Positions 1 through 64,000 of a stretch of 64,000 bases of DNA are shown here, piece by piece. The notes beneath the pieces are model-generated. The model made no database searches and was not told where the DNA came from. It saw nothing but the letters and a program-made list of their open reading frames with translations. Each line of letters begins with the position of its first letter. The first letter of the stretch is position 1. Origin of the DNA: Modestobacter sp. VKM Ac-2986 (GTDB lineage Bacteria; Actinomycetota; Actinomycetes; Mycobacteriales; Geodermatophilaceae); assembly GCF_026967795.1 (NCBI RefSeq), contig NZ_JAPVBH010000002.1, positions 372,001-436,000 of the forward strand. The letters run 5' to 3'. The position numbers and the translations under genes were made by a program.

Positions 1-200
1 GGCCGGTCTACCACCGGCTGGTCGCCGAGGGCGTGCTGCCCGCCGGGTACGCGACCGACGACGGCGTGGGGCTGGTCTACCGCGGCACCGAGCTGGTCGA
101 GGCGGTCTCCGACCGGCCCGGCGCGAGCGCCCACCGGGTCGCGCGCGGCAGCGACGGGCAGGCCGTGGAGACACCGGTCCGCCCCCGCCGGCTGGCCTGA
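1..200 (+). CDS. Peptidase E-like protein (family S51), C-terminal end
   Basis: Only the last 65 or so codons are inside the window; the stop is TGA at 198-200. The readable tail contains [12 protein letters not shown], followed by a short acidic strand and an [11 protein letters not shown] segment. This is how actinobacterial peptidase E (aspartyl dipeptidase, class I glutamine-amidotransferase fold) proteins end. The catalytic Ser-His region lies upstream of the window and cannot be checked. Known members hydrolyse Asp-Xaa dipeptides in the cytoplasm. It is separated from lipB by about 80 bases that include a lipB promoter, so it is probably a separate transcription unit. Confidence 0.6.
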
Positions 201-265
201 CCGGTCCCGTCCAGCGGCTCGTCCCGGGCTCGCGGAGGACGAGGGGGACGGAGCCGGACGAGGCA

Positions 266-271
266 TAGGCT
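266..271 (+). promoter_or_regulatory. -10 element (TAGGCT) of a leaderless lipB transcript
   Basis: TAGGCT fits the actinobacterial TANNNT -10 pattern and ends 8 bases before the lipB ATG, so transcription should begin at or next to the start codon. No ribosome binding site is visible. No convincing -35 is seen. Confidence 0.55.
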
Positions 272-279
272 GTCTGGTC

Positions 280-924
280 ATGAGCGAGCTGGCGGTGGTG
301 CGGGCGGGGCTGGTCCCCTACGAGCAGGCGTGGGCGCAGCAGCGCGAGGTGCACGAGCGACGGGTCGCCGGCACGGGCCCGGACACCCTCCTGCTGCTGG
401 AGCACCCGCCGGTCTACACCGCCGGGAAGCGCACCCTGCCGCACGAGCGGCCCTTCGACGGCACCCCGGTCGTCGACGTCGACCGCGGCGGCAAGATCAC
501 CTGGCACGGCCCGGGCCAGCTCGTCGGCTACCCCATCGTGCAGCTGGCCGACCCGGTCGACGTCGTCGCGCACGTCCGCCGGCTGGAGCTCGCCCTGATG
601 GAGGTCTGCGCCGGCTTTGGTCTGGCCACGTCGCAGGTCGAGGGCCGCAGTGGCGTCTGGGTGCTGGCCGACGAGCGCGGGCCGGACCGCAAGGTGGCCG
701 CGATCGGCGTCCGGGTGGCCCGCGGGGTGACCATGCACGGCTTCGCCCTCAACTGCGACCCCGACATGACCGCCTTCGGCAACATGGTCCCGTGCGGCAT
801 CCCCGACGCCGGGGCGACCTCGCTGACCGCCGAGCTCGGCCGGGACGTCACCGTCGCCGAGGCCATCGAGCCGGTCGAGGCCACGATGCGCCGCGTGCTC
901 ACCGGCACCGCCGTCCCCGCCTGA
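280..924 (+). CDS. lipB: Lipoyl(octanoyl) transferase LipB
   Basis: Moves octanoate from acyl carrier protein to lipoyl-domain lysines (pyruvate dehydrogenase and related complexes, glycine cleavage H protein); LipA then adds sulfur. The 214 residues match the family length. Visible motifs are [17 protein letters not shown] (about residues 69-85), the catalytic lysine region KVAAIGVRV (Lys138), HGFALNC and the catalytic-cysteine motif PCGI (Cys172). The ATG at 280 follows a -10 box at 266 with no leader. In many actinobacteria lipA is the next gene; here it lies 10 kb away, beyond leuS and a polyol-type operon. The gene converges with leuS over a structured repeat. Confidence 0.96.
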
Positions 925-1023
925 CGTCGGGTGCCGGCGCCGGGCAGGTGCCCGCGCCGGGCAGCCCCCTGCCGCGGGCGGTGTCCCGGCCGGACCAGCG
1001 TCCCCGCCTGATCTGGTCTGCGG

Positions 1024-1105
1024 CGTCCTCCCTCACCGACGTCTGTCCTCCCTCAGCAGCACTGGTGAGGGAGGACAGACGTGGATCAGGTCACCTGATC
1101 CACGT
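1024..1105. repeat. 82-bp two-hairpin repeat element, copy 1
   Basis: Lies in the convergent lipB/leuS gap. It contains a hairpin at 1039-1082 (17-bp perfect stem, 10-nt loop) overlapping a perfect odd palindrome at 1079-1105 (13-bp arms around one base). The reverse complement aligns without gaps over all 82 positions to 57290-57371 with 66 identities, counted by eye. Several differences are paired and compensating. It resembles REP- or MITE-type intergenic repeats and may also end transcription from both sides. Confidence 0.8.
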
Positions 1106-1147
1106 CCGGTAGCCGGGCTCCGCCGGTCGCCGCCGCGGGGCCCTTCC

Positions 1148-4021
1148 TCAGCCGACGACGAAGTTGACCAGGCGGCCGGGGACGGCGATGACGCGGCGCA
1201 CCGTCTTGCCCTCGAGCTGGGCGACGACCTTCTCGTCGGCGCGGGCCGCCGCCTCGAGGGTCGCGGCATCGGCGTCGGCCGGGACGGCCACCTGTGCCCG
1301 GACCTTGCCGTTGACCTGCACGGCGACCTCGACGGTGTCGTCGACCAGCCAGCGGTCCTCGGCGACCGGGAACTGCGCCCAGGCCACCGAGCCGGCGTGG
1401 CCCAGCCGCGACCACAGCTCCTCGGCCAGGTGCGGGGCCAGCGGTGCGACCAGCAGCACCAGGGACTCGGCGACCGAGCGGGGCACCGCCGTCCCGGGCG
1501 GGAACGCCTGGGTCAGGTGGTTGGTCAGCTCGGTGATCCGGGCGATGGCGATGTTGAACCGCAGCGTGGTCATGCCGTCGCGCACGGCCTCGATGGCCCG
1601 GTGCAGCGCGCGGGAGGTGTCGTCGTCGGGCTCGACGTCCCCGGCGCGGACCTCTCCGGTCTCCTCGTCGACCACGACCCGCCAGATGCGGGCCAGCAGC
1701 CGGGCGGAGCCGACGACGGCCTTGGTCTCCCAGGGCCGGGACTGGTCCAGCGGCCCGGTCGACATCTCGTAGACCCGGAAGGTGTCCGCGCCGTACATCG
1801 CGATCATCTCGTCGGGCGTGACGACGTTCTTGAGGCTCTTGCCCATCTTCCCGTACTCGCGGTGGACCGGCTGCCCCTCGTAGAGGAACTGGCCGTCGCG
1901 CTCGACCACGTCGGCGGCGGGCACGGGGAAGCCGCGGGAGTCGGTGTAGGCGTAGGCGGAGATGTAGCCCTGGTTGACCAGCCGGCGGAAGGGCTCCTCG
2001 CTGGACACGTGCCCCAGGTCGAACAGCACCTTGTGCCAGAACCGGGCGTACAGCAGGTGCAGGACGGCGTGCTCGACACCGCCGACGTACAGGTCCACGC
2101 CGCCCACGTCGCCGGGCTCGCGCGGGCCCATCCAGTACCGCTCGAGCTCGGGGTCGACGAACTGCTGGTCGTTCGTCGGGTCGGTGTAGCGCAGGTAGTA
2201 CCAGCACGACCCGGCCCAGTTGGGCATCGTGTTGGTCTCCCGGCGGTACTCCTGCGGCCCCTCGCCCAGGTCCAGGGTGACCGTCGTCCACTCCGTGGCG
2301 CGCGACAGCGGCGGCTCGGGCTGGGAGTCGGCGTCGTCGTCGGCGAAGGTCTTGGGCGAGTAGTCGTCGACCTCGGGCAGCAGCACCGGCAGCATCGAGT
2401 CCGGGACGGCGACCGGCAGGTCGTCGGCGTCGTAGACGATCGGGAACGGCTCGCCCCAGTACCGCTGCCGGCTGAACAGCCAGTCGCGCAGCTTGTAGGT
2501 GGTCGTCGCCTCACCGCAGCCGTTCGCCACCAGCCACTCGGTGACCGTGGCGATGGCCGTGGCCTTGTCCAGCCCGTCCAGCGACAGCTGCTCGTTGGAG
2601 CTGTTGATCATCGGCCCGGTGCCGGTGTAGGCACCACCGTCGAAGTCCGCCGGGGGCTGCACGGTGCGCACGACCGGCAGGCCGAGGACCTGGGCGAACT
2701 CCCAGTCGCGGGTGTCCTCACCGGGCACGGCCATGATCGCGCCGGTGCCGTAGCCGGTGAGCACGTAGTCGGCGATGAACACCGGCAGCTGGCGCTGCGT
2801 CAGCGGGTTGGTCGCGGTGACGCCCAGCCAGACGCCGGTCTTGTCGCGGCCCTCGGTCTGCCGCTCCAGCTCCGAGCGCCGGGAGGCCTGCAACTGGTAG
2901 GCCTCGACCGCCTCGGCGGGGGTGGCGGCACCGGCGGTCCAGCGCGGGTCGGCGCCGTCCGGCCACACGTCCGCGGTCAGCGCCTCGACGAGCGGGTGCT
3001 CGGGCGCCAGCACCAGGTAGGTGGCACCGAACAGGGTGTCGGGCCGGGTGGTGAAGACCTCGACGGTCTCGCCGGACACGGGGAACCGGACCCGTGCGCC
3101 GGTGGAGCGGCCGATCCAGTTGCGCTGCATCTGCTTCAGCGAGTCCGACCAGTCCAGCCGGTCCAGGTCGTCGATCAGCCGCTCGGCGTAGGCGGTGATC
3201 CGCATCATCCACTGGGTCAGCGGACGCCGGAAGACCGGGAAGTTGCCGCGCTCGGATCGCCCGTCGGCGGTGACCTCCTCGTTGGACAGCACGGTGCCCA
3301 GGCCGGGGCACCAGTTGACCGGCGCGGAGTGGCGGTAGGCCAGCCGGTGGGCGTCCACCACCCGGCGACGCTCGACCGGGGACAGCTCGGCCCAGCTCTG
3401 CCCCTCGGGCAGCGTGCCCGGCGCGGGCTGGCGGGTGCCGGCGTCCAGCTCGGTCACCAGCTCGGTGATCGGGCGGGCCCGGTCGGTCTCGGGGTCGAAC
3501 CACGCCTCGAAGACCTGCCGGAAGATCCACTGGGTCCACTTGTAGTAGCCCGGGTCGATCGTGGCGAAGGTGCGGCGGGTGTCGTGGTCGACGCCCAGCC
3601 GGCGCAGCTGCGCGCTGATCGCGGCGATGTTGGCCTCGGTGGTGACCCGCGGGTGCTGCCCGGTCTGCACCGCGAACTGCTCGGCCGGCAGGCCGAAGGC
3701 GTCGTAGCCCATCGGGTGCAGCACGTTGCGCCCGTCCATCCGCAGGAACCGGCTGGTGACGTCGGTGCCCAGGTAGCCCAGCGGGTGCCCGACGTGCAGG
3801 CCGGCCCCGGAGGGGTACGGGAACATGTCCATCACGAACGCCTTGGGCCGGTCGGCCACGCGGTCGAAGCCCTCGCTGAGCGGACCGACCGGGTTGGGCG
3901 TGTGGAAGGTGCCCTCGGCCTCCCAGCGGTCCTGCCAGGCCAGCTCGATCTGCTGGGCCAGCGCCGGGGTGTAGCGGTGCGGGGGCACCCCGTCGGCAGT
4001 GGGCTCGGTGGTCTGGCTCAT
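1148..4021 (-). CDS. leuS: Leucyl-tRNA synthetase
   Basis: Class I aminoacyl-tRNA synthetase that charges tRNA-Leu. From the ATG at 4021 it has 957 residues, normal for bacterial LeuRS. The HIGH signature appears as LHVGHP (about residues 75-80) and the second signature as KMGKSLKN (about residue 725; the KMGKS variant is seen in other LeuRS). Between them is a long CP1 editing insertion, and an anticodon-binding domain follows. The start at 4021 was chosen because an AGGAG-type site precedes it. The reading frame stays open to a GTG at 4093 (with an ATG at 4051), but that upstream part overlaps leader hairpins and does not look like protein. The 3' end converges with lipB across the 82-bp repeat. 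Confidence 0.96.
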
Positions 4022-4056
4022 CGCGGCGCTCCTGGTACAGGGGGCGGACATGAAGA

Positions 4057-4112
4057 GACCCCTCACACAGGAGGGGTCGCCGTGCTGGTCCACGTGGGTG
4101 AGATCAGCACGG
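4057..4112 (-). promoter_or_regulatory. Structured leader upstream of leuS
   Basis: Two hairpins lie in the leuS 5' region on the minus strand: CCGTGCTG/CAGCACGG (4080-4087 with 4105-4112) and GACCCCTC/GAGGGGTC (4057-4064 with 4071-4078, 6-nt loop). The second ends about 35 bases before the start codon. Such leaders can regulate synthetase genes, but no specifier loop or full T-box sequence could be recognised. Confidence 0.4.
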
Positions 4113-4146
4113 CCGGGGAAGCAGGAGTCCGCCGGTCACGGCGCCG

Positions 4147-4152
4147 ATCCTA
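4147..4152 (-). promoter_or_regulatory. Possible leuS -10 element (TAGGAT)
   Basis: TAGGAT on the minus strand fits the TANNNT pattern and would give a leader of about 120 bases containing the two hairpins described at 4057-4112. No clear -35 is visible. Confidence 0.4.
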
Positions 4153-4799
4153 GCGCGCGCACGGGCCGGGGACGGCGTTCCTCCGGCGCGTGGGCGGGCG
4201 CACGCCGCGCGTCCGGTCCCGGGGCGGGATCGACCGGGTGGCCTGCGATGCGGCCGTCGCCCAGGAGGGCGCCCCCTGGCCCAGCACCCCGACCGGGTCC
4301 CGGTCCCCACCCACGACCGCTCCGCCCTCGTCGTGCCGGCCGGTGAGCGGCCCGCACGCAGCGCGGCGCACCCACCGACGCCGGGATGCCAGCGGTGGTC
4401 GGCTCGTGGGCGCAGCTGACCGCACTGGTGCTGCCCGGCGTGCAGGTGCGCACCGCCGGCTGACCCCACCGGGGGTGCTGCGTTGGCCAACAGCGGGTCC
4501 CGGCCCGTATGTTCATGATCGCAGCGGGTTTGCCCAACGTCCGACGAGGGCATTCCAGCGACCCGGCGTTGAGCAGCAGCGCCGCCTGCACACGGTCGCG
4601 CCGACAACGCGCTCCCGGCAGGCACGAGTCCGACGACCAGCCATGTCGTCCGGCCCGAGCCGCCGGTGGAGCGCAGCTGCCGGGAGCGGTACGGCCACCG
4701 TCCGGCAGGCGGCAGTCCCACGGGCCGTCGCGGAACCCGGAGCGGGTGGTGGGCGCCACCGTGCGCGAGGAGCGTTGAACGGCTGAGAGGAGGACGTCG
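4153..4799. other. Long non-coding stretch with a degenerate inverted-repeat motif
   Basis: No frame in these 650 bases reads like a recognisable protein. It holds a perfect 10-bp palindrome GTTGGCCAAC near 4484 and a TATGTT box near 4508 that could serve as a + strand promoter for the downstream operon. It also holds three related motifs: one inverted at 4581-4621, the others direct at 4677-4715 and 4737-4768. They share GGGAGCG or GGAGCG followed by ACCGT or CACCGT, and the first two also share GCAGGCGGC. This may be decayed repeat DNA or a long leader. Confidence 0.4.
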
Positions 4800-6374
4800 A
4801 TGGAACAGCTCGCCCAGTACGGCACCGGCCCCACCGGCGCCTCCACCGCCCCCGAGGCGGTCCCGCTGTCCGAGCTGACGCTCCCCCACCACGCCGCCCG
4901 GGTGCGGGTGCCCTCCTACGACCGGGCCGCCCTCACCCCCGCCGTCGTCCACTTCAGCGTGGGCGGCTTCCACCGGGCCCACCAACTGGTCTACCTCGAC
5001 GACCTGGCCGAGACCGGCTGCACCGACTGGGGTGTGGTCGGCGTGGGCCTGCACTCACCGCAGATGCGCGACGCCCTCCGACCGCAGGACCACCTCTACA
5101 CGGTCGTCGAGCGCAGCAGCGCCGGCGAGCGGGCCCGCGTGATCGGCTCGATGGTCGACTACCACTTCGCCCCCGACTCCCCGCAGACCGTGCTGGCGGC
5201 GCTGACCGACGAGCGCACCCGGCTGGTCACCATGACCATCACCGGCAACGCCTACCGGATCGACGCCGGCACCGGCCGGTTCGTCCCCGACGACGCGGTC
5301 CACGCCGACCTGGCAGACCCGCACCACCCGCGGACCCTGTTCGGCTACATCGTGGAGGCCCTCGACGTCCGGCGGGGGCGCGGGCTGCCCCCGTTCACGG
5401 TGCTGTCCTGCGACAACATGCAGTCCAACGGGGAGGCCGCCCGTGCCGCGGTCGTCGGGTTCGCCCGACTGCGCGACCCCGACCTGGCCCGCTGGATCGA
5501 CGAGCGGGTCACCTTCCCCGGGAGCATGGTCGACCGGATCACCCCCTCGACCAGCCTCGCCGACCGCGACGGGATCGCCCGGCTGTTCGGCGTCGCCGAC
5601 CGCTGGCCGGTCGTCACCGAGCCGTTCTCCCAGTGGGTCCTGGAGGACTCCTTCTGCAACGGCCGCCCGCCCTTGGAGCGGGTGGGCGTGCAGCTCGTCG
5701 CCGACGTCGGCCACCACGAGCTGATGAAGACCCGGCTGCTCAACGGCAGCCACTCCGCGATGGGGCACCTGGGCGAGCTGGCCGGGGTCACGTGGGTCGA
5801 CGAGTTCCTGGCCGACCCGGTGCTGGGCCGCTACGTGACCGCGCTGATGGCCGAGGAGGTGGCACCCCTGCTGCCCGCCCCCGACGGCATCGACCTGGAC
5901 GCCTACCAGCGCAGCCTGCTGCGTCGCTTCGCCGACCCGGCGACCGGTGACCGGCTGGACCGGCTGTGCCGCCGCGGGTCGTCGAAGATCCCGCTGTACG
6001 TGCTGCCCTCGCTGCTCACCGCCCGGGCGCAGGGCCGCCCCTCCCGGCTGCTCACCCTCGCCGTCGCGGGCTGGTGCCGGTACCTGCAGGGCACCGACCT
6101 CGCCGGCCGGCAGCTCGTGCTGGCCGACGACCGCGCCGAGCAGCTCGGGCTGCTGGCCCGCGCCGGCGGCACCGACCCCCGGCCGTTGCTGTCGGTCGAC
6201 GCCGTCTTCGGCGACCTGGCCCGCGACGAGGACCTCGTCGCCGACCTCGGCGCCGCGCTCGAGCAGCTCGAGGAGCTCGGCGTCCGGGGTGCCGTGGCCG
6301 TCGCGCTCGCCGAGGACGACGTGGCCGCCGTCCCGGCGCGTCCCCCGTCGTCCGGCGCACTGCTGCCGGCATGA
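4800..6374 (+). CDS. Mannitol dehydrogenase family oxidoreductase
   Basis: NAD(P)-dependent polyol/ketose dehydrogenase of the long-chain mannitol-2-dehydrogenase and fructuronate-reductase family, 524 residues. The N-terminal Rossmann region has VHFSVGGFHRAHQ (GGFHRAHQ being the family signature). A cofactor-contact asparagine is in CDNMQSNGE, and the catalytic lysine motif is MKTRLLNGSHSAMG (about residues 309-322). The ATG at 4800 follows GAGAGGAGGA at ideal spacing. It is first in an operon with a HAD phosphatase, a glycerophosphotransferase-like enzyme and a nucleotidyltransferase, overlapping or abutting each other. This suggests it makes the polyol part of a surface polymer rather than catabolising mannitol. 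The actual substrate (mannitol, arabitol, fructuronate) cannot be read from sequence. Confidence 0.9.
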   Translation: MEQLAQYGTGPTGASTAPEAVPLSELTLPHHAARVRVPSYDRAALTPAVVHFSVGGFHRAHQLVYLDDLAETGCTDWGVVGVGLHSPQMRDALRPQDHLYTVVERSSAGERARVIGSMVDYHFAPDSPQTVLAALTDERTRLVTMTITGNAYRIDAGTGRFVPDDAVHADLADPHHPRTLFGYIVEALDVRRGRGLPPFTVLSCDNMQSNGEAARAAVVGFARLRDPDLARWIDERVTFPGSMVDRITPSTSLADRDGIARLFGVADRWPVVTEPFSQWVLEDSFCNGRPPLERVGVQLVADVGHHELMKTRLLNGSHSAMGHLGELAGVTWVDEFLADPVLGRYVTALMAEEVAPLLPAPDGIDLDAYQRSLLRRFADPATGDRLDRLCRRGSSKIPLYVLPSLLTARAQGRPSRLLTLAVAGWCRYLQGTDLAGRQLVLADDRAEQLGLLARAGGTDPRPLLSVDAVFGDLARDEDLVADLGAALEQLEELGVRGAVAVALAEDDVAAVPARPPSSGALLPA

Positions 6375-6412
6375 CCACCCGTCCGACCCACCCCACGGAG
6401 GAGGCGCCCGCC

Positions 6413-7201
6413 ATGCCCCGGCTCACCGATGCGCTCATCGAGCCACTCGAGGCGCTGCTCTGCGACGCGGACGGGAACCTCTTCCCCTCCGAGGAGCCGG
6501 CCTTCGTCGCCTCGGCCGAGGTGACCAACCGCTTCCTCGCCGCACACGGCGTCGACCTGCGGTTCACCGCCGAGGAGCTCCGCCTGGCCACCACGGGCAA
6601 GACCTTCCGGACGACGGCCGCCGAGCTGGCCGCCGCCGCCGGCGTCCCCGTGACCGACCTGGACAGCTGGGTCGCCCAGGAGAAGACCGCCGTCACCGCC
6701 CACCTGGGCCGGGTGCTGCGGCCGGACGCCGAGGTCACCGCCGCGCTGACCGCCTTCGATGCGCACCTCACCCTGACCGCGGTCAGCTCCAGCGCGCTGA
6801 CCCGGCTGGCCGCCTGCTTCACCGCCACCGGCCTGGACGAGCTCGTCCCGCCGGCCGACCGGTACAGCGCTGAGGACTCCCTCCCGACGCCCACCAGCAA
6901 GCCCGACCCGGCGGTCTACCTGTACGCCTGTGCCGACCTCGGCATCGAGCCGGCCCAGGGCCTGGCGGTGGAGGACTCCGTCCCCGGTGCCCTGTCCGCC
7001 GTCCGGGCCGGGTGCCCGACCGTGGGCAACCTCTGCTTCGTGGCCCGGGCCGAGCGGGCCGAGCGCGAGGCGCAGCTGCGGGCGGCCGGCGTCCTCGCCG
7101 TCGTCTCCTCCTGGACCGAGCTGACGGAGCTGGTCCTGCCTGTCCTGGAGCGCCGTCCGGCGTCCCGGTCCTCCCTCGTCCGGACGGGTGGTCTGCGTTG
7201 A
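6413..7201 (+). CDS. HAD-superfamily phosphatase (beta-phosphoglucomutase-like)
   Basis: Cytoplasmic HAD subfamily IA hydrolase, 262 residues from the ATG at 6413, which has GGAGGAGG about 10 bases upstream. An alternative ATG at 6371 overlaps the preceding stop. Motif I is LLCDADGNLF (about residues 13-22) with the DxD nucleophile pair. An alpha-helical cap follows, then a Ser in the TAVSSSAL region (motif II), SKPDPAVYL (motif III lysine) and AVEDSVPGA (motif IV). These proteins dephosphorylate or isomerise sugar and polyol phosphates. The position between a polyol dehydrogenase and a CDP-polyol-type transferase suggests a polyol-phosphate substrate, but this is inference. Confidence 0.85.
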   Translation: MPRLTDALIEPLEALLCDADGNLFPSEEPAFVASAEVTNRFLAAHGVDLRFTAEELRLATTGKTFRTTAAELAAAAGVPVTDLDSWVAQEKTAVTAHLGRVLRPDAEVTAALTAFDAHLTLTAVSSSALTRLAACFTATGLDELVPPADRYSAEDSLPTPTSKPDPAVYLYACADLGIEPAQGLAVEDSVPGALSAVRAGCPTVGNLCFVARAERAEREAQLRAAGVLAVVSSWTELTELVLPVLERRPASRSSLVRTGGLR

Positions 7202-8322
7202 ACGTCGTCCTCAACAGCTTCCGCGGCATGTACTCCGACAGCCCGCGCGCGCTCTTCGAGGCGCTGGTCGAGCGCGGCGACGACCACGCGTACACGTGGC
7301 TGGCCGCCGCCGACCGGATCGGGGACTTCCCCGCCGGGACGACGACGGTCGAGTTCGGCAGCGCCGCCGCGGTGGCCGCGCTCGAGGCCGCCGACATGGT
7401 CGTCTCCAACGACCACATCGGCTTCGACTGGGACAAGTCCCCCGGCACCACGTACCTGCAGACCTGGCACGGCACACCGCTCAAGCGGATCCACAACGAC
7501 GTGCTGTGGGCACCGGAGGGCCGACTGGCCTACCTGGACACCGAGATCGCCCGCTGGGACGCGCTGCTGTCGCCGAACGCGGTGAGCACCCCGCGCTTCC
7601 GCAAGGCCTTCGGCTTCACCGGCCCGGTGCACGAGACCGGCTACCCGCGCAACGACGTCCTGAGCTCCCCGGAGCGCGACCGGATCCGGGCGCAGGTCCG
7701 GGCCGAGCTGGACGTCCCCGAGGGCGCCACCGCGGTCCTCTACACCCCGACGTGGCGCGACGACCAGGTGTTCAACGCCGCCGAGGGCGACCCCCAGCAC
7801 TCGTTCCCGCTCGACCTCGGTGAGTTCGCCGCGGCGCTGGGCGAGGACCACGTGCTCTTGCTGCGCGTGCACCAGATGGTCTCCGACCGGCTGGACCTCG
7901 CCGACGGGTCCCCGATCCGCGACGTGTCCAGCTACCCGGACATCAGCTTCCTCTACCTGGCGGCCGACGTCCTGGTCACCGACTACTCCTCCACGATGTT
8001 CGACTTCGCCGTCACCGGGAAGCCGATCCTCAACTTCACCTACGACCTGGACTACTTCCAGGACGAGCTGCGGGGCTTCTACTTCGACCTCGCCGAGGCC
8101 GCCCCGGGTGAGCTGCTGAGCACCAGCGACGAGGTGCTGGCCGCCATCGCCGAGCTCAGCCGGGCACCCTGGGTGCCCACGGAGCGCTACGACCGGTTCC
8201 GCGAGACCTTCTGCTCGCTGGAGGACGGACACGCCACCGAGCGCGTCCTCCAGCTGTTCTTCCCGGCCGGCCCGCCTGGGCCGACGGGTGCTGCACCCAC
8301 GCACGACGGAAAGAGGAGATGA
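7198..8322 (+). CDS. CDP-glycerol glycerophosphotransferase family protein (teichoic-acid-type)
   Basis: Member of the TagB/TagF glycerophosphotransferase family, which transfers polyol-phosphate units from CDP-polyols to a lipid-linked glycan at the membrane. 374 residues from a TTG at 7198 that overlaps the previous stop. Visible family features are YLQTWHGTPLKR, GYPRNDVL, VLYTPTWRDD, LLLRVHQ and the C-terminal DYSSTMFDFAVTGKPILNF segment with its conserved Ser and Asp. The protein is a single catalytic domain without the repeat-rich N-terminus of TagF. Coupled on both sides (TTGA and ATGA overlaps), it is clearly an operon member. The polymer could be a teichoic acid-like or polyol-phosphate wall glycan. 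Confidence 0.88.
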   Translation: MNVVLNSFRGMYSDSPRALFEALVERGDDHAYTWLAAADRIGDFPAGTTTVEFGSAAAVAALEAADMVVSNDHIGFDWDKSPGTTYLQTWHGTPLKRIHNDVLWAPEGRLAYLDTEIARWDALLSPNAVSTPRFRKAFGFTGPVHETGYPRNDVLSSPERDRIRAQVRAELDVPEGATAVLYTPTWRDDQVFNAAEGDPQHSFPLDLGEFAAALGEDHVLLLRVHQMVSDRLDLADGSPIRDVSSYPDISFLYLAADVLVTDYSSTMFDFAVTGKPILNFTYDLDYFQDELRGFYFDLAEAAPGELLSTSDEVLAAIAELSRAPWVPTERYDRFRETFCSLEDGHATERVLQLFFPAGPPGPTGAAPTHDGKRR

Positions 8323-9146
8323 GCATGCGCACTGCTGACCCGATCCTGACCGGGGGCCGCGATCAGCGGTCGCAGCCGGCCGCTGCCGGCCGCCCCTCCG
8401 CCACCGTGCAGACCGCCCCCCAGGTGGTCGTCCTGGCCGCGGGCATGGGCACCCGCCTCGGCCGCAAGCTGCCCAAGCCGCTCACCCCGCTGATGGACGG
8501 CCGCAGCATCATGTCCCAGCAGCTGGACGGCGTCCGCGCGGTCTTCGGCGCGCACACCCCGGTGACCGCGGTCGTCGGCTACCGGGCCAAGGCCGTCATG
8601 CGGGCCCAGCCGGACCTGCTGTTCGCCTTCAACCCCGACTTCGCCACCACCAACACCTCGCAGAGCCTGCTGCGCGCGCTCCGGTCCTCGCAGACCGGCG
8701 GCGTGCTCTGGCTCAACGGCGACGTCGTGTTCGACCCGGCCGTGCTCGACCACGCCGCACCGCTGGTGGCCGCCGACCAGAGCTTCGTCTGCGTCGACAC
8801 CTCCACCGTCGCCGAGGAGGAGGTCAAGTACACCCTCGACGAGGAGGGCTTCATCGCCGAGCTGTCCAAGACCGTGGTCGGCGGGCTCGGTGAGGCGGTG
8901 GGCATCAACTACGTGTCCGGTGCCGACAAGGCAGCGCTGGTCGAGGCCCTGTCCACCGTGGAGATGACCGACTACTTCGAGCGGGGCATGGAGCTGGCGA
9001 TTCAGCGGGCGGGCGTGCGGTTCCGCCCGCTGGACATCTCCCGGTTCTCCGCCGTCGAGGTCGACTTCGACGACGACCTGCAGCGGGCGAACACCTGGCT
9101 GGGCTCCCGGGCCGCCCTGGAGCCGCTGGCCTCCGAGCTGGACTGA
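8319..9146 (+). CDS. Sugar/polyol-phosphate nucleotidyltransferase
   Basis: Nucleotidyltransferase of the NTP-transferase (GlmU/IspD-like) fold, 275 residues. The signature LAAGMGTRLGRKLPKPL (about residues 37-53) binds the nucleotide and carries the catalytic lysine. LNGDVVFD holds the metal-binding Asp, and a C-terminal EVDFDDDL supplies a second acidic site. The ATG at 8319 overlaps the previous stop; ATG 8325 is an alternative. As the last gene of the operon it most simply supplies the activated (for example CDP-) polyol used by the preceding transferase. The nucleotide and sugar are not known. A strong hairpin follows at 9159-9200. Confidence 0.85.
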   Translation: MSMRTADPILTGGRDQRSQPAAAGRPSATVQTAPQVVVLAAGMGTRLGRKLPKPLTPLMDGRSIMSQQLDGVRAVFGAHTPVTAVVGYRAKAVMRAQPDLLFAFNPDFATTNTSQSLLRALRSSQTGGVLWLNGDVVFDPAVLDHAAPLVAADQSFVCVDTSTVAEEEVKYTLDEEGFIAELSKTVVGGLGEAVGINYVSGADKAALVEALSTVEMTDYFERGMELAIQRAGVRFRPLDISRFSAVEVDFDDDLQRANTWLGSRAALEPLASELD

Positions 9147-9158
9147 CCCACCCCCGCA

Positions 9159-9200
9159 CGACAGCGCCCCGTCCCCCGGTGAGGGGACGGGGCGCTGTCG
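9159..9200 (+). terminator. Terminator of the polyol-type operon
   Basis: Perfect 18-bp stem (9159-9176 with 9183-9200) and 6-nt loop, starting 12 bases after the stop codon. There is no U-tract, as is common for actinobacterial terminators. Confidence 0.8.
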
Positions 9201-9401
9201 CGTCCGCAGGGAGCCCCTCGCGCGGACCCGGCCGGGGTCGCCTGGGGATCGGCGGCTGCACGCGCCGACCGGGACCGGCGATCCGGACGGCGGCGCGCCG
9301 TGCGCACCGGCGCTCCGCCGGGTGCCCGCACCGGTTCGGGGTGTGCCGCGGGACGCCAGCGGGCAGGATGATCGAGAAGCGATCAACTCGGAGGTGCTGG
9401 A

Positions 9402-10892
9402 GTGTTCCGCAAGAAGAGCCCGACAGAGGTCATCGGGGCCGAGTTGCAGGAAGGGCTGGCGCACCTGGGCCTGGCTGCGGCCGAGGCCCGCCGGGCCGCG
9501 GCCGAGCAGCTGCGCCCGCAGGTCGACGCAGCGACCAGGGCCGCGACCGTGGCCTACGCCACCGAGGTGGCCCCCCGCGTGGAGGCCGCCGTGGCCGCCC
9601 TCACCCCACAGCTGGACGCCGCCCGCGAGGTGCTGGTGCCCCGGCTCGACGCCGCCCGGGAGAACCTGGCGCCGCGCATCGAGGCAGCGCGCGAGAACCT
9701 CGCCCCGCGCATCGAGGCCGCACAGAAGGCCTACGAGTCCGACGTCGTCCCGCGTCTGGAGGCGGCCACCAAGGCAGCCCGGGCCAACCTGGAGACCGCC
9801 GTCGCCGCGGCCACGCCGCGCATCGAGGCCGCCCGCGGGGCGAGCGGTCCCGCGCTCGAGGCCGCCGCCAACGCCGCCCGGGCGAACCTGGAGACCGCGG
9901 TCGCGGCCGCCACGCCGCGCATCGTGGCCGCCCGGGACGCCGCGGGGCCGAAGATCAGCGCCGCCACCGCCGCGGCCACGGCCTACGCCGCCCCCAAGGT
10001 GACCGCCGCCCGTGACGCCGCGGTGCCGGCGCTCGACAGCGCCCGGGCCAGCCTGGCCGCGCAGGCGGACTCCGCCCGCGCACTGATCGACGCACGCAGC
10101 GCCGAGATCGCCGCGACCGCGGCGACCCTGACCGCCGCCACGGCCAAGCAGACCGAGAAGGTCCGCAAGGACGCCGCGGCCGCCGCCGACACGGCCCGCG
10201 CCGAGGCCGCCGTCCGGCTCGCCGCGCTGCGCGCCGCCGCCGACGCCAACTACTCGGCCGCGGGCAAGAAGGCCGAGAAGCTGGGCAAGAAGGCCGACAA
10301 GCTCTCCAAGCAGGCCGCCAAGCGGCGGGCTGAGCTGGAGAAGGCCGTCGCCGAGGCCCGCAAGGAGGCCGGCAAGCGCACGGCGAAGACCGTCACCACG
10401 GTCAAGCGGAGCGTGGGCATCGAGAAGCAGCCGCGTCGGTGGCCGTGGGTGGTGGCCGTCCTGGCCGCCGTCGCCGGCGTCGCCGTGGTGGTCCTGCGCA
10501 GGAAGAACACGAACGACCTGTGGAACCCGGCGCCCTCCGGCGACGGTCCCGTGCCCAGCTACCGAGAGGACCCCGTGTCCAGTTCACCGAGCACCCCCGC
10601 AGGCGGTACCGAGTCCCCCGAGGCCCAGGGGAAGACCGTCTCCTCCGCCATGACCGCCCCCTCGGACTCCGGTCCGGTCGAGGGCGGCATCGGCGCCCTC
10701 GAGGCCCAGCCCGCCTCCGGCCGCGACGAGCCCAGCAACCAGGACCGTCCGACCACCGCGACCGGGACCACGAACGACCCCGACAGCCCGGTGGCCACCG
10801 CGGCACCCGACAGCTTCACCGAGTCCCCGGGCAGCGCCGGCAACACCGCACCCAGCCGGGGCACCCGTCCCGACGAGGACGCCGCCGGCTGA
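9402..10892 (+). CDS. Alanine-rich 11-residue-repeat protein with one membrane anchor
   Basis: 496 residues from a GTG at 9402 (GGAGG nearby). Residues 10-330 are built of amphipathic 11-residue units such as ARENLAPRIEA, alanine- and charge-rich and proline-punctuated like apolipoprotein or LEA-type helices. The Lys-rich segment GKKAEKLGKKADKLSKQ follows. One transmembrane helix comes next (WPWVVAVLAAVAGVAVVVL, about residues 347-365), then a 130-residue Ser/Thr/Pro/Gly-rich disordered tail. No enzyme domain is visible. It may be an envelope-spanning or membrane-shaping structural protein. It stands alone between a terminator and the terminator-like hairpin before lipA. Confidence 0.75.
   Translation: MFRKKSPTEVIGAELQEGLAHLGLAAAEARRAAAEQLRPQVDAATRAATVAYATEVAPRVEAAVAALTPQLDAAREVLVPRLDAARENLAPRIEAARENLAPRIEAAQKAYESDVVPRLEAATKAARANLETAVAAATPRIEAARGASGPALEAAANAARANLETAVAAATPRIVAARDAAGPKISAATAAATAYAAPKVTAARDAAVPALDSARASLAAQADSARALIDARSAEIAATAATLTAATAKQTEKVRKDAAAAADTARAEAAVRLAALRAAADANYSAAGKKAEKLGKKADKLSKQAAKRRAELEKAVAEARKEAGKRTAKTVTTVKRSVGIEKQPRRWPWVVAVLAAVAGVAVVVLRRKNTNDLWNPAPSGDGPVPSYREDPVSSSPSTPAGGTESPEAQGKTVSSAMTAPSDSGPVEGGIGALEAQPASGRDEPSNQDRPTTATGTTNDPDSPVATAAPDSFTESPGSAGNTAPSRGTRPDEDAAG
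9783..9934 (+). repeat. 99-bp in-frame duplication inside the repeat protein gene
   Basis: The segment starting at 9783 recurs at 9882 with only a few base differences over about 50 bases. The 99-base period equals 33 codons, exactly three 11-residue units (ARANLETAVAAATPRI recurs). It shows the protein grew by tandem duplication. Confidence 0.75.
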
Positions 10893-10921
10893 CCTGCCGT
10901 CCACCGCACCACACGTCCTGC

Positions 10922-10953
10922 GAGGGGGCCCGGCCACACGGCCGGGCCCCCTC
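10922..10953. terminator. Terminator-like hairpin before lipA
   Basis: Perfect 14-bp GC-rich stem (10922-10935 with 10940-10953) and ACAC loop, 30 bases behind the stop of the repeat-protein gene and upstream of the lipA promoter. Confidence 0.75.
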
Positions 10954-10984
10954 CGCACGTCCCGGGTCGTCCGGGGGCCGGGAG

Positions 10985-10990
10985 TACGGT
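10985..10990 (+). promoter_or_regulatory. -10 element (TACGGT) of a leaderless lipA transcript
   Basis: TACGGT fits TANNNT and ends 7 bases before the lipA ATG. No ribosome binding site is present, so a leaderless mRNA is expected. Confidence 0.5.
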
Positions 10991-10997
10991 TCTCGGC

Positions 10998-11996
10998 ATG
11001 AGCCTGGGCATGGAGGAGGCCGCTGTGACGGCCGGACCGGCCGCTTCTGCGGCGTCCCCGATCGAACCGGCCGGACGCAAGATGCTGCGTCTGGAGGTCC
11101 GCAACAGCCAGACGCCCATCGAGCGCAAGCCCGAGTGGATCAAGACCAAGCTGAAGACGGGTCCGGAGTACACCGAGCTCAAGTCGCTGGTGAAGCGCGA
11201 GGGCCTGCACACGGTGTGCGAGGAGGCCGGCTGCCCCAACATCTACGAGTGCTGGGAGGACCGCGAGGCCACCTTCCTCATCGGCGGTGACCAGTGCACG
11301 CGGCGGTGCGACTTCTGCCAGATCGACACCGGCAAGCCCGCCGACTACGACACCGACGAGCCCCGCCGCGTCGCCGAGAGCGTGGTCTCCATGGGCCTGC
11401 GGTACGCGACCATCACCGGCGTCGCCCGCGACGACCTGCCCGACGGCGGCGCGTGGCTGTACGCCGAGACGGTCCGCCAGATCCACGAGCAGATCCCCGG
11501 CTGCGGCGTCGAGCTGCTGATCCCGGACTTCAACGCCGAGCCCGACCAGCTCGCCGAGGTCTTCTCCTCCCGCCCCGAGGTGCTGGCGCACAACGTGGAG
11601 ACCGTGCCGCGCATCTTCAAGCGGATCCGCCCCGGCTTCCGCTTCGAGCGGTCCCTGTCGGTCATCACCGCCGCCCGCGAGGCCGGGCTGGTCACCAAGT
11701 CCAACCTGATCCTGGGCATGGGCGAGGAGCCGCACGAGGTCGTCGAGGCCATGCAGGCACTGCACGAGGCCGGCTGCGACCTGCTCACCATCACCCAGTA
11801 CCTGCGGCCCAGCGTCCGGCACCACCCGGTCTCGCGGTGGGTCAAGCCCGAGGAGTTCGTCGAGTTCAACGCCGAGGCCGAGCGGATCGGCTTCGCCGGC
11901 GTCCTCTCCGGCCCGCTGGTGCGCAGCTCCTACCGCGCCGGCCGGCTCTACCAGCAGGCCGCCGAGGCCCGCGGGCTGACCGTCACCACCCGCTGA
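10998..11996 (+). CDS. lipA: Lipoyl synthase
   Basis: Radical-SAM enzyme that inserts two sulfurs into protein-bound octanoyl groups made by LipB. 332 residues. Both cluster motifs are intact: the auxiliary-cluster cysteines in [12 protein letters not shown] (about residues 74-85) and the radical-SAM triad in CTRRCDFC (about 99-106). The C-terminal RSSYRAG supplies the serine ligand typical of LipA. It is followed by the DUF4191, RDD and glnA genes, the order found in mycobacteria and relatives. lipB is 10 kb upstream instead of adjacent. A leaderless promoter at 10985 suggests it is transcribed on its own. Confidence 0.97.
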
Positions 11997-12054
11997 GCTC
12001 ACCCCTCCCGGCGACCCCGGACGCGCGCCGCGCGGACGGGGCTCGCCGGGGCCC

Positions 12055-12060
12055 TATCCT
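12055..12060 (+). promoter_or_regulatory. -10 element (TATCCT) of a leaderless transcript
   Basis: TATCCT lies 7 bases before the ATG of the DUF4191 gene, with no ribosome binding site between. Confidence 0.5.
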
Positions 12061-12067
12061 CGTGGGC

Positions 12068-12922
12068 ATGGCACGCAGCAGGTCCACCGACTCCCCCGCC
12101 CCCACCGGCAAGGCCGGTCGGGGCCCGGCCGGCGCGTCCGGTCGCCACACCGGCGCCACCGCCGTCGGTGCCACCGGCAAGCCCGGCAAGGCGCCCAAGG
12201 CCCCGAAGCTGGGCAAGGACGGCAAGCCCAAGGGCTCCCGGCTGGCCAAGCTCAAGGGCCAGGCCGGGATGATGCGCCAGGCCTACACGCTCACGTACAA
12301 GAACGACCCCAAGCTCCCCTGGGCCATGCTCATCGCCTTCGTGGTGGTGTTCGCGGTGGTCGAGCTGATCGGCGTGCTGCTGAGCTCGCCGCTGATCTTC
12401 CTGCCCTTCGCCGTCCTCTTCGGGCTGCTCGCCGCGCTGATCGTCTTCGGACGGCGTGCCCAGGGCTCGGCCTACAAGCAGGTCGAGGGCCAGCCGGGTG
12501 CCGCGTCCTGGGTGCTCGAGGGCATGCGCGGTGACTGGCGGGTCAGCTCCGGCGTGGCCGGCACCCGCGAGCTCGACGCCCTGCACCGCGTGCTCGGCCG
12601 CCCCGGGATCATCCTGGTCGGCGAGGGCAACACGCAGCGGGTGCGCGGGCTGATCGCCGCGGAGAAGCGCCGGATGGCCAAGGTCGTCGGCGACACCCCG
12701 ATCTACGACGTGGTCGTCGGCGACGGCGAGGGCCAGGTGCCGCTGAAGAAGCTCAGCACCCACGTCATGAAGCTCCCTCGCAACCTCGACGGCGCCGAGG
12801 TCAACTCCTTGGGCAAGCGGATGGCCGCGCTGGGCACCCAGCGCCTGCCGATGCCCGGCGGCCCGCTCCCCGGCGGCCGCCAGATGTCGGTCAGCCAGCG
12901 GCAGGTCCGCCGCCGCGGCTGA
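12068..12922 (+). CDS. DUF4191 domain membrane protein
   Basis: 284 residues. The N-terminal 60 residues are Lys/Gly/Pro-rich and disordered. Two adjacent transmembrane helices follow (about residues 82-137: LPWAMLIAFVVVFAVVELIG and LIFLPFAVLFGLLAALIVFG). A cytoplasmic domain containing GMRGDWRVSSGVAGT, RPGIILVGEG and VPLKKLSTHVMKLPRNLDG matches the actinobacterial DUF4191 family. The position directly behind lipA is conserved in actinobacteria (as in the mycobacterial lipA region). Function is unknown. It ends at a strong hairpin that also serves the convergent RDD gene. Confidence 0.88.
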   Translation: MARSRSTDSPAPTGKAGRGPAGASGRHTGATAVGATGKPGKAPKAPKLGKDGKPKGSRLAKLKGQAGMMRQAYTLTYKNDPKLPWAMLIAFVVVFAVVELIGVLLSSPLIFLPFAVLFGLLAALIVFGRRAQGSAYKQVEGQPGAASWVLEGMRGDWRVSSGVAGTRELDALHRVLGRPGIILVGEGNTQRVRGLIAAEKRRMAKVVGDTPIYDVVVGDGEGQVPLKKLSTHVMKLPRNLDGAEVNSLGKRMAALGTQRLPMPGGPLPGGRQMSVSQRQVRRRG

Positions 12923-12938
12923 CGCAGCCCCAGCACGA

Positions 12939-12974
12939 GGACGCCCCCGGTCGCCGCTGCGACCGGGGGCGTCC
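12939..12974. terminator. Bidirectional terminator between DUF4191 and RDD genes
   Basis: Perfect 16-bp stem (12939-12954 with 12959-12974) with loop CGCT, in the gap between converging genes. Confidence 0.8.
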
Positions 12975-13042
12975 GTGCGTTCCCGGCCTCGTCCGGAGGC
13001 TCAGCGCGAGCCTGCGAGTGCTGAGTGGGACGAGGTCCTTCG

Positions 13043-13468
13043 TCAGACCCGGTCGCGGATGACGGCGGTGTCGGTGAGCCGGTCGTGCAGGCCGCGGCCG
13101 TCGGCGTCGACCACCAGCGCCGGCACCAGCAGCATGAGCAGGCCGGTGCGGACCAGCGCCCGCCACAGCGCCAGCCGCTGCCCGGTGCTCGGGTGCGCGA
13201 GCCGCAGGCCCAGCAACCGCATGCCCGGCGTCTGGCCGGTGAGCACCAGGAAGACCACGGTGATCACCCCGAACGCCGGCAGGCTCCACAGTCGGGGCAG
13301 CTCGGGGGCGGTGACCAGGCCGGCGACGAAGGCCGCGGCCACCGAGTCGACCAGGTAGGCGGCGATCCGACGTCCGAAGGGGGCCAGTGAGCCGGGGCCC
13401 TTCGCGGGCAGCCCCAGTGCGGAGCCACGGGCGGGTTGCTGAGAGGGTGAGACGTCGTCCCTGGCCAT
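13043..13468 (-). CDS. RDD family membrane protein
   Basis: 141 residues from the ATG at 13468. The RDD signature appears as [10 protein letters not shown] (about residues 33-42). Hydrophobic segments follow (about 42-58, 68-85 and 107-125), with [11 protein letters not shown] between them, as in RDD proteins. The exact role is unknown; some relatives are ion antiporters. It is divergent from glnA1, and this arrangement behind lipA-DUF4191 is conserved in actinobacteria. The region upstream includes a -10 box (13475-13480) for a leaderless transcript. Confidence 0.85.
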
Positions 13469-13474
13469 GCCGCC

Positions 13475-13480
13475 AGCGTA
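13475..13480 (-). promoter_or_regulatory. -10 element (TACGCT) of the RDD gene
   Basis: TACGCT on the minus strand ends 6 bases before the ATG at 13468; a leaderless mRNA is expected. Confidence 0.5.
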
Positions 13481-13547
13481 TGTCCCGGCCCGCAGCACCC
13501 CCGCGGGGCAGGACATACGCGCCCGGCGCGACACGCCGGGGGCCGGT

Positions 13548-13585
13548 GTTACCGCCCGGAAACACGAGAGACACCGCAGGGCAAC
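13548..13585 (+). promoter_or_regulatory. GlnR operator upstream of glnA1
   Basis: Four half-sites lie at exact 11-base steps: GTTAC (13548-13552), GAAAC (13559-13563), GACAC (13570-13574) and GCAAC (13581-13585), with 6-base spacers between them. This matches the a-site/b-site architecture of actinobacterial GlnR boxes (GTNAC, 6 bases, GAAAC, repeated). It sits 50-90 bases upstream of the glnA start and just upstream of a -10-like TAACTT at 13596-13601. The position is suited to nitrogen-responsive control. Confidence 0.8.
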
Positions 13586-13635
13586 CGCCCGCTCGTAACT
13601 TGCGGCTCGGCTGTCCGCCCACTCCCGGAGGATCG

Positions 13636-15069
13636 ATGTTCACCAGTCCCGACGAGGTCTTCGCCTACATCCGCGACAACGACGTGCGCTTCGTCGACGT
13701 GCGGTTCTGCGACCTCCCCGGCGTCATGCAGCACTTCACCATCCCCGCGGAGACCTTCGGGCCCGACACGTTCAGCGACGGCCTGGGCTTCGACGGCTCG
13801 TCGATCCGTGGCTTCCAGACGATCAACGAGTCCGACATGCTGCTGCTGCCCGACGCGAGCAGCGCGTACGTCGACCCGTTCCGCATCCACAAGACGCTGA
13901 ACATCAACTTCTTCATCCACGACCCGATCACACGCGAGGCCTACAGCCGCGACCCGCGCAACGTGGCGAAGAAGGCCGAGGCCTACCTGGCCAGCTCCGG
14001 CATCGCCGACACCGCGTACTTCGGCCCCGAGGCCGAGTTCTACGTCTTCGACTCGGTGCGGCACGACACCTCGATCAACGAGGGCTACTACCACATCGAC
14101 GCGATCGAGGGTTCCTGGAACTCCGGCTCGCTGACCGGGGAGAACGGCGGCCCGAACCTGGGCTACAAGACCCGGCAGAAGGGCGGGTACTTCCCCGTCG
14201 AGCCCGTCGACCACCAGAGCGACCTGCGCGCCCAGATGATGGTCAACCTGGCCGGCGCGGGCCTGGAGCTCGAGCGGGGCCACCACGAGGTGGGCACCGG
14301 CGGGCAGGCCGAGATCAACTACAAGTTCGACACCCTGCTGCGCTCGGCCGACAGCCTGATGCTGTTCAAGTACATCATCAAGAACACCGCCTGGGCCGCG
14401 GGCAAGACCGCCACCTTCATGCCCAAGCCGCTGTTCGGTGACAACGGCTCGGGCATGCACTGCCACCAGAGCCTCTGGAAGGACGGACAGCCGCTCTTCC
14501 ACGCCGAGACCGGCTACGCGGGCCTGTCCGACACCGCCCGGCACTACATCGGTGGCCTGCTCAAGCACGCCCCCTCGCTGCTGGCCTTCACCAACCCGAC
14601 GGTCAACAGCTACCACCGCCTGGTGCCCGGCTTCGAGGCCCCGATCAACCTGGTCTACTCCGCGCGCAACCGCTCGGCCTGCACCCGCATCCCGATCTCG
14701 GGTGACAACCCGAAGGCCAAGCGCATCGAGTTCCGGGTGCCGGACCCCTCGGCCAACCCCTACCTCGCCTTCTCCGCGATGCTGATGGCCGGCCTGGACG
14801 GCGTGAAGAACCGGATCGAGCCCCCGGCCCCGGTCGACAAGGACCTCTACGAGCTGCCGCCCGAGGAGGCCCTGGGCATCGAGAAGGTGCCGGCGTCGCT
14901 GGACGCGGTGCTCGACCGGCTCGAGGTCGACCACGACTACCTGCTCGACGGCGGGGTGTTCACCCCCGACCTGATCGAGACGTGGATCGAGTACAAGCGG
15001 GAGAACGAGATCACCCCGATCCGTCTCCGCCCGCACCCGCACGAGTTCGCGATGTACTACGACATCTGA
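13636..15069 (+). CDS. glnA: Glutamine synthetase type I, adenylylatable (GlnA1)
   Basis: ATP-dependent glutamine synthesis from glutamate and ammonia; a cytoplasmic dodecamer. 477 residues, the GSI-beta length. Visible features are [11 protein letters not shown], the metal-site [20 protein letters not shown], the latch-region CHQSLWKDG, and NRSACTRIP. The adenylylation site context LYELPPEE (about residue 410) is intact, so GlnE at 24665-27766 is its likely modifier. The ATG at 13636 follows CCGGAGGA. The upstream GlnR box indicates nitrogen control, and a strong terminator follows at 15098-15145. It is the main assimilatory glutamine synthetase, while glnA2 at 29149-30498 lacks the tyrosine motif. 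Confidence 0.97.
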
Positions 15070-15097
15070 TCCACGTCGTGCTGCACCCGCGCAGCTG

Positions 15098-15145
15098 AAC
15101 GACCAGGAGAGCCGGTCCCCCTGGGGGCCGGCTCTCCTGCCGTTC
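15098..15145. terminator. Terminator behind glnA1
   Basis: Twelve-bp perfect stem (15104-15115 with 15128-15139), extended inside by CCCCC/GGGGG and outside by GAACG/CGTTC. Located between glnA1 and the convergent amidotransferase gene. Confidence 0.85.
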
Positions 15146-15220
15146 GGCGGCAGGACGACCGGGACGACCAGTGCGAGGGCGTCCCGTCTCCCCCGCCCCG
15201 CGACGACGGCACGCCGTGGG

Positions 15221-15949
15221 TCAGGCGTACCGGGCGACGAAGTCGGCCAGCATCCGGCCGGGCTCGGTGACCACCGCCGGCGCCAGGCGGGCCACCAGGG
15301 CATCCCGCTCCGCGGGCGGGTAGTACCCGGCGTGCTGGTAGACGTCCACCCGCGTGATCAGTGCCTCGAGGTCCAGCTCCGGGTGGAACTGGGTGGCGTA
15401 CAGGTTCTGCTTCACCCGGAACACCTGCACCGGGCAGGTGGCGGAGCCGGCCAGCAGGACCGCGGTCGGCGGCAGGACCCGGCAGGCCTCCTTGTGCCCG
15501 ACGAACGCGTCGAACTCCGCGGGCAGGCCGGCCAGCACCGGGTCGGTGCGCCCGGCCTCGGTCAGCCGCACCCGGACCGCGGAGATCGGCTCGGCGTACG
15601 TCCGGTCGATGACGCCGCCCTGGTGCACCCCGAGCGTCCCGACCCCGTAGCAGGCACCAAAGAAGGGATGGTCACGCGCGACGATCTCGTCCAGCAGCAC
15701 CGACAGCTCACGCTCGACCCGCTGCTGGACGACCGACTTCTGCGACGGCGGGTCACTGGAGTTGAACGGGCCCCCACCGACGAACACCCCGGCGTAGCGG
15801 TCCAGGTCGATCTCCGGCAGGGGGCCTGCCTCCATGCGGACGCGGCGCAACTCGTCCGGCGCCAGCCCGGTGGCGCGCAGGAACGACTCGTACTCGTCGT
15901 CGGCGGCCAGGTCCTCCGCGCGGGAGGAGAGCAGGAGGAAGGGCCGCAC
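15221..15949 (-). CDS. Class I glutamine amidotransferase
   Basis: 242-residue protein of the GMP-synthase-like glutamine amidotransferase family. The catalytic cysteine is in FFGACYGVGTLG (about residue 99) and the His-Glu pair is in ATQFHPELD (about residues 190-198). No synthetase domain is attached, so the acceptor substrate or partner is unknown. The GTG start at 15949 has a TAAGCT -10 box 8 bases upstream, so the mRNA is probably leaderless. It converges with glnA1. A second unrelated-looking amidotransferase precedes glnE at 27769. Confidence 0.85.
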   Translation of the reverse strand: MRPFLLLSSRAEDLAADDEYESFLRATGLAPDELRRVRMEAGPLPEIDLDRYAGVFVGGGPFNSSDPPSQKSVVQQRVERELSVLLDEIVARDHPFFGACYGVGTLGVHQGGVIDRTYAEPISAVRVRLTEAGRTDPVLAGLPAEFDAFVGHKEACRVLPPTAVLLAGSATCPVQVFRVKQNLYATQFHPELDLEALITRVDVYQHAGYYPPAERDALVARLAPAVVTEPGRMLADFVARYA

Positions 15950-15957
15950 GAGGGGCG

Positions 15958-15963
15958 AGCTTA
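15958..15963 (-). promoter_or_regulatory. -10 element (TAAGCT) of a leaderless amidotransferase transcript
   Basis: TAAGCT on the minus strand ends 8 bases before the GTG at 15949. It lies between that gene and the upstream hypothetical gene ending at 15984. Confidence 0.45.
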
Positions 15964-15983
15964 GGCCGGGTCGTCCCGCGGGG

Positions 15984-16376
15984 TCAGGCGACGTCCTCCT
16001 GGGGGACGTCGAGGTCGAGGGACACCATCGCCTCGTTGGTGTGCAGGCTGAGCAGCCAGGGGCCGGCGACGGCGCCCACCGACGAGCCCGCCTGCTCGGC
16101 GACGGTGGCCACCTGGGCGGCGATCAGGTGCCGGGCGGCCTGGTAGACCTCGGCCGCGGTCACCGCCACCTCCAGCTCGTCCAGCCACAGCCGGCCGTCG
16201 GGCAGCACCCGCACGTCGGGCCGGGCGCCCCAGCCGAGGTCGGCGGCGGCGCTGCCGACCAGCGAGATCCCGGCCCGCAGCTCGCTCGCCTGGCGCTCCC
16301 GCCGTGCCTGCGCCGCTGCCCAGCCCGCCGCGCCCTGGCGGCCTCCGGTGTCGTCCCCGTGTGCCTCGGTCCCCAT
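15984..16376 (-). CDS. Conserved hypothetical protein, 130 residues
   Basis: I do not recognise the family. The start ATG at 16376 is preceded by GAGGAGG at good spacing, and codon positions look normal for the window. The protein begins with a Gly/Ala/Arg-rich helix-forming stretch. It continues with alternating strands and helices (VRVLPDGRLWLDELEV, then a helix EVYQAARHLIAAQVATVAEQ) and ends acidic (LDLDVPQEDVA). No signal peptide or transmembrane segment is seen, so it is probably a small cytoplasmic protein. It stands upstream of the amidotransferase gene on the same strand with only 34 bases between, so the two could share regulation. Confidence 0.6.
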   Translation of the reverse strand: MGTEAHGDDTGGRQGAAGWAAAQARRERQASELRAGISLVGSAAADLGWGARPDVRVLPDGRLWLDELEVAVTAAEVYQAARHLIAAQVATVAEQAGSSVGAVAGPWLLSLHTNEAMVSLDLDVPQEDVA

Positions 16377-16644
16377 CGGTCGTCCTCCTCAACGCGGTGC
16401 CCTGGTCGTCCGTGGGACACAGCGTGGGGGCGCGGGGCCGGTGCACGGCGCAGGCGCCGCGTCCGCTGTGCCGCAGGGGCGCCACCGGGGCGGGTGGGAC
16501 GAACCGTCGCGCGCCGGACCCACCCGGGTCCCTCCGGCGGGACCACCGTCGCGCGGCCGGCCAGCCCCGGGACGACGGCGCCCGCACATCCCGCTGGGCG
16601 TCACGATCCGGTGTCGATGCTGGTCAGCGGCGCGTCGGAGGTCC

Positions 16645-16650
16645 TAGCGT
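16645..16650 (+). promoter_or_regulatory. -10 element (TAGCGT) of a leaderless lipoprotein transcript
   Basis: TAGCGT ends 6 bases before the ATG at 16657; no ribosome binding site is present. Confidence 0.45.
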
Positions 16651-16656
16651 GCCGCC

Positions 16657-17538
16657 ATGAGGCGCTTGCGCAGCACCGCTGTCACCGTCCTGGCCGTCGT
16701 CGCACTCGCCGGCTGCAGCGCGTCCTCCGACTCGGCGTCGGACGCGTCGGGCGCGGCGGGCACGGCGGCCCCCGCCGTCGACGTCCCCGTGCCCGGGACC
16801 CCCGAGGTGGCGCCCGGCGTCCCGACCCAGGCCCAGCCGGACCGCCAGGTCGTGCAGACCGGCTCCGCCTCGGTGGCCGTCGAGGACCCCGCCGCCGGTG
16901 CCCAGCGGGTCAGCGAGCTGGTGGAGGCCGCCGGTGGCCGGGTCGAGGAGCGCACCGAGCAGGCCGCCTCCCAGGACGAGGAGGACGGCGCGGGCGCCTC
17001 CGCCGACCTGGTCGTGCGGGTGCCGGCCGACGCACTGACCGGCGTCCTGGCCGACCTGGAGGAGCTCGGTGACGTCGAGTCCGTGTCGGTGTCCCGCTCC
17101 GACGTCACCGCCACCGTGGTCGACCTGGACGCGCGCATCTCGGCGCTGCAGAGCTCCGCGACGCGGTTGCAGGGCCTGATGGACGGCGCGGCCACCACCG
17201 AGGCGCTGCTCGCGGCGGAGAAGGCGCTGTCGGAGCGGCAGTCGCAGCTGGAGTCCCTGCAGTCGCAGCGGGCCTCGCTGGCCGACCAGGTGGAGCTGTC
17301 GACGCTGCGGGTGCAGCTGCGGCCGTTCGGCGTGGCCCCGGTCGGCGGGCCGGACGGGTTCCTCGAGGGGCTGGGCACCGGCTGGCGCGCGCTGGTCACG
17401 ACCGTGGGTGCGACGCTCGTCGTCCTCGGCGTGGTGCTGCCGTGGATGGCGGTCGCCGCTCTGCTGACCGCCGGGGCGCTCGCCCTGCTCCGGCTGGTGC
17501 GCCGGCGCTCCTCGGTGGAGGCGCCGGCGCAGGGGTGA
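16657..17538 (+). CDS. DUF4349 domain lipoprotein
   Basis: 293 residues. The N-terminus is a lipoprotein signal (basic MRRLR, hydrophobic core, lipobox LAGC with Cys19). A Ser/Ala/Pro-rich linker follows, then a DUF4349 domain: RQVVQTGSASVAVEDP, VRVPADALTGVLADLEELG, VVDLDARISALQSSATRLQGL. A coiled coil of about 50 residues is included (ALLAAEKALSERQSQLESLQ). A C-terminal double hydrophobic segment ends in Arg residues. The architecture is that of envelope proteins with an extracytoplasmic coiled coil anchored at both ends. Function is unknown. It converges with the ybdD-cstA pair. Confidence 0.85.
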   Translation: MRRLRSTAVTVLAVVALAGCSASSDSASDASGAAGTAAPAVDVPVPGTPEVAPGVPTQAQPDRQVVQTGSASVAVEDPAAGAQRVSELVEAAGGRVEERTEQAASQDEEDGAGASADLVVRVPADALTGVLADLEELGDVESVSVSRSDVTATVVDLDARISALQSSATRLQGLMDGAATTEALLAAEKALSERQSQLESLQSQRASLADQVELSTLRVQLRPFGVAPVGGPDGFLEGLGTGWRALVTTVGATLVVLGVVLPWMAVAALLTAGALALLRLVRRRSSVEAPAQG

Positions 17539-17559
17539 GCGCCCCTCCCTCGTGTCAGG

Positions 17560-17763
17560 TCAGCAGCAGCGGCTGACCGGGTTCCGCTCGATCGCGTCAG
17601 ACCGGCGGCGCTCGAACTCCCGCCGGGTCAGCGGTGCGTGCCCGTGCGCGGCGCACTCGCGCAGGTGGTCGTCCCAGCGCGCCTCGCCGCTCCACTCGCG
17701 CAGGTACCAGCGCACCCCGCGGCCGGCCCGGACGACGGCGGAACGGACGTCGGCGGCGGTCAC
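17560..17763 (-). CDS. YbdD/YjiX family small protein (CstA partner)
   Basis: 67 residues from a GTG at 17763 that overlaps the cstA stop. The sequence RWYLREWSGEARWDDHLREC, then HGHAPLTRREFERRRSDA and the terminal NPVSRCC match the DUF466 (YbdD/YjiX) family. The family is regularly encoded behind cstA/btsT-type pyruvate transporters and is required for their activity in enterobacteria. The overlap indicates translational coupling to cstA. The double cysteine at the C-terminus is a family trait. Cytoplasmic and soluble. Confidence 0.88.
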   Translation of the reverse strand: MTAADVRSAVVRAGRGVRWYLREWSGEARWDDHLRECAAHGHAPLTRREFERRRSDAIERNPVSRCC

Positions 17764-19967
17764 TGCTGACCGCCCCCGCTGCCGACCAGCCGCTCGTGGT
17801 CGGCCTGCGCCCGCTTCTCCTCGGCGGTGGCGAACAGGCCCGAGGGCTCCACGAGGGCCGACGGGACGGCCGGCTCCTCCGTGGTGGGCAGGCCCCCGGC
17901 GCGGACGGCGCGGGCGATGACCACCACGGCGTTGACCACCACGACCAGGACCAGGACGGCGAACAGGCTCTGCAGCACACCGTTGAGGGTGGAGTTGAAG
18001 ACCACCTGGTCCATCTGCCCCTGGTCCTTCGCCGGTGCCAGCAGCTGGCCGGCGTCCCGGGCGTCGCGGTAGCGGTCGGCCTGGGCGAAGTAGCCGATCG
18101 CCGGGACGTCGGAGAAGACCTTCTGCCAGCTGGCGGTCATCGTGACGATCAGGTCCCAGGCCAGCGGGATGCCGGTGACCCAGGCGTAGCGCAGCTTCCC
18201 GTGCTTGATCAGCAGCACGGTGACCAGGGTCAGCGCGATGGCGGCCAGCAGCTGGTTGGCGATGCCGAACAGCGGGAAGAGCTGGTTGACCCCGCCCAGC
18301 GGGTCGGTCACGCCGATGTAGAGCACCGACCCCCACAGCCCGACGACGACCGCGCTGGCGATGACGTTGCCCGGCCGCCACGACAGGTCGCCGAACTTCT
18401 TCCAGACGTTGCCGATCGTGTCCTGCAGCATGAACCGGCCCACCCGGGTGCCGGCGTCGACGGCGGTGAGGATGAACAGCGCCTCGAACATGATCGCGAA
18501 GTGGTACCAGAAGGCCTGCAGGTTGCCGCCGAACGCGTCGCTGAAGATCTGCGAGATGCCGACGGCCAGGGTCGGGGCGCCACCGGTGCGGGAGATCAGG
18601 GTCGGCTCCTGGACCGCGGCCGCCGCGGCGGCGAGGTCCTGGGCGGAGGTGTCGAACCCGAAGCCCTGGACGAAGGTGGCCGCGGACTCGACCGCGCCAC
18701 CGGTGGCGCCGGCCGGGCTGTTCATCGCGAAGTACAGGCCCTGGTCGATGACGCAGGCGGCGATGAGCGCGCTGATGGCCACGAAGGACTCCATCAGCAT
18801 GCCGCCGTAGCCGATGAGCCGGACCTGGCTCTCCTTGGCCACCATCTTCGGCGTCGTCCCCGAGGCGATGAGGGCGTGGAAGCCCGAGAGCGCACCGCAG
18901 GCGATGGTGATGAAGACGAACGGGAACAGCGACCCGGCGAAGACCGGTCCGGTGCCCTCGCGGGCGAAGTCGGTGATCGCGTCGGCCTGCAGCACCGGCC
19001 GGGCGATGAGCAGGCTCAGGGCGAGCAGGACGATGACGCCGACCTTCATGAACGTCGACAGGTAGTCGCGCGGGGTGAGCAGCAGCCACACCGGCAGCAC
19101 CGAGGCGACGAAGCCGTAGACGACCAGCGCGAGGACCAGCCACTCCTTGGACAGCGTCAGCGCGTCGGCGAGTGCGCTCTCCTGCACCCAGCCGCCGCCG
19201 ATGATGGCCAGCAGCAGCAGGACGACGCCGATGCCGGTGGCCTCCAGCACCCTCCCTGGTCGCAGCCGGCGCAGGTACAGGCCCATGAAGAGCGCGATCG
19301 GGATGGTCAGCGCGATGGAGAAGACGCCCCAGGGCGACTCGGCGAGGGCGTTGACCACGATCAGCGCCAACACGGCCAGGATGATGATCATGATCGCGAA
19401 GACGGCGATCAGGGCGGCGACGCCGCCGACGACGCCGATCTCCTCGCGGACCATCTGCCCGAGGCTCTTGCCGTTGCGGCGCATCGAGAAGAACAGCACC
19501 GTCAGGTCCTGGACGGCGCCGGCGAAGATGACGCCGACGACGATCCAGATCGTGCCGGGCAGGTAGCCCATCTGCGCGGCGAGCACCGGCCCGACCAGCG
19601 GCCCGGCGCCGGCGATGGCGGCGAAGTGGTGGCCGAAGAGCACCCGCCGGTCGGTGACGTCGAAGTCGACGCCGTTGTGCAGCCGCTCGGCCGGGGTGGC
19701 CCGCCGGTCGTCGGTGCGCAGCACCGTCCGGGCGATGAACCGGGCGTAGAAGCGGTAGGCGATCGCGTAGGAGCACAGCGCCGCGAACAGGATCCACAGC
19801 GCCGAGACAGTCTCCCCGCGGGACAGCGCGAGCACCGTCCAGGCGACCGCGCCCGCCAGGGCCACCGCCGTCCAGACGAGGACCGAGCGCACCGACAGCC
19901 GACGACCGGCCGGGCCGCCGGGGGGTCGCGCCGGACCGGTGTCGTCCCGGGTGTAGGTCGTGGACAT
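17760..19967 (-). CDS. cstA: Carbon starvation protein A (pyruvate/peptide transporter)
   Basis: Large polytopic membrane protein, 735 residues with about 16-18 hydrophobic helices. It matches the CstA family: [21 protein letters not shown] near the N-terminus, [45 protein letters not shown] and the C-terminal cytoplasmic tail. Known members take up pyruvate (or peptides) by proton symport during carbon starvation. The start ATG at 19967 is followed by a Pro/Gly-rich cytoplasmic N-terminus. The overlapping ybdD gene downstream supports assignment as a functional transporter pair. No CRP-like site was identified in the upstream 220 bases. Confidence 0.94.
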
Positions 19968-20191
19968 GCGCGCGCCTCCGGACCACAGCGGCGTCGCCGT
20001 TGACGCCGTCGGCAGCGATCATAGGGCCCCGGCGCGGCCGCGTGAGACCGGTGTCACAACGGACCGCGCGCGTCACCCCGGGGACGCCACCGTTCCCGTC
20101 CACATGCCGCCCCGCCCTGCCGAGAAGGAGAGGAGACGGGTCAACAGCCGGCGGGAGCACCCGCCGCACGGGGCGGCGGAAGAGGACGAGG

Positions 20192-21736
20192 ATGAGGCGG
20201 CGCAACAGCGGCCAGGAGAAGGCAGCGGTGCCGGCGGCCATGCCCCGGGACGTCGAGGCGGTCGAGCAGGTCATCGCCGTCCTCGACCGGGGCGTCACCG
20301 ACGACAAGGACGCCCACCAGAAGGTCACCGAGGAACTGGTCCGACAGCTGGACCTCTCCTACGGCGCGGTGTGGCTGCCCGGCCCGGACGGCTTCCACCG
20401 GTTCGGCGAGTACGGCCCGCTGGCGCCGGCGATGGCGGCCTCGACGTCGGCACGCGTCCGGAGCATCACCGCCGCCGACGGCTACGGCGGTCAGGCCATC
20501 CGGACGAAGACGGCGGTGCTCGTCGGCGAGGCCAGTGACCCCGCGACCTGCCTGCGCTGGGGTGGCGCGCTCACCGCGGGCGCCACCCACGGGTGCATCC
20601 TGCCGCTGGTGGAGAACGGGACCGTGACCGCCCTCCACGAGTACTACAACCGCGGCGAGATGCCCTTCACCGGCGCCCGGCAGGGCAAGTGGGACTCGCT
20701 GGGCCGACTGCTCGGCCACGCCCGGCGGTCCGCCCTCGCCAAGGCCGAGCTGCAGGAGAACCTCGACGACCGCGTCGCGGTCACCTCCGTCGTCACCGAG
20801 CTCGGTGCCGCCCGCGACCAGGCCGGCGCGCTGCGCCTGGCGCTGGACACCGTCCGGGAGGCCTTCGGCTGGGCCTACGGCTCCTACTGGGCACTGGACG
20901 AGTCCGCGAACGTGCTGCGCTTCCAGCAGGAGTCCGGCTCGGCCGGTGAGGAGTTCCGCAAGGTCACCCTGGCCGCGTCCTTCGCCGAGGGCGTGGGCCT
21001 GTCCGGGCGCGCGTGGAAGACCCGCGACCTGTTCTTCACCGCCGACATCGGCGAGATGACCGACTGCGTGCGCGCCCCGGCCGCCCAGCGCGCCGGGGTG
21101 AAGTCCGGCGTGTGCTTCCCGCTGCTGGTCGGCGGCCGCGTCATCGGCACCATGGACTTCTTCGTCACCGAGACCATCGAGCTGTCGGACTCCCGGGCCT
21201 CGGCGCTGCGCAACGTGCAGCAGCTGGTCTCCCAGCGACTGGACGTGCTGCGTCGCACCGAGGAGTCCGCGGAGAACGCCCGCGAGCTGCTCGACACCGT
21301 CTCCCGGCTGCGCGAGGCCGCGAGCGACGCCGGGCGGGTCGCCGAGAGCGCCGTCAGCCAGGCCTCCACCATGACCAGCGAGGTGCTGGCCCTGGACGAG
21401 GCCTCCGCCGCCGTCGGTGAGGTCATCCGGATCATCTCCGGCATCGCCGACCAGACCAACCTGCTGGCCCTCAACGCCACCATCGAGGCCGCCCGCGCCG
21501 GTGAGCTGGGCAAGGGCTTCGCCGTCGTGGCCAGCGAGGTCAAGGACCTGGCGCGGGAGACCGCCAGCGCCACCCAGAAGGTCTCCGACCAGATCGCCGG
21601 CATCCAGGCCAGCAGCAAGGCCGTGGCCACCGGCATCCACACCACCGCCGAGATCATCGGCCAGCTCGACGTCGTCCAGGCCCGGATCGGTGAGGTGCTG
21701 GAGGAGCAGGCCCGGATGGCGTCGGCCTTCGAGTGA
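20192..21736 (+). CDS. Soluble GAF-GAF chemoreceptor-like signalling protein
   Basis: 514 residues from the ATG at 20192 (AGAGGACGAGG upstream; ATG 20240 is an alternative). No transmembrane segment is seen. Residues about 20-180 and 190-350 form two GAF-like sensor domains ([13 protein letters not shown]... and [36 protein letters not shown]). The C-terminus is a shortened methyl-accepting signalling helix with [20 protein letters not shown], then [19 protein letters not shown], the CheA/CheW-binding tip. The methylation helices are incomplete. No che genes are nearby, so it may work with a distant chemosensory array or another partner. The GAF ligand is unknown. Confidence 0.85.
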
Positions 21737-21822
21737 CCGCGGTGCCCGGCCGGGTACGCCCGGCCGGGCACCCACCCCGCCACGGGGGTTCGGGACCGGG
21801 GTCGGCTGGGCACAATCGACCC

Positions 21823-22836
21823 ATGCGCCTTCCCAAGCCCCGGGGTCCCCTCAGCACCGCCCTGTGCGCGGACCTCGCCGCCGGGTCGACCCTGAGCAGC
21901 CAGACGCTCGCGGTCGGCTACGCCCTGGCCGCCGCAGCGGAGGACCCGCTGACCGACGAGGACCTCCAGCTCGCCCTGGCCGTCTGCTACGAGCTGCACT
22001 ACCGGGGCTTCGACGAGGTCGACGACGACTGGGAGTGGAACCCCGAGCTGCTGCGCCTGCGCGCGGTGCTCGAGCAGCGGCACCTGGCCGCCCTGCAGTC
22101 CCTCGTCAGCCCGGTCGCGGTCACCGCCGACCCGGTCGACCAGCAGCTCACCGCCGTCATCGCCGCCGACGACGGCCCGTCGCTGTCGCGGTACCTGGCC
22201 CGGCACGGCACTCATCAGCAGTGGCGCGAGTACCTCACCGTGCGCAGCGTCTACCACCTCAAGGAGGGCGACCCGCACACCTGGGCGATCCCCCGGCTGA
22301 GCGGGCGGGCGAAGGCCGCGATGGTGGAGATCCAGGCCGACGAGTACGGCGGCGGCTCCCCCGAGCGCATGCACAGCCAGCTCTTCGCCGGCCTGATGCG
22401 CGACCTGGACCTGGACGACACCTACGGCGCGCTGTGGGACGACGCCCCGGCGGTGGCGTTCACCTCGGTCAACACGATGTCGCTGTTCGGGCTGCACCGC
22501 CGGCTGCGCGGGGCGTCCCTGGGCCACCTCGCCGCGGTGGAGATGACCTCCTCCGAGCCCAGCCGCCGGTACTCCAGTGGGCTCAAGCGCCTCGGGTTCG
22601 GCCCCGGCACGACCGTCTTCTACGACGAGCACGTGGAGGCCGACGCCGTCCACGAGCAGATCGCCTCGGTCGACATGTGCGGCTCGCTGGTCACCGACGA
22701 CCCGGAGCTGACCGCCGACGTCCTGTTCGGTGCCCAGTGCTCGCTGGCCCTCGACGGGCTCACCGCCCACCACCTGCTCGGCGCCTGGGAGGCCGGCCGT
22801 TCGGGCCTGCGCGTGCAGGAGCCGGTCACCGTGTGA
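21823..22836 (+). CDS. Iron-containing redox enzyme family protein (haem-oxygenase-like fold)
   Basis: 337 residues, mostly helical. It matches the iron-containing redox enzyme/haem-oxygenase-like diiron family (PF14518 type). Candidate metal ligands are in YELHYRGFDEVDDDWEWNP, YHLKEGDPHTW, the EIQADEYGGG segment with a following RMHSQLF, and FYDEHVEADAVHE. Known relatives use a diiron site to oxidise amino-acid or fatty-acid substrates. No substrate can be assigned here, and no natural-product genes are adjacent. The ATG at 21823 has an A/T-containing CACAAT box upstream and no ribosome site. It is followed by a strong terminator. Confidence 0.8.
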   Translation: MRLPKPRGPLSTALCADLAAGSTLSSQTLAVGYALAAAAEDPLTDEDLQLALAVCYELHYRGFDEVDDDWEWNPELLRLRAVLEQRHLAALQSLVSPVAVTADPVDQQLTAVIAADDGPSLSRYLARHGTHQQWREYLTVRSVYHLKEGDPHTWAIPRLSGRAKAAMVEIQADEYGGGSPERMHSQLFAGLMRDLDLDDTYGALWDDAPAVAFTSVNTMSLFGLHRRLRGASLGHLAAVEMTSSEPSRRYSSGLKRLGFGPGTTVFYDEHVEADAVHEQIASVDMCGSLVTDDPELTADVLFGAQCSLALDGLTAHHLLGAWEAGRSGLRVQEPVTV

Positions 22837-22839
22837 TGA

Positions 22840-22876
22840 GGCCCCTCCCGGCCCCGCAGCGGGGCCGGGAGGGGCC
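22840..22876. terminator. Bidirectional terminator
   Basis: Perfect 16-bp stem (22840-22855 with 22861-22876) and GCAGC loop between the convergent redox-enzyme and beta-propeller genes. Confidence 0.85.
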
Positions 22877-22881
22877 GTCGT

Positions 22882-24159
22882 TCAGCGCAGGCCGAACACG
22901 GAGAGGGTGCCGTCGCCCTCGTTGCTGGTCAGGAACAACTTGCGGGACTCGACGGCCAGCAGGCCCTCCGGGGCGTCCCCGGTGGTGAGCACCTGCAGCA
23001 GCTGCGGGGCGGCGTCCCGGCCGTGCTCGTACACCAGGACGGCGTCGCCGCGCTCGGAGCCGATGAGGGTGTAGTCGGTGCCCTGCATGCGGGTCACCTC
23101 GGCGCCCTCGAACTCCGCGCCCTTGTCGTCGCTGCGGCCGTCGGGGTAGCGGCCGGCCGCGGCCAGCGCCTCCTCGGCGGAGCCGCCGCTGGCGAACAGC
23201 ACGGTGCCGGTGGGGCTGAAGACCGTCCAGCCGCGGCCGCCGCTGGGCTCGGCGGCGAGGTCGCCCTCGTCGGCGGTGACCAGGTTGCCGTGGGCGGTCC
23301 ACTGCACCGCGTCGGGCTCACGGGGGGCGACGAGCACGTCGTCGAAGGCGACCGTCCCGTCATCGGTCGTGTCGGCGTCGGTGCGGGTGACGGTGCCGGC
23401 GGAGAACGAGGAGACGACGCGGCCGCCGGCCAGGTCGACCAGGGCGACGGCGTTGTTCTCCTGCAGGGTCACTGCGGCCACGTCGGCGCGGTCGACGTCG
23501 ACGAACTCCGGCTCGGGGTCGTTCGCGAACAGCGCGCCGGGCAGCCCGGTCAGCGACACCTGACGCACGGTCCACCGGTCGACCGTGCCGCGCAGGTCGA
23601 CGACCGACAGGAACCCGGCGGGCAGCTGCGGCAGCCCACCCTCGACGCCTCCGACCTCGAGGTCCTCGTCGCGCTGGTTCTCGATGGCGATCGCGGCGAA
23701 CCGGCCGCTGGGGCCGATGTCGATGCTGTCGGGCTGTCCGCCCAGGTCGATGTTGCGGACCACCGCGCGCGAGCGCAGGTCGACCACCGCGAGGTGGCCG
23801 GCCGGGCGGGTCAGGTCGGTGGTGTCGTCGACGACGACGAGGGCGTGCCGGCCGTCGCGGGTCACGGCCACCGAGGTGGGCGACCCGCCGACGTCGATGG
23901 TGCCGAGCTGCCGGGGCGCGGTGGGCACGCTGAGGTCGACCAGGCCGACGACGCCCAGCTCGGAGTCGGTGTAGAGCACCGTGCGGCCGTCGGGGGTGGC
24001 GGAGAGGATCTCGGCGACCTCGCCCTCGACGGCGAAGGTGGCCAGCGGGGCGAAGGTGCGCGGCTGCGGAGCGGCGGAGGCCGGCGTGGCGGCGACCACG
24101 AGGGCGAGGGCACTCAGCGCGAGCACACCGGAGACGGGACGGGACGGACGACGGAGCAC
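22882..24159 (-). CDS. Secreted beta-propeller protein (YncE/phytase-like)
   Basis: 425 residues from a GTG at 24159, chosen because GTGAGG precedes it and it gives a compact signal peptide (MLRRPSRPVSG, hydrophobic core, PASAA cleavage region). In-frame GTGs at 24165 and 24192 are alternatives. The mature part consists of repeated four-strand blades with motifs such as GGSPTSVAVTRDGRHALVVV, GGQPDSIDIGPSGRFAAIAI and VAAVTLQENNAVALVDL. These are typical of seven-bladed propellers of the YncE or choice-of-anchor/phytase-esterase group. No catalytic signature is clear. It probably acts outside the cell in binding or as a phosphatase-like propeller. It is the only secreted propeller in the window. 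Confidence 0.75.
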   Translation of the reverse strand: MLRRPSRPVSGVLALSALALVVAATPASAAPQPRTFAPLATFAVEGEVAEILSATPDGRTVLYTDSELGVVGLVDLSVPTAPRQLGTIDVGGSPTSVAVTRDGRHALVVVDDTTDLTRPAGHLAVVDLRSRAVVRNIDLGGQPDSIDIGPSGRFAAIAIENQRDEDLEVGGVEGGLPQLPAGFLSVVDLRGTVDRWTVRQVSLTGLPGALFANDPEPEFVDVDRADVAAVTLQENNAVALVDLAGGRVVSSFSAGTVTRTDADTTDDGTVAFDDVLVAPREPDAVQWTAHGNLVTADEGDLAAEPSGGRGWTVFSPTGTVLFASGGSAEEALAAAGRYPDGRSDDKGAEFEGAEVTRMQGTDYTLIGSERGDAVLVYEHGRDAAPQLLQVLTTGDAPEGLLAVESRKLFLTSNEGDGTLSVFGLR

Positions 24160-24264
24160 GGGCACCTCACTGGACCGGGACGGGACCGGCACAGCCTCGA
24201 CCGCCCCGGCCAGCCGGAGGTGTCGTCCGGGCGAACAGCGGGGGGCCCGGGCGTGACGAGCTGG

Positions 24265-24618
24265 TCAGTCGCCGGTGCCGGAGTACAGCTCGGCGGCCGG
24301 GCGCGGGCGGGACGGCGCGCTGCCGGCGGAGAAGCCGGACCGCTTGTGCGTGCCGTCGCAGAAGGGCTTGATGCCCGACTTCCCGCACCGGCACAGCGCG
24401 ACGGTCCTGCGGCCGGGGTCGATCTCGTTGCCGTCGGTGTCGACCAGCCGGAAGTCCCCGCGCACGAGCAGCGGCCCGTCGCGGTAGGGGGTGATGGTCG
24501 CCGTCGGCTCGTCGGCGGGCGGCAGGTTCTGGACCTGCGCCTCGGAGACGGCGGGGACGTCGGTGGTCTCGACAGTGGGCTCGGCGACCGGCTGCTCGGC
24601 CAGGGACTCGGGGGGCAC
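24265..24618 (-). CDS. CDGSH iron-sulfur domain protein
   Basis: 117 residues from a GTG at 24618. The C-terminal half carries a complete CDGSH-type cluster motif CRCGKSGIKPFCDGTH (three Cys and one His, binding a 2Fe-2S cluster), preceded by DGPLLVRGDFRL. About 35 variable acidic residues form the N-terminus. Cytoplasmic; these proteins take part in electron transfer or cluster transfer. It lies 46 bases behind glnE on the same strand with no terminator between, so it is probably the last gene of an amidotransferase-glnE-CDGSH operon. Confidence 0.88.
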   Translation of the reverse strand: MPPESLAEQPVAEPTVETTDVPAVSEAQVQNLPPADEPTATITPYRDGPLLVRGDFRLVDTDGNEIDPGRRTVALCRCGKSGIKPFCDGTHKRSGFSAGSAPSRPRPAAELYSGTGD

Positions 24619-24664
24619 ACCCCGATGGTGCCCCTCTTCCGTGGCGCGCAACCGACCGCCCCGG

Positions 24665-27600
24665 TCAGCCCTCCTCGGTGCGGCCGTAGAACACCCGCTC
24701 GACGACGGCGTGGGCCCGCCGGGTGACCCGCCGGTAGTCGTCGAGGAACTGCCCGGCGTCGGTGTCGGCGCCGTACCCGCAGGCCCGGGCGACACCGTTG
24801 AGCTCCAGCCCGGCCCGGGGCAGCTGGTCGCCGGGCCGGCCGCGGACCAGGAAGACCGCGTTGCGCGCCCGGCTGGCCAGCTCCCAGGCCGTCTGCAGCG
24901 CCTCGGCCTGCTCGGCCTCCAGCAGCCCGGCCTCGGTCAGCGCGTGCAGCGCGGTGACCGTGCCGGTGACCTGCAACGCCGGGTGCACTGCGGCGTGCTC
25001 GAGCTGCAGCAGCTGCACCGTCCACTCGACGTCGGCCAGCCCGCCGCGGCCGAGCTTGGTGTGCGTGGCCGGGTCGGCGCCGCGGGGCAGCCGCTCGCTC
25101 TCCACCCGGGCCTTCATCCGCCGGATCTCCCCGACCTGCTCGCTGGACAGCCCCGCACCCGGGTAGCGCAGCGGGTCGACCAGGGCCATGAACGCAGCAC
25201 CCAGCGCCTCGTCGCCGGCGACCGGCTCGGCCCGCAGCAGCGCCTGCACCTCCCAGGTGGCGACCCAGCGCTGGTAGTACTGCGCGAAGGCCTCCAGGCT
25301 GCGCGACAGCGCCCCGGACCGGCCCTCCGGGCGGAGATCGGCGTCGACCTCGAAGGCGGGGTCGGGGGCGGGTTCGCCGAGCAGCCGGCGCAGCGCGTGG
25401 GCGACGGCGTTGGCCGTCGAGGCGGCCTTGCTCTCGTCGGCACCGGGACGCACCCGGTGCACGAACAGGACGTCGGCGTCGGAGCCGTAGCCCAGCTCGG
25501 CCCCGCCGAGGCGGCCCATGCCGATGACGGCGATGTCGACCGGGACGTCGGCGACGGCGAGCCCGGCGTCGGCGGCCCAGCTGCGCAGCGCGGCGTCCAG
25601 CCCGGCCCGCAGCGTGGCCACGGCGACCGCGTGCAGCGCCTGCCCGACCCGGAGCACGTCGAGGCGGCCCAGCAGGTCGGCGCAGGCGATCCGCAGCAGC
25701 TCCTGCCGGCGCAGCGAGCGCAGGACCTGCACCCCGCCGGCCGCGTCACCGGCCCGGGCCACCGCCTGCCGCCAGGCCGTCGTCAACGTGTCCGCGCTGC
25801 GCGGCTCGAGCTGCGCGTCGTCGGCGAGGACCCGCATCGCCTCGGGCGTGCGGGTGAGCAGCCCGGCGACGTACTGGCTGGAGCCCAGCAGCACCGCCAG
25901 CCGCTCGGCGGCCTGCCCCTCGTCGCGCAGCAGCCGGAGGAACCACTGGTCGTGGCCCAGCGCCTCGCTGACCCGCCGGTAGGCCAGCAGGCCGGCGTCG
26001 GGGTCGGCGCAGGAGGCGAAGGTCTGCAGCAGGACCGGCAGCAGGTAGCGCTGCATGGACGCCGACCGGCTCAGGCCCCCGGTCAACGCGGTCATGTGCC
26101 GCAGTGCGCCCTCGGGGTCGGCGAAGCCGAGCGCCCGCAGCCACTCCCCCGCGGCGCGCGGCCCCAGCGCCAGCTGCTCGCCGGGCACCCGGGCCACCGC
26201 CGACAGCAGCGGCCGGTAGAAGAGCTTCTCGTGCAGCCGGCGCACCACCCGGGTGTGCAGCGCGAGCTCCGCGCGCAGCACGGCCACCGAGTCACCGCGG
26301 TCGTCGGGCTTGTAGCCCAGCGAGCGGGCCAGCCAGCGCAGCTGGTCCCCGGCGACCGGCAGCAGGTGGGTGCGGCGCAGCCGGAGCAGCTGCAGCCGGT
26401 GCTCCACCGTGCGCAGGAAGCGGTAGGAGGCGACCAGGGTGGCCGCGTCGTCCCGGCTGATGTACCCCCCGGCGCCCAGCACCGTGAGCGCTGGCACCGT
26501 GCCGCCGACCCGCAGCGTGACGTCGGCCCGGCCGTGCACCAGCTGCAGCAGCTGCACGCTGAACTCCACGTCGCGCAGCCCGCCGCGGCCCAGCTTCAGC
26601 TCCCGGTCGGCCTGCCCGGCGGGGATGTTCTGCTCGACCCGGCGGCGCATCGCCTGGATCTCGCCGACGAACCCGGGCCGGTCACCGGCCTTCCAGACCA
26701 GCGGCCACAGCGCGTCGACGTACTCCCGGCCCAGTGCCGGGTCCCCGGCGACCGGGCGCATCTTCAGCAGCGCCTGGAACTCCCAGGTGCTGGCCCACGT
26801 GTCGTAGTAGGCCCGCATGCCGGCCACGGTGCGCACCAGCACGCCGGCCTTGCCCTCCGGGCGCAGCGCGGCGTCGACCTCCCAGGCGGCCTCCCGGCAG
26901 ATCCGCATCAGCGCCGCCGCGACCCGGGTCGCCGAGGACAGCGCGGCGGCCTCGTCGGCTCCGGCGTCCACGGGCTCGGCGACGAAGACGACGTCGACGT
27001 CGCTGACGTAGTTGAGCTCCCGGCCACCGCACTTGCCCAGCCCGATGACCGCCAGCCGGCACGGGGCGCTGCCCGCCGGCTGGTCGGCGACGGCGACGGC
27101 GAGCCCCGCGGTGAGCACGGCGGCGGCGATGTCGGCCAGCTCTGCGGCGACCTCGTCGGCCGGCAGCGCGTCCCCGAGGTCGCGGCCGGCCAGCGACAGG
27201 ATCGCGCGCCCGTAGGCGTGCTTGAGGTCGCGCACCCGAGAGCCGTCGGAGTCCGGCGCACCACTGCCCAGCCCGACGCCCCACGGCGGGTCGGCGGGGT
27301 CGGCGCCGACGGCGAACAGCAGCTGCTCCTGCAGCTCCTGCGGGCTCGGCCGGGACACCCGGTCCTCGGTGTCCAGGACGATCCAGTCGGCGGGGTGCGC
27401 GGCCAGGTGGTCGGCCAGCCCCGCGGAGGCCCCGAGCACCGACACCAGCCGCGACCGCACCGAGGCCGAGCCGCGCAGCCGGGCGAGCAGGGCCGCGGCC
27501 AGGCCGCCGTCGGGGTCGGCGGCGTCCAGCGCCTCGACCAGCCGGGCCAGCGACCGGAGGGCGAGGTCGGGGTCGCCCGCGCGGGCCAGCGCCGAGACGA

Positions 27601-27766
27601 CCGCACCGGCCTCGGGGTCGGCGGGCTCGTTGCGGTCGAGGTCCCACAGGCCCAGCGAGGCGTCGGCCAGCAGCCGGGCCGCCTGGGCGCCGTCCTCGAA
27701 GCCGAACCGGACCAGCCGGACGACGGCCCGCCGGGGGACGTCGTCGGGCGTGGGGGCTGCGGACAC
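24665..27766 (-). CDS. glnE: Glutamine synthetase adenylyltransferase/adenylyl-removing enzyme GlnE
   Basis: Bifunctional enzyme that adenylylates and deadenylylates GlnA1. 1033 residues from a GTG at 27766. The N-terminal nucleotidyltransferase domain (adenylyl-removing) carries GKCGGRELNYVSDVDVVFV with its DxD pair, followed by WEVDAALRPEGKAGVLVR. The C-terminal adenylylating domain carries GMGRLGGAELGYGSDADVLF and FEVDADLRPEGRSGALSR. An alpha-helical regulatory linker joins them. The start lies 2 bases behind the amidotransferase stop, so translation is probably coupled. The target tyrosine motif exists in GlnA1 (13636-15069). In mycobacteria glnE also neighbours glnA2, as here with one small gene between. 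Confidence 0.97.
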   Translation of the reverse strand: MSAAPTPDDVPRRAVVRLVRFGFEDGAQAARLLADASLGLWDLDRNEPADPEAGAVVSALARAGDPDLALRSLARLVEALDAADPDGGLAAALLARLRGSASVRSRLVSVLGASAGLADHLAAHPADWIVLDTEDRVSRPSPQELQEQLLFAVGADPADPPWGVGLGSGAPDSDGSRVRDLKHAYGRAILSLAGRDLGDALPADEVAAELADIAAAVLTAGLAVAVADQPAGSAPCRLAVIGLGKCGGRELNYVSDVDVVFVAEPVDAGADEAAALSSATRVAAALMRICREAAWEVDAALRPEGKAGVLVRTVAGMRAYYDTWASTWEFQALLKMRPVAGDPALGREYVDALWPLVWKAGDRPGFVGEIQAMRRRVEQNIPAGQADRELKLGRGGLRDVEFSVQLLQLVHGRADVTLRVGGTVPALTVLGAGGYISRDDAATLVASYRFLRTVEHRLQLLRLRRTHLLPVAGDQLRWLARSLGYKPDDRGDSVAVLRAELALHTRVVRRLHEKLFYRPLLSAVARVPGEQLALGPRAAGEWLRALGFADPEGALRHMTALTGGLSRSASMQRYLLPVLLQTFASCADPDAGLLAYRRVSEALGHDQWFLRLLRDEGQAAERLAVLLGSSQYVAGLLTRTPEAMRVLADDAQLEPRSADTLTTAWRQAVARAGDAAGGVQVLRSLRRQELLRIACADLLGRLDVLRVGQALHAVAVATLRAGLDAALRSWAADAGLAVADVPVDIAVIGMGRLGGAELGYGSDADVLFVHRVRPGADESKAASTANAVAHALRRLLGEPAPDPAFEVDADLRPEGRSGALSRSLEAFAQYYQRWVATWEVQALLRAEPVAGDEALGAAFMALVDPLRYPGAGLSSEQVGEIRRMKARVESERLPRGADPATHTKLGRGGLADVEWTVQLLQLEHAAVHPALQVTGTVTALHALTEAGLLEAEQAEALQTAWELASRARNAVFLVRGRPGDQLPRAGLELNGVARACGYGADTDAGQFLDDYRRVTRRAHAVVERVFYGRTEEG

Positions 27767-27768
27767 CG

Positions 27769-28500
27769 TCAGGCCCGCGCGGCGGCGCGGTCCCGCACGA
27801 GCGCGGCGAACCGGCCCGCGAACGGGGCCCAGACCTCGGCGACGTCGGGGTGCACCGCGGCCGCACGGGCGCAGACGGTCTCGACGTCGGTGCCCGTGCT
27901 GGCCACGCCGACCGGGTCGCTGCCGGCCCACTGGCGGACCAGGTGGTCGTCGGTCTCGATGTGGAACTGCAGGCCGTAGACGTGCGCGCCGACCCGGTAG
28001 GCCTGGTGCGGGTACCGCGGGTTGCTGGCCAGCAGGGTCGCCCCGGCCGGCAGCCGGTCGATCTCGTCGTGGTGCCACTGCACGACGTCGGGCGACAGCG
28101 GCAACGGCGCGAACAGCGGGTCGGCGTCGGCGGCGTCCCGCTTGGCCACCAGGGTGGGGCCGACCTCGGGGCCGTCGACGCCGACCCGGGTGCTGCCGCC
28201 GCCGACCTGGGCCAGCAGCTGCGCGCCGAGGCAGATCGCCAGCGTCGGGACGTCGGCGGCGACCGCCTGGCCGAGCAGGTGCCGCACGCCGACCAGCTCC
28301 GGGGAGACCGTCTCGTCGTCCAGCGAGGACTGCGGGCCACCGAGCACCAGCAGGCCGTCGAAGCCGGTGAGGTCGGCCGGCAACGGCTCCCCGGTGGACA
28401 GCCGCCGCTCGTCGAGCTCGAGCCCGGCGTCGGTCAGCCACTCCCCCAGCCGGGTGGGCGGGTCGGTGTCGGACGGGACGACGACGAGCAGGCGGGCCAC
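27769..28500 (-). CDS. Type 1 glutamine amidotransferase
   Basis: 243 residues, a free-standing GMP-synthase-like amidotransferase. The catalytic cysteine is in AICLGAQLLA (about residue 84), preceded by GLLVLGGPQSS. The His-Glu pair is in GLQFHIETDDH. The GTG at 28500 has a TAGGCT -10 box 6 bases upstream (leaderless). Its stop lies 2 bases before the glnE start, so it heads the glnE operon. The substrate is not known. A link to glutamine sensing or salvage is suggested only by this coupling. Confidence 0.85.
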   Translation of the reverse strand: MARLLVVVPSDTDPPTRLGEWLTDAGLELDERRLSTGEPLPADLTGFDGLLVLGGPQSSLDDETVSPELVGVRHLLGQAVAADVPTLAICLGAQLLAQVGGGSTRVGVDGPEVGPTLVAKRDAADADPLFAPLPLSPDVVQWHHDEIDRLPAGATLLASNPRYPHQAYRVGAHVYGLQFHIETDDHLVRQWAGSDPVGVASTGTDVETVCARAAAVHPDVAEVWAPFAGRFAALVRDRAAARA

Positions 28501-28506
28501 ACCGGG

Positions 28507-28512
28507 AGCCTA
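28507..28512 (-). promoter_or_regulatory. -10 element (TAGGCT) of the amidotransferase-glnE operon
   Basis: TAGGCT on the minus strand ends 6 bases before the GTG at 28500, consistent with a leaderless operon mRNA. Confidence 0.5.
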
Positions 28513-28625
28513 TCGGCGCCGGACCGCGGATCTCGGTCCCGTACCGGCGTGCGTGCGACACGGCCGACAGGGCCTTCCGCACGGTCCCGGTCCGGTACGT
28601 TCCCGCCAACTCGGAGGAGGAGCGC

Positions 28626-29075
28626 ATGGACCCGGAGCGCAGCACATCGTCGACGATCGGCCGGTGGGTGGGCTGGGTGGTGGTGCTCGCGCTCGCCGTG
28701 GCGGTGGCCGTGGCCACGACGGCCGTCGTCGGTCAGGTGACCGAGCGCCCGCTCATGCGGGCCGCGGCCACGCCCTCGGCCGCCCCGCCGTCGGCGCCGC
28801 CGCCGGCCGAGCCCGTGCGGGCGGACTACGAGGAGCTGCCGACCCGCTCGCTCACCGGCCCGCTGCCCGACGTCGCCGGCCGGACCGTCGGTGAGGCGCA
28901 GCAGGCCCTGGAGCAGGTCGAGGCCGTCGTGCACCTGGTCGACTCCCGCGGCTGGTTCCGGCCGGTCCAGCCGGACTGGGTCGTGTGCGGTGGAGGTCAG
29001 GCCTTCCGCGGCGACGGGTCCCCGACCGCCGATGTGACCGTCTCCGCCGTGCCTGCCGGCGACCCCTGCGCCTGA
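28626..29075 (+). CDS. Membrane-anchored protein with a PASTA-like domain
   Basis: 149 residues from the ATG at 28626 with GGAGGAGG directly upstream and a TACGTT -10-like box about 30 bases before it. The N-terminus has a short cytoplasmic segment and one transmembrane helix (about residues 14-36, WVGWVVVLALAVAVAVATTA). An Ala/Pro-rich linker leads to a single extracytoplasmic domain starting PDVAGRTVGEAQQALEQ, which resembles PASTA repeats of wall-related kinases and penicillin-binding proteins. Two cysteines (CGGGQAF, DPCA) could form a disulfide. Function is unknown, possibly binding of wall fragments. It converges with glnA2. Confidence 0.75.
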   Translation: MDPERSTSSTIGRWVGWVVVLALAVAVAVATTAVVGQVTERPLMRAAATPSAAPPSAPPPAEPVRADYEELPTRSLTGPLPDVAGRTVGEAQQALEQVEAVVHLVDSRGWFRPVQPDWVVCGGGQAFRGDGSPTADVTVSAVPAGDPCA

Positions 29076-29087
29076 CCGTCCCGGCCC

Positions 29088-29144
29088 GGCCCCCTCGCCG
29101 GGATCCGCGGCGCGCGGAGCGCGTCGTGGGGGGCGAGGGGGTCC
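29088..29144. repeat. Terminator-like repeat family, copy A (behind glnA2)
   Basis: Stem 29088-29099 with 29132-29144 (one bulged T) enclosing a GC-rich inner hairpin. It begins 5 bases after the glnA2 stop. It shares the GGCC...GGTCC ends and a GTGGGG inner segment with copies at 34625, 41995 and 58541, while the stem body varies by paired changes. Confidence 0.7.
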
Positions 29145-29148
29145 TCCG

Positions 29149-30498
29149 TCACAGGCCTGGCAGGTACCGCTTCAGCTCGAAGGGCGTGACGTTCTGCCGG
29201 TAGGAGTTGAACTCCTCCCACTTGTTGCGCAGGAAGAAGTCGAACACGTGCTCACCCAGGGTCTCGGCGACCAGCTCGCTGCCCTGCATGGCGGTGAGCG
29301 CCTCGCCCAGGGAGACCGGCAGGTCCTCGTAGCCGGCCGCGCGCCGCTCGGTGTCGGTGAGCGACCAGACGTCGTCCTCGGCCTCGGGCGGGAGCTCGTA
29401 GCCCTTCTCGATGCCGCGCAGTCCGGCGGCGAGCAGGACCGCGAAGGTCAGGTAGGGGTTGCACGCGGAGTCCGGCGAGCGGACCTCGACCCGGGCGGAG
29501 TTGCCCTTGTTCGGCTTGTAGGAGGGCAGCCGCACCAGCGCCGAGCGGTTGGCCCGGCCCCAGGTCGCGGCGGTCGGGGCCTCGGTGCCGGCCAGCAGCC
29601 GGCGGTAGGAGTTGACCGTCTGGTTGGTGATCGCGGTCATCTCCCGGGCGTGGGTCATCAGCCCGGCGATGAACTGCTTGCCCGTGGTCGACAGCTTCAT
29701 CGGGTCGGCCGGGTCGTGGAAGGCGTTGCGGTCGCCCTCGAACAGCGAGACGTGCGTGTGCATCGCCGAGCCGGCCAGCTCGGTGAACGGCTTGGGCATG
29801 AAGGTGGCGTGCACGCCCTGGGTCAGCGCGACCTCACGGACGACGTGCCGCAGCGTCATGATGTTGTCGGCCATCGACAGCGCGTCGGCGTACCGCAGGT
29901 CGATCTCCTGCTGGCCGGGCGCGACCTCGTGGTGGCTGAACTCCACCGAGATGCCCATAGCCTCCAGCGCGAAGACCGCCTCGCGGCGGAAGTCGTGCGC
30001 GACGTCGTGCGTGGAGAGGTCGAAGTAGCCGCCGGTGTCGGCGGGCTCCGGCGGGCGCCCGTCGGTCGGCAGGTCCTTGAGCAGGAAGAACTCGATCTCG
30101 GGGTGCGTGTAGAAGGTGAAACCCATGTCCGCGGCCTTGGCCAGCGCGCGGCGCAGCACGTGCCGGGGGTCGGCCCAGGCTGGTGAGCCGTCGGGCAGCG
30201 TGATGTCGCAGAACATCCGCGCCGTCTCGCTGGCCTGGCCGCGCTGCGCGGGCATCACCTGGAACGTCGCCGGGTCGGGCTTGGCGAGCATGTCGGACTC
30301 GTAGACCCGGGCGAAGCCCTCGATCGCCGAGCCGTCGAAGCCGATGCCCTCCGCGAAGGCCGCCTCGATCTCGGCCGGTGCCACCGCGACGGCCTTGAGA
30401 TAGCCCGAGACGTCGGTGAACCACAGCCGCACGAAGCGGATGTCGCGCTCCTCCAGGGTGCGCAGGACGAACTCCTGCTGGCGGTCCATGCTCGCCAT
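29149..30498 (-). CDS. glnA2: Glutamine synthetase type I, second copy (GlnA2-like)
   Basis: 449 residues, shorter than GlnA1. The GSI core is complete: GFDGSAIEGFARV, HPEIEFFL, SHHEVAPGQQEI, FMPKPFTELAGSAMHTHVSL, NRSALVRLPSY and ARVEVRSPDSACNPYL. The adenylylation loop is replaced (VWSLTDTERR instead of LYELPPEE), so GlnE should not control it. This matches actinobacterial GlnA2. Some actinobacterial GlnA-like enzymes of this group act on polyamines or other amines instead of making glutamine, so a role in amine use is possible. ATG 30498 follows CGGAGG at normal spacing. It is the next minus-strand gene upstream of the amidotransferase-glnE operon. Confidence 0.93.
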   Translation of the reverse strand: MASMDRQQEFVLRTLEERDIRFVRLWFTDVSGYLKAVAVAPAEIEAAFAEGIGFDGSAIEGFARVYESDMLAKPDPATFQVMPAQRGQASETARMFCDITLPDGSPAWADPRHVLRRALAKAADMGFTFYTHPEIEFFLLKDLPTDGRPPEPADTGGYFDLSTHDVAHDFRREAVFALEAMGISVEFSHHEVAPGQQEIDLRYADALSMADNIMTLRHVVREVALTQGVHATFMPKPFTELAGSAMHTHVSLFEGDRNAFHDPADPMKLSTTGKQFIAGLMTHAREMTAITNQTVNSYRRLLAGTEAPTAATWGRANRSALVRLPSYKPNKGNSARVEVRSPDSACNPYLTFAVLLAAGLRGIEKGYELPPEAEDDVWSLTDTERRAAGYEDLPVSLGEALTAMQGSELVAETLGEHVFDFFLRNKWEEFNSYRQNVTPFELKRYLPGL

Positions 30499-30589
30499 CG
30501 TGGCCTCCGGGCGTGACGGGGGTGTTACGTGGCCCCCAGCCTGCCCGCTCCCGGCGCCCGGGGACAGCAGCGGCGGGCAGGTGTCGCAC

Positions 30590-31801
30590 TCACCGCGCCA
30601 GGGCCGAGCCCGCCTGCCAGTCGGCCCAGCCGGCGTTCCAGTCGCCGAAGCCGTCCCAGACCTCCATGGCCGGGCCGGCGTTCGCGATCTCCACGACGTC
30701 GCCGCGGCCGAAGTTCTCGTAGAACCAGCCGGCGTCCGCCACCGAGACGTTGAGGCAGCCGTGGGAGACGTTGCGGCGTCCCTGGTCGCGGACCGACCAC
30801 GGGGCGCCGTGCACGAAGATCCCGGAGTTCGACAGCCGCGAGGCGTACTCGACCGGCGTCTCGTACCCGCCGGGGGCGTCCAGCGGGACGCCGTAGCTGG
30901 CCGAGCGCATCGTGTACTCCCGCGACTGCTGCATCACCACGTAGGTGCCGGTGGGCGTGGGGCTGCTGCTCTTGCCCAGCGACGTGGGCATCTCCCGCAC
31001 CAGCCGGTCGTCGACGTAGAGCCGCAGCACCAGCTCCGTGGCGTCCACGGTGGCGACCTTCTTCGCCCCGACGTCGAACTCCACGTGCTCGCTCTGCTGG
31101 CCGTGCACGCCGTCGCCGACGTGCACGCCGCGGACGTCGACGTCGACCACCACGTGGGTGTGCGCCGGCCAGTACTCCTGCGGCCGGTAGTGCACGGTGC
31201 GGTCCGACAGCCACGACCACGAGCCGGTGACCGGCGGGGTGCTGGTGACGCGCAGCTGCCGCTCGACCGCGGCCCGGTCGGTGACGTCCTCGTCGAAGGT
31301 CACCGAGACCGGCTGGCCCACCCCGACGGTGGCCGCGTCGGAGGGGAAGACCGTGGGCAGGGTCAGCGTGCGCGGGGTGACCGTGCGGATCTCCCCGGTG
31401 CGGCGCGTCGTCGTCCCCGCGCCGTCCCTGGCCTCGGCGACGACGGCGTACGTGGTGCCGTAGGCCAGGTCCTGGTCGGCCACCCAGGAGGTGCCGTCGG
31501 CGGCGATCGTGCCGAGCACGACGGTGCCGTCGGCGGCCCGGACGTCGACCGTGGCGAGCGTGCCGTTGCCGGCGCCGACGAACAGCGGGGTCACCGGGGC
31601 GACGTCCACCGACCCCAGCGGCGGGTCGGTGCTGATGACCACCGGGTCCGGCTGCGGGGCCGGCGGTGCCGCGGTCACTGCCGGGACGGCGACCGGTGCG
31701 GCAGCGGGCTCGTCGCCGTGTGCGGCCTGGCAGGCCGGCAGGCCGAGGACCAGCAGCGCGGACAGGACGGCGACGGAGCGGGTGGACCGGGAGCCGGTCA
31801 T
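30590..31801 (-). CDS. L,D-transpeptidase lipoprotein (Ldt, YkuD domain)
   Basis: Forms 3-3 peptidoglycan cross-links outside the membrane. 403 residues from the ATG at 31801. The lipoprotein signal ends in LPAC (Cys about 24). A Pro-rich linker leads to two immunoglobulin-like domains (VVISTDPPLGSVDVAPVTPL... and PTVFPSDAATVGVGQPVSVTF). The YkuD catalytic domain follows with HGAPWSVRDQGRRNVSHG and the nucleophile in SHGCLNVS. A C-terminal extension with several Trp residues completes it. Organisation is that of mycobacterial LdtMt2-type enzymes. It is divergent from nadE across 147 bases. A dyad GTGTGACAC near 31875 may be an operator but was not assigned. Confidence 0.93.
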   Translation of the reverse strand: MTGSRSTRSVAVLSALLVLGLPACQAAHGDEPAAAPVAVPAVTAAPPAPQPDPVVISTDPPLGSVDVAPVTPLFVGAGNGTLATVDVRAADGTVVLGTIAADGTSWVADQDLAYGTTYAVVAEARDGAGTTTRRTGEIRTVTPRTLTLPTVFPSDAATVGVGQPVSVTFDEDVTDRAAVERQLRVTSTPPVTGSWSWLSDRTVHYRPQEYWPAHTHVVVDVDVRGVHVGDGVHGQQSEHVEFDVGAKKVATVDATELVLRLYVDDRLVREMPTSLGKSSSPTPTGTYVVMQQSREYTMRSASYGVPLDAPGGYETPVEYASRLSNSGIFVHGAPWSVRDQGRRNVSHGCLNVSVADAGWFYENFGRGDVVEIANAGPAMEVWDGFGDWNAGWADWQAGSALAR

Positions 31802-31948
31802 GGAGACCCCAGAGGCTGCAGGAGCAACGACACAACAGGAACGACATCGACCGTATCGGCGGTCGACGCGGGGAGTGTGACACCCCACAACCGCTCGGGG
31901 CAGTCCCCGCCTGGTCACCCCGACCCGACGGCGACCAGACTGTGACCT

Positions 31949-33781
31949 GTGACTGCACCGGTACAGCTGCGCGTCGCACTGGCCCAGGTCGACCCCCGCG
32001 TCGGTGACCTCGCCGGCAACGCGGACCTCGTCGTCGACTGGACCCGGCGCGCCGCCACCGACGACGCCCACCTCGTCGTCTTCCCCGAGATGACCCTCAC
32101 CGGCTACCCCGCCGAGGACCTCGTGCTGCGGGAGTCCTTCGCCCGGGCCAGCGAGCAGACCCTGGTCGACCTGGCCGCGCGGCTGGCCGCCGACGGGCTC
32201 GGCGACACCGCCGTCGTCGTCGGCTACCTGGCGCACACCGAGGGCAGCGGCCCGGCCCCGGTCGACTCGACGCCGACCGACGCGGAGGACTCCCCCGGCG
32301 ACGCCAACCCCCGGCGCGGCGCACCCCGCAACGCCGCGGCCCTGCTGCACGGCGGCCGCGTCGTCGTCCGCTACCACAAGCGGCACCTGCCGAACTACGG
32401 CGTCTTCGACGAGGCCCGCTACTTCGTCCCCGGCACCGAGCTGCCGGTCGTGCGGCTGCACGGGGTCGACGTCGCGCTGACCATCTGCGAGGACCTGTGG
32501 GTCGAGGGCGGCCCGTGCGGCGTGGCCGGCCAGGCCGGGGTCGACCTGGTCGTCTCCCCCAACGCCTCCCCCTACGAGCGGGCCAAGGACGACCTGCGGC
32601 TGCCGCTGGTGCAGCGCCGCGCCGCCGAGGCGCGCGCCCCGATCGTCTACTGCAACCAGGTCGGCGGACAGGACGAGCTGGTCTTCGACGGCGACTCCCT
32701 CGCCGTCGCCGCCGACGGCACGCTGCTGGCGCGCGCGCCTCAGTTCGTCGAGCACCTGCTCACCGTCGACCTCGCGCTGGACACCGCCGCGGTGACCGAG
32801 CGGCGCGAGGGCCGCATCGGGCCGATGACCGTCACCAGGCACGTGCTCAGCGAGGAGCCGGTCGCCGCCTTCGAGGCGCGCCCGGGCACCGTCGCCGACC
32901 CGCTCGTCGACGCCGAGGAGGTGTGGCGGGCCCTCGTCCTGGGGCTGCAGGACTTCATCGACAAGAACGGCATGCCCTCGGTGGTGCTCGGCATGTCCGG
33001 CGGCATCGACTCCGCGCTGGTGGCCGCCCTGGCCGTCGACGCCCTGGGTGCGGAACGGGTGCACGGGGTCGGGCTGCCCAGCGAGTACTCCAGCGAGGGG
33101 TCGCTGACCGACGCCGCGGACTCCGCGCAGCGCCTCGGCATGCACTACTCCGTCGTCCCGATCGCGCCGATGGTGGAGGCCTACCGCGCGTCGGTCGAGC
33201 TGTCGGGCGTGGCCGCGGAGAACCTGCAGGCCCGGGTGCGCGGCACCCTGCTGATGGGGCTGTCCAACCAGCACGGGCACCTGCTGCTGGCCACCAGCAA
33301 CAAGAGCGAGGTGGCCGTGGGCTACTCGACGCTCTACGGCGACGCCGCCGGCGGGTTCGCCCCGATCAAGGACGTGCTCAAGACCCTGGTCTGGGAGCTC
33401 GCCCGCTGGCGCAACGCGTACGCCCGTGACCGCGGCGAGGTCGAGCCGATCCCGCAGAACTCGATCGACAAGCCGCCGTCGGCCGAGCTCGCGCCCGGCC
33501 AGCAGGACAGCGACTCGCTGCCCAGCTACGAGGAGCTCGACGCGGTCATCACCGACTACGTCGACCGCGACCTCGGCATGGCCCAACTGCTCGAACGCGG
33601 CCACGACCCGGCGATCGTGGCCCGCGTGCTGCGGATGATCGACCTCGCGGAGTTCAAGCGCCGTCAGTCCGCGCCGGGCACGAAGATCTCGCTCAAGGCC
33701 TTCGGCCGGGACCGCCGGCTGCCGATCACCAACCGTTGGCGGGAGAGCCTGCCCAGCGTGCGAGAGGGAGCCCAGGCGTGA
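31949..33781 (+). CDS. nadE: Glutamine-dependent NAD+ synthetase
   Basis: Last step of NAD synthesis, amidating deamido-NAD with glutamine-derived ammonia. 610 residues from a GTG at 31949. The N-terminal nitrilase-type glutaminase domain has Glu in [15 protein letters not shown], Lys in [12 protein letters not shown] and Cys in LTICEDLW. The C-terminal synthetase domain has the ATP pyrophosphatase loop [16 protein letters not shown] (about residues 347-362), [16 protein letters not shown] and [10 protein letters not shown]. The stop overlaps the panB start (GTGA), so the two are coupled. A -10-like CAGACT lies 7 bases before the start. nadA is elsewhere in the window at 58600-59622. Confidence 0.95.
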
Positions 33782-34608
33782 CCGAGTCCGTGCTGTACGG
33801 CGGGACGTCGACCTCCCGCGTGCGGGTCCACCACCTGCGGCAGGCCAAGGAGCGGGGCGAGCGCTGGGCGATGCTCACCGCCTACGACACCCACTCGGCG
33901 CAGGTGTTCGAGGAGGCCGGCATCCCGGTGCTGCTGGTGGGCGACTCCGCGGGCAACGTCGTCCTCGGCCAGACCTCCACCGTCGCGGTGACGGTCGAGG
34001 ACATGCTGCTGATGACCCGGGCGGTCACCCGCTCCACGACGCGGGCGCTGGTCGTGGCCGACCTGCCCTTCGGCAGCTACGAGGCCTCACCCGAGCAGGC
34101 CTTCGGCACCGCGGTGCGGATGATGAAGGAGGGCGGGGCGCAGGCGGTCAAGCTCGAGGGCGGGGTGCGCGTGGCCCCGCAGATCCGGCTGCTCACCCAG
34201 GCCGGCATCGCGGTCATGGCCCACGTCGGCTTCACCCCGCAGAGCGAGAACGCCCTCGGCGGCTTCCGGGTGCAGGGCCGCGGCGCCGGTGCCGAGCAGC
34301 TGCTCGCCGACGCGCGGGCCGTGCAGGAGGCGGGTGCGTTCGCCGTCGTCATGGAGATGGTCCCGGCTGCGATCGCCGCGAAGGTCACCGCGGAGCTGAT
34401 CATCCCGACCATCGGCATCGGTGCCGGGCCCGACTGCGACGCCCAGGTGCTGGTCTGGCCGGACATGGCCGGGATGACGTCGGGCCGGGTGCCGCGGTTC
34501 GTCAAGCGCTACGCCGACCTGCGCGGGGAGCTGCTGCGGGCCACCCAGGAGTTCGCCACCGAGGTCCGCGACGGCACCTTCCCCACCGCCGAGCACAGCT
34601 TCGACTGA
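33778..34608 (+). CDS. panB: 3-methyl-2-oxobutanoate hydroxymethyltransferase
   Basis: First committed step of pantothenate synthesis, adding a hydroxymethyl group from 5,10-methylene-tetrahydrofolate to ketoisovalerate. 276 residues from a GTG at 33778 that overlaps the nadE stop. Family motifs are visible: [26 protein letters not shown], the metal-binding [36 protein letters not shown] and the catalytic Glu in [27 protein letters not shown] lies near the C-terminus. The other pan genes are not in the window. It ends at copy B of the terminator-like repeat. Confidence 0.96.
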
Positions 34609-34624
34609 CGTCCTCCGGACGCCC

Positions 34625-34680
34625 GGCCCCGTTGCAGGGGCCCGCTGCGAGCGGGCGAGCAGTGGGGGGCAACGGGGTCC
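34625..34680. repeat. Terminator-like repeat family, copy B (panB/npdG)
   Basis: Perfect outer arms GGCCCCGTTGC (34625-34635) and GCAACGGGGTCC (34669-34680, one extra T), with the inner AGGGGCCCGC...GTGGGG segment. It starts 2 bases after the npdG stop, in a convergent gap. Confidence 0.75.
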
Positions 34681-34682
34681 TT

Positions 34683-35378
34683 TCAGACGTCGGTGATGCG
34701 GACGCCGGCGTGGGCCTTGTAGCGGCGGTTGACCGACACCAGGTTGATGGTCAGGGCCTCGACCTGGCGGGCGTTGCGCAACCGGCCGGCGTAGACCCCG
34801 CGCATGCCCGGCAGCCGCCCGGCCAGCGCCTGCACCAGGTCGGTGGCCTCGCGCACGTCACCGACGACCATGACGTCGCCCTCGAGCGTGGGCCGGGACA
34901 GGTCCTCCAGGAGCACCGCCGACAGGTGGTGGAACGCGCCGACCACCGAGCTGTCGGGCAGCAGCACCGCGGCCTGCTGGCACACGCTGCCCTCGACGAC
35001 GTCGAGGGCGTAGGCGCCCAGCTCGTCCCAGCCCATCGGCACGACGCAGTCGACGACGACCTTGCCGGCCAGCGGCGTGGCCAGCTCGGCGAGGGTGTCG
35101 GCGTGCCCGGCGTACGGGACGGCGACGACGACCAGGTCCGCCGCGCCCGCGACGTCGACGTTCGACCCGCCGCGGACCGACACCTCACCGGCACCGGCGA
35201 CGGCCGCGGCGCGGGTCGCCACCTCGGTCGCGACCTCCTCGGCCCGCTCGGCGTCCCGGGACCCCAGCAACACCCGCTGCCCGGCCGCGGCCAGCCGCAC
35301 CGCCAGACCGCGGCCCTGCGGCCCGGTGCCCCCGAGCACACCGACGACGAGGTCCTCCACCGCGCGTCCGTCCGTCAC
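34683..35378 (-). CDS. npdG: NADPH-dependent F420 reductase (F420H2:NADP+ oxidoreductase)
   Basis: Transfers hydride between coenzyme F420 and NADP. 231 residues from a GTG at 35378 with TCAGGAGGGG directly upstream. The Rossmann motif VVGVLGGTGPQGRGLAVRLA is at the N-terminus. LLGSRDAERAEE (NADP phosphate binding), VVVAVPYAGHADTL, VVDCVVPMGWDE and VVGAFHHLSAVLLEDL follow, as in archaeal and actinobacterial Fno/NpdG. Its presence implies the organism makes F420. It converges with panB. The upstream minus-strand gene ends at a palindromic terminator (35398-35421), so this gene has its own promoter. Confidence 0.9.
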   Translation of the reverse strand: MTDGRAVEDLVVGVLGGTGPQGRGLAVRLAAAGQRVLLGSRDAERAEEVATEVATRAAAVAGAGEVSVRGGSNVDVAGAADLVVVAVPYAGHADTLAELATPLAGKVVVDCVVPMGWDELGAYALDVVEGSVCQQAAVLLPDSSVVGAFHHLSAVLLEDLSRPTLEGDVMVVGDVREATDLVQALAGRLPGMRGVYAGRLRNARQVEALTINLVSVNRRYKAHAGVRITDV

Positions 35379-35397
35379 GACCCCTCCTGACCTGCGC

Positions 35398-35421
35398 GGG
35401 CGCCCCCGGCCGGGGGCGCCC
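35398..35421. terminator. Palindromic terminator behind the 60-residue gene
   Basis: Perfect 24-bp palindrome with 12-bp arms meeting without a loop (four central bases will stay unpaired in RNA). Located between the stop at 35466 and the npdG start. Confidence 0.7.
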
Positions 35422-35465
35422 CTGCGGTCGATCATGCCCCGCCCGACGGTGCCGGGCGCGGTGGG

Positions 35466-35648
35466 TCAGTCCTCGCGCCAGGCGCGGTCCGCGGCGTCCT
35501 CCTGCTCGTTCCGCTCGGCGACCTTGTCCAGGGCGTGCTCGGCCTCGGCGCGGGTCTCGTAGGGGCCGAGGCGGTGCCGCTCGGCGCAGCCGTCCCGGGT
35601 CTCGACGGTGTGGTGCTTGAGGCAGAAGTACCAGGGCCCGGTGGTCAT
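35466..35648 (-). CDS. Small conserved actinobacterial protein, 60 residues
   Basis: From the ATG at 35648 (GAGAGAGGA upstream). The sequence starts TGPWYFCLKHHTVETRDGC and continues with RLGPYETRAEAEHALDKVAERNE and a very acidic tail. It resembles small actinobacterial proteins with a WYFCLKHH...LGPY...AA pattern, in which two Cys and several His could bind a metal; the rest is a single helix. Cytoplasmic, function unknown. It diverges from the diguanylate cyclase gene. Confidence 0.75.
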   Translation of the reverse strand: MTTGPWYFCLKHHTVETRDGCAERHRLGPYETRAEAEHALDKVAERNEQEDAADRAWRED

Positions 35649-35776
35649 CGTCGTCCTCTCTCGGGGTGCGCGGTCCTCCCCAGCCTCGCACCGCGGGGCC
35701 GGGGTCACCTCCGGTCCCGACCCCGCCCGCGCAGACGGCGCGCCCGCGGCGGTGTGCGGGACCGGGCCGCTGCGGC

Positions 35777-36961
35777 ATGCTGCACGCCATGGCAGGGGCG
35801 CACACGCCCGGACGAGGGCACCGGCACGGGGCGTCGTCCGCCCCGGAGGCCGCCGCGCCGCCCGGCGGCCGGGGCACCGACCGGCGGCTGGTCGCCTGGT
35901 GCCTGGCGGCGCTGCTGTTCACCGGGTCGGCGCTGGGCTCGGTCAACCTGCTCATCGACGGCGCCCTGCGGGAGGGGGCCAGCCGCCCGGTCTACGTGGG
36001 CACCCTCGGCGTCGGCGTGCTGCTGGCCGCGGCCCTGGCGGTCCGGCAGCGGGTGGGCGAGCGGGCGACGGTGGCCCTGGTGCTGGTCGGCGACGTCTCC
36101 TACGTGCTGCTGGCCTGGGCGACCAGCGACCCGCTGCGCTACGCCCCGCCGCTGATGCTGCTGTCCACCTGCTTCGTCGCGGCCTGGTTCCTGGGCGCCC
36201 GGGCGCTGGCGGTGCACATGGTGGCGGTGCTCGTCGCCTGCGCGTTCGTGCTGTGCGACAGCTACCCCTCCCTGCCCGCGCTCGTGGTCCCGGTGGCGGG
36301 CAGCGCGGGCATCCTCGACGTCGTCACGTTCGGGGTCTTCGTGCTGCGCCGGCGGGTGGAGCGGCTGCTGGCCGCGACCCAGGAGCTGTCCTCGACCGAC
36401 CCGCTGACCGGGCTGGCCAACCGCCGGTCGCTGGTCGACCAGTCCCCCCGCGTGTGGCGGCAGGCGCGTCGCGACGGCCAGCGGGTCGCCGCGCTGGTGC
36501 TCGACCTGGACCACTTCAAGCGGCTCAACGACGACTTCGGGCACGCCGTGGGCGACGAGGTGCTGCGCGGGGTGTCCGGCGCGCTGGCCGCCAGCGTGCG
36601 GCCCCCCGACGTGCTGGCCCGCACCGGCGGGGAGGAGCTCGTCGTCCTCGGGCTGGTCTCCGACCCCGACGAGGCGCGGCGGCTGGCCGAGCGGCTGCGC
36701 CGCGCGGTGGCCGGCAGCGGGGCCGGCCGGCCGTGGCAGGTCACCGCCTCCATCGGGGTGGCGCTGGCCCACCCGGCCGACGGGGAGGACCCCGTCGACG
36801 CGCTGTGGCGGCTGGTCGACCGCGCCGACGCGGCCATGTACGCCGCCAAGGACGGCGGGCGGGACCGGGTGCAGGTCGCCGGGGGCGACGTCCCGCCGTC
36901 GCCGCGGGCCGCCGAGGGCGGACGGCGCCGTCCCGACCCGGCCGCCGGGGGCGCCGTCTGA
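35777..36961 (+). CDS. Membrane diguanylate cyclase (GGDEF)
   Basis: Makes cyclic di-GMP from two GTP. 394 residues from an ATG at 35777; ATG 35789 is equally possible. Five to six transmembrane helices fill residues about 35-195 as a possible membrane sensor. The GGDEF domain follows: STDPLTGLANRRSL, LDLDHFKRLNDDFGH, then the active site as RTGGEELVVLG (GGEEL variant). The product-inhibition site RPPD lies five residues before it. AMYAAKDGGRDRV ends the domain. The GGEEL form keeps both acidic residues but has Leu for Phe, so activity is likely but not certain. The Pro-rich C-terminus is disordered. Confidence 0.9.
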   Translation: MLHAMAGAHTPGRGHRHGASSAPEAAAPPGGRGTDRRLVAWCLAALLFTGSALGSVNLLIDGALREGASRPVYVGTLGVGVLLAAALAVRQRVGERATVALVLVGDVSYVLLAWATSDPLRYAPPLMLLSTCFVAAWFLGARALAVHMVAVLVACAFVLCDSYPSLPALVVPVAGSAGILDVVTFGVFVLRRRVERLLAATQELSSTDPLTGLANRRSLVDQSPRVWRQARRDGQRVAALVLDLDHFKRLNDDFGHAVGDEVLRGVSGALAASVRPPDVLARTGGEELVVLGLVSDPDEARRLAERLRRAVAGSGAGRPWQVTASIGVALAHPADGEDPVDALWRLVDRADAAMYAAKDGGRDRVQVAGGDVPPSPRAAEGGRRRPDPAAGGAV

Positions 36962-37011
36962 CCTCGCCGGTCCGCCCGGCGCCCCGCCGCCCGTTCTGCT
37001 TTCCTGCCTGC

Positions 37012-38349
37012 ATGACCGCGATCCCCGGCCACCCCGTCCCGGGGGTCGTCAGCCCCGACCCGACGCGCACGGTGCCGCTCCCGCTGCGCGAGCAGGCCGA
37101 CGTGCGCGACCGCTGGCTCACCCAGCGGCTGCTGGACCTGCTGCCCGGGCTGATGGACCGCGCCGGCATCGACCTGTGGGTCGTGCTCGGCCGGGAGTAC
37201 AACGAGGACCCGGTGCTGGCCACCCTGCTGCCGGCGACCTGGCTGTCGGCACGGCGGCGCACGGTCCTGCTGTTCCACCGCAGCGACGACGGGGTGACCG
37301 CGGCCGCCGTCTCCCGCTACCCGGTGGGGCAGTTCCAGCCGGCGTGGGAGGCCGGCGAGCAGCCCGGGCTGTCCGCCGAGGAGCAGCAGTGGGCCGCCGT
37401 CCGCCGGTTCGTCGACCAGGCCTGCCCGGCCCGGATCGGCGTCGACGTCTCGGTCGTCTCCGCCCACGCCGACGGGCTCTCCCACACCGAGCACGGGCTG
37501 CTGATGGCCGCCCTCGGCCCGCACGCCGACCGGGTCGTGTCGGCCGAGGCGCTGGTCGTCGGCTGGCTGGAGACCCGGCTGCCGGAGGAGGTCGCGGCGC
37601 TGCACGCGATGAACCGGCTCGCGCACGAGGTCATCGACGAGGCCTTCTCCCCCGCGGTGATCACCGTCGGGGAGACCACCGCGCTGGACGTCGCCTGGTG
37701 GATCCGGCAGCGCTTCGCCGACCTCGGCGTCGACCCGTGGTTCCAGCCGACCGTGGACCTGCAGCGCGCGGGCAGCCCGCTGGTCGACGCCCAGGGCACC
37801 GTGCTGCCCGGCGTGCCCTACGACGCCACCATCTGCCCCGGCGACCTGGTCCACTGCGACGTCGGCCTGTCCAGCCTGGGGCTGCGGACCGACACCCAGC
37901 GCAACGCCTACGTGCTCGCCCCCGATGAGACCGCTCCCCCGCCCGGGCTCGTCGCCGCGCACGCGGTCGGCAACCGGATGCAGGACCTCACCACCGCGGC
38001 CCTGCAGCCGGGCCGGACCGGCGACGAGGTGCTCGCCGCCGCCCGCGCCGCCGCTGCGGCAGCCGGCGTCGACGGCGACGTGTACTCCCACCCGGTCGGC
38101 GTGCACGGCCACGGCGCCGGCCCCGCGATCGGGATGTGGGACCAGCAGGACGGCGTCCCCGGTGCCGGCTCGATGGTGGTGCACCCTGACACCGTGTGGG
38201 CCCTGGAGCTGTGCGTGCGGGTGCCGGTGCCGGAGTGGGGCGGCCAGCTGGTGCGGATGGGCCTGGAGCAGGGCATCGCGCTCTCCGCCGACGGCGTGGC
38301 CTACCTCGACGGCCGGCAGACCGACCTGATCGTCATCCCCGCTCGCTGA
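37012..38349 (+). CDS. M24 family metallopeptidase (Xaa-Pro aminopeptidase-like)
   Basis: 445 residues from the ATG at 37012. An N-terminal creatinase-like domain (WVVLGREYNEDPVL) is followed by a pita-bread fold catalytic domain. The metal ligands expected in M24 enzymes are partly visible: GDLVHCDVGLSSLGLRTDTQRNAYVL supplies two Asp, HPVGVHGHGAGPAIGMWDQQ supplies His, and ALELCVRVPVPEW supplies a Glu. The second Glu is less clear, so this could be a non-prolidase family member. Cytoplasmic. The last 17 bases overlap the 3' end of the oppositely oriented channel gene. Confidence 0.85.
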   Translation: MTAIPGHPVPGVVSPDPTRTVPLPLREQADVRDRWLTQRLLDLLPGLMDRAGIDLWVVLGREYNEDPVLATLLPATWLSARRRTVLLFHRSDDGVTAAAVSRYPVGQFQPAWEAGEQPGLSAEEQQWAAVRRFVDQACPARIGVDVSVVSAHADGLSHTEHGLLMAALGPHADRVVSAEALVVGWLETRLPEEVAALHAMNRLAHEVIDEAFSPAVITVGETTALDVAWWIRQRFADLGVDPWFQPTVDLQRAGSPLVDAQGTVLPGVPYDATICPGDLVHCDVGLSSLGLRTDTQRNAYVLAPDETAPPPGLVAAHAVGNRMQDLTTAALQPGRTGDEVLAAARAAAAAAGVDGDVYSHPVGVHGHGAGPAIGMWDQQDGVPGAGSMVVHPDTVWALELCVRVPVPEWGGQLVRMGLEQGIALSADGVAYLDGRQTDLIVIPAR

Positions 38350-39103
38350 GCCCGGCCCGGCCCTCCCCGGACAGCTCGGCGCGCAGCCGGCGGACCTCCT
38401 CGGTCAGGGCGCGCAGCTCGGCCCGCAGCGCCTCGTCGGCCGCGGCGTCGGCGGCGTCGTCCTCGGCCCGGGCTGCGTCGGCGACCCGGCCGACGAACCA
38501 CGAGGCGACGGCCGCGGTGACGGTGCCGAGCAGGGCGATCCCGGCGACCATCAGCATCCCGGCGACCAGCCGACCCTCGGCGGTGACCGGGTACCGGTCG
38601 CCGTAGCCGACGGTGGTGATCGTGGTGAACGCCCACCACAGCGCGTCGCCGAAGCTGGTGATCGTCGCGTCGGGATGGCCCCGTTCGGCGTCGAGCTCGG
38701 CGAGGGAGGCCATGAAGACGACGAGCGACGCGGTGAGGGTGACGTAGGCCGCGACCCGGCCGTGCAGCGAGGTGGTGAGCCGCCGGTCGATCACCCGGGC
38801 CACCCGGATCAGGCTGAGGATGCGCAGCGGCCGCAGCAACGGGAGGACGACGGCGAGCCCGTCGATCCAGTTGCGGCGGACGAACTGCCAGCGGTGGTCG
38901 GCCAGCGCCAGCCGGAACACGTAGTCGGCGAGGAACACCGGCCAGGCGATGACCGTGACCACGGTCAGCGTGGTCCGCAGCCAGCCGGGCAGGTCGGGCC
39001 GCAGCACGCCCCAGGCGTAGGCGGCCACGAAGAGGACCGCCAGCCCGATCAGCGGCCACTGGCTGGCCTCCTCGTAGCGGCGGCGCAGGTCGTCCTTGGT
39101 CAC
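38333..39103 (-). CDS. Voltage-gated-type potassium channel subunit
   Basis: 256 residues. Several transmembrane segments include an S4-like basic helix (PLLRPLRILSLIRVARVIDRRL). A pore helix with the K+ selectivity filter TTVGYGDRYPVT (about residues 166-177) is followed by the inner helix LVAGMLMVAGIALLGTVTAAVA. The C-terminus is a charged coiled coil (LRAELRALTEEVRRLRAEL) that may tetramerise the channel. Start at a GTG (39103). It is an inner-membrane ion transporter likely for K+. The 3' end overlaps the M24 peptidase gene by 17 bases on the other strand. Confidence 0.9.
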   Translation of the reverse strand: MTKDDLRRRYEEASQWPLIGLAVLFVAAYAWGVLRPDLPGWLRTTLTVVTVIAWPVFLADYVFRLALADHRWQFVRRNWIDGLAVVLPLLRPLRILSLIRVARVIDRRLTTSLHGRVAAYVTLTASLVVFMASLAELDAERGHPDATITSFGDALWWAFTTITTVGYGDRYPVTAEGRLVAGMLMVAGIALLGTVTAAVASWFVGRVADAARAEDDAADAAADEALRAELRALTEEVRRLRAELSGEGRAGLSERG

Positions 39104-39121
39104 GCGGTCAGTGTCGCGGGC

Positions 39122-39553
39122 CTACCGTTCGCGGGCTGCGGCGGTGGCCTCGTCGTTCGCCTCCTGCAGCGCGTCGGCCAGCTCGTCCTTGGTCATGGTC
39201 GACCGGCCGTCGATGCCGGCGTCCTTCGCCAGGTCGTACAGGTGGGCCTTGGAGGCGTTGGCGTCGACGCCGCCCTTGCTGTCGAGGTCGGTGCCGGCGC
39301 CACCCCGCGCCGACTGCTCGTCGCTGGGGCCCTTCGCGCCGTCGGGCTTGGGCTGCCAGTGGTCGCCGACCTTCTCGTGGGTGTGCTTGACCGCGCCCCA
39401 GGCGACGCGGGCAGCCCGCTGCTCGTCGCCGTAGGAGTCGAGCGCCGAGTCGTGCGCCTTGGCGAACGTGCGCTGGGCCTTGGGGTCGGAACGCTGCAGG
39501 GTGCTCGGCAGCTCCTCGGGCACCGCGTCCCCGTCCTTCGTCGTCTTCGGCAC
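39122..39553 (-). CDS. ChaB family protein with Rho-N/SAP-like C-terminus
   Basis: 143 residues. An N-terminal ChaB domain (ELPSTLQRSDPKAQRTFAKA, then SYGDEQRAARVAWGAVKHTH) precedes a Gly/Ser/Asp-rich linker. The C-terminal helical domain ASKAHLYDLAKDAGIDGRST followed by MTKDELADALQEAN matches the Rho N-terminal/SAP-like fold often found in actinobacterial stress proteins. Hydrophilic, cytoplasmic. ChaB proteins were named for a link to cation transport regulation, but the combination here suggests nucleic-acid binding. It lies between the polysaccharide deacetylase terminator and the channel gene. Confidence 0.85.
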   Translation of the reverse strand: MPKTTKDGDAVPEELPSTLQRSDPKAQRTFAKAHDSALDSYGDEQRAARVAWGAVKHTHEKVGDHWQPKPDGAKGPSDEQSARGGAGTDLDSKGGVDANASKAHLYDLAKDAGIDGRSTMTKDELADALQEANDEATAAARER

Positions 39554-39584
39554 GACGGCTCCTCTCGGGTCGGCACCCGGGGTA

Positions 39585-39622
39585 CCCCGCGGCCGCAGGG
39601 GTCACTCCCTGCGGCCGCGGGG
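39585..39622. terminator. Terminator behind the polysaccharide deacetylase gene
   Basis: Perfect 16-bp stem (39585-39600 with 39607-39622) and 6-nt loop, 5 bases after the deacetylase stop on the minus strand. Confidence 0.85.
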
Positions 39623-39627
39623 CGAGC

Positions 39628-40386
39628 TCAGCCCCGCTTGGCCGGCTGGACGAAGCGCCAGCCCTCGGCCTTCAGCTCAGGGACCACCCGGGCGACGGCC
39701 TCGACGGTGCCGCTGCGGTCCATGGTCGGGCCGTCGTGCAGCAGGACCACGCCGCCGGGGTTCTGCCGGATCCGGGTCTCGAGCCGGTCGGTGAGGACGT
39801 CGGCGTCCTGGGTCTCCCAGTCCTCGATCGTGACCGCCCAGCCCAGCGGCTGCATCCCGAGCTCGGCAGCCACCTGCGGGGAGGCACCCCAGCTGCCGTA
39901 GGGCGCCCGGAAGTAGGGGATGTCCTCGTGCGGGACGATCGCGTGGATGGCCGCGCTGGTCTCCTCGAGGTCCGCCCGGATCGCCTCCGGTGACCAGTCG
40001 GCCAGGTCGTCGTGGTGCATCGTGTGGTTGCAGAGGGTGTGGCCCCCCGCGACGATCTGCCGGACCAGGTCGGGGTTCTGCACGACGTAGTCACCCCAGA
40101 GGCAGAAGACGGCCTTCACGTGGTTCTCCCGCAGCACCTCGAGCAGCCGCGGGGTGTCCAGGGGGTTCGGGCCGTCGTCGAAGGTCAGGGCCGCGACCTG
40201 CCCCTCCTGGTGGGTGGTCGTGACGACCTGGTCGTTCACCGGGCCGCCGCGTCCTCCGCCGTACTCGGGCTTCCCGCCGCTGCCGTTCCCGGCCTGGGCG
40301 GGACCGGCGGCGGCGAGGAGGACGGCGGTGAAGGCGATCGCCGCCGGGGTGATGCGGCGGCGGGTGCGGGCGCGGGCAGTGGTCAT
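39628..40386 (-). CDS. Secreted polysaccharide deacetylase (NodB domain)
   Basis: Removes N-acetyl groups from chitin-like or peptidoglycan sugars outside the cell. 252 residues from the ATG at 40386 (GGAGG upstream). The N-terminal signal peptide (RTRRR, hydrophobic core, GPAQAG) is followed by all NodB motifs: TFDDGPN (metal Asp and catalytic base), HTLCNHTMHH (metal His pair), RAPYGSWG and the C-terminal VVLLHDG. The domain is complete and of normal length. It is divergent from a LacI-type regulator across 255 bases, which suggests the regulator may respond to a sugar and control this gene, though not proven. Confidence 0.93.
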   Translation of the reverse strand: MTTARARTRRRITPAAIAFTAVLLAAAGPAQAGNGSGGKPEYGGGRGGPVNDQVVTTTHQEGQVAALTFDDGPNPLDTPRLLEVLRENHVKAVFCLWGDYVVQNPDLVRQIVAGGHTLCNHTMHHDDLADWSPEAIRADLEETSAAIHAIVPHEDIPYFRAPYGSWGASPQVAAELGMQPLGWAVTIEDWETQDADVLTDRLETRIRQNPGGVVLLHDGPTMDRSGTVEAVARVVPELKAEGWRFVQPAKRG

Positions 40387-40613
40387 CGTCGACCTCCGGG
40401 AGAGGGACGCCCGCGTGCGGGCGCCGGTTGACCGGGGCCTCTGAGCGAGCACCCCGGGGACCTGTGTCGAGTCGGCCGGTTCCAGCCGACCCGGTCCCGA
40501 GAACTTCCGGAACGTGACTCGCAACATACGAAGCGAGCACAGCGGACGTCAAGCCGACACCCAGCAGGGTGAGCCGGGCGGCAGGACCGGCACCCCTCGA
40601 CCGCCCCGGCCCG

Positions 40614-40637
40614 TAGGGTTGGGCCCGGACCAGGAGG
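40614..40637 (+). promoter_or_regulatory. -10 (TAGGGT) and Shine-Dalgarno (AGGAGG) of the LacI-type gene
   Basis: TAGGGT at 40614-40619 and AGGAGG at 40632-40637, four bases before the GTG at 40642. A short leader is expected. The rest of the 255-base divergent region holds TTCCGGAA and a CTCGC/GCGAG dyad near 40520 that could bind the regulator. Confidence 0.5.
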
Positions 40638-40641
40638 AACA

Positions 40642-41661
40642 GTGACCGAGACCCGAACGCAGAACGTGACCATCGCGGCGATCGCCGCGGAGGCAGGCGT
40701 CTCGGTGCCGACGGTCTCGCGCGTCCTCAACGGGCGGTCCGACGTCGCCCCGCACACCCGCGAGCGGGTGGAGCAGCTGCTGCGCCACCACGGCTACCGC
40801 CGCCGGGGCGGGCGGCCCACCACCTCGGCCCGGCTGATCGACCTGGTGTTCAACGACCTGGACAGCCCCTGGGCCGTGGAGATCATCCGCGGCGTCGAGG
40901 GCGCCGCGCACGCCGAGGGCGTCGGCACGGTGGTCACCGCCATCCACCGCCGCGCCAGCGACACCCGCTCGTGGCTGGACAACCTGGCCGGCCGGGCCAG
41001 TGACGGCGCCATCCTGGTCAGCAGCCAGCTGGACCCCGCCCTGGGCGCGGAGCTGCAGCGGCTGCACGTGCCCGCGGTGATGATCGACCCGGCCGGGGTG
41101 CCGGCCCTCGACGTCCCCACGATCGGCGCCACGAACTGGTCCGGCGGCCTCAGCGCGACCGAGCACCTCATCGGCCTGGGCCACCGCCGGATCGGCGTCG
41201 TCGCCGGGACGCCGACCCTGCTGTGCAGTCGGCCCCGGCTCGACGGGCACCGCGCGGCGCTGGAGTCCGCGGGCCTGACGCTGGACCCCGAGCTGGTGGT
41301 CGTCGGCGACTTCAGCCACGAGTCCGGCTTCCAGGCCGCCACCACGATGCTGGCGCTGGAGGACCGCCCCACGGCGATCGTGGCGGCCAACGACCAGATG
41401 GCCTTCGGTGTCTACGAGGCCGCGCGGCGAGCCGGGCTGCGCGTGCCCGAGGAGCTCAGCGTGGTGGGCTTCGACGACCTGCCCGGTGCCGAGTGGTCGT
41501 CCCCGCCGCTGACCACGGTGCACCAGCCGCTGTCGGAGATGGGGGCGCTGGGCGCCCGCACGGTGCTGCGGCTGGTGCGCGGCGAGGCGCTCGACGTGCC
41601 GCGCCTGGAGCTGGCCACCCGGCTCGTCGTCCGGGAGAGCACGGCCCCGCCCTCGCGCTGA
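40642..41661 (+). CDS. LacI family transcriptional regulator
   Basis: 339 residues. N-terminal DNA-binding domain TIAAIAAEAGVSVPTVSRVL with the hinge region N-terminal to a periplasmic-binding-protein-like effector domain (LIDLVFNDLDSPWAVEIIRG, ATEHLIGLGHRRIGVVAG, AIVAANDQMAFGVYEAARRA, VGFDDLPGAEWSSPPLTTV). Complete and of typical length. The effector is probably a sugar. It diverges from the polysaccharide deacetylase gene, the only obvious nearby target. GTG start with AGGAGG. Confidence 0.93.
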   Translation: MTETRTQNVTIAAIAAEAGVSVPTVSRVLNGRSDVAPHTRERVEQLLRHHGYRRRGGRPTTSARLIDLVFNDLDSPWAVEIIRGVEGAAHAEGVGTVVTAIHRRASDTRSWLDNLAGRASDGAILVSSQLDPALGAELQRLHVPAVMIDPAGVPALDVPTIGATNWSGGLSATEHLIGLGHRRIGVVAGTPTLLCSRPRLDGHRAALESAGLTLDPELVVVGDFSHESGFQAATTMLALEDRPTAIVAANDQMAFGVYEAARRAGLRVPEELSVVGFDDLPGAEWSSPPLTTVHQPLSEMGALGARTVLRLVRGEALDVPRLELATRLVVRESTAPPSR

Positions 41662-41670
41662 GCCGCTGGC

Positions 41671-41901
41671 TCAGGGCAGGTCGGCGGTCTCCGCGGACTG
41701 CCGGTGACCACCGTTGGCGTCGTCGGCGTCGGGGTGGATCGTGCGCTCCTCGGACTCGGCGAGGATCAGCTCGGCCTGCTTCTCCGGGTCGACGCTGCCG
41801 CCGGTGGACCGCTCCTCCGGGTAGAGCTCGGCCCGGGTGTCGACGTTGTGCTGGGTGACGTTTGCGTGCGCCTCGGGCGACGGTTCCTTCATGTCGGGCA
41901 T
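41671..41901 (-). CDS. Small hydrophilic protein, 76 residues
   Basis: No family recognised. Start ATG at 41901. Composition is strongly acidic and Glu/Asp/Ser-rich with no hydrophobic core (TQHNVDTRAELYPEERSTGG, SVDPEKQAELILAESEERTI), so it is probably intrinsically disordered. It lies upstream of, and in the same direction as, no close partner. The hairpin at 41942-41974 separates it from the DUF2795 gene. Its placement among stress-type small proteins suggests a similar context, but no function can be given. Confidence 0.6.
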   Translation of the reverse strand: MPDMKEPSPEAHANVTQHNVDTRAELYPEERSTGGSVDPEKQAELILAESEERTIHPDADDANGGHRQSAETADLP

Positions 41902-41941
41902 GCCGCCTCCCTACCCACCTCCCCCGCCACGACACCGGCCG

Positions 41942-41974
41942 CGCGGCAGCGCCCCTCGATGGGGCGCTGCCGCG
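41942..41974. terminator. Hairpin between DUF2795 and the 76-residue gene
   Basis: Perfect 14-bp stem with TCGAT loop. It follows the copy C repeat, giving two stem-loops in tandem behind the DUF2795 gene. Confidence 0.65.
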
Positions 41975-41994
41975 GGCACGTGAGGTGCTGGAGC

Positions 41995-42050
41995 GGCCCC
42001 CTCGCAGGGCCCCGCCGCGAGCTTGCTCGTGGCGGGAGGCGAGGGGGTCC
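41995..42050. repeat. Terminator-like repeat family, copy C (behind DUF2795)
   Basis: Outer arms 41995-42005 and 42039-42050 (CTCGC/GCGAG body) with the conserved GGCC and GGTCC ends. It starts 2 bases after the stop of the DUF2795 gene. Confidence 0.75.
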
Positions 42051-42052
42051 TT

Positions 42053-42310
42053 TCAGAAGCGGTGCGACTCGGTGTGGATGCCGAGGGCCTCGGCGACCTC
42101 CTGCACGTTGGTGAACTGCGCGTGAGCCGGCAGCCGGTTCAGGTCGGCCAGCACGCGGTCGGAGGCGTGGGACTCCTGCGCCTTGGCCACCAGCGCGTCC
42201 TTGTCGGCCGGCCACACCTCCTTGCCCAGCGCCTCGGCGATGGCGGCCCGGTGCTCGACGTCGGCCGGGGTGGTGCCGGGAGAGGTGGCGGCCTGGTGGG
42301 GGTCGGTCAT
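42053..42310 (-). CDS. DUF2795 domain protein, 85 residues
   Basis: The segment KEVWPADKDALVAKAQESHA, SDRVLADLNRLPAH and FTNVQEVAEALG matches the small helical DUF2795 family of actinobacteria, whose function is unknown. The N-terminal 20 residues are disordered. No membrane segment. It is encoded 62 bases downstream of the baeRF-like gene on the same strand, so both may be co-transcribed. Confidence 0.8.
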   Translation of the reverse strand: MTDPHQAATSPGTTPADVEHRAAIAEALGKEVWPADKDALVAKAQESHASDRVLADLNRLPAHAQFTNVQEVAEALGIHTESHRF

Positions 42311-42371
42311 GGTGGTGCTCCGTTCTCATCGTCCGGCCGCGGTGCGGCCGAGAGGTCTGTGGGTCGGGGGG

Positions 42372-43499
42372 TCAGCTGGGGGTGGAGTCGTCCGTGTAGC
42401 GCAGGACGGCGGCCACCGGGATGTCACCGGGCATGGCCGACCGCGGGACGACGACGACGGCGGCGCTGCTGCCGATCGCGGCCCGCAGCATCCCGAGGTC
42501 GGCGGGCACCTGGTGGGCGTCGGTGACCCCGAGTGCCGCGACGTCCTCGGCGGAGACGCCGAGCTCCAGCGCGCCGGGTCCGGCGTGGAGCTGCTCGTCG
42601 TCGGGCCGGTCGGCCAGCACCAGGGTCTCGACCTGGGCCTTGCGGAGCGCCTCGACGACCAGTGCGGTGCCGGTGACGGCCAGGCCGTGTGCGGAGGCGG
42701 CCTCGATCTGCTCGAGCACGCGGGTGGTCTCCGCGGCCTCGTTCTCCGCGATCAGTTCGGTGGCCCGGGCGGTGATGACGTCCCGATCGGCGCCGGCGGC
42801 GCGGCCACCCTCGTTGATGCTCACCAGGACCTGGGAAGCCTCCTGGCCGACCTTGTCGGCGATCAGCTGGCGGGCACGGACGTCCCCGGCGAGCAGGACG
42901 AAGCGCGAGTGGTCACGGGCGACCGCGTCGTTCACCGCTGCGGCCACCTGCCCGGCGTTCTCCTCCCACTGGTTCTCCGCAGTGTGCAGGTAGGTGTTGT
43001 GCGCCCAGCCGCCGACCTGGACCTTGCGCATGTGGAAGGTGTCGCCGTCGATCTTCTCGGTCTCCACCTGCTGGCCCGTGCCACTGGCCACCTGCACGTC
43101 GGCACCGACCCGGTCGGCGATGACGATCACGTGCGGGACGCGGCCGGCGAGCTGACGCAGCACCGGTAGCAACGCCGGGTCGGGCGACCAGGTGGCGACC
43201 GGGTCGCGTGGGGAGTCGGCGAGGGCCTCGTCGAGGACCACCGAGCCGTCGGCGGCCACGATGAGCGCGCGACCCCGCAGGGTGGCGATCCGGCCACCGT
43301 CGTTGGCCTCCAGCAGGTGGCTCCGCACGGCGTCGACCACCGGCTCGGGCGCGCCCTGGGCGGTGAGCTCCTCGCTGACGGCCCGGACCTTCAGCTCGAG
43401 CTCGGTGTCGGCGGTCTCGGTGTTGTGGGTGACGTCCACGCAGACCGTGGCGTAGGGGCCAGGCGCGGTGAAGACGGCGTCCAGGAAGGTCACGTCCAT
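42372..43499 (-). CDS. baeRF/Vms1-like peptidyl-tRNA hydrolase family protein
   Basis: 375 residues from the ATG at 43499. The protein resembles the bacterial archaeo-eukaryotic release factor group (Rv2629-like in mycobacteria): N-terminal YATVCVDVTHNTETADTELE, a central domain with ATLRGRALIVAADGSVVLDE, KVQVGGWAHNTYLHTAENQW, VLLAGDVRARQLIADKVG and a C-terminal RF-like domain with VVEALRKAQVETLVLAD. Relatives are thought to act on stalled ribosomes or peptidyl-tRNA and are induced in dormancy. A GGQ loop typical of release factors is not evident, although VQVGGWAHN may be its equivalent. Cytoplasmic. Confidence 0.75.
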   Translation of the reverse strand: MDVTFLDAVFTAPGPYATVCVDVTHNTETADTELELKVRAVSEELTAQGAPEPVVDAVRSHLLEANDGGRIATLRGRALIVAADGSVVLDEALADSPRDPVATWSPDPALLPVLRQLAGRVPHVIVIADRVGADVQVASGTGQQVETEKIDGDTFHMRKVQVGGWAHNTYLHTAENQWEENAGQVAAAVNDAVARDHSRFVLLAGDVRARQLIADKVGQEASQVLVSINEGGRAAGADRDVITARATELIAENEAAETTRVLEQIEAASAHGLAVTGTALVVEALRKAQVETLVLADRPDDEQLHAGPGALELGVSAEDVAALGVTDAHQVPADLGMLRAAIGSSAAVVVVPRSAMPGDIPVAAVLRYTDDSTPS

Positions 43500-43708
43500 G
43501 GGACGGGGAGCTCCTCGGGTCGTGCGACGGGGGCCGTGGCTGAGCCCCGCTCGTGCTCGGATCGGCCTACCCACCGCCCCCGTCCTCACACCCGGTGTGT
43601 CAACACCCCGGGGCCGGGTAGCCGAAGGGGCCCTGTCTCCCGCCACTGGCACGCCTCCGGCGGGGCCGGGCAGGGCCGACACGTCCGCCGCGACCGGAAG
43701 GAGCTGGG

Positions 43709-44044
43709 ATGCCCGAGCACGAGACGCTCCCGCTGCCCGACTACGACCACCTGCCCGTCGGGAGCCTCACCTCCCGCATCCGCACCCTGGACACCGACGG
43801 GCTGCAGACCCTGCTGACCTACGAGCAGGCGCACGCCAACCGGGTGCAGGTCATCTCGGCGATGAACCACCGCCTGGCCGACCTGCGGGCCGGTTCCCAG
43901 CCCTCGGGGGGCGACCCGGCCGCCGCCCAGCCCGAGCACGCACCAGCACCCGCCGGCGGCTCGCAGGTGTCCGAGGCGACGACCGGGCCGAAGATCAACC
44001 CGCCGTCCCAGGGCGACCCGACCAACCCCGCGCAGCCCCGCTGA
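43709..44044 (+). CDS. Small protein with an actinobacterial LPDYDHLPVGSL domain
   Basis: 111 residues from the ATG at 43709 (GGAAGGAGC upstream). The N-terminal 55 residues (LPLPDYDHLPVGSLTSRIRT, then LQTLLTYEQAHANRVQVISAM) resemble a small helical domain seen in mycobacterial and related proteins, recently grouped as DUF8129. The rest is Pro/Ala/Ser-rich and disordered. No signal or membrane segment. It converges with tadC at a hairpin terminator. Function is unknown; the domain is reported near lipid-droplet or stress proteins in relatives, which I cannot verify here. Confidence 0.65.
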   Translation: MPEHETLPLPDYDHLPVGSLTSRIRTLDTDGLQTLLTYEQAHANRVQVISAMNHRLADLRAGSQPSGGDPAAAQPEHAPAPAGGSQVSEATTGPKINPPSQGDPTNPAQPR

Positions 44045-44056
44045 GCAGCTGACCGG

Positions 44057-44080
44057 GCCGGCCGCCGCACGGCGGCCGGC
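44057..44080. terminator. Terminator at the end of the Tad operon
   Basis: GC-rich hairpin with 10-11-bp arms directly behind the tadC stop (44081-44083) and 13 bases after the stop of the converging small gene. It serves both directions. Confidence 0.75.
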
Positions 44081-44974
44081 TCAGTCGCTGAAGGCCGCCA
44101 CGATCCCCAGCACGGCCGGGCCGAGCAGGACGATGAACAGGGTCGGCAGGATGCACAGGATCAGCGGGAAGATCACCTTCACCGGGATCTGCATCGCCTT
44201 CTCCTCCGCGCGCTGACGGCGCTTGAGCCGCATCTCCTGCGCCTGGGTGCGCAGCACGTCGGCGATGGAGACCCCGTAGGCGTCGGCCTGGACGACGGCG
44301 CGGATGAAGCGGGCCAGGTCGGGGGCGCCGGTCCGCCCGGCCAGCGCCAGGTAGGCGTCCCGGCGGGGCTGGCCGACGGCGATGTCCTGCAGGGTGCGCA
44401 GCAGCTCCTCGGCCAGCGGGCCCGTGCCGTTCTTCGCCGCACGGGCCATCGCCGACTCGAAGCCCAGGCCGGCCTCGACGGCGATCGTCATCTGGTCGAG
44501 CGTGTCGGCCAGTTCGGCGTTGATCGCCTGCCGGCGCTCCTGGCCGCGGCTGTACAGCAGCAGCTCGGGGACGACGTGGGCGACCGCGGTGACCACGGCG
44601 ACCGTCAGCCAGATCAGCAGGGTCGGGCGGGCTGCGGCCACCAGCACGCCCAGCCCCGCGGCGATCGCGGGCAGCACCAGCTTGGCGGCCACCAGCCGCG
44701 GCAGCGGCCACGCCGCCGGGCGGCCGGCGGTGCCGGCCAGCCGGTCGAGCCGGGCGACCGTCCCGGCCGGGGTGAGCGCCCGGACGACGGCGCGCCCGAT
44801 GGCCGACCCCGACGGCGGCGCGACGACCACCCCGAGGTCCAGGTCCCGGGTCAGGTTCTGGCGCGTCCGGAGAACCGCCCCCGACGGGCGGGCCAGCAGC
44901 GCCCAGCCCAGGACCGGGACGGCGGAGGCGACCGCCACGGCGGCGGCCAGCACGAGCGGCGGGGTGGTGGTCAT
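44081..44974 (-). CDS. tadC: Tad pilus inner-membrane platform protein TadC
   Basis: 297 residues with the type II secretion F domain. Several transmembrane helices are present (N-terminal LVLAAAVAVASAVPVLGWAL; central LVLPAIAAGLGVLV; C-terminal VIFPLILCILPTLFIVLLGP). The cytoplasmic part carries LADTLDQMTIAVEAGLGFES and LRTQAQEMRLKRRQRAEEKA, characteristic of TadC. It partners with TadB in the pilus assembly platform driven by TadA. Start ATG at 44974 overlaps the tadB stop by one base. It is the last gene of the tad operon. Confidence 0.9.
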   Translation of the reverse strand: MTTTPPLVLAAAVAVASAVPVLGWALLARPSGAVLRTRQNLTRDLDLGVVVAPPSGSAIGRAVVRALTPAGTVARLDRLAGTAGRPAAWPLPRLVAAKLVLPAIAAGLGVLVAAARPTLLIWLTVAVVTAVAHVVPELLLYSRGQERRQAINAELADTLDQMTIAVEAGLGFESAMARAAKNGTGPLAEELLRTLQDIAVGQPRRDAYLALAGRTGAPDLARFIRAVVQADAYGVSIADVLRTQAQEMRLKRRQRAEEKAMQIPVKVIFPLILCILPTLFIVLLGPAVLGIVAAFSD

Positions 44975-45912
44975 CAGAAGGTGATCGCCACGGTCTTGCG
45001 CAGCCACAGGCCGCCGATGGTCATCATCACCGCGGCGACGGCCAGCATCGCCCAGCCGACCAGGCTCTCGGAGAACCCGGCCAGGTAGTCGGGGTTGGTC
45101 AGCGAGATGAAGCCGATGACCCCGAACGGCAGTGCCATGAGCACGACCGCCGACAGCTTGCCCTCGGCCGACAGCGCCTGCACCTGCCGGCGGATGGCGT
45201 TGCGCTCCCGGATGGTGTGCCCGACCGTGTCGAGCACCTCGGCGAGGTTCCCGCCCACCTCCCGGTGGATGGCGATGGCCTGGGCGACCCAGGTGAAGTC
45301 GTCGCTGGCCATCCGCGCGGCCACCTCCTCCAGCGCGTCGGCGAGGTCGCGCCCGACCCGGGTCTCGTTGACGATCCGGGTGAACTCCTCGGCCGTCGGC
45401 GAGGCCGCCTCGTGCGCCACCGAGTCCAGCGCCCGCAGCAGGCTGTGCCCGGCGCGGAGGCTGCTGGCCATCAGCTGCAACGAGTCGTCGAGCTGGTCGG
45501 CGAAGGCCGCCTGCCGGCGGCTGCACCGGACCCGGAGCAGCACCTTCGCGCCGAGCGGGCCGGCGAGGGCGAGCAGCACGGCCGGCAGCAGGCCCCCGAG
45601 CAGCGCGCCGAGCGTGCCCAGCCCCAGCGTGGTCAGCCCGGTGACCAGCACGAAGTCCGACAGCGAGGTCGTCATCCCGGCTCGTTCGAGCGCCGCCGTG
45701 CCGGCGGCGACCTTCCCGCGCCGGGTCAGCAGCCGGTCGACCGCAGCGCCGGCGGCCGCACCGGCGCCGGCCAGCGCGGACGCCGGCGGGGCGACCGAGG
45801 GGTCGAGCCGGCTCAGCGGCACGCGCCGGGGACCGGCCGGGAGCACGGCGAGGGCGACCAGCAGCAGCGCGGCCGTTCCCGACGCCAGGCCGAGGACCAG
45901 CAGCGGCGGCAT
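44974..45912 (-). CDS. tadB: Tad pilus inner-membrane platform protein TadB
   Basis: 312 residues, type II secretion F domain. LDDSLQLMASSLRAGHSLLRA, VGRDLADALEEVAARMASDD, GGNLAEVLDTVGHTIRERNA and the C-terminal hydrophobic helices match TadB. Overlaps tadA and tadC by single-base TGATG junctions, so the three are translationally coupled. TadB and TadC together form the membrane platform for Flp pilus assembly. Confidence 0.9.
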   Translation of the reverse strand: MPPLLVLGLASGTAALLLVALAVLPAGPRRVPLSRLDPSVAPPASALAGAGAAAGAAVDRLLTRRGKVAAGTAALERAGMTTSLSDFVLVTGLTTLGLGTLGALLGGLLPAVLLALAGPLGAKVLLRVRCSRRQAAFADQLDDSLQLMASSLRAGHSLLRALDSVAHEAASPTAEEFTRIVNETRVGRDLADALEEVAARMASDDFTWVAQAIAIHREVGGNLAEVLDTVGHTIRERNAIRRQVQALSAEGKLSAVVLMALPFGVIGFISLTNPDYLAGFSESLVGWAMLAVAAVMMTIGGLWLRKTVAITF

Positions 45913-47321
45913 CAGGACCAGCCCCGCGCCCGCGGGTCGTCGACGGCGCCGAAGACCCGCGGCGACAGCGTGATCCCCAGCTCGGTGAACCGGTCGGTGA
46001 ACCGCGGGCGGACCCCGGTCGGGACCGGCCGGCCCAGGAACCGGCCGGAGGCGTCGACGCCGGCGGCGAAGTCGAAGAGGAAGGCGTCCTGCAGGGTGAC
46101 CGTCTCCCCCTCCATGCCCTGCACCTCGGTGACGGCGGTGACCCGGCGGGTCCCGTCACGCAACCGGCTCAGCTGGACGATGACGTCGACGGCCGAGGCG
46201 ATCTGCTCGCGGATGGCCCGCAGCGGCAGGTCCATGCCGGCCATCAGGACGAGGGTCTCCAACCGGGCGATGGCGTCCCGCGGGGAGTTGGCGTGCACCG
46301 TCGACAGCGACCCGTCGTGCCCGGTGTTCATCGCCTGGAGCATGTCCAGGCTCTCCCCACCTCGGCACTCCCCCACCACGATGCGGTCCGGCCGCATGCG
46401 CAGCGAGTTGCGCACCAGGTCGCGGATGGTCACCGCGCCCTTGCCCTCGATGTTCGGGGGCCGGGACTCCAGCCGGACGACGTGGTCCTGCTGGAGCTGC
46501 AGCTCCACGGCGTCCTCGATCGTGACGATCCGCTCGCCGTCGGGGATGAAGGAGGAGAGCACGTTGAGCAGCGTGGTCTTCCCGGTGCCCGTGCCGCCGG
46601 AGACGATGACGTTGAGCCGGGCCTCGACGCAGGCGTGCAGCAGCTCGGCCATCTCCGGCGACAGCGTCCCGAAGCCGATCAGGTCCTCGACGCCGAACGG
46701 GTCCTTGGCGAACTTGCGGATGGTCAGGGTGGAGCCGCTGAAGGCCAGCGGCGGGATGATCGCGTTCACCCGGGACCCGTCGGCCAGCCGGGCGTCCACC
46801 AGCGGGGAGGACTCGTCGATGCGGCGGCCGACCCGGGAGACGATCCGGTCGATGACCCGGCGCAGGTGCTCCTCGGAGGTGAACCGGGAGCTGGTGCGGG
46901 TCAGCTTGCCGTTCTGCTCGACGTAGATCGAGTCCGGCCCGTTGGCCATGATCTCGGTGACCGTCGGGTCGTCCAGCAGCCGCTGCAGCGGTCCGAACCC
47001 GAGCACGTCGTCGGCCAGCTCGGCGGTCAGCCGCTGCCGCTCCTCGCTGCTCAGCGGCACCTTCTCGGCCTCGACCACCTCGTCGAGCTCGCCCAGCACG
47101 ATCGCCCGCAGCGCCTCCTCGCTCAGGCTGGGGTCGTTCATCCGGCTGCCCATGCGCTCGAAGAGCGCCTTCCCGACCCGGTCCTTCAACCGGGTCAGGG
47201 CGTCGTTGGGCGCAGGCGCGACGGGTCCGGCAGGCAGCACCGGCGCCGCCGGTGCTGTGACGCCCACGGGGGCGAGCGGGGGCAGACCCCGGGCGACCTC
47301 GAGCCGGTGTGCGAGGTTCAT
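45912..47321 (-). CDS. tadA: Tad pilus assembly ATPase TadA/CpaF
   Basis: Secretion ATPase that drives Flp pilin assembly. 469 residues from the ATG at 47321. N-terminal Ala/Pro-rich linker, then a helical N-domain (LGELDEVVEAEKVPLSSEER) and the CpaF core. Walker A is IVSGGTGTGKTTLLN (about residues 249-263), Asp box VTIEDAVELQL, Walker B RIVVGECRGGESLD, His box AMNTGHDGSLSTVHAN. All catalytic motifs are intact. Single-base overlaps with the flanking genes. Confidence 0.96.
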   Translation of the reverse strand: MNLAHRLEVARGLPPLAPVGVTAPAAPVLPAGPVAPAPNDALTRLKDRVGKALFERMGSRMNDPSLSEEALRAIVLGELDEVVEAEKVPLSSEERQRLTAELADDVLGFGPLQRLLDDPTVTEIMANGPDSIYVEQNGKLTRTSSRFTSEEHLRRVIDRIVSRVGRRIDESSPLVDARLADGSRVNAIIPPLAFSGSTLTIRKFAKDPFGVEDLIGFGTLSPEMAELLHACVEARLNVIVSGGTGTGKTTLLNVLSSFIPDGERIVTIEDAVELQLQQDHVVRLESRPPNIEGKGAVTIRDLVRNSLRMRPDRIVVGECRGGESLDMLQAMNTGHDGSLSTVHANSPRDAIARLETLVLMAGMDLPLRAIREQIASAVDVIVQLSRLRDGTRRVTAVTEVQGMEGETVTLQDAFLFDFAAGVDASGRFLGRPVPTGVRPRFTDRFTELGITLSPRVFGAVDDPRARGWS

Positions 47322-48511
47322 CAGGACGCCGCCCGGTGCTTGGCCCGGTGCCCGGTGGGGCTGACCAGCGGGGTGGCCGCGAAGCGGGACACCAGGCGGC
47401 GCAGCTCCTTGGTCATCGGGTCCCGGCGTCCGCTCTCCAGCAGCGGCACACCCTGGTTGGTCGAGGCGGGCACGGCCGACGAGCGCGGCAGGACGACGTC
47501 CACGCCGGTGCCGATCGTGGTCTCGACGTCCCGGACGGACAGCCCGCCCTTCGGGTCGGCGAAGTTCATGACCACGTGCCGTCCGGCCGGGATCATGCAC
47601 AGCTCGCGCAGGACGTCGAGCTCCTTGCGCAGCCCGCGGACGCCGGGCACGTCCATGCTGCTGAGCATCACGACGTCGCTGGACCGGTCCAGGGCGGCCA
47701 GTGTCTGCTCGGACAGCCCCGGCGCGGTGTCGACGACGACGTAGCGGAACTCGCGCGCGAGCAGCGCCAGCAGGCGGCTGACGTCGGCGGCGGTGACGGT
47801 GTCCCCGGCGGCCGGTGACTCTGAGCCGCAGACGGCGTACAGCCCGCTGGGGTGCTGGGTCAGGAAGGTCTTGAGCACCATGGTGTCCTGCGCCGCCGGC
47901 CCCGCGACGGCGTCGGGCAGGCTGTACTCGGGCACGAGACCGAGTGCGGAGGCCACGTCGCCGAACTGCACGTCCAGGTCCACGAGCACCGTGGACTGGG
48001 GTGCCGAGGAGGTCAGCCCGATGGCCAGGTTGGTGGCGATGGTGGTCTTGCCCACCCCGCCCTTGGGCGAGGCGACGGTGATGACCCGGCCGGTGTAGCG
48101 CGCGGAGTCCTCGACCGGGCGCAGGACCCGGCGGCGACCGGCCGCGGCCAGCGCCGCGCGTTCGATCGAGGCACGGATCTCGGCGGCGTCCGAGGCCGGG
48201 TCGAGCAGGTCGCGGATGCCGGCGCGCATGGCCGCCTGCAGCAGCGCCGGGTCGGGCCGGGCGAGGAGCAGGACGCTGATGCCGGGGCACTGCACGTCCA
48301 GCCGCGTGGCCAGTCCCAGCACCTGCTCGGCGGCGGCGTCGGGTCCGATGACCAGCACCTCCGGCAGCTCGCCGTCCACCAGCTGCTCGAACAGCCGGGC
48401 CGGGTCGCCGGGGAGCCGGCCGGCGGGGAGCACCTGCAGGTCCCCGTCGACGGCCGCGCCCACCCGCTGGGCGAGCTCCGCGCCTGCGGCGGCCAGCACG
48501 ACTCGGCTCAT
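47321..48511 (-). CDS. cpaE: Tad pilus ParA/MinD-like localisation ATPase CpaE/TadZ
   Basis: 396 residues. The N-terminus is a receiver-like domain (VLVIGPDAAAEQVLGLATRL, ISVLLLARPDPALLQAAMRA). The C-terminal ParA-type ATPase has the deviant Walker A ITVASPKGGVGKTTIATNLA, the switch FGDVASALG and YVVVDTAPGLSEQT. In other bacteria TadZ places the pilus machine at the pole. Start overlaps the upstream gene's stop as ATGA. Confidence 0.92.
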   Translation of the reverse strand: MSRVVLAAAGAELAQRVGAAVDGDLQVLPAGRLPGDPARLFEQLVDGELPEVLVIGPDAAAEQVLGLATRLDVQCPGISVLLLARPDPALLQAAMRAGIRDLLDPASDAAEIRASIERAALAAAGRRRVLRPVEDSARYTGRVITVASPKGGVGKTTIATNLAIGLTSSAPQSTVLVDLDVQFGDVASALGLVPEYSLPDAVAGPAAQDTMVLKTFLTQHPSGLYAVCGSESPAAGDTVTAADVSRLLALLAREFRYVVVDTAPGLSEQTLAALDRSSDVVMLSSMDVPGVRGLRKELDVLRELCMIPAGRHVVMNFADPKGGLSVRDVETTIGTGVDVVLPRSSAVPASTNQGVPLLESGRRDPMTKELRRLVSRFAATPLVSPTGHRAKHRAAS

Positions 48512-49251
48512 GACAGGTCCTCTCGGTACACGTTGCCCGGGGTGATGACCTCGGTGCCCTCCAGGTCGGCGTCCGCCGGCTCCAGTGCGAGCCAGAGGGT
48601 GCCGTGCTCGGCGCCGAAGACGACCTGCTCGGCCTCCCGCACGGGCAGGGCCAGGGTGACCAGCAGGCTGGCGCTGGGCGCCGGGCTGCCGGCGGAGGCG
48701 GTCTCGGTGCCGGCCTCGGCCCCGCTGACGGCCGGCGCCGGCGCTCCCTGGACCTGGGTGACCAGCACCCGGTCCAGGGTGGCGTGCGTCGTCGGCGTCG
48801 CGAAGGAGATGAGGACGCCCACCTCGTCCCCGGCCACGAGCCGCCCGCCGACCGCCCGTTGGGGCTCCAGCAGGACGCTGACCTCAGCGAGCCCCTCGGG
48901 GACGGCGACCGTCCCGGGCGTCTGCAGGCTCTCCGGTGCGGCGAAGCGGCCGGCCAGGAGCTGCTCCCCGGGCTGGAGGTCGGTGACGGCCACCTGGCCG
49001 GTCAGGTCCGCCAGGTCGGTGACCCGGCCGGGCACGGCGGCCACCGCCGGCAGCTCCTCGGTGCGGACCAGCGCGGCCAGCTCCGCGACCGGGGTGCCGG
49101 CGGCGACGGGCTCGGCGACCACGAGCACCTGCACGGTCGCCATGCCGGCCATGGCCCGCTGGTCGGCCCCGCGGGCGTAGGTCACCAGGACCACGCTGCC
49201 CAGCACGGCCAGGACGAGCGCCGCCGCGGCGGCGAGGAGACGACGTCTCAC
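48508..49251 (-). CDS. cpaB: Pilus assembly protein CpaB/RcpC-like (SAF domain)
   Basis: 247 residues from a GTG at 49251. N-terminal membrane anchor (RRRLLAAAAALVLAVLGSVV) followed by a SAF-type domain (VLVVAEPVAAGTPVAELAAL, TGQVAVTDLQPGEQLLAGRF) and a C-terminal strand-rich region (VSVLLEPQRAVGGRLVAGDE, VGVLISF). It acts on the outside of the membrane in Flp biogenesis. No secretin partner exists here, as expected for a monoderm organism. It lies 12 bases behind the TadG-like gene. Confidence 0.88.
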   Translation of the reverse strand: MRRRLLAAAAALVLAVLGSVVLVTYARGADQRAMAGMATVQVLVVAEPVAAGTPVAELAALVRTEELPAVAAVPGRVTDLADLTGQVAVTDLQPGEQLLAGRFAAPESLQTPGTVAVPEGLAEVSVLLEPQRAVGGRLVAGDEVGVLISFATPTTHATLDRVLVTQVQGAPAPAVSGAEAGTETASAGSPAPSASLLVTLALPVREAEQVVFGAEHGTLWLALEPADADLEGTEVITPGNVYREDLS

Positions 49252-49262
49252 GGTCGGCGCTC

Positions 49263-50228
49263 CTATCGGATCAGTCGGAGGACGGAGGCCCCGAGGGAGG
49301 GGCCGTCGGGGGTGTACGTGAAGCGCTCGGAGAGGTCGACGTAGCGCACGAAGTGGCCGGCGATGCAGCGGTCGTTGCCCGAGCATGGCGCCGGGCTGGT
49401 GCGGAACTGGCCGCTGCCGAGGTGGTAGCCGGTGATCTTGAAGGCCGCGTAGCCGTGCACGTGGTACCAGGCGTTGCTGCCGGTCGCGCCGGCGTCGTCG
49501 AACAGCGGGAGCAGCACGACCCGGCCGAGCTGGGCGGAGAAGTCGGCACTGGTGCACACCGACGGGACCGAGTTCCCGGTCGAGGAGGCGAGGCGCTGGT
49601 TGCGCGCGGAGGTCGCCTGGCACCTGCCCGGGTCGGTGTCCAGGTAGGCGAAGCCGCCGGGGACGGCGTTGCCGGAGCGACCCGTGCACCCGGTCCCGTC
49701 GGTCTTGGTGAACCGGATGGTCGCCGGCGTGGTGCTCGACAGCCCACCCACCTGCTGGGTGAAGGCGCAGACGGAGAAGGTGATCGGCAGGACCGCCGTC
49801 CCCCCACCCGGGGCACCCCACGCCACGGTGGCCAAGGCCGACACCGCCGTCGAGTCGTGGCCCAGCACCGGCGCGAACCAGTGCTCGACGGGGGTGCTCC
49901 CCCTCACCGTGACGCGCATCGGGCTGCTGAGCAGGACCGGCGGCGCAGCCACGGCGGCATCGTCGTTGGCGGCGACCATGGCCCGGGCGGTCGCCGCCAT
50001 GTCCCCGCAGGCGCCGCGCGCGCAGTCCTGGGCCACCGCGAGGGCGGCGGCGTCCGCGGCGACCTGCAGCCTGGCGCGCTCGGCGTACAGCGCGCCGATG
50101 TCGACGGCGACAGCGGCGAAGCCGAGCATCGGCACCATGAGCAGGGACAGCACGACGGCGGCAGCACCGCGCTCCCCCGAGAGCCGGGACCGCAGGCGAC
50201 GGGCCAGCGCACGGGTCAGCCGTTGCAC
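49263..50228 (-). CDS. TadG-like pseudopilin/pilus-assembly protein
   Basis: 321 residues from a GTG at 50228, 13 bases overlapping tadE. N-terminal basic segment and pilin-like helix (RGAAAVVLSLLMVPMLGFAA, VAVDIGALYAERARLQVAAD) match the Flp TadE/TadG-type PF13400 family. The large extracytoplasmic region contains eight or more cysteines (CARGAC, CAFTQ, GTGC, CQATS, PCSGNDRC), suggesting disulfide-bonded structure or surface exposure. It may sit at the pilus tip or anchor the fibre. The N-terminus lacks the basic/Gly prepilin cleavage context of Flp. Confidence 0.85.
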   Translation of the reverse strand: MQRLTRALARRLRSRLSGERGAAAVVLSLLMVPMLGFAAVAVDIGALYAERARLQVAADAAALAVAQDCARGACGDMAATARAMVAANDDAAVAAPPVLLSSPMRVTVRGSTPVEHWFAPVLGHDSTAVSALATVAWGAPGGGTAVLPITFSVCAFTQQVGGLSSTTPATIRFTKTDGTGCTGRSGNAVPGGFAYLDTDPGRCQATSARNQRLASSTGNSVPSVCTSADFSAQLGRVVLLPLFDDAGATGSNAWYHVHGYAAFKITGYHLGSGQFRTSPAPCSGNDRCIAGHFVRYVDLSERFTYTPDGPSLGASVLRLIR

Positions 50229-50611
50229 CGCATGACCCCCGTTCCGCTGAGTGTGAGACCGGATCCGAAGAAGCCGGTGAGGTAGGGCATCCGGTAGGTG
50301 ATCGTGACCCGGACGTTCGTGGGGGTCACGGACTGCGGGCAGGCCGTCGGGCTGACGACGATCTGGGCGTCGGTGATCGCCGGGGAGAGGGTGTCGGCCG
50401 CGTTCCGGACGGTCCCGCGCGCGGCGGCCGGGTCGTTCTGCAGGGCCATGACCCGCACGCCCTCCCGGGCGGCGGCCGACAGGGTGCCCTGCACGCGGTA
50501 GGCGTGGCTGAACTCGACGATGCCGAGCACCAGCAGGACCAGCAGCGGCACGATCAGCGCGAACTCGACTGCGCTGGCGCCGCGCTCGTCCCCGAGTCGT
50601 CGTCCGGCCAT
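50216..50611 (-). CDS. tadE: Minor pilin-like protein TadE
   Basis: 131 residues from the ATG at 50611. The N-terminus LGDERGASAVEFALIVPLLV with a Glu five residues into the helix is the TadE type III prepilin signal. A soluble domain follows (LSAAAREGVRVMALQNDPAA, VRVTITYRMPYLTGFFGS). It is probably a minor pilin processed by the peptidase at 51109. Overlaps the TadG-like gene by 13 bases. Confidence 0.9.
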   Translation of the reverse strand: MAGRRLGDERGASAVEFALIVPLLVLLVLGIVEFSHAYRVQGTLSAAAREGVRVMALQNDPAAARGTVRNAADTLSPAITDAQIVVSPTACPQSVTPTNVRVTITYRMPYLTGFFGSGLTLSGTGVMRCNG

Positions 50612-50697
50612 GGCCACCTCCCTGTGGGTGCAGCGACGCGGCGGCCCCGTGCGAGGCCGCCGCGCCGGCAGCTGCTGCTCGGTCCAGCGGCGGTGGG

Positions 50698-50913
50698 TCA
50701 GCCCGCCGCCGGAGCCGCGGGCAGCTCGTCGGAGACGTCGGTGAACAGGGCCTCGAGCTGCGTGCCGAGGAGGGCGACCGCGGCGATGATGGCGACGGCG
50801 ATGAGCCCGACGAGCAGGCCGTACTCGACGGCGGTGGCGCCCTTCTCCTCGCGCTTGAGCCGGTCGGCGGCGACGGAGACGAAGCTGGACAGGGTGGCGT
50901 AGAAGGCGATCAC
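50698..50913 (-). CDS. flp: Flp family major pilin
   Basis: 71 residues from a GTG at 50913 (GGGAG upstream). The prepilin signal KREEKG, followed by ATAVEYGLLVGLIAVAII with Glu5 of the mature part, is the Flp class signature; cleavage is expected after the Gly. A short Ala/Pro-rich C-terminus completes it. It is the first gene of the tad operon, 86 bases before tadE, and the main fibre subunit. The upstream 195 bases contain a strong hairpin at 51006-51038. Confidence 0.92.
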   Translation of the reverse strand: MIAFYATLSSFVSVAADRLKREEKGATAVEYGLLVGLIAVAIIAAVALLGTQLEALFTDVSDELPAAPAAG

Positions 50914-51005
50914 GACTGCTCCCGAGAGGTGTGTGCCGGCTGGAGCGCGTCGGGTGAGGCGTCCTTGCGGCTGCTCCCAGACCATGCGGGTCCTGTGACC
51001 GGGAT

Positions 51006-51038
51006 GACCCCGGCATGCCCTCGTCAGGGCGCCGGGTC
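51006..51038 (-). promoter_or_regulatory. Stable stem-loop in the flp leader region
   Basis: Nested arms GACCCCGGC (51006-51014) with GCCGGGTC (51031-51038), and GCCCT (51017-51021) with AGGGC (51026-51030), around a CGTC loop. It lies about 90-125 bases upstream of the flp start on the minus strand. No known riboswitch consensus was matched. It may be an attenuator or an mRNA stabiliser. Confidence 0.45.
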
Positions 51039-51108
51039 CATCCTCCCGAGGCGTAGAGCCCGAATCTGGTCACCGTGAGTAGCTGACCTTGTTACGGAGA
51101 GATGTCCA

Positions 51109-51774
51109 TCAGGACAACGGCAGGGACATCGCCAGCGCCGCCCCCACGATCATCGCGGGCCCGAAGGGCAGTGCGTCACCGCGGCCCACCCGCCGGACGG
51201 CCAGCAGGACGAGTGCCACGGCAGCCTGGACGACGAAGCCGGCGAGCGTCCCGAGGAGCACCGCGTCCCAGCCCAGCCACCCGAGGTGCAGGCCGAGCAG
51301 CGCCGCCAGCTTGACGTCGCCCATGCCCAGACCGCCGGGCGAGACCAGGGCCAGGGCCAGGTACACGACGAACAGGACGGCGGCCGCCGCCAGGGCGCGC
51401 AGCAGGGTGGACCAGTCCCCCGTCACGGCGGCTGCTCCGGACAGGAGGAGCACCCCCGCCCCGAGCGCCGGCAGCACCACGCGGTCGGGGAGGAGCTGGT
51501 GCCGGGCGTCGACCAGGACGAGCAGGACGCAGACAGCCACCAGCACCAGGTGGGCGGGCACGGCCGCGGTCACCCCGAGACGGACCACGACCAGACCGCA
51601 GAGCGTCGCGGTCACGAGCTCCAGCAGCGGAGGGCGCAGCGCGCGGCGTCCCGGCCGCAGCAGGTCGACCGCCCGGGCCCCGGACGGCCAGGGGAAGCGC
51701 CCCGCGGCCCGGTCCACCGCCGTCCCGGCCACCAGGCCCAGCAGCGCGGCGGCCGCTGCGGCCAGCAGCGTCAC
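51109..51774 (-). CDS. Prepilin peptidase (A24 family, TadV/CpaA-like)
   Basis: Cleaves Flp and TadE-like prepilins at the membrane. 221 residues from a GTG at 51774; an in-frame GTG at 51876 would add 34 low-complexity residues and was judged unlikely. Six or so transmembrane helices. Both catalytic aspartates are visible in VDARHQLLPDRV and GGLGMGDVKLAAL (the GxGD motif). The cytoplasmic methylase-type zinc domain of longer PilD proteins is absent, as in TadV. It lies just upstream of flp on the same strand. Confidence 0.9.
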   Translation of the reverse strand: MTLLAAAAAALLGLVAGTAVDRAAGRFPWPSGARAVDLLRPGRRALRPPLLELVTATLCGLVVVRLGVTAAVPAHLVLVAVCVLLVLVDARHQLLPDRVVLPALGAGVLLLSGAAAVTGDWSTLLRALAAAAVLFVVYLALALVSPGGLGMGDVKLAALLGLHLGWLGWDAVLLGTLAGFVVQAAVALVLLAVRRVGRGDALPFGPAMIVGAALAMSLPLS

Positions 51775-51916
51775 CGCGCCCTGCCGGAGTCGCTGCCTCT
51801 GCCCACGACCGCGACCCTGACACGCGACCCCGGCGGTCGCGTCGGTCCCCTGCCCGTCCGGGTGATGTCCCGGCACCGGACTTCACCGCACCGGCCCGCG
51901 ACCCGATCACTGCTGC

Positions 51917-54202
51917 ATGTCCCGCCGGCTCCGACTGCTGACCGCGGTCCCCCGAGGGCCGCTGGTCCTCGTCGCCCTGCTCGCCGGCCTGCTGGTGGTC
52001 CTCGCCCTGACACCGGTCGACGTCGGCACCGCCGTCCCGCTCGGCGTCACCTTCGCCCTGCAGCTGGCCGCCTGCCGGCTGTTCACCTGGCGGGCGCAGG
52101 TGGCACCGGCGGAACGCCCCCTGTGGCAGCGGTTCGCCGGGGCCGCGGCCCTGCTGGCCGCCGGCTCCGCCGTGGCCGTCCTCGTGGTGACCGTCCGCGC
52201 CGACCACACCGCCGACGTCGTCCCGCTCGCGGTGGCCCACGTCGTGGCCTTCCCCCTGCTCTACGGGGGCATGGTGCTGTGGAACCGCGACAGCACCAAC
52301 GTCGCCGACCCCAGCGACACCCTGCTCGGCGCGGCCGCCGTCCTGGCGGTCGTCGCGATCACCGACACCGTGCTGGCGCACACCGGCAGCCGGTGGGCGT
52401 CGGCCACCTGGTGGCAGGTCCAGCCGGTGCTGCTGGCCCTGGCCGCCGGGCTGGTCGTCATCGGCACCTCGGTGGCGGTCCCCCACATCTCCGGCATGAC
52501 CCGCGACCCGCGGGCCTGGCTGATCAGCGGCGGCCTGAGCGCGGACCTGCTGGGCGGGGTCTGCGCGGTGCTCGGGTACCGCCCCGGCTGGGCGCTGGCC
52601 GCCCTCGGGGTGGTCCTGCTGTGCCTGGCCGCCGTCGTCCGGCCCACCCCGGTCCCCCGCACGATGACCGACCCGGGCGCCACGACCATCGGCGCCTTCG
52701 TCGTCATCATCGCCTCGATCGCCGTGCTGGTGGCGACCGCGCTGGGCGCGGCCAGCGTGACGGCGGTCTGCTGCGCCGGCATCGCCGGGACGGCGTCGGG
52801 CATCCGGCTGCTGCTCAACGTCCGGGACCTGTCGCAGCTGGCGGTGAGCCGCCACGAGGCGCTGACCGACGAGCTCACCGGCCTGGCCAACCGCCGCGCC
52901 GTCCTGCGCCGGGTCGAGGAGCTGTGCGCCGACCGCGCCCCGCTGGTGCTCGGCGTCCTGGACCTGGACAAGTTCAAGGAGGTCAACGACGGCCTCGGCC
53001 ACGCCGCCGGCGACGACCTGCTCCGGCTGGTGGCCCAGCGCCTGACGGCCGGGCTCGGTCACGGCGACGTCCTGGGCCGGCTCGGCGGCGACGAGTTCGC
53101 CCTCCTCGCCCACGTCGCCCCCGGCACCTGCCCGGAGGAGCGCGCCGCCGAGCTCGGGCGGGTCGTGCACGAGTCCCTCGCCGAGCCCTTCGCCGTCGGC
53201 GGGCTGGTCGTCCACGTCGCGGTCAGCCTCGGGCTCACCTGCCACCCCGGCGGTCCGGACGGCGACCCGGTCACCGCGGCCGCGCTGGTGCGCCAGGCCG
53301 ACGCCGCCATGTACGACGCCAAGCGGTCCGGTTCCCAGGTCGTGCGCTACGACGCCGACCGGCACGGGGACAGCAGCGGCCGGCTGGCGCTGGTCGAGGA
53401 GCTGCGGGCGGGGATCGCCGGCGGCGAGCTGGTCCTGCACCACCAGCCGCAGGTCGACGTCGGCACCCGGCGGACCGTCGGGGTCGAGGCGCTGGTGCGC
53501 TGGCAGCACCCGACCCGCGGGCTGCTCGCGCCCGTGCACTTCCTGCCGCTGGCCGAGGTGCACGGCCTGATGGGCGTGCTCACCGACGCGGTGCTGGCCC
53601 AGTCGATCGCGCAGGCCGCCGCCTGGCGCCGGGCCGGCCGCGAGCTGCGCATCTCGGTCAACCTCTCGGCCAGCAACCTGCTCGACACCGGGCTGCCCGC
53701 GCGGGTGGCCGAGCTGCTGGAGCTGCACGCCCTGCCGCCGTCCGCGCTGGTCCTGGAGGTCACCGAGACGGTGCTGCTCAGCGACCCCGACCGCAGCCTG
53801 GCCGTGGTCGGCGCGCTGACCGAGCTCGGCGCCGGCGTGAGCATCGACGACTTCGGCACCGGCTACGCCTCGCTCACCTACCTGCACCAGCTGCCCGTCC
53901 AGGAGCTCAAGCTGGACCGGTCGTTCACCGCCGACCTGCTCACCGACTCCCGGGCGGCGGCCATCGTGGCCAGCACCGTGCGGCTGGCCCACCAGCTCGG
54001 GCTGCGGGTGGTCGCCGAGGGCGTCGAGGACCCCGCCACGTGGGCGCACCTGCGCGCACTGGACTGCGACGAGAGCCAGGGCTACCTGCACTCGCCGCCG
54101 CTGCCGGCCGCCGAGCTGGAGCAGTGGCTGGCCTGCCAGGACGAGCGCCGCGCCCGTGACCACGACCTCGACCTCGACGGGGCCCGGCCGGCACTGCGCT
54201 GA
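51917..54202 (+). CDS. GGDEF-EAL cyclic di-GMP turnover protein
   Basis: 761 residues. About eight transmembrane helices (residues 15-300) precede a GGDEF domain (LTDELTGLANRRAVL, LDLDKFKEVNDGLGHAAGDD, active site RLGGDEFALL, intact) and an EAL domain. The EAL part has VEALVRWQHPTRG, SVNLSASNLL, the metal Glu in LVLEVTETVLL, DDFGTGYASLTYLHQLP, KLDRSF and VAEGVED, all intact. It can therefore both make and degrade c-di-GMP in principle. It starts 40 bases beyond and opposite to the prepilin peptidase, suggesting a role in pilus control, though that is inference. Start ATG at 51917. Confidence 0.94.
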   Translation: MSRRLRLLTAVPRGPLVLVALLAGLLVVLALTPVDVGTAVPLGVTFALQLAACRLFTWRAQVAPAERPLWQRFAGAAALLAAGSAVAVLVVTVRADHTADVVPLAVAHVVAFPLLYGGMVLWNRDSTNVADPSDTLLGAAAVLAVVAITDTVLAHTGSRWASATWWQVQPVLLALAAGLVVIGTSVAVPHISGMTRDPRAWLISGGLSADLLGGVCAVLGYRPGWALAALGVVLLCLAAVVRPTPVPRTMTDPGATTIGAFVVIIASIAVLVATALGAASVTAVCCAGIAGTASGIRLLLNVRDLSQLAVSRHEALTDELTGLANRRAVLRRVEELCADRAPLVLGVLDLDKFKEVNDGLGHAAGDDLLRLVAQRLTAGLGHGDVLGRLGGDEFALLAHVAPGTCPEERAAELGRVVHESLAEPFAVGGLVVHVAVSLGLTCHPGGPDGDPVTAAALVRQADAAMYDAKRSGSQVVRYDADRHGDSSGRLALVEELRAGIAGGELVLHHQPQVDVGTRRTVGVEALVRWQHPTRGLLAPVHFLPLAEVHGLMGVLTDAVLAQSIAQAAAWRRAGRELRISVNLSASNLLDTGLPARVAELLELHALPPSALVLEVTETVLLSDPDRSLAVVGALTELGAGVSIDDFGTGYASLTYLHQLPVQELKLDRSFTADLLTDSRAAAIVASTVRLAHQLGLRVVAEGVEDPATWAHLRALDCDESQGYLHSPPLPAAELEQWLACQDERRARDHDLDLDGARPALR

Positions 54203-54293
54203 CCGCCGGGGACGGGCGTGCCCCGTGGGACGGAGGAGGTGGACGCCGGGCGACACGGCGGCGTCGGAGCTGCACAGCGGTGGACGATCGACC

Positions 54294-54299
54294 TACCGT
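54294..54299 (+). promoter_or_regulatory. -10 element (TACCGT) of a leaderless small gene
   Basis: TACCGT ends 6 bases before the ATG at 54306 with no ribosome binding site. Confidence 0.45.
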
Positions 54300-54305
54300 T
54301 CGTCC

Positions 54306-54524
54306 ATGCGCGAGAACCGTCTCCCCCCGGTCCCCGGCTCCACGGACTGCTCCCCCGCCCGCCTGCAGCAGCTCAAGCTGATCGCCGCGGCCCGGGTGAG
54401 CGCCTGCCGGTCGACCAACCGCCAGCAGATCACCGACATCGTGCGGGTGACCGTCGACAACGAGGTGGACACGACCACCTTCGCCGCGATCGTCGACGAC
54501 GTGGCCGGCGACGCCCTGCGTTGA
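54306..54524 (+). CDS. Small protein of unknown function, 72 residues
   Basis: ATG at 54306, directly behind a leaderless -10 box. The sequence is helical and moderately charged (SPARLQQLKLIAAARVSACR, then ITDIVRVTVDNEVDTTTFAA, IVDDVAGDALR) with two Cys and no membrane segment. I do not recognise the family. It precedes, in the same direction, the helix-turn-helix gene at 54689 by 164 bases that contain a palindrome. Could be a small regulator or partner of that protein. Confidence 0.55.
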   Translation: MRENRLPPVPGSTDCSPARLQQLKLIAAARVSACRSTNRQQITDIVRVTVDNEVDTTTFAAIVDDVAGDALR

Positions 54525-54601
54525 CCGGGATCCCGGAACGACGGCGGTCCTCACCCTGCGGCACCGTCCCGCACCTCAGCGAGACGGGACGCCGGTGGTC
54601 G

Positions 54602-54614
54602 TTTACCGCGTAAA
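54602..54614. promoter_or_regulatory. Palindromic operator candidate upstream of the HTH gene
   Basis: TTTAC CGC GTAAA is a perfect 13-base dyad, unusually AT-rich for this DNA. It is flanked by GTCG and GCGAC, which extend the symmetry. It is 75 bases before the start of a small helix-turn-helix protein and a natural candidate for autoregulation. Confidence 0.5.
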
Positions 54615-54688
54615 GCGACGGGCTAGACCGTGATCATGTACCCCTGTGACCGGAAGCGGTCCCCGAGCGCCCCGGTGCCGGGCGCCCG

Positions 54689-54967
54689 GTGAACGACGAG
54701 GACCTGCAGCGGCTGATCTGGCGTCGGCTGTTCGAACTCGGGCTGACGGCCGAGGAGGCGTCGGCCCGCACCCTGGGGGTCGTGTCCAAGGAGGCCGTCC
54801 GCGGGCTGATGGGCGGCCGCACGTCGGTCTACGTCAGCGACCGCATCGCCCGCGCGCTGGCCCGGGCCCTCGACGTCCCGGAGCACCGGGTCCGCCGCAC
54901 CGCCGGTCTGCCGGTGGAGGACCCCGAGACGGCCCGCACCGGGCCGCACCTGCGCATCGTCCGCTGA
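54689..54967 (+). CDS. Small helix-turn-helix protein, 92 residues
   Basis: From a GTG at 54689. An N-terminal helical segment (DEDLQRLIWRRLFELGLTAE) is followed by a helix-turn-helix-like stretch (SARTLGVVSKEAVRGLMGGR, then SDRIARALARALDVPEHRVR), resembling XRE/Cro-type folds. The C-terminal 20 residues are flexible. No ligand domain. The palindrome at 54602 suggests autoregulation. A terminator (54972-54997) follows, shared with the opposite-strand RNase P RNA. No strong ribosome binding site precedes the GTG. Confidence 0.65.
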   Translation: MNDEDLQRLIWRRLFELGLTAEEASARTLGVVSKEAVRGLMGGRTSVYVSDRIARALARALDVPEHRVRRTAGLPVEDPETARTGPHLRIVR

Positions 54968-54971
54968 GCCG

Positions 54972-54997
54972 GTCGCCCTCCCGGGTGGGAGGGCGAC
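54972..54997. terminator. Bidirectional terminator of the HTH gene and rnpB
   Basis: Perfect 11-bp stem (54972-54982 with 54987-54997) and GGGT loop, just past the HTH stop and at the 3' side of the minus-strand RNase P RNA. Confidence 0.8.
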
Positions 54998-54998
54998 G

Positions 54999-55403
54999 GA
55001 CGAGTCGGCCTGTACGCCGGGTTCTGTCCCCGGGCGCCTCGCGGCGTCCCGATGGGCGGCCATCCATCTACGCCTGCCGTTGCCGACAGGCTCCAGCGGT
55101 CTACCCGCAGGCTCGGGCGGGCAGCCCTCGAACGCCTGCGCAGGACGGCGGCGGACCGCCGTCCCTCTCGACCTTGCTCCGGGTGGGGTTTACCGAGCCA
55201 CACCGGTCACCCGGTGTGCGGTGGTCTCTTACACCGCCGTTTCACCCTTACCAGTGCGAGCACTGGCGGTCTGTTCTCTGTGGCACTGTCCCGCGGGTCA
55301 CCCCGGGTCGCTGTTAACGACCACCCTGCCCTGTGGAGCCCGGACGTTCCTCGGTGCCGGGGTCTCCCCCGCCAACGCGACCGCCCAGCCGACTCGTCCG
55401 TCG
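54999..55403 (-). ncRNA. rnpB: RNase P RNA (bacterial class A)
   Basis: Catalytic RNA that trims tRNA 5' ends. On the minus strand it has GAGGAACGTCCGGGCTCC near the 5' end, ACAGAGAACAGACCGCC and GGTAAGGGTGAAACGG in the middle, AAACCCCACCCGGAGCAAGG further on, and the 3' AGATGGATGGCCGCC and ACAGAACCCGG segments. It ends with GACTCGTCCG pairing to the 5' end GACGAGTCGGC. All conserved regions of bacterial class A are present; length about 400 nt. Ends are approximate. It sits between the HTH gene and the PIG-L gene. Confidence 0.96.
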
Positions 55404-55411
55404 TGCCGGAG

Positions 55412-55417
55412 ACCCTA
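55412..55417 (-). promoter_or_regulatory. -10 element of rnpB (TAGGGT)
   Basis: TAGGGT on the minus strand, 7-9 bases before the first predicted RNA residue, just downstream of the PIG-L gene stop. Confidence 0.6.
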
Positions 55418-55430
55418 CGCGACTCCCGGC

Positions 55431-56153
55431 TCAGCCCCAGAAGAGCCGGAACCCGACCTCCCGGCCGCCGTCCTCGGTGAGGGTCGACATGTCGACCTGT
55501 CGACGTGCCTGCTCCTCGACCGGGTCGTCGGACAGCGCCTGCAGGTAGCGGCGGTGCTCGGTGAGCGAGGCGACCGCGGCCTCGACCCCGACCGCGACGT
55601 CGACGACGTGCGGCGGCGGGTACCCGACGGCGTGGACGGCGACGTACCGCACGCCCGACCACGGCTCCTCGGTGAGCTCGGGGAAGATCCACTCGTTGGC
55701 CGCGTCGGCGACCGCGTCGAGCACCGAGCGGGTCAGCGCCCGGTGGTCGGGTGAGTTGAGCGCGCCGGGGGTGACCTCGGGTGCGGTCCAGGTGTCCCCG
55801 CCGTGCATGGTGACCACCAGGTCCGGCCGGTGCCGCCGGACGGCGCCGGCGAGGTCGCGCCGCAGCGGCAGGTCGGCGACCAGCACCCCGTCGCGGTGGT
55901 CCAGGAACTCGACCTCGGTCACCCCGACGACGGCGGCCGACCGGCGCTCCTCGTCCTCCCGCAGCGGGCCGGCCTCCGCCGGGGTGAGCCCGGCGATCCC
56001 GGCCTCCCCGCGGGTGGCCAGCAGGTAGTGCACCTCCTTGCCGGCCGCGGTCCAGACGGCGACCGCGGCGGCCGGCCCGTACTCGATGTCGTCGGGGTGG
56101 GCGGCGACGACCAGGGCGCGCTGCCAGTCGTCCGGGAACGGGGCGGAGGTCAT
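55431..56153 (-). CDS. PIG-L family deacetylase
   Basis: 240 residues from the ATG at 56153. Zinc-dependent deacetylase of the GlcNAc-PI/LmbE family with VVAAHPDDIEYGPAAAVAVW (AHPDD metal motif near the N-terminus) and the second metal His in NSPDHRALTRSVLDAVADAA. Relatives make mycothiol or deacetylate other N-acetylglucosaminides, so mycothiol or natural-product roles are both possible. It diverges from an AsnC-type regulator across 126 bases with a strong inverted repeat, which suggests regulation by that protein. Confidence 0.85.
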   Translation of the reverse strand: MTSAPFPDDWQRALVVAAHPDDIEYGPAAAVAVWTAAGKEVHYLLATRGEAGIAGLTPAEAGPLREDEERRSAAVVGVTEVEFLDHRDGVLVADLPLRRDLAGAVRRHRPDLVVTMHGGDTWTAPEVTPGALNSPDHRALTRSVLDAVADAANEWIFPELTEEPWSGVRYVAVHAVGYPPPHVVDVAVGVEAAVASLTEHRRYLQALSDDPVEEQARRQVDMSTLTEDGGREVGFRLFWG

Positions 56154-56239
56154 CACCGGAGTCTGCTCCGTGTCCGGGGCCGGTCCGCCGGCTGGTGACC
56201 GGACGGCGGCACCCCGGTCGGTGTCGCTGACCGCGACGC

Positions 56240-56285
56240 GATCCTCCACCCGGGTCCCGCATGGTGGAGGATCACGTCCGTGATC
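56240..56285. promoter_or_regulatory. Inverted repeats between the PIG-L and AsnC genes
   Basis: A perfect 11-base inverted repeat GATCCTCCACC (56240-56250) with GGTGGAGGATC (56263-56273), 12 bases between. It partly overlaps a perfect 16-base palindrome GATCACG-TC-CGTGATC (56270-56285). The latter covers the AsnC start codon. Both look like dimer operators for the adjacent regulator. Confidence 0.6.
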
Positions 56286-57278
56286 GACAGCATCGACCGG
56301 CAGATCGTGCACGCGATGCAGGTCGACGGCCGCGCCCCGTTCAGCCGGGTGGCCACCGTGCTCGGGGTGTCGGAGCAGACGGTGGCCCGGCGCTGGCGCC
56401 GGCTGCGTGCCGACGGCGTCGTCCGGGTCCTGGGGCTGGCCACCCCGGACGCCACCGAGCCCAGCTGGCACATCCGGGTGCGGGTCCAGCCCGCCGCTGC
56501 CGGCGCGGTGGCCGAGGCGCTGGCCCGCCGTCCCGACGTGTCGTGGGTCAGCCTGACCTCCGGCGGTGCGGAGATCACCTGCTCCACCCGGCCGCGCACC
56601 CCGCGGCAGCGGGACGCCCTGCTGCTGGACCGGCTCCCCCGCACCGTGCAGGTCATCGACCTCAACGCCTTCTCGGTGCTGCACGCCTACGTGGGCGGCG
56701 ACTACGAGTGGACCGCCTTCGAGGACCCGCTGACCGACGAGCAGGTCGCCGCCCTCGACCAGGGCCCGGCCCGGACGGCGACCACCCCGCTGGCCCTGGA
56801 CCCCGAGGACGAGGTGCTGTTCGCGGCGCTGGCCACCGACGGGCGGCTGAGCTACGCCGAGCTGGCCGGGGTCACCGGCTGGTCGGAGAGCCGGGTGGCC
56901 CGCCGGGTGGAGGCGCTCCGCGCGGCCGGCGCGCTGTACTTCGACCTGGAGATCGCCAACGAGCTGCTGGGCCACCCGGTCAGCGCGAACCTCTGGCTGG
57001 GGCTGGCACCGGCCGACATCGCCCACGTCGGGGAGTCCCTGGCCCGGGAGCCGGAGACCGCGTTCGCCGCGGTGGTCACCGGGCCGGCGAACCTGATGGT
57101 GTCGGTGACCTGCCGGGACACCGCCCACCTCTACCGGTTCCTCACCGAGCGGGTGGGGGCGCTGCCGGTGCGCACGCTGGAGACCTCGACGGTGCTGCGC
57201 CGGGTGAAGCAGGCCGGCAGCCTGATGGACGGTCCGCGGCTGACCGACCCCGAACCCCCGCCGGTGCGGGGGCGCTGA
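56280..57278 (+). CDS. Double-headed Lrp/AsnC family regulator
   Basis: 332 residues, twice the usual AsnC length. The first winged helix-turn-helix (IDRQIVHAMQVDGRAPFSRV, VSEQTVARRWRRLRADGVVR) and a ligand-like alpha/beta region cover residues 1-145. A second HTH (DEVLFAALATDGRLSYAELA, WSESRVARRVEALRAAGAL) and alpha/beta region cover 180-310. Such two-domain AsnC regulators are known in actinobacteria. GTG at 56280, inside a palindromic operator candidate; autoregulation likely. The effector is unknown, probably an amino acid. Probable target: the divergent PIG-L gene. Confidence 0.88.
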   Translation: MIDSIDRQIVHAMQVDGRAPFSRVATVLGVSEQTVARRWRRLRADGVVRVLGLATPDATEPSWHIRVRVQPAAAGAVAEALARRPDVSWVSLTSGGAEITCSTRPRTPRQRDALLLDRLPRTVQVIDLNAFSVLHAYVGGDYEWTAFEDPLTDEQVAALDQGPARTATTPLALDPEDEVLFAALATDGRLSYAELAGVTGWSESRVARRVEALRAAGALYFDLEIANELLGHPVSANLWLGLAPADIAHVGESLAREPETAFAAVVTGPANLMVSVTCRDTAHLYRFLTERVGALPVRTLETSTVLRRVKQAGSLMDGPRLTDPEPPPVRGR

Positions 57279-57289
57279 CACCCGCCCAG

Positions 57290-57371
57290 ACGGTGATCAG
57301 GTGACCTGATCACCGTCTGTCCCCCCTCAGCAGCGTTGGGGAGGGGGGACGGACGGTGGTGAGGTCGGACG
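57290..57371. repeat. 82-bp two-hairpin repeat element, copy 2
   Basis: Sits between the convergent AsnC and DoxX genes. A perfect odd palindrome (57287-57319, 16-bp arms) overlaps a hairpin (57313-57328 with 57341-57356, one G-T pair). It aligns without gaps to the reverse complement of 1024-1105 (66 of 82 identical by eye). Differences in the arms are compensated on the opposite arm, so both folds are conserved. Confidence 0.8.
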
Positions 57372-57378
57372 GCCCCGC

Positions 57379-57738
57379 TCAGCCTCCGCGGGCGACCCGC
57401 AGCGCCGCAGCGATCATCGGGACCTGGAACGGGATGCGGGCGACCGCCACGGCCAGCTTCCCCGGCCGGTGGCGGAACGCGCGCACCGTCTGGGCGTGCG
57501 CGGGCAGGACGCCGACCAGCAGCGCGACCGCGGCCCAGCCCCCCGCGCGCCGGGTCGCCGGCAGCGCCAGCAGCCCCGCCGTCCCGAGCTCGGCCACGCC
57601 GCTTCCGAGGACCCACGGCCGGGCCGGGCCCAGCTCCGGGGGGATCATCCAGTCGTAGGTCTGCGGCCGCACCAGGTGGAACATCCCGGTCGCGGTCAGC
57701 GCCGCGGCCATGGTCAGCGCACGCACGTCGTCCCTCAT
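57379..57738 (-). CDS. DoxX-like small membrane protein
   Basis: 119 residues with four hydrophobic helices. The motif HLVRPQTYDWMIPPELG and the following GSGVAELGTAGLLALP are typical of DoxX-like membrane proteins, whose role (often linked to redox or terpenoid metabolism) is not established. Start ATG at 57738, 8 bases behind a -10 box on the minus strand (leaderless). The promoter overlaps that of the TauE gene on the other strand. Confidence 0.75.
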   Translation of the reverse strand: MRDDVRALTMAAALTATGMFHLVRPQTYDWMIPPELGPARPWVLGSGVAELGTAGLLALPATRRAGGWAAVALLVGVLPAHAQTVRAFRHRPGKLAVAVARIPFQVPMIAAALRVARGG

Positions 57739-57746
57739 GCCCGGCG

Positions 57747-57756
57747 ACAGTAGGCT
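57747..57756. promoter_or_regulatory. Divergent promoter with overlapping -10 elements (DoxX/TauE)
   Basis: Plus-strand TAGGCT (57751-57756) and minus-strand TACTGT (complement of 57747-57752) share two bases. Each ends exactly 8 bases before its start codon (GTG 57765 and ATG 57738). Both mRNAs should be leaderless and mutually exclusive at this site. Confidence 0.6.
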
Positions 57757-57764
57757 CGCCCGTT

Positions 57765-58520
57765 GTGTCAGCCACCGACCTCCTCATCGCCGCCGGGGTC
57801 GCCCTGCTCGCCGGCGGCATCAACTCCATCGCCGGAGGCGGCTCGCTGATCCTCTTCCCGGTGCTGGTCAGCCTGGGACTGGGCACGGTCGCGGCGAACG
57901 TCACCAACTCCGTCGCCCAGTGGCCCGGCTACATCGGCGGGGTGCTCGGCTTCCGCGCCGAGTACGGCGGCCAGCGGAGCCGGCTGGTCCGGTTCGCGGT
58001 CACCGCGGTGCTCGGCGGCACGGTCGGCTCGGTGCTGCTGCTGACCACCCCGTCGGAGGCCTTCGACGCGATCGTGCCGGTGCTGGTGTTCCTGGCCAGC
58101 GTCCTGCTGGCCTTCCAGCCGATGATCACCAAGCGGCTGAAGCGGACCGATGGCGAGGGCCGCACCGGCGACCCGGCCTGGCTCTACGTCGCACTGTTCC
58201 TGGCCACCGTCTACGGCGGCTACTTCGGCGGCGCGCTGGGCGTGATCCTGGTCGGGGTGCTCGGCCTGGGGCTGGGCCGGCTGAAGCTGGCCAACGCGAT
58301 GAAGAGCGCCATCTCACTGGTCACCGCCTCGGTCACCGTGGTCGTCTTCGGCATCTGGGGCCCGGTCGAGTGGGCCTACGTGGCGGTCTGCGCACCGGCC
58401 GCCCTCATCGGTGGGTTCCTCGGCGCCAAGGTCGCCACCCGCATCCCGAGCACCCCGCTGCGGGTGCTGATCGTGGTCTTCGGCGTCTCGGTCGCGGTCT
58501 ACCTGTTCCTCCGCGGCTGA
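57765..58520 (+). CDS. TauE/SafE family sulfite or anion exporter
   Basis: 251 residues from a GTG at 57765 with about eight transmembrane helices. Family features are LLAGGINSIAGGGSLILFPV, GTVAANVTNSVAQWPGYIGG and the second-half repeat FLATVYGGYFGGALGVILVG, LKLANAMKSAISLVT. TauE/SafE proteins export sulfite or sulfonates or take up organosulfur compounds; the substrate is not known. Normal length and complete. It shares its promoter region with the DoxX gene and converges with nadA at copy D of the repeat. Confidence 0.9.
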   Translation: MSATDLLIAAGVALLAGGINSIAGGGSLILFPVLVSLGLGTVAANVTNSVAQWPGYIGGVLGFRAEYGGQRSRLVRFAVTAVLGGTVGSVLLLTTPSEAFDAIVPVLVFLASVLLAFQPMITKRLKRTDGEGRTGDPAWLYVALFLATVYGGYFGGALGVILVGVLGLGLGRLKLANAMKSAISLVTASVTVVVFGIWGPVEWAYVAVCAPAALIGGFLGAKVATRIPSTPLRVLIVVFGVSVAVYLFLRG

Positions 58521-58540
58521 GCACGGTCCCCGGCCCATCG

Positions 58541-58596
58541 GCCTCGCTGCAGGGGCCCGCGCTGGGCCTGGGGAGCGTGGGGGGCAGCGAGGTCCT
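58541..58596. repeat. Terminator-like repeat family, copy D (TauE/nadA)
   Basis: Arms GGCCTCGCTGC (58541-58551) and GCAGCGAGGTCC (58585-58596, one extra T) with the AGGGGCCCGC...GTGGGG core. It lies just behind the nadA stop (58600) and 20 bases after the TauE stop. Confidence 0.75.
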
Positions 58597-58599
58597 TCC

Positions 58600-59622
58600 T
58601 CACTCCCCGCCGCGGCCGGGGTCGCCGATGCTGATCATGGCCTCGACCGCGCGGCGGGCCCGGGCGGCGACGTCGGGGGCGACGTCGATCGCGCCGTCGC
58701 CGGTCTGCAGGGTGTGCAGCAGCTTGGCCGGCGTGATCATCTTCATGTAGCGGCAGGCGGCCCGGGCGTTCATCGGGATGAAGTCGGTCGTGCCGTTGAG
58801 CGCGCGCAGCTGGTGCAGGATGCCGATCTCGGTGGCCACCAGGACCTGCGGCGCCCGGGTCGCCGACGCGGCGTCGGCCATGCCGCCGGTGGACAGTACG
58901 CGGGTGCGCTCGGCGGGCAGGTCGCCGTGGCTGACCAGGTCCAGCACCGAGGTGGTGCAGCCGCACTCGGGGTGCACCAGGATCTCCGCGTCGGGGTGCG
59001 CGGCGATCTGCGAGCGGACGTCGGCGGGGCTGATGCCGGCGTGCACGTGGCACTCCCCTGCCCAGATCGACATGTTCGCCCGGCCGGTGACCCGCTTGAC
59101 GTGCGCGCCGAGGAACTGGTCGGGCAGGAACAGGACCTCCCGGTCCTCGGGGATCGACCGGACGACGTCGGCGGCGTTGGACGAGGTGCAGCAGATGTCG
59201 GTCTCGGCCTTCACCGCGGCGGTGGTGTTGACGTAGCTGACGACGACGGCGCCGGGGTGTTCGGCCTTCCACTCGCGCAACTGCTCGGCGGTGATGCTGT
59301 CGGCCAGCGAGCAGCCGGCGGCGTGGTCGGGCAGCAGCACCGTCTTGTCCGGGGACAGGATCTTCGCGGTCTCGGCCATGAAGTGCACGCCGCAGAAGAC
59401 GATCTCGCGGGCGTCGGTCTCCGCGGCGATCCGGGACAGGTAGAGGGAGTCGCCGGTGAAGTGGGCGACGTCCTGGATCTCGGGCACCTGGTAGTTGTGC
59501 GCCAGGACGACGGCGCCGCGCTCGTCGGCGAGGCGGCGGACCTCGGCGGCCCACACCTCGTACTCGGCGGCGCTCATGGTGCGCTCGTCACCGACGAGGG
59601 CGGGAGAGATCGTGGCGGTCAT
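58600..59622 (-). CDS. nadA: Quinolinate synthase
   Basis: 4Fe-4S enzyme that condenses iminoaspartate with dihydroxyacetone phosphate to make quinolinate for NAD. 340 residues from the ATG at 59622. Features: [65 protein letters not shown] and [10 protein letters not shown]; the cluster cysteines lie in FCGVHF, HPECGC and the C-terminal [11 protein letters not shown] region. nadB and nadC are not next to it, unlike in many actinobacteria, and nadE is 25 kb away. It diverges from an amino-acid transporter operon. Confidence 0.93.
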
Positions 59623-59757
59623 GCGTCGGTCTCCGGGAGGTCGGGTGCGCGCGGGTCGCGGCCCATCATCGTCCGCGATCGGCTGTAGGGGGCGGGCCGG
59701 CCAGCCCCTAGGATCCCATCGATCGTGCACGACCCGATGACCGACCAAGGGACCCCC

Positions 59758-60621
59758 ATGCGCCGCCGCCCGTTCGCCCTCACCCTGCTGGCCGCCACCG
59801 CCCTGGCCGCGACCGCGTGCGCGCCGCAGGAGGAGCAGGCCGACACCGTCGCCGCCCCCTCGGCCGCCGGCTGCGAGGCCGGCGCCCTGCCGACGCTGGA
59901 GGAGGGCACGCTGACGATCGGCACGGACGCCCCGGCCTACGAGCCGTGGTTCAGCGGTGACGACCCCACCAACGGCGAGGGCTTCGAGTCGGCGGTGGCC
60001 TACGCGGTCGCCGAGCAGCTGGGCTACGCCGAGGACGCCGTCACCTGGACGACGGTGCCGTTCAACAACGTCATCCAGCCCGGCGCGAAGACCTTCGACG
60101 TCGACATCAACCAGTTCTCGATCACCGACGAGCGCCGTCAGGCCGTCGACTTCTCCTCGCCCTACTACGACGTCACCCAGGCCGTGATCACCACGGCCGG
60201 CTCCGCCGCCGAGGGCGCCACCGACCTGGCCGCGCTCAAGGGCCTGCGGCTCGGCGCGCAGGTGGCGACGACCAGCCTCGACGTGCTCACCGACACGATC
60301 GCCCCCGACGCCGACCCGGTCGTGTTCAACACCAACGACGACGCGAAGCTGGCGCTGCAGAACGGCCAGGTCGACGCGATCGTGGTCGACCTGCCCACCG
60401 CCTTCTACATCACCGCCGCAGAGCTCGACGACGGCGTGATCGTCGGCCAGGTGGGCGACTCCGGCAGCAGCGCCGACCAGTTCGGGATGGTGCTGGCCAA
60501 GGGCAGCCCGCTCACCGACTGCGTCAGCCAGGCCGTCGACGCCCTCCGCGAGGACGGGACGCTCGCCGAGCTCGAGCAGCAGTGGCTGGCCGAGGTCGCC
60601 GACGCGCCCGTGCTGTCCTGA
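59758..60621 (+). CDS. ABC transporter amino-acid-binding lipoprotein
   Basis: 287 residues from the ATG at 59758 with AAGGGA upstream and a TAGGAT box at about 59709. The lipoprotein signal ends with LAATAC. The mature part is a type II periplasmic-binding fold ([79 protein letters not shown]), of the polar amino-acid (glutamine/glutamate/cystine-type) class. The ligand is not known. It is followed by permease and ATPase genes in the same operon. Confidence 0.9.
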
Positions 60622-61490
60622 GCCGCCGGCACCCGGACGCCGTCCTGCCGGCGCCCAGCGAGCTCGAGCTCTCCCGGCGGGCCTGGCGACGCGACCGGGC
60701 CCGCCGGTCCACCGGCGTGGCACTGGTGTCCACGCTGCTGTTCGCGGTCGTGGCGTACCTGGTGGTCACCCGGTCGCCGGGCTGGCCGCGGGTGCAGACG
60801 ACGTTCTTCTCACCGCAGGTCGCGCTGGACTCGCTGCCCGAGATCGCCCGCGGGCTGCTGCTGAACCTGCGGGTGCTGGTCGTCGGCGGCGTCCTGGTCC
60901 TGGTCGTCGGCCTGCTGGTGGCGATCGCGCGCACGCTGCGCGGGCCGGCCTTCGCCCCGCTGCGGCTGCTGGCGACCGGCTACGTCGACCTGTTCCGCGG
61001 CATGCCGCTGATCATCGTGCTGTACCTGGTGGGCTTCGGGTTCCCGGCGCTGGGTCTGCAGGGCGTGCCCACGTCGCCGTTCGTGCTCGGGACGGCGGCG
61101 ATCGTGCTGGTCTACGCCGCCTACGTGGCCGAGGTGTTCCGCGCCGGCATCGAGTCGGTGCACCCCAGCCAGCGGGCCGCGGCGCGGTCGCTGGGGCTGA
61201 CCCACCGGCAGAGCATGCGCATCGTGGTGCTCCCCCAGGCGCTGCGCACGGTCACCCCCGCACTGCTCAACGACTTCGTCGCGCTGCAGAAGGACGTCGG
61301 CCTGATCTCGGTGCTCGGGGCGATCGACGCAGTCCGCTCGGCGCAGATCCTCGTCGGGCGCAGCTTCAACTTCACGCCCTACGTCGTCGCCGGCCTGCTG
61401 TTCGTCCTGCTGGCCGTGCCGACCGCCCGGATCGCGGACGCCGTCTCGGCACGCGCCCGGCGGCGCCAGCAGTCGGGGCACCTGCTGTGA
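60582..61490 (+). CDS. ABC transporter amino-acid permease
   Basis: 302 residues if it begins at GTG 60582, overlapping the binding-protein gene by 40 bases. The N-terminal cytoplasmic segment [20 protein letters not shown] lies between the possible CTG at 60618 and the next in-frame GTG at 60717, so it is probably translated and the start must be at 60582 or a non-standard codon. The membrane domain has five to six helices and the ATPase-contact loop [20 protein letters not shown] (EAA motif), followed by [20 protein letters not shown]. Amino-acid transporter family; the second overlap (GTGA) couples the ATPase gene. Confidence 0.85.
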
Positions 61491-62236
61491 GCGCGCCGGT
61501 CCTCGACGTCCGGGGTGTGGTCAAGGCCTTCGGCAGCAACGTCGTGCTGCGCGGCGTCGACGTCGCCGTCGCCGAGCACCAGGTCGTCGCGCTGATCGGC
61601 GGTTCGGGCTCGGGCAAGTCGACGCTGCTGCGCTGCGCCAGCCTGCTGGAGACCGTCGACGACGGCCAGGTGCTGCTCGACGGCGAGGACGTCACCGACC
61701 CGCGGGTCGACGCCGACGCCGTCCGCCGCCGGCTGGGCGTGGTCTTCCAGGCCTACAACCTCTTCCCGCACCTGTCGGTGCTGGAGAACGTGACGCTGGC
61801 GCCGACCGTGGTGCACGGGCGGTCGAGGGCCGAGGCGCGCGACGAGGCGACGGCCCTGCTGGAGCGGGTGGGCCTGGCCGACAAGGCCGGCGAGTACCCC
61901 GACCGGCTGTCGGGTGGTCAGCAGCAGCGGGTGGCCATCGTGCGGGCACTGGCGGTGCGCCCCCGGGTGCTGCTGCTCGACGAGATCACCAGCGCGCTGG
62001 ACCCCGAGCTGGTCGGTGAGGTGCTGCGCGTCGTCCGGGAGGTCGCCGAGCAGGGCATGACGATCCTGATGGCCACCCACGAGATGGGCTTCGCCAAGCA
62101 GGTCGCCGACACCATCGCCTTCCTCGACGCCGGCGTGGTGCTGGAGAGCGGCCCGCCCGCCCAGGTCCTCGCCGACCCGCAGGAGGCGCGCACCCGCCAG
62201 TTCCTCGCCCGGGTCATCGACGCCGGACGCCTCTGA
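61487..62236 (+). CDS. ABC transporter amino-acid ATPase
   Basis: 249 residues from a GTG overlapping the permease stop. Walker A ALIGGSGSGKSTLLRCASLL, Q-loop FQAYNLFPHLSVLENV, signature LSGGQQQRVAIVRALA, Walker B VLLLDEITSALDPEL and the switch His in MATHEMGFAKQ are all present. GlnQ/ArtP-type polar amino-acid class. The stop lies 2 bases before the convergent RNase H gene stop, so no terminator is in between. Confidence 0.93.
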   Translation: MSAPVLDVRGVVKAFGSNVVLRGVDVAVAEHQVVALIGGSGSGKSTLLRCASLLETVDDGQVLLDGEDVTDPRVDADAVRRRLGVVFQAYNLFPHLSVLENVTLAPTVVHGRSRAEARDEATALLERVGLADKAGEYPDRLSGGQQQRVAIVRALAVRPRVLLLDEITSALDPELVGEVLRVVREVAEQGMTILMATHEMGFAKQVADTIAFLDAGVVLESGPPAQVLADPQEARTRQFLARVIDAGRL

Positions 62237-62238
62237 CC

Positions 62239-63333
62239 TCAGCCGAGGTGCGACGTGTCGTTCACGAGGCGGACGCTGGTGCGGCCGTCGGAGGACCAGG
62301 TGACCGTCGACAGCGAGGCTGCCTCCAGGAACACCCGGTGGACGACGTCGTCGCCGACCCCGAGCCCGGCGGCCAGCAGCAGCTTGATCGGCATCATGTG
62401 GCTGACCAGGAGCACCGTCGTGCCGGCGTGCCGCTCCAGCACCCGGGCGCGGGCCCGGGCGACCCGGGTGGACACGTCGAGGACCGACTCACCGCTGGGC
62501 GGCCGGACGTCGAGCGCCCCGGACCAGCGGCGGAAGGCCAGCGGGCTCTTCGACTGCGCCTCGTCGGCGGTCAGCCCCTCCCACGCACCGAAGTCCATCT
62601 CGCGCAGGTCGCCGTCGACCTCGACCGGGACGCCGAGCACCTCCGCAGCGGCCTCGGCGGTCTGCCGGGTGCGCTGCAGCGGGGAGCAGACGATGACGTC
62701 GATGCCGCGGCCGGCCAGGTGCCGGGCGGCCGCGGCGGCCTCCGCCCGTCCCAGCTCCGACAGCGGCAGGTCGCTGCTGCCGGAGAACCGGCGCTCGGGA
62801 GTGTGCTCGGTGCGCCCGTGCCGCAGCAGGTGGGTGACCGTGGTGACCACCGGGGCCGGCTCGGTGACCGGCTGCAGGTCGTCCTCGACCACGACCGGCT
62901 CGGTGGCCACGTCCCGGCGCACCGGCTTGCCGTCCATCGCCGAGTTGGCCAGCGCGTCGGCGGCACCGTTCTGCGCGCGCGGCACCCAGGTGTAGCGCAC
63001 CGAGCCCAGCTGCCGGGCGATGTCACGGGCCTGCACGGCCAGCTGCTTCATGTCCGGGTGCTTGATCTGCCAGCGGCCCGACATCTGCTCCACGACGAGC
63101 TTGGAGTCCATCCGCACCTCGACCTCGGCGGTCGGGTCCAGGTCCAGCACGGCCTGCAGCCCGGCGACCAGCCCGCCGTACTCGGCGACGTTGTTGGTCG
63201 CCCGGCCCACGGACTCCGCCCGCTCGGCCAGCACCCGCCCGGTGTCGGCGTCCCGCACGAGCGCCCCGTAGCCGGCCGGCCCGGGGTTGCCCCGCGATCC
63301 GCCGTCGGCCTCGACGATGAGCCGGCGGCTCAC
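62239..63333 (-). CDS. Bifunctional RNase HI/histidine phosphatase
   Basis: 364 residues. The N-terminal RNase HI domain (RLIVEADGGSRGNPGPAGYG; AERAESVGRATNNVAEYGGL with the active-site Glu; MDSKLVVEQMSGRWQIKHPD with an Asp) degrades RNA in RNA/DNA hybrids. The C-terminal phosphoglycerate-mutase-like domain begins TVTHLLRHGRTEHTPERRF (RHG catalytic motif). It contains VIVCSPLQRTRQTAE and VLLVSHMMP. This fusion is typical of actinobacteria, where the phosphatase may process alpha-ribazole phosphate (CobC-like). Starts overlapping the zinc-ribbon gene as ATGA. Confidence 0.94.
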   Translation of the reverse strand: MSRRLIVEADGGSRGNPGPAGYGALVRDADTGRVLAERAESVGRATNNVAEYGGLVAGLQAVLDLDPTAEVEVRMDSKLVVEQMSGRWQIKHPDMKQLAVQARDIARQLGSVRYTWVPRAQNGAADALANSAMDGKPVRRDVATEPVVVEDDLQPVTEPAPVVTTVTHLLRHGRTEHTPERRFSGSSDLPLSELGRAEAAAAARHLAGRGIDVIVCSPLQRTRQTAEAAAEVLGVPVEVDGDLREMDFGAWEGLTADEAQSKSPLAFRRWSGALDVRPPSGESVLDVSTRVARARARVLERHAGTTVLLVSHMMPIKLLLAAGLGVGDDVVHRVFLEAASLSTVTWSSDGRTSVRLVNDTSHLG

Positions 63334-64000
63334 AGCCCGGACTCGGCCGTGCGCACCAGGACCCGGTTGCAGTTCTCGCAGCGCAGCACGGTGTGCGGGT
63401 CGGCGTTGCGGTAGGAGGCCAGCTCGGTGCCGTAGAACTCGATCCGGCAGCCCTGGCAGCGGCGGGCCTTGAGCTCGGCGGCGCCGGTGCTGCCGGTCTG
63501 GGCGGCGACCCGGTCGTAGACCTTGAGCAGGTCGGCGGGGACCGTGGCGGCGATCTGGTCGCGCTTCGCCTGGTGCTGCTCGATGCCCTCGGCGATGACG
63601 GCGAACGCCGCGTCGCGGGCCTGCTCGGCGCGCTCCTGGTCGCCCTGCGCGCCGGCGAGCCCGGCCTGCGCCTCGGCCAGTGTGGTGTCGGCGGCCTCGC
63701 GGCGCTCCATCAGCTCGAGCACCTGGTCCTCCAGGTCGCCCTGCCGGCGGGCGAGGGACTCCAGCTCGTGCTGCAGGCCGGTGATCTCCTTCGGCGTCGC
63801 CCCGCCGGAGTCGATCCGCTGCTGGTCGCGGGCCGCGCGCTGGCGCACCGTGTCGACGTCGCCCTCCAGCCGCTTCTGCTCACGGTCCAGGTCACGGACG
63901 ACGGTCTCGGCCCGGACGACGTCGTCGGACAGGGTCCGCTGCGCCTGGACGGCGGCCTCGACGGCGGCGAGCTCGGGAAGGGTGCGCTTGCGGTGGGTGA
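63330..64000 (-). CDS. C4-type zinc-ribbon coiled-coil protein (partial)
   Basis: The 5' end lies beyond the window; about 223 residues are visible. The N-terminal part is a long coiled coil (VVRDLDREQKRLEGDVDTVR, LARRQGDLEDQVLELMERRE). The C-terminal zinc ribbon has CQGCRIEF and CENCNRVL, four cysteines. It matches the actinobacterial family encoded upstream of the RNase HI/phosphatase fusion (Rv2229c-like). It may contact nucleic acid or act as a tethering protein. Its stop overlaps the RNase H start by four bases, so the two genes are coupled. Confidence 0.9.
   Translation of the reverse strand, partial: THRKRTLPELAAVEAAVQAQRTLSDDVVRAETVVRDLDREQKRLEGDVDTVRQRAARDQQRIDSGGATPKEITGLQHELESLARRQGDLEDQVLELMERREAADTTLAEAQAGLAGAQGDQERAEQARDAAFAVIAEGIEQHQAKRDQIAATVPADLLKVYDRVAAQTGSTGAAELKARRCQGCRIEFYGTELASYRNADPHTVLRCENCNRVLVRTAESGL

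Follow-up and report, generated by a model that had tools for sequence, protein, structure and literature searches.

A composite palindromic repeat dispersed at gene ends across the Geodermatophilaceae is a candidate transcript-end cassette

A repeated palindrome in one Modestobacter window

What kind of element lies between the converging lipB and leuS genes of a Modestobacter genome and returns, in the reverse orientation, beside the gene of an AsnC-type regulator in the same 64,000-nt stretch of DNA (the window)? The initial annotation had counted 66 identities over 82 positions in an ungapped alignment of the reverse complement of 1024-1105 with 57290-57371, and our recount gave exactly this figure; elsewhere in the 64-kb window, ungapped matches to copy 2 rose no higher than 43/82 on either strand. 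The compensating differences listed there are all present: TG in copy 1 is replaced by GT in copy 2 at clamp positions 4-5 of the first hairpin (P), with CA replaced by AC on the opposite arm, and at position 34, in the second hairpin (H), T is replaced by C, with A replaced by G opposite. The element had been described as an 82-bp unit with two hairpins. The hairpins stand, while the unit itself extends over 85 nt (67/85 identical between the minus-strand copy 1 and the plus-strand copy 2) and includes a third arm (R) that had been overlooked, as had the different behaviour of core and clamp in P, the extent of the repeat across the family and the substitution of hairpins of other types at orthologous gaps; we refer to the whole as the P-H-R cassette (Table 1). 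The neighbouring genes lipB, leuS and the AsnC-type gene were confirmed by Pfam, and the label DoxX was not, since the small gene concerned has only a sub-threshold MauE match. Throughout, G000 denotes the source Modestobacter genome, other G numbers comparison genomes, L numbers fetched loci and C numbers contigs.

Both copies fold far better than dinucleotide-shuffled sequences on both strands (z from -5.2 to -7.8, with 0 of 200 shuffles equal in each of the four folds). The minimum-energy RNA fold of copy 2 has one longer stem that draws in, besides H, the right arm of P and R's left part; P and H therefore need not fold as two distinct hairpins.

Table 1 Position of the cassette copies, their neighbours and other features in the window
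Feature	Position	Strand	Basis
Copy 1, P-H-R cassette, convergent lipB/leuS gap	1021..1105	-	CM 98.7 bits, G000:C8:373021-373105
Copy 1 P hairpin, core GATCAGG-TGA-CCTGATC, clamp ACGTG/CACGT	1079..1105	-	fold, sequence
Copy 1 H hairpin	1043..1078	-	fold, sequence
Copy 1 R arm, half copy of H right arm	1021..1042	-	sequence
Copy 2, P-H-R cassette, AsnC-type regulator gene/'DoxX' gap	57290..57374	+	CM 92.4 bits, G000:C8:429290-429374
Copy 2 P hairpin, core GATCAGG-TGA-CCTGATC, clamp ACGGT/ACCGT	57290..57316	+	sequence
Copy 2 H hairpin	57317..57352	+	fold
Copy 2 R arm	57353..57374	+	sequence
lipB (lipoyl transferase)	280-924	+	Pfam
leuS (leucyl-tRNA synthetase)	1148-4021	-	Pfam
Lrp/AsnC-type regulator gene	56280-57278	+	Pfam
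Small gene, earlier labelled 'DoxX'	57379-57738	-	sub-threshold MauE match only (Pfam)
Second hairpin family	12985-13040
Second hairpin family	29088-29146
Second hairpin family	34625-34682
Second hairpin family	41995-42052
Second hairpin family	58540-58597
Bacterial RNase P class A RNA gene, within long convergent gap	54997-55396	-	Rfam

Occurrence within and beyond the family

The next question is whether the two copies are a peculiarity of one window. With a covariance model (CM) built from 36 aligned copies and overlapping matches merged by eye, 16 sites were found in G000, 19 in G017 and 6 in G008; two weak sites, G000:C1:259440 (L126) and G008:C1:857519 (L150), fell short of E 1e-5 and were dropped. 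A BLAST search of G000 returned full and partial matches to the element, and the P core occurs with up to two mismatches at 19 places in this genome, one of which (C1:466510) is by inspection not part of an element.

Matches at E <= 0.01 are present in 96 of 112 Geodermatophilaceae genomes and 11 of 12 genera, in a scan with stricter filters in which the best ~40 candidates at most were scored per genome. Two of these genera, g6 and g7, have one marginal match each (E 0.004 and 0.008), so nine genera are firm. The best 85-nt matches reach E ~1e-19. The exact P core pattern was found in 82/112 family genomes, at up to 60 places per genome, and the reversed core used as a control pattern gave 0 in the genomes listed. 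Of 298 genomes sampled from the order, at least 51 belong to the family, and 47 of these matched at E <= 0.001; at the same threshold, the at most 247 others yielded five with one weak match each, the best at 3.7e-6. Thus the further copies on which the initial annotation had staked its proposal exist both in the genome and in its relatives, and its suggestion of a repeat family particular to this lineage agrees with the near confinement to the Geodermatophilaceae.

No published description of the P-H-R repeat was found in a literature search that covered mostly papers available without subscription; a BOX-PCR study of Geodermatophilaceae is on record (PMC2625358). At the Rfam gathering score there was no match at the element, RNase P being the only passing entry in the window, and permissive Rfam scans of the two gaps gave only matches below the cut-off, chiefly to hairpins of microRNA type; the best of them (E 1.6e-5) scored 31.9 bits where 76 would be required.

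One could suppose that intergenic DNA of high GC content folds readily in any case, so that composition explains the hairpins and coincidence the two copies. Further gaps in G000 do fold strongly, and several lipB gaps without the element fold no better than shuffled sequence, as such a view would have it. We regard it as practically negligible given the margin of the 66/82 identity over the next best place, the E values of the CM matches and the covariation controls described below, and it is refuted by the copies in 96 genomes.

Pairing is kept among copies of the cassette

P spans 27 nt. Its 5-bp clamp encloses the core GATCAGG and the pairing partner CCTGATC, which are separated by a loop of three bases. 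H (36 nt) has 16 pairs and 4 loop bases, and R (~20 nt) is a half copy of the right arm of H that frequently ends GGACGGCG. Folded alone, H has a median energy of -30.4 kcal/mol and P of -19.1 kcal/mol.

Pairs were counted in 67 P-H-R copies from seven genera, taken from 81 sites after exclusion of the P-H-P type, of matches other than 85 nt long and of L124. The two parts of P behave very differently: the seven core pairs contain 2 double changes in 469 cells, and in the five clamp pairs 124 of 335 cells are double changes and 59 are unpaired. The P loop is TGA in 46 copies, TCA in 10, TTC in 6 and otherwise in 5. For the cassette as a whole, 37 copies from other genera aligned with MAFFT pair in 95.3% of cells, with double changes in 16 of 28 pairs, and none of 500 shuffles and none of six slid controls approach this result. 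Their alignment has no row in common with that of the model, yet every copy was found using the model; three of 40 copies (L166, L167 and L190) were removed, having counterparts among the rows from which the model was built. The first 36 copies pair in 90.4% of cells and likewise lie beyond 500 shuffles and six slid controls. Shuffle tests on both alignments are inflated by relatedness among the copies. The left arm of H covaries with R too, more weakly (88.5% of cells, 21 double-change cells). The cassette stems are maintained by compensating changes, and the excess of paired changes over chance by which the initial annotation proposed to judge the fold is found in two row-disjoint alignments.

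Such a core might also be read in double-stranded form, P being an operator-like palindrome to which a dimeric protein binds in order to block converging polymerases or to organise the chromosome, with the hairpins secondary. The inverted repeat GATCAGG-N3-CCTGATC, near-invariant in all 67 copies and seven genera around a variable 3-base centre, has the appearance of such a site. Duplex binding would have no need of clamp changes that mostly keep their pairs, nor of the covariation of H and R, and the copies in the single-contig genome G024 are scattered by eye. We consider a duplex site quite improbable. Clustering in one region of the chromosome was likewise discarded on the spread of the G024 positions.

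Several variants of the arrangement were met: P-H-P, with two P spaced 63 nt apart; P-H-P-H-P; and, at an orthologous gap in G017 (L148), H without P or R. At L226 (G009:C1:424700-429900, ~2620-2740), six tandem R copies of roughly 20 nt each stand behind P-H. A cassette subtype in L125 (G000), L194 (G012), L065 (G033) and L182 (G103) has the H arms CCTGGCTCA / TGAGCCAGG; its R follows these changes in L065 and L182 and almost follows them in L125 and L194, and in G012 this subtype fills the AsnC/'DoxX' gap.

Position relative to genes

Genes were called by a codon-usage script tried on the window, and 81 sites were placed in 78 of 80 fetched loci; the sites of G000, G008 and G017 are those above threshold, and those of the other genomes the best-scoring ones from the 112-genome list. 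Of these sites, 47 lie between convergent genes, 31 between tandem genes, 3 between divergent genes and none inside genes, as against 8 convergent, 60 tandem and 45 divergent among the 113 other gaps in these loci that measure 85 nt or more. Fisher's test gives p = 4e-15 (convergent) and 9e-10 (divergent), values that are optimistic because orthologous sites recur across genomes. The bias holds in the genus and in the other genera taken separately; G000 alone has 9 convergent, 7 tandem and 0 divergent sites against 2, 5 and 5 other gaps (p = 0.054 convergent, 0.008 divergent).

The element begins close to the stop codon. The median distance is 12 nt at tandem sites and, at convergent sites, 11 nt on the P side and 10 nt on the R side; of the 78 convergent and tandem sites, 76 have a stop codon no more than 80 nt away. 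The initial annotation had proposed mapping copies relative to gene ends, and it is indeed there that they are concentrated. Tandem P-H-R copies are moreover oriented, with P towards the upstream stop in 22 of 26 (p = 5e-4) and four reversed. Unlike this norm, a lone P-type palindrome at ~1501 of L066 (G031:C314) stands shortly upstream of an apparent gene start.

A putative role at transcript ends

Judged from sequence and position, this Geodermatophilaceae-wide composite palindromic repeat probably serves as a ready-made transcript-end cassette, either a terminator or a 3' barrier. RNA polymerase would transcribe P and H, the hairpins would form, and they would stop transcription or shield the RNA end from 3' exonucleases; between convergent genes, a single cassette could serve both strands. 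The invariant P core may in addition be recognised by a factor specific for its sequence, whether in RNA, in single-stranded DNA or in the duplex, as is suggested by a clamp that varies provided it pairs and a core that does not.

Does the cassette look like a canonical terminator? A run of at least three T within 12 nt after H is present in 3 of 67 copies. On the P-to-R strand, at least three scattered U occur in the 8 nt after H in 33 of 67 copies and fewer than three in 34; on the other strand, at least three U in the 8 nt after P occur in 0 of 67, all 67 having fewer. The enrichment of U just after H fits the preferred direction of tandem copies, and the P-to-R direction would accordingly be the stronger one; bidirectional action is less supported because of the 0/67 on the other strand. 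The best reading would be a REP/BIME-like 3'-end cassette that has no strong U-tract.

Because the cassette offers many natural variants as well as orthologous sites with and without it, it makes directly testable how transcripts end in high-GC actinobacteria without strong U-tracts. Precedents are available for the main features. In Streptomyces clavuligerus, another high-GC actinobacterium, a strong stem with few U was found at 353 of 1,427 mapped RNA ends (PMC8269248), possibly I-shaped terminators or Rho-dependent transcript ends; by analogy, both are possibilities for the P-H-R cassette too. In 13 genomes, hairpins and hairpin clusters near stop codons matched RNA-seq ends without a need for poly-U (PMC8355165), and Bacillus cereus terminators offer a precedent for compensating changes (PMC5381666).

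A more specific version would make the cassette a factor-dependent 3'-end signal, in which a lineage-specific protein reads the folded P core and competition of R with the right arm of H for its left arm switches between termination and read-through. We think this unlikely. If true, a single actinobacterial family would have a dedicated system of its own for termination or RNA ends, spread as a reusable module able to take the place of other terminators.

Gain and loss of copies at orthologous gaps

Another question is what occupies the same gap in related genomes. In the lipB-leuS gap, the element is present at 7 of 19 loci of the genus, at four of which an additional gene precedes it, and 9 of the 12 relatives without it have another hairpin (classed by eye). 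Six of these (G002, G004, G006, G007, G008 and G017) have a recurrent GC-rich hairpin of the form GGCC-stem...stem-GGTCC, and G003, G014 and G018 have a different one; the remaining gaps, in G011, G013 and G015, are short and by eye have no clear hairpin. Relative to shuffles, gaps with the element fold strongly (z -2.8 to -8.1), those of G003, G014 and G018 have z of -2.5 to -4.2, and the six of the recurrent type fold scarcely better than shuffled sequence (z -0.2 to -1.4).

In the AsnC/'DoxX' gap, the element is present at 6 of 20 loci, in a comparison in which the script did not call the gene at four loci. The two genes abut or overlap without the element in G001, G005, G007 and G014, which indicates that it is dispensable in these four genomes. 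In G008 the two genes are 2 nt apart, in G006 the gap contains a different type of hairpin, and in G004, G017 and G020 the neighbour differs.

Turnover can be seen between close relatives. G013 has a P-H-P unit that G005 lacks, between flanks that are ~97% identical. At a P-H-P site shared by G000 and G012, in a locus of ~94% identity, about five H pairs have changed on both sides (by eye), which would point to conversion or replacement by another copy. For one G012 site, no clean empty site was found in G000, where the place is taken by another segment, ~1.5 kb long, containing a gene that we take, by resemblance, to be GH16-like. Copies are gained or lost, and one copy seems able to overwrite another, with no obvious transposase dedicated to the process.

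Two opposite cassettes bracket an accessory gene at G000:C8:452338-453597 (L006/L111), between outer genes that are presumably aceE-like and amidohydrolase-like. A transposase between the paired copies was excluded here, the product of the bracketed gene having an AbiEi-antitoxin domain. Bracketing by opposite cassettes recurs in L213 (G012), L127 (G008), L138 (G017) and L228 (G009); in L127, the script splits the inner gene into two pieces.

Is the cassette, then, a REP- or MITE-like selfish palindrome spread by a trans-acting enzyme, with a gene-end bias produced by purging or by targeting of terminator hairpins? This would account for the dispersed homologous copies, such as the 16 in G000, for presence and absence despite the near-identical flanks of G013 and G005, and for the bracketed gene in G000 and the homologous loci of four other genomes; REPs are placed likewise (PMC3733652). 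The Y1 family, the only one searched, gives it no enzyme: RAYT/Y1 transposases (PF01797) were found in 0 of 112 family genomes, with matches in 5 of 14 controls, and an earlier RAYT search of 34 genomes gave two matches, both in other families, and none in 20 genomes of the genus. A RAYT-linked GTAG REP is excluded on these grounds, no family genome encoding Y1_Tnp. On visual inspection, the two ends of P-H-R do not form an inverted repeat; P-H-P forms are symmetric. No target duplication was recognised by eye in the orthologous comparisons. Nor would a purely selfish element predict the kept pairing in orthologous copies or the substitute hairpins. A selfish origin of the pattern appears unlikely. 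As for the mobile element that the initial annotation had offered as one option, RAYT searches lend it no support, and the quick change in presence between close relatives is in its favour. The cassette extends REP/BIME-like biology to a lineage without a detected REP-type (Y1) transposase, so its copies must be spread or homogenised by other means.

Relation to known repeats and terminators

The BIME of enterobacteria is a mosaic REP element whose palindromic modules are arranged in tandem and inverted at gene ends and bind gyrase, IHF or Pol I. Our cassette is likewise a mosaic of distinct palindromic modules at gene ends, the likeness being one of arrangement. In Neisseria and Pasteurellaceae, DNA uptake sequences occur in inverted pairs that double as terminators; compared with these, P-H-R has far fewer copies.

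REPs are described in PMC3733652 as short dispersed palindromes with units of 20-40 bp and stems of 5-13 bp (8-9 bp in CGTC REPs), mostly in convergent or tandem gaps, with conv-REPs within ~20 bp of 3' ends; they form dimers and composites, and CGTC REPs have no dedicated transposase. P-H-R resembles the GTAG and CGTC super-families in its palindromes, dispersal, gene-end placement and composites, and differs from them in that the cassette is longer (85 nt) and composite, with stems of 12 and 16 bp and R as a third arm. In the broad sense of REP/BIME elements, the cassette copies are dispersed extragenic palindromes in convergent and tandem gaps near 3' ends. Unlike GTAG and CGTC REPs, the cassette has no constant unpaired GTAG or CGTC tag: no GTAG tag was found in the aligned copies by inspection, and CGTC strings are present in the paired arms at the P/H junction and, on the other strand, in R at positions that differ between genera. 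The word 'Actinobacteria' does not occur in the accessible text of PMC3733652, in which untagged REP-like repeats of M. tuberculosis are mentioned.

The HS-U-lack and I-shaped terminators of S. clavuligerus resemble the cassette in being stable GC-rich stems at gene ends, often with few U, and bidirectional cases are known there (PMC8269248). Those classes are made up of individual sites, whereas P-H-R is one homologous cassette with an invariant core that is reused genome- and family-wide. The cassette behaves like a REP/BIME, perhaps like a U-poor terminator, and stands outside the tagged REP super-families.

Further hairpins at gene ends in the window

Of the 12 other convergent gaps in the window, seven have a strong hairpin (classed with no shuffle control), and in one a hairpin accompanies the RNase P gene; the remaining four measure less than 25 nt. 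There is also a second dispersed family of gene-end hairpins, with the form GGCC-stem ... matching stem-GGTCCT, in which the stems vary among copies and the pairing is kept. Its five copies in the window (Table 1) comprise four in convergent gaps and one in a tandem gap, and the same type is found in the lipB-leuS gaps of relatives without P-H-R.
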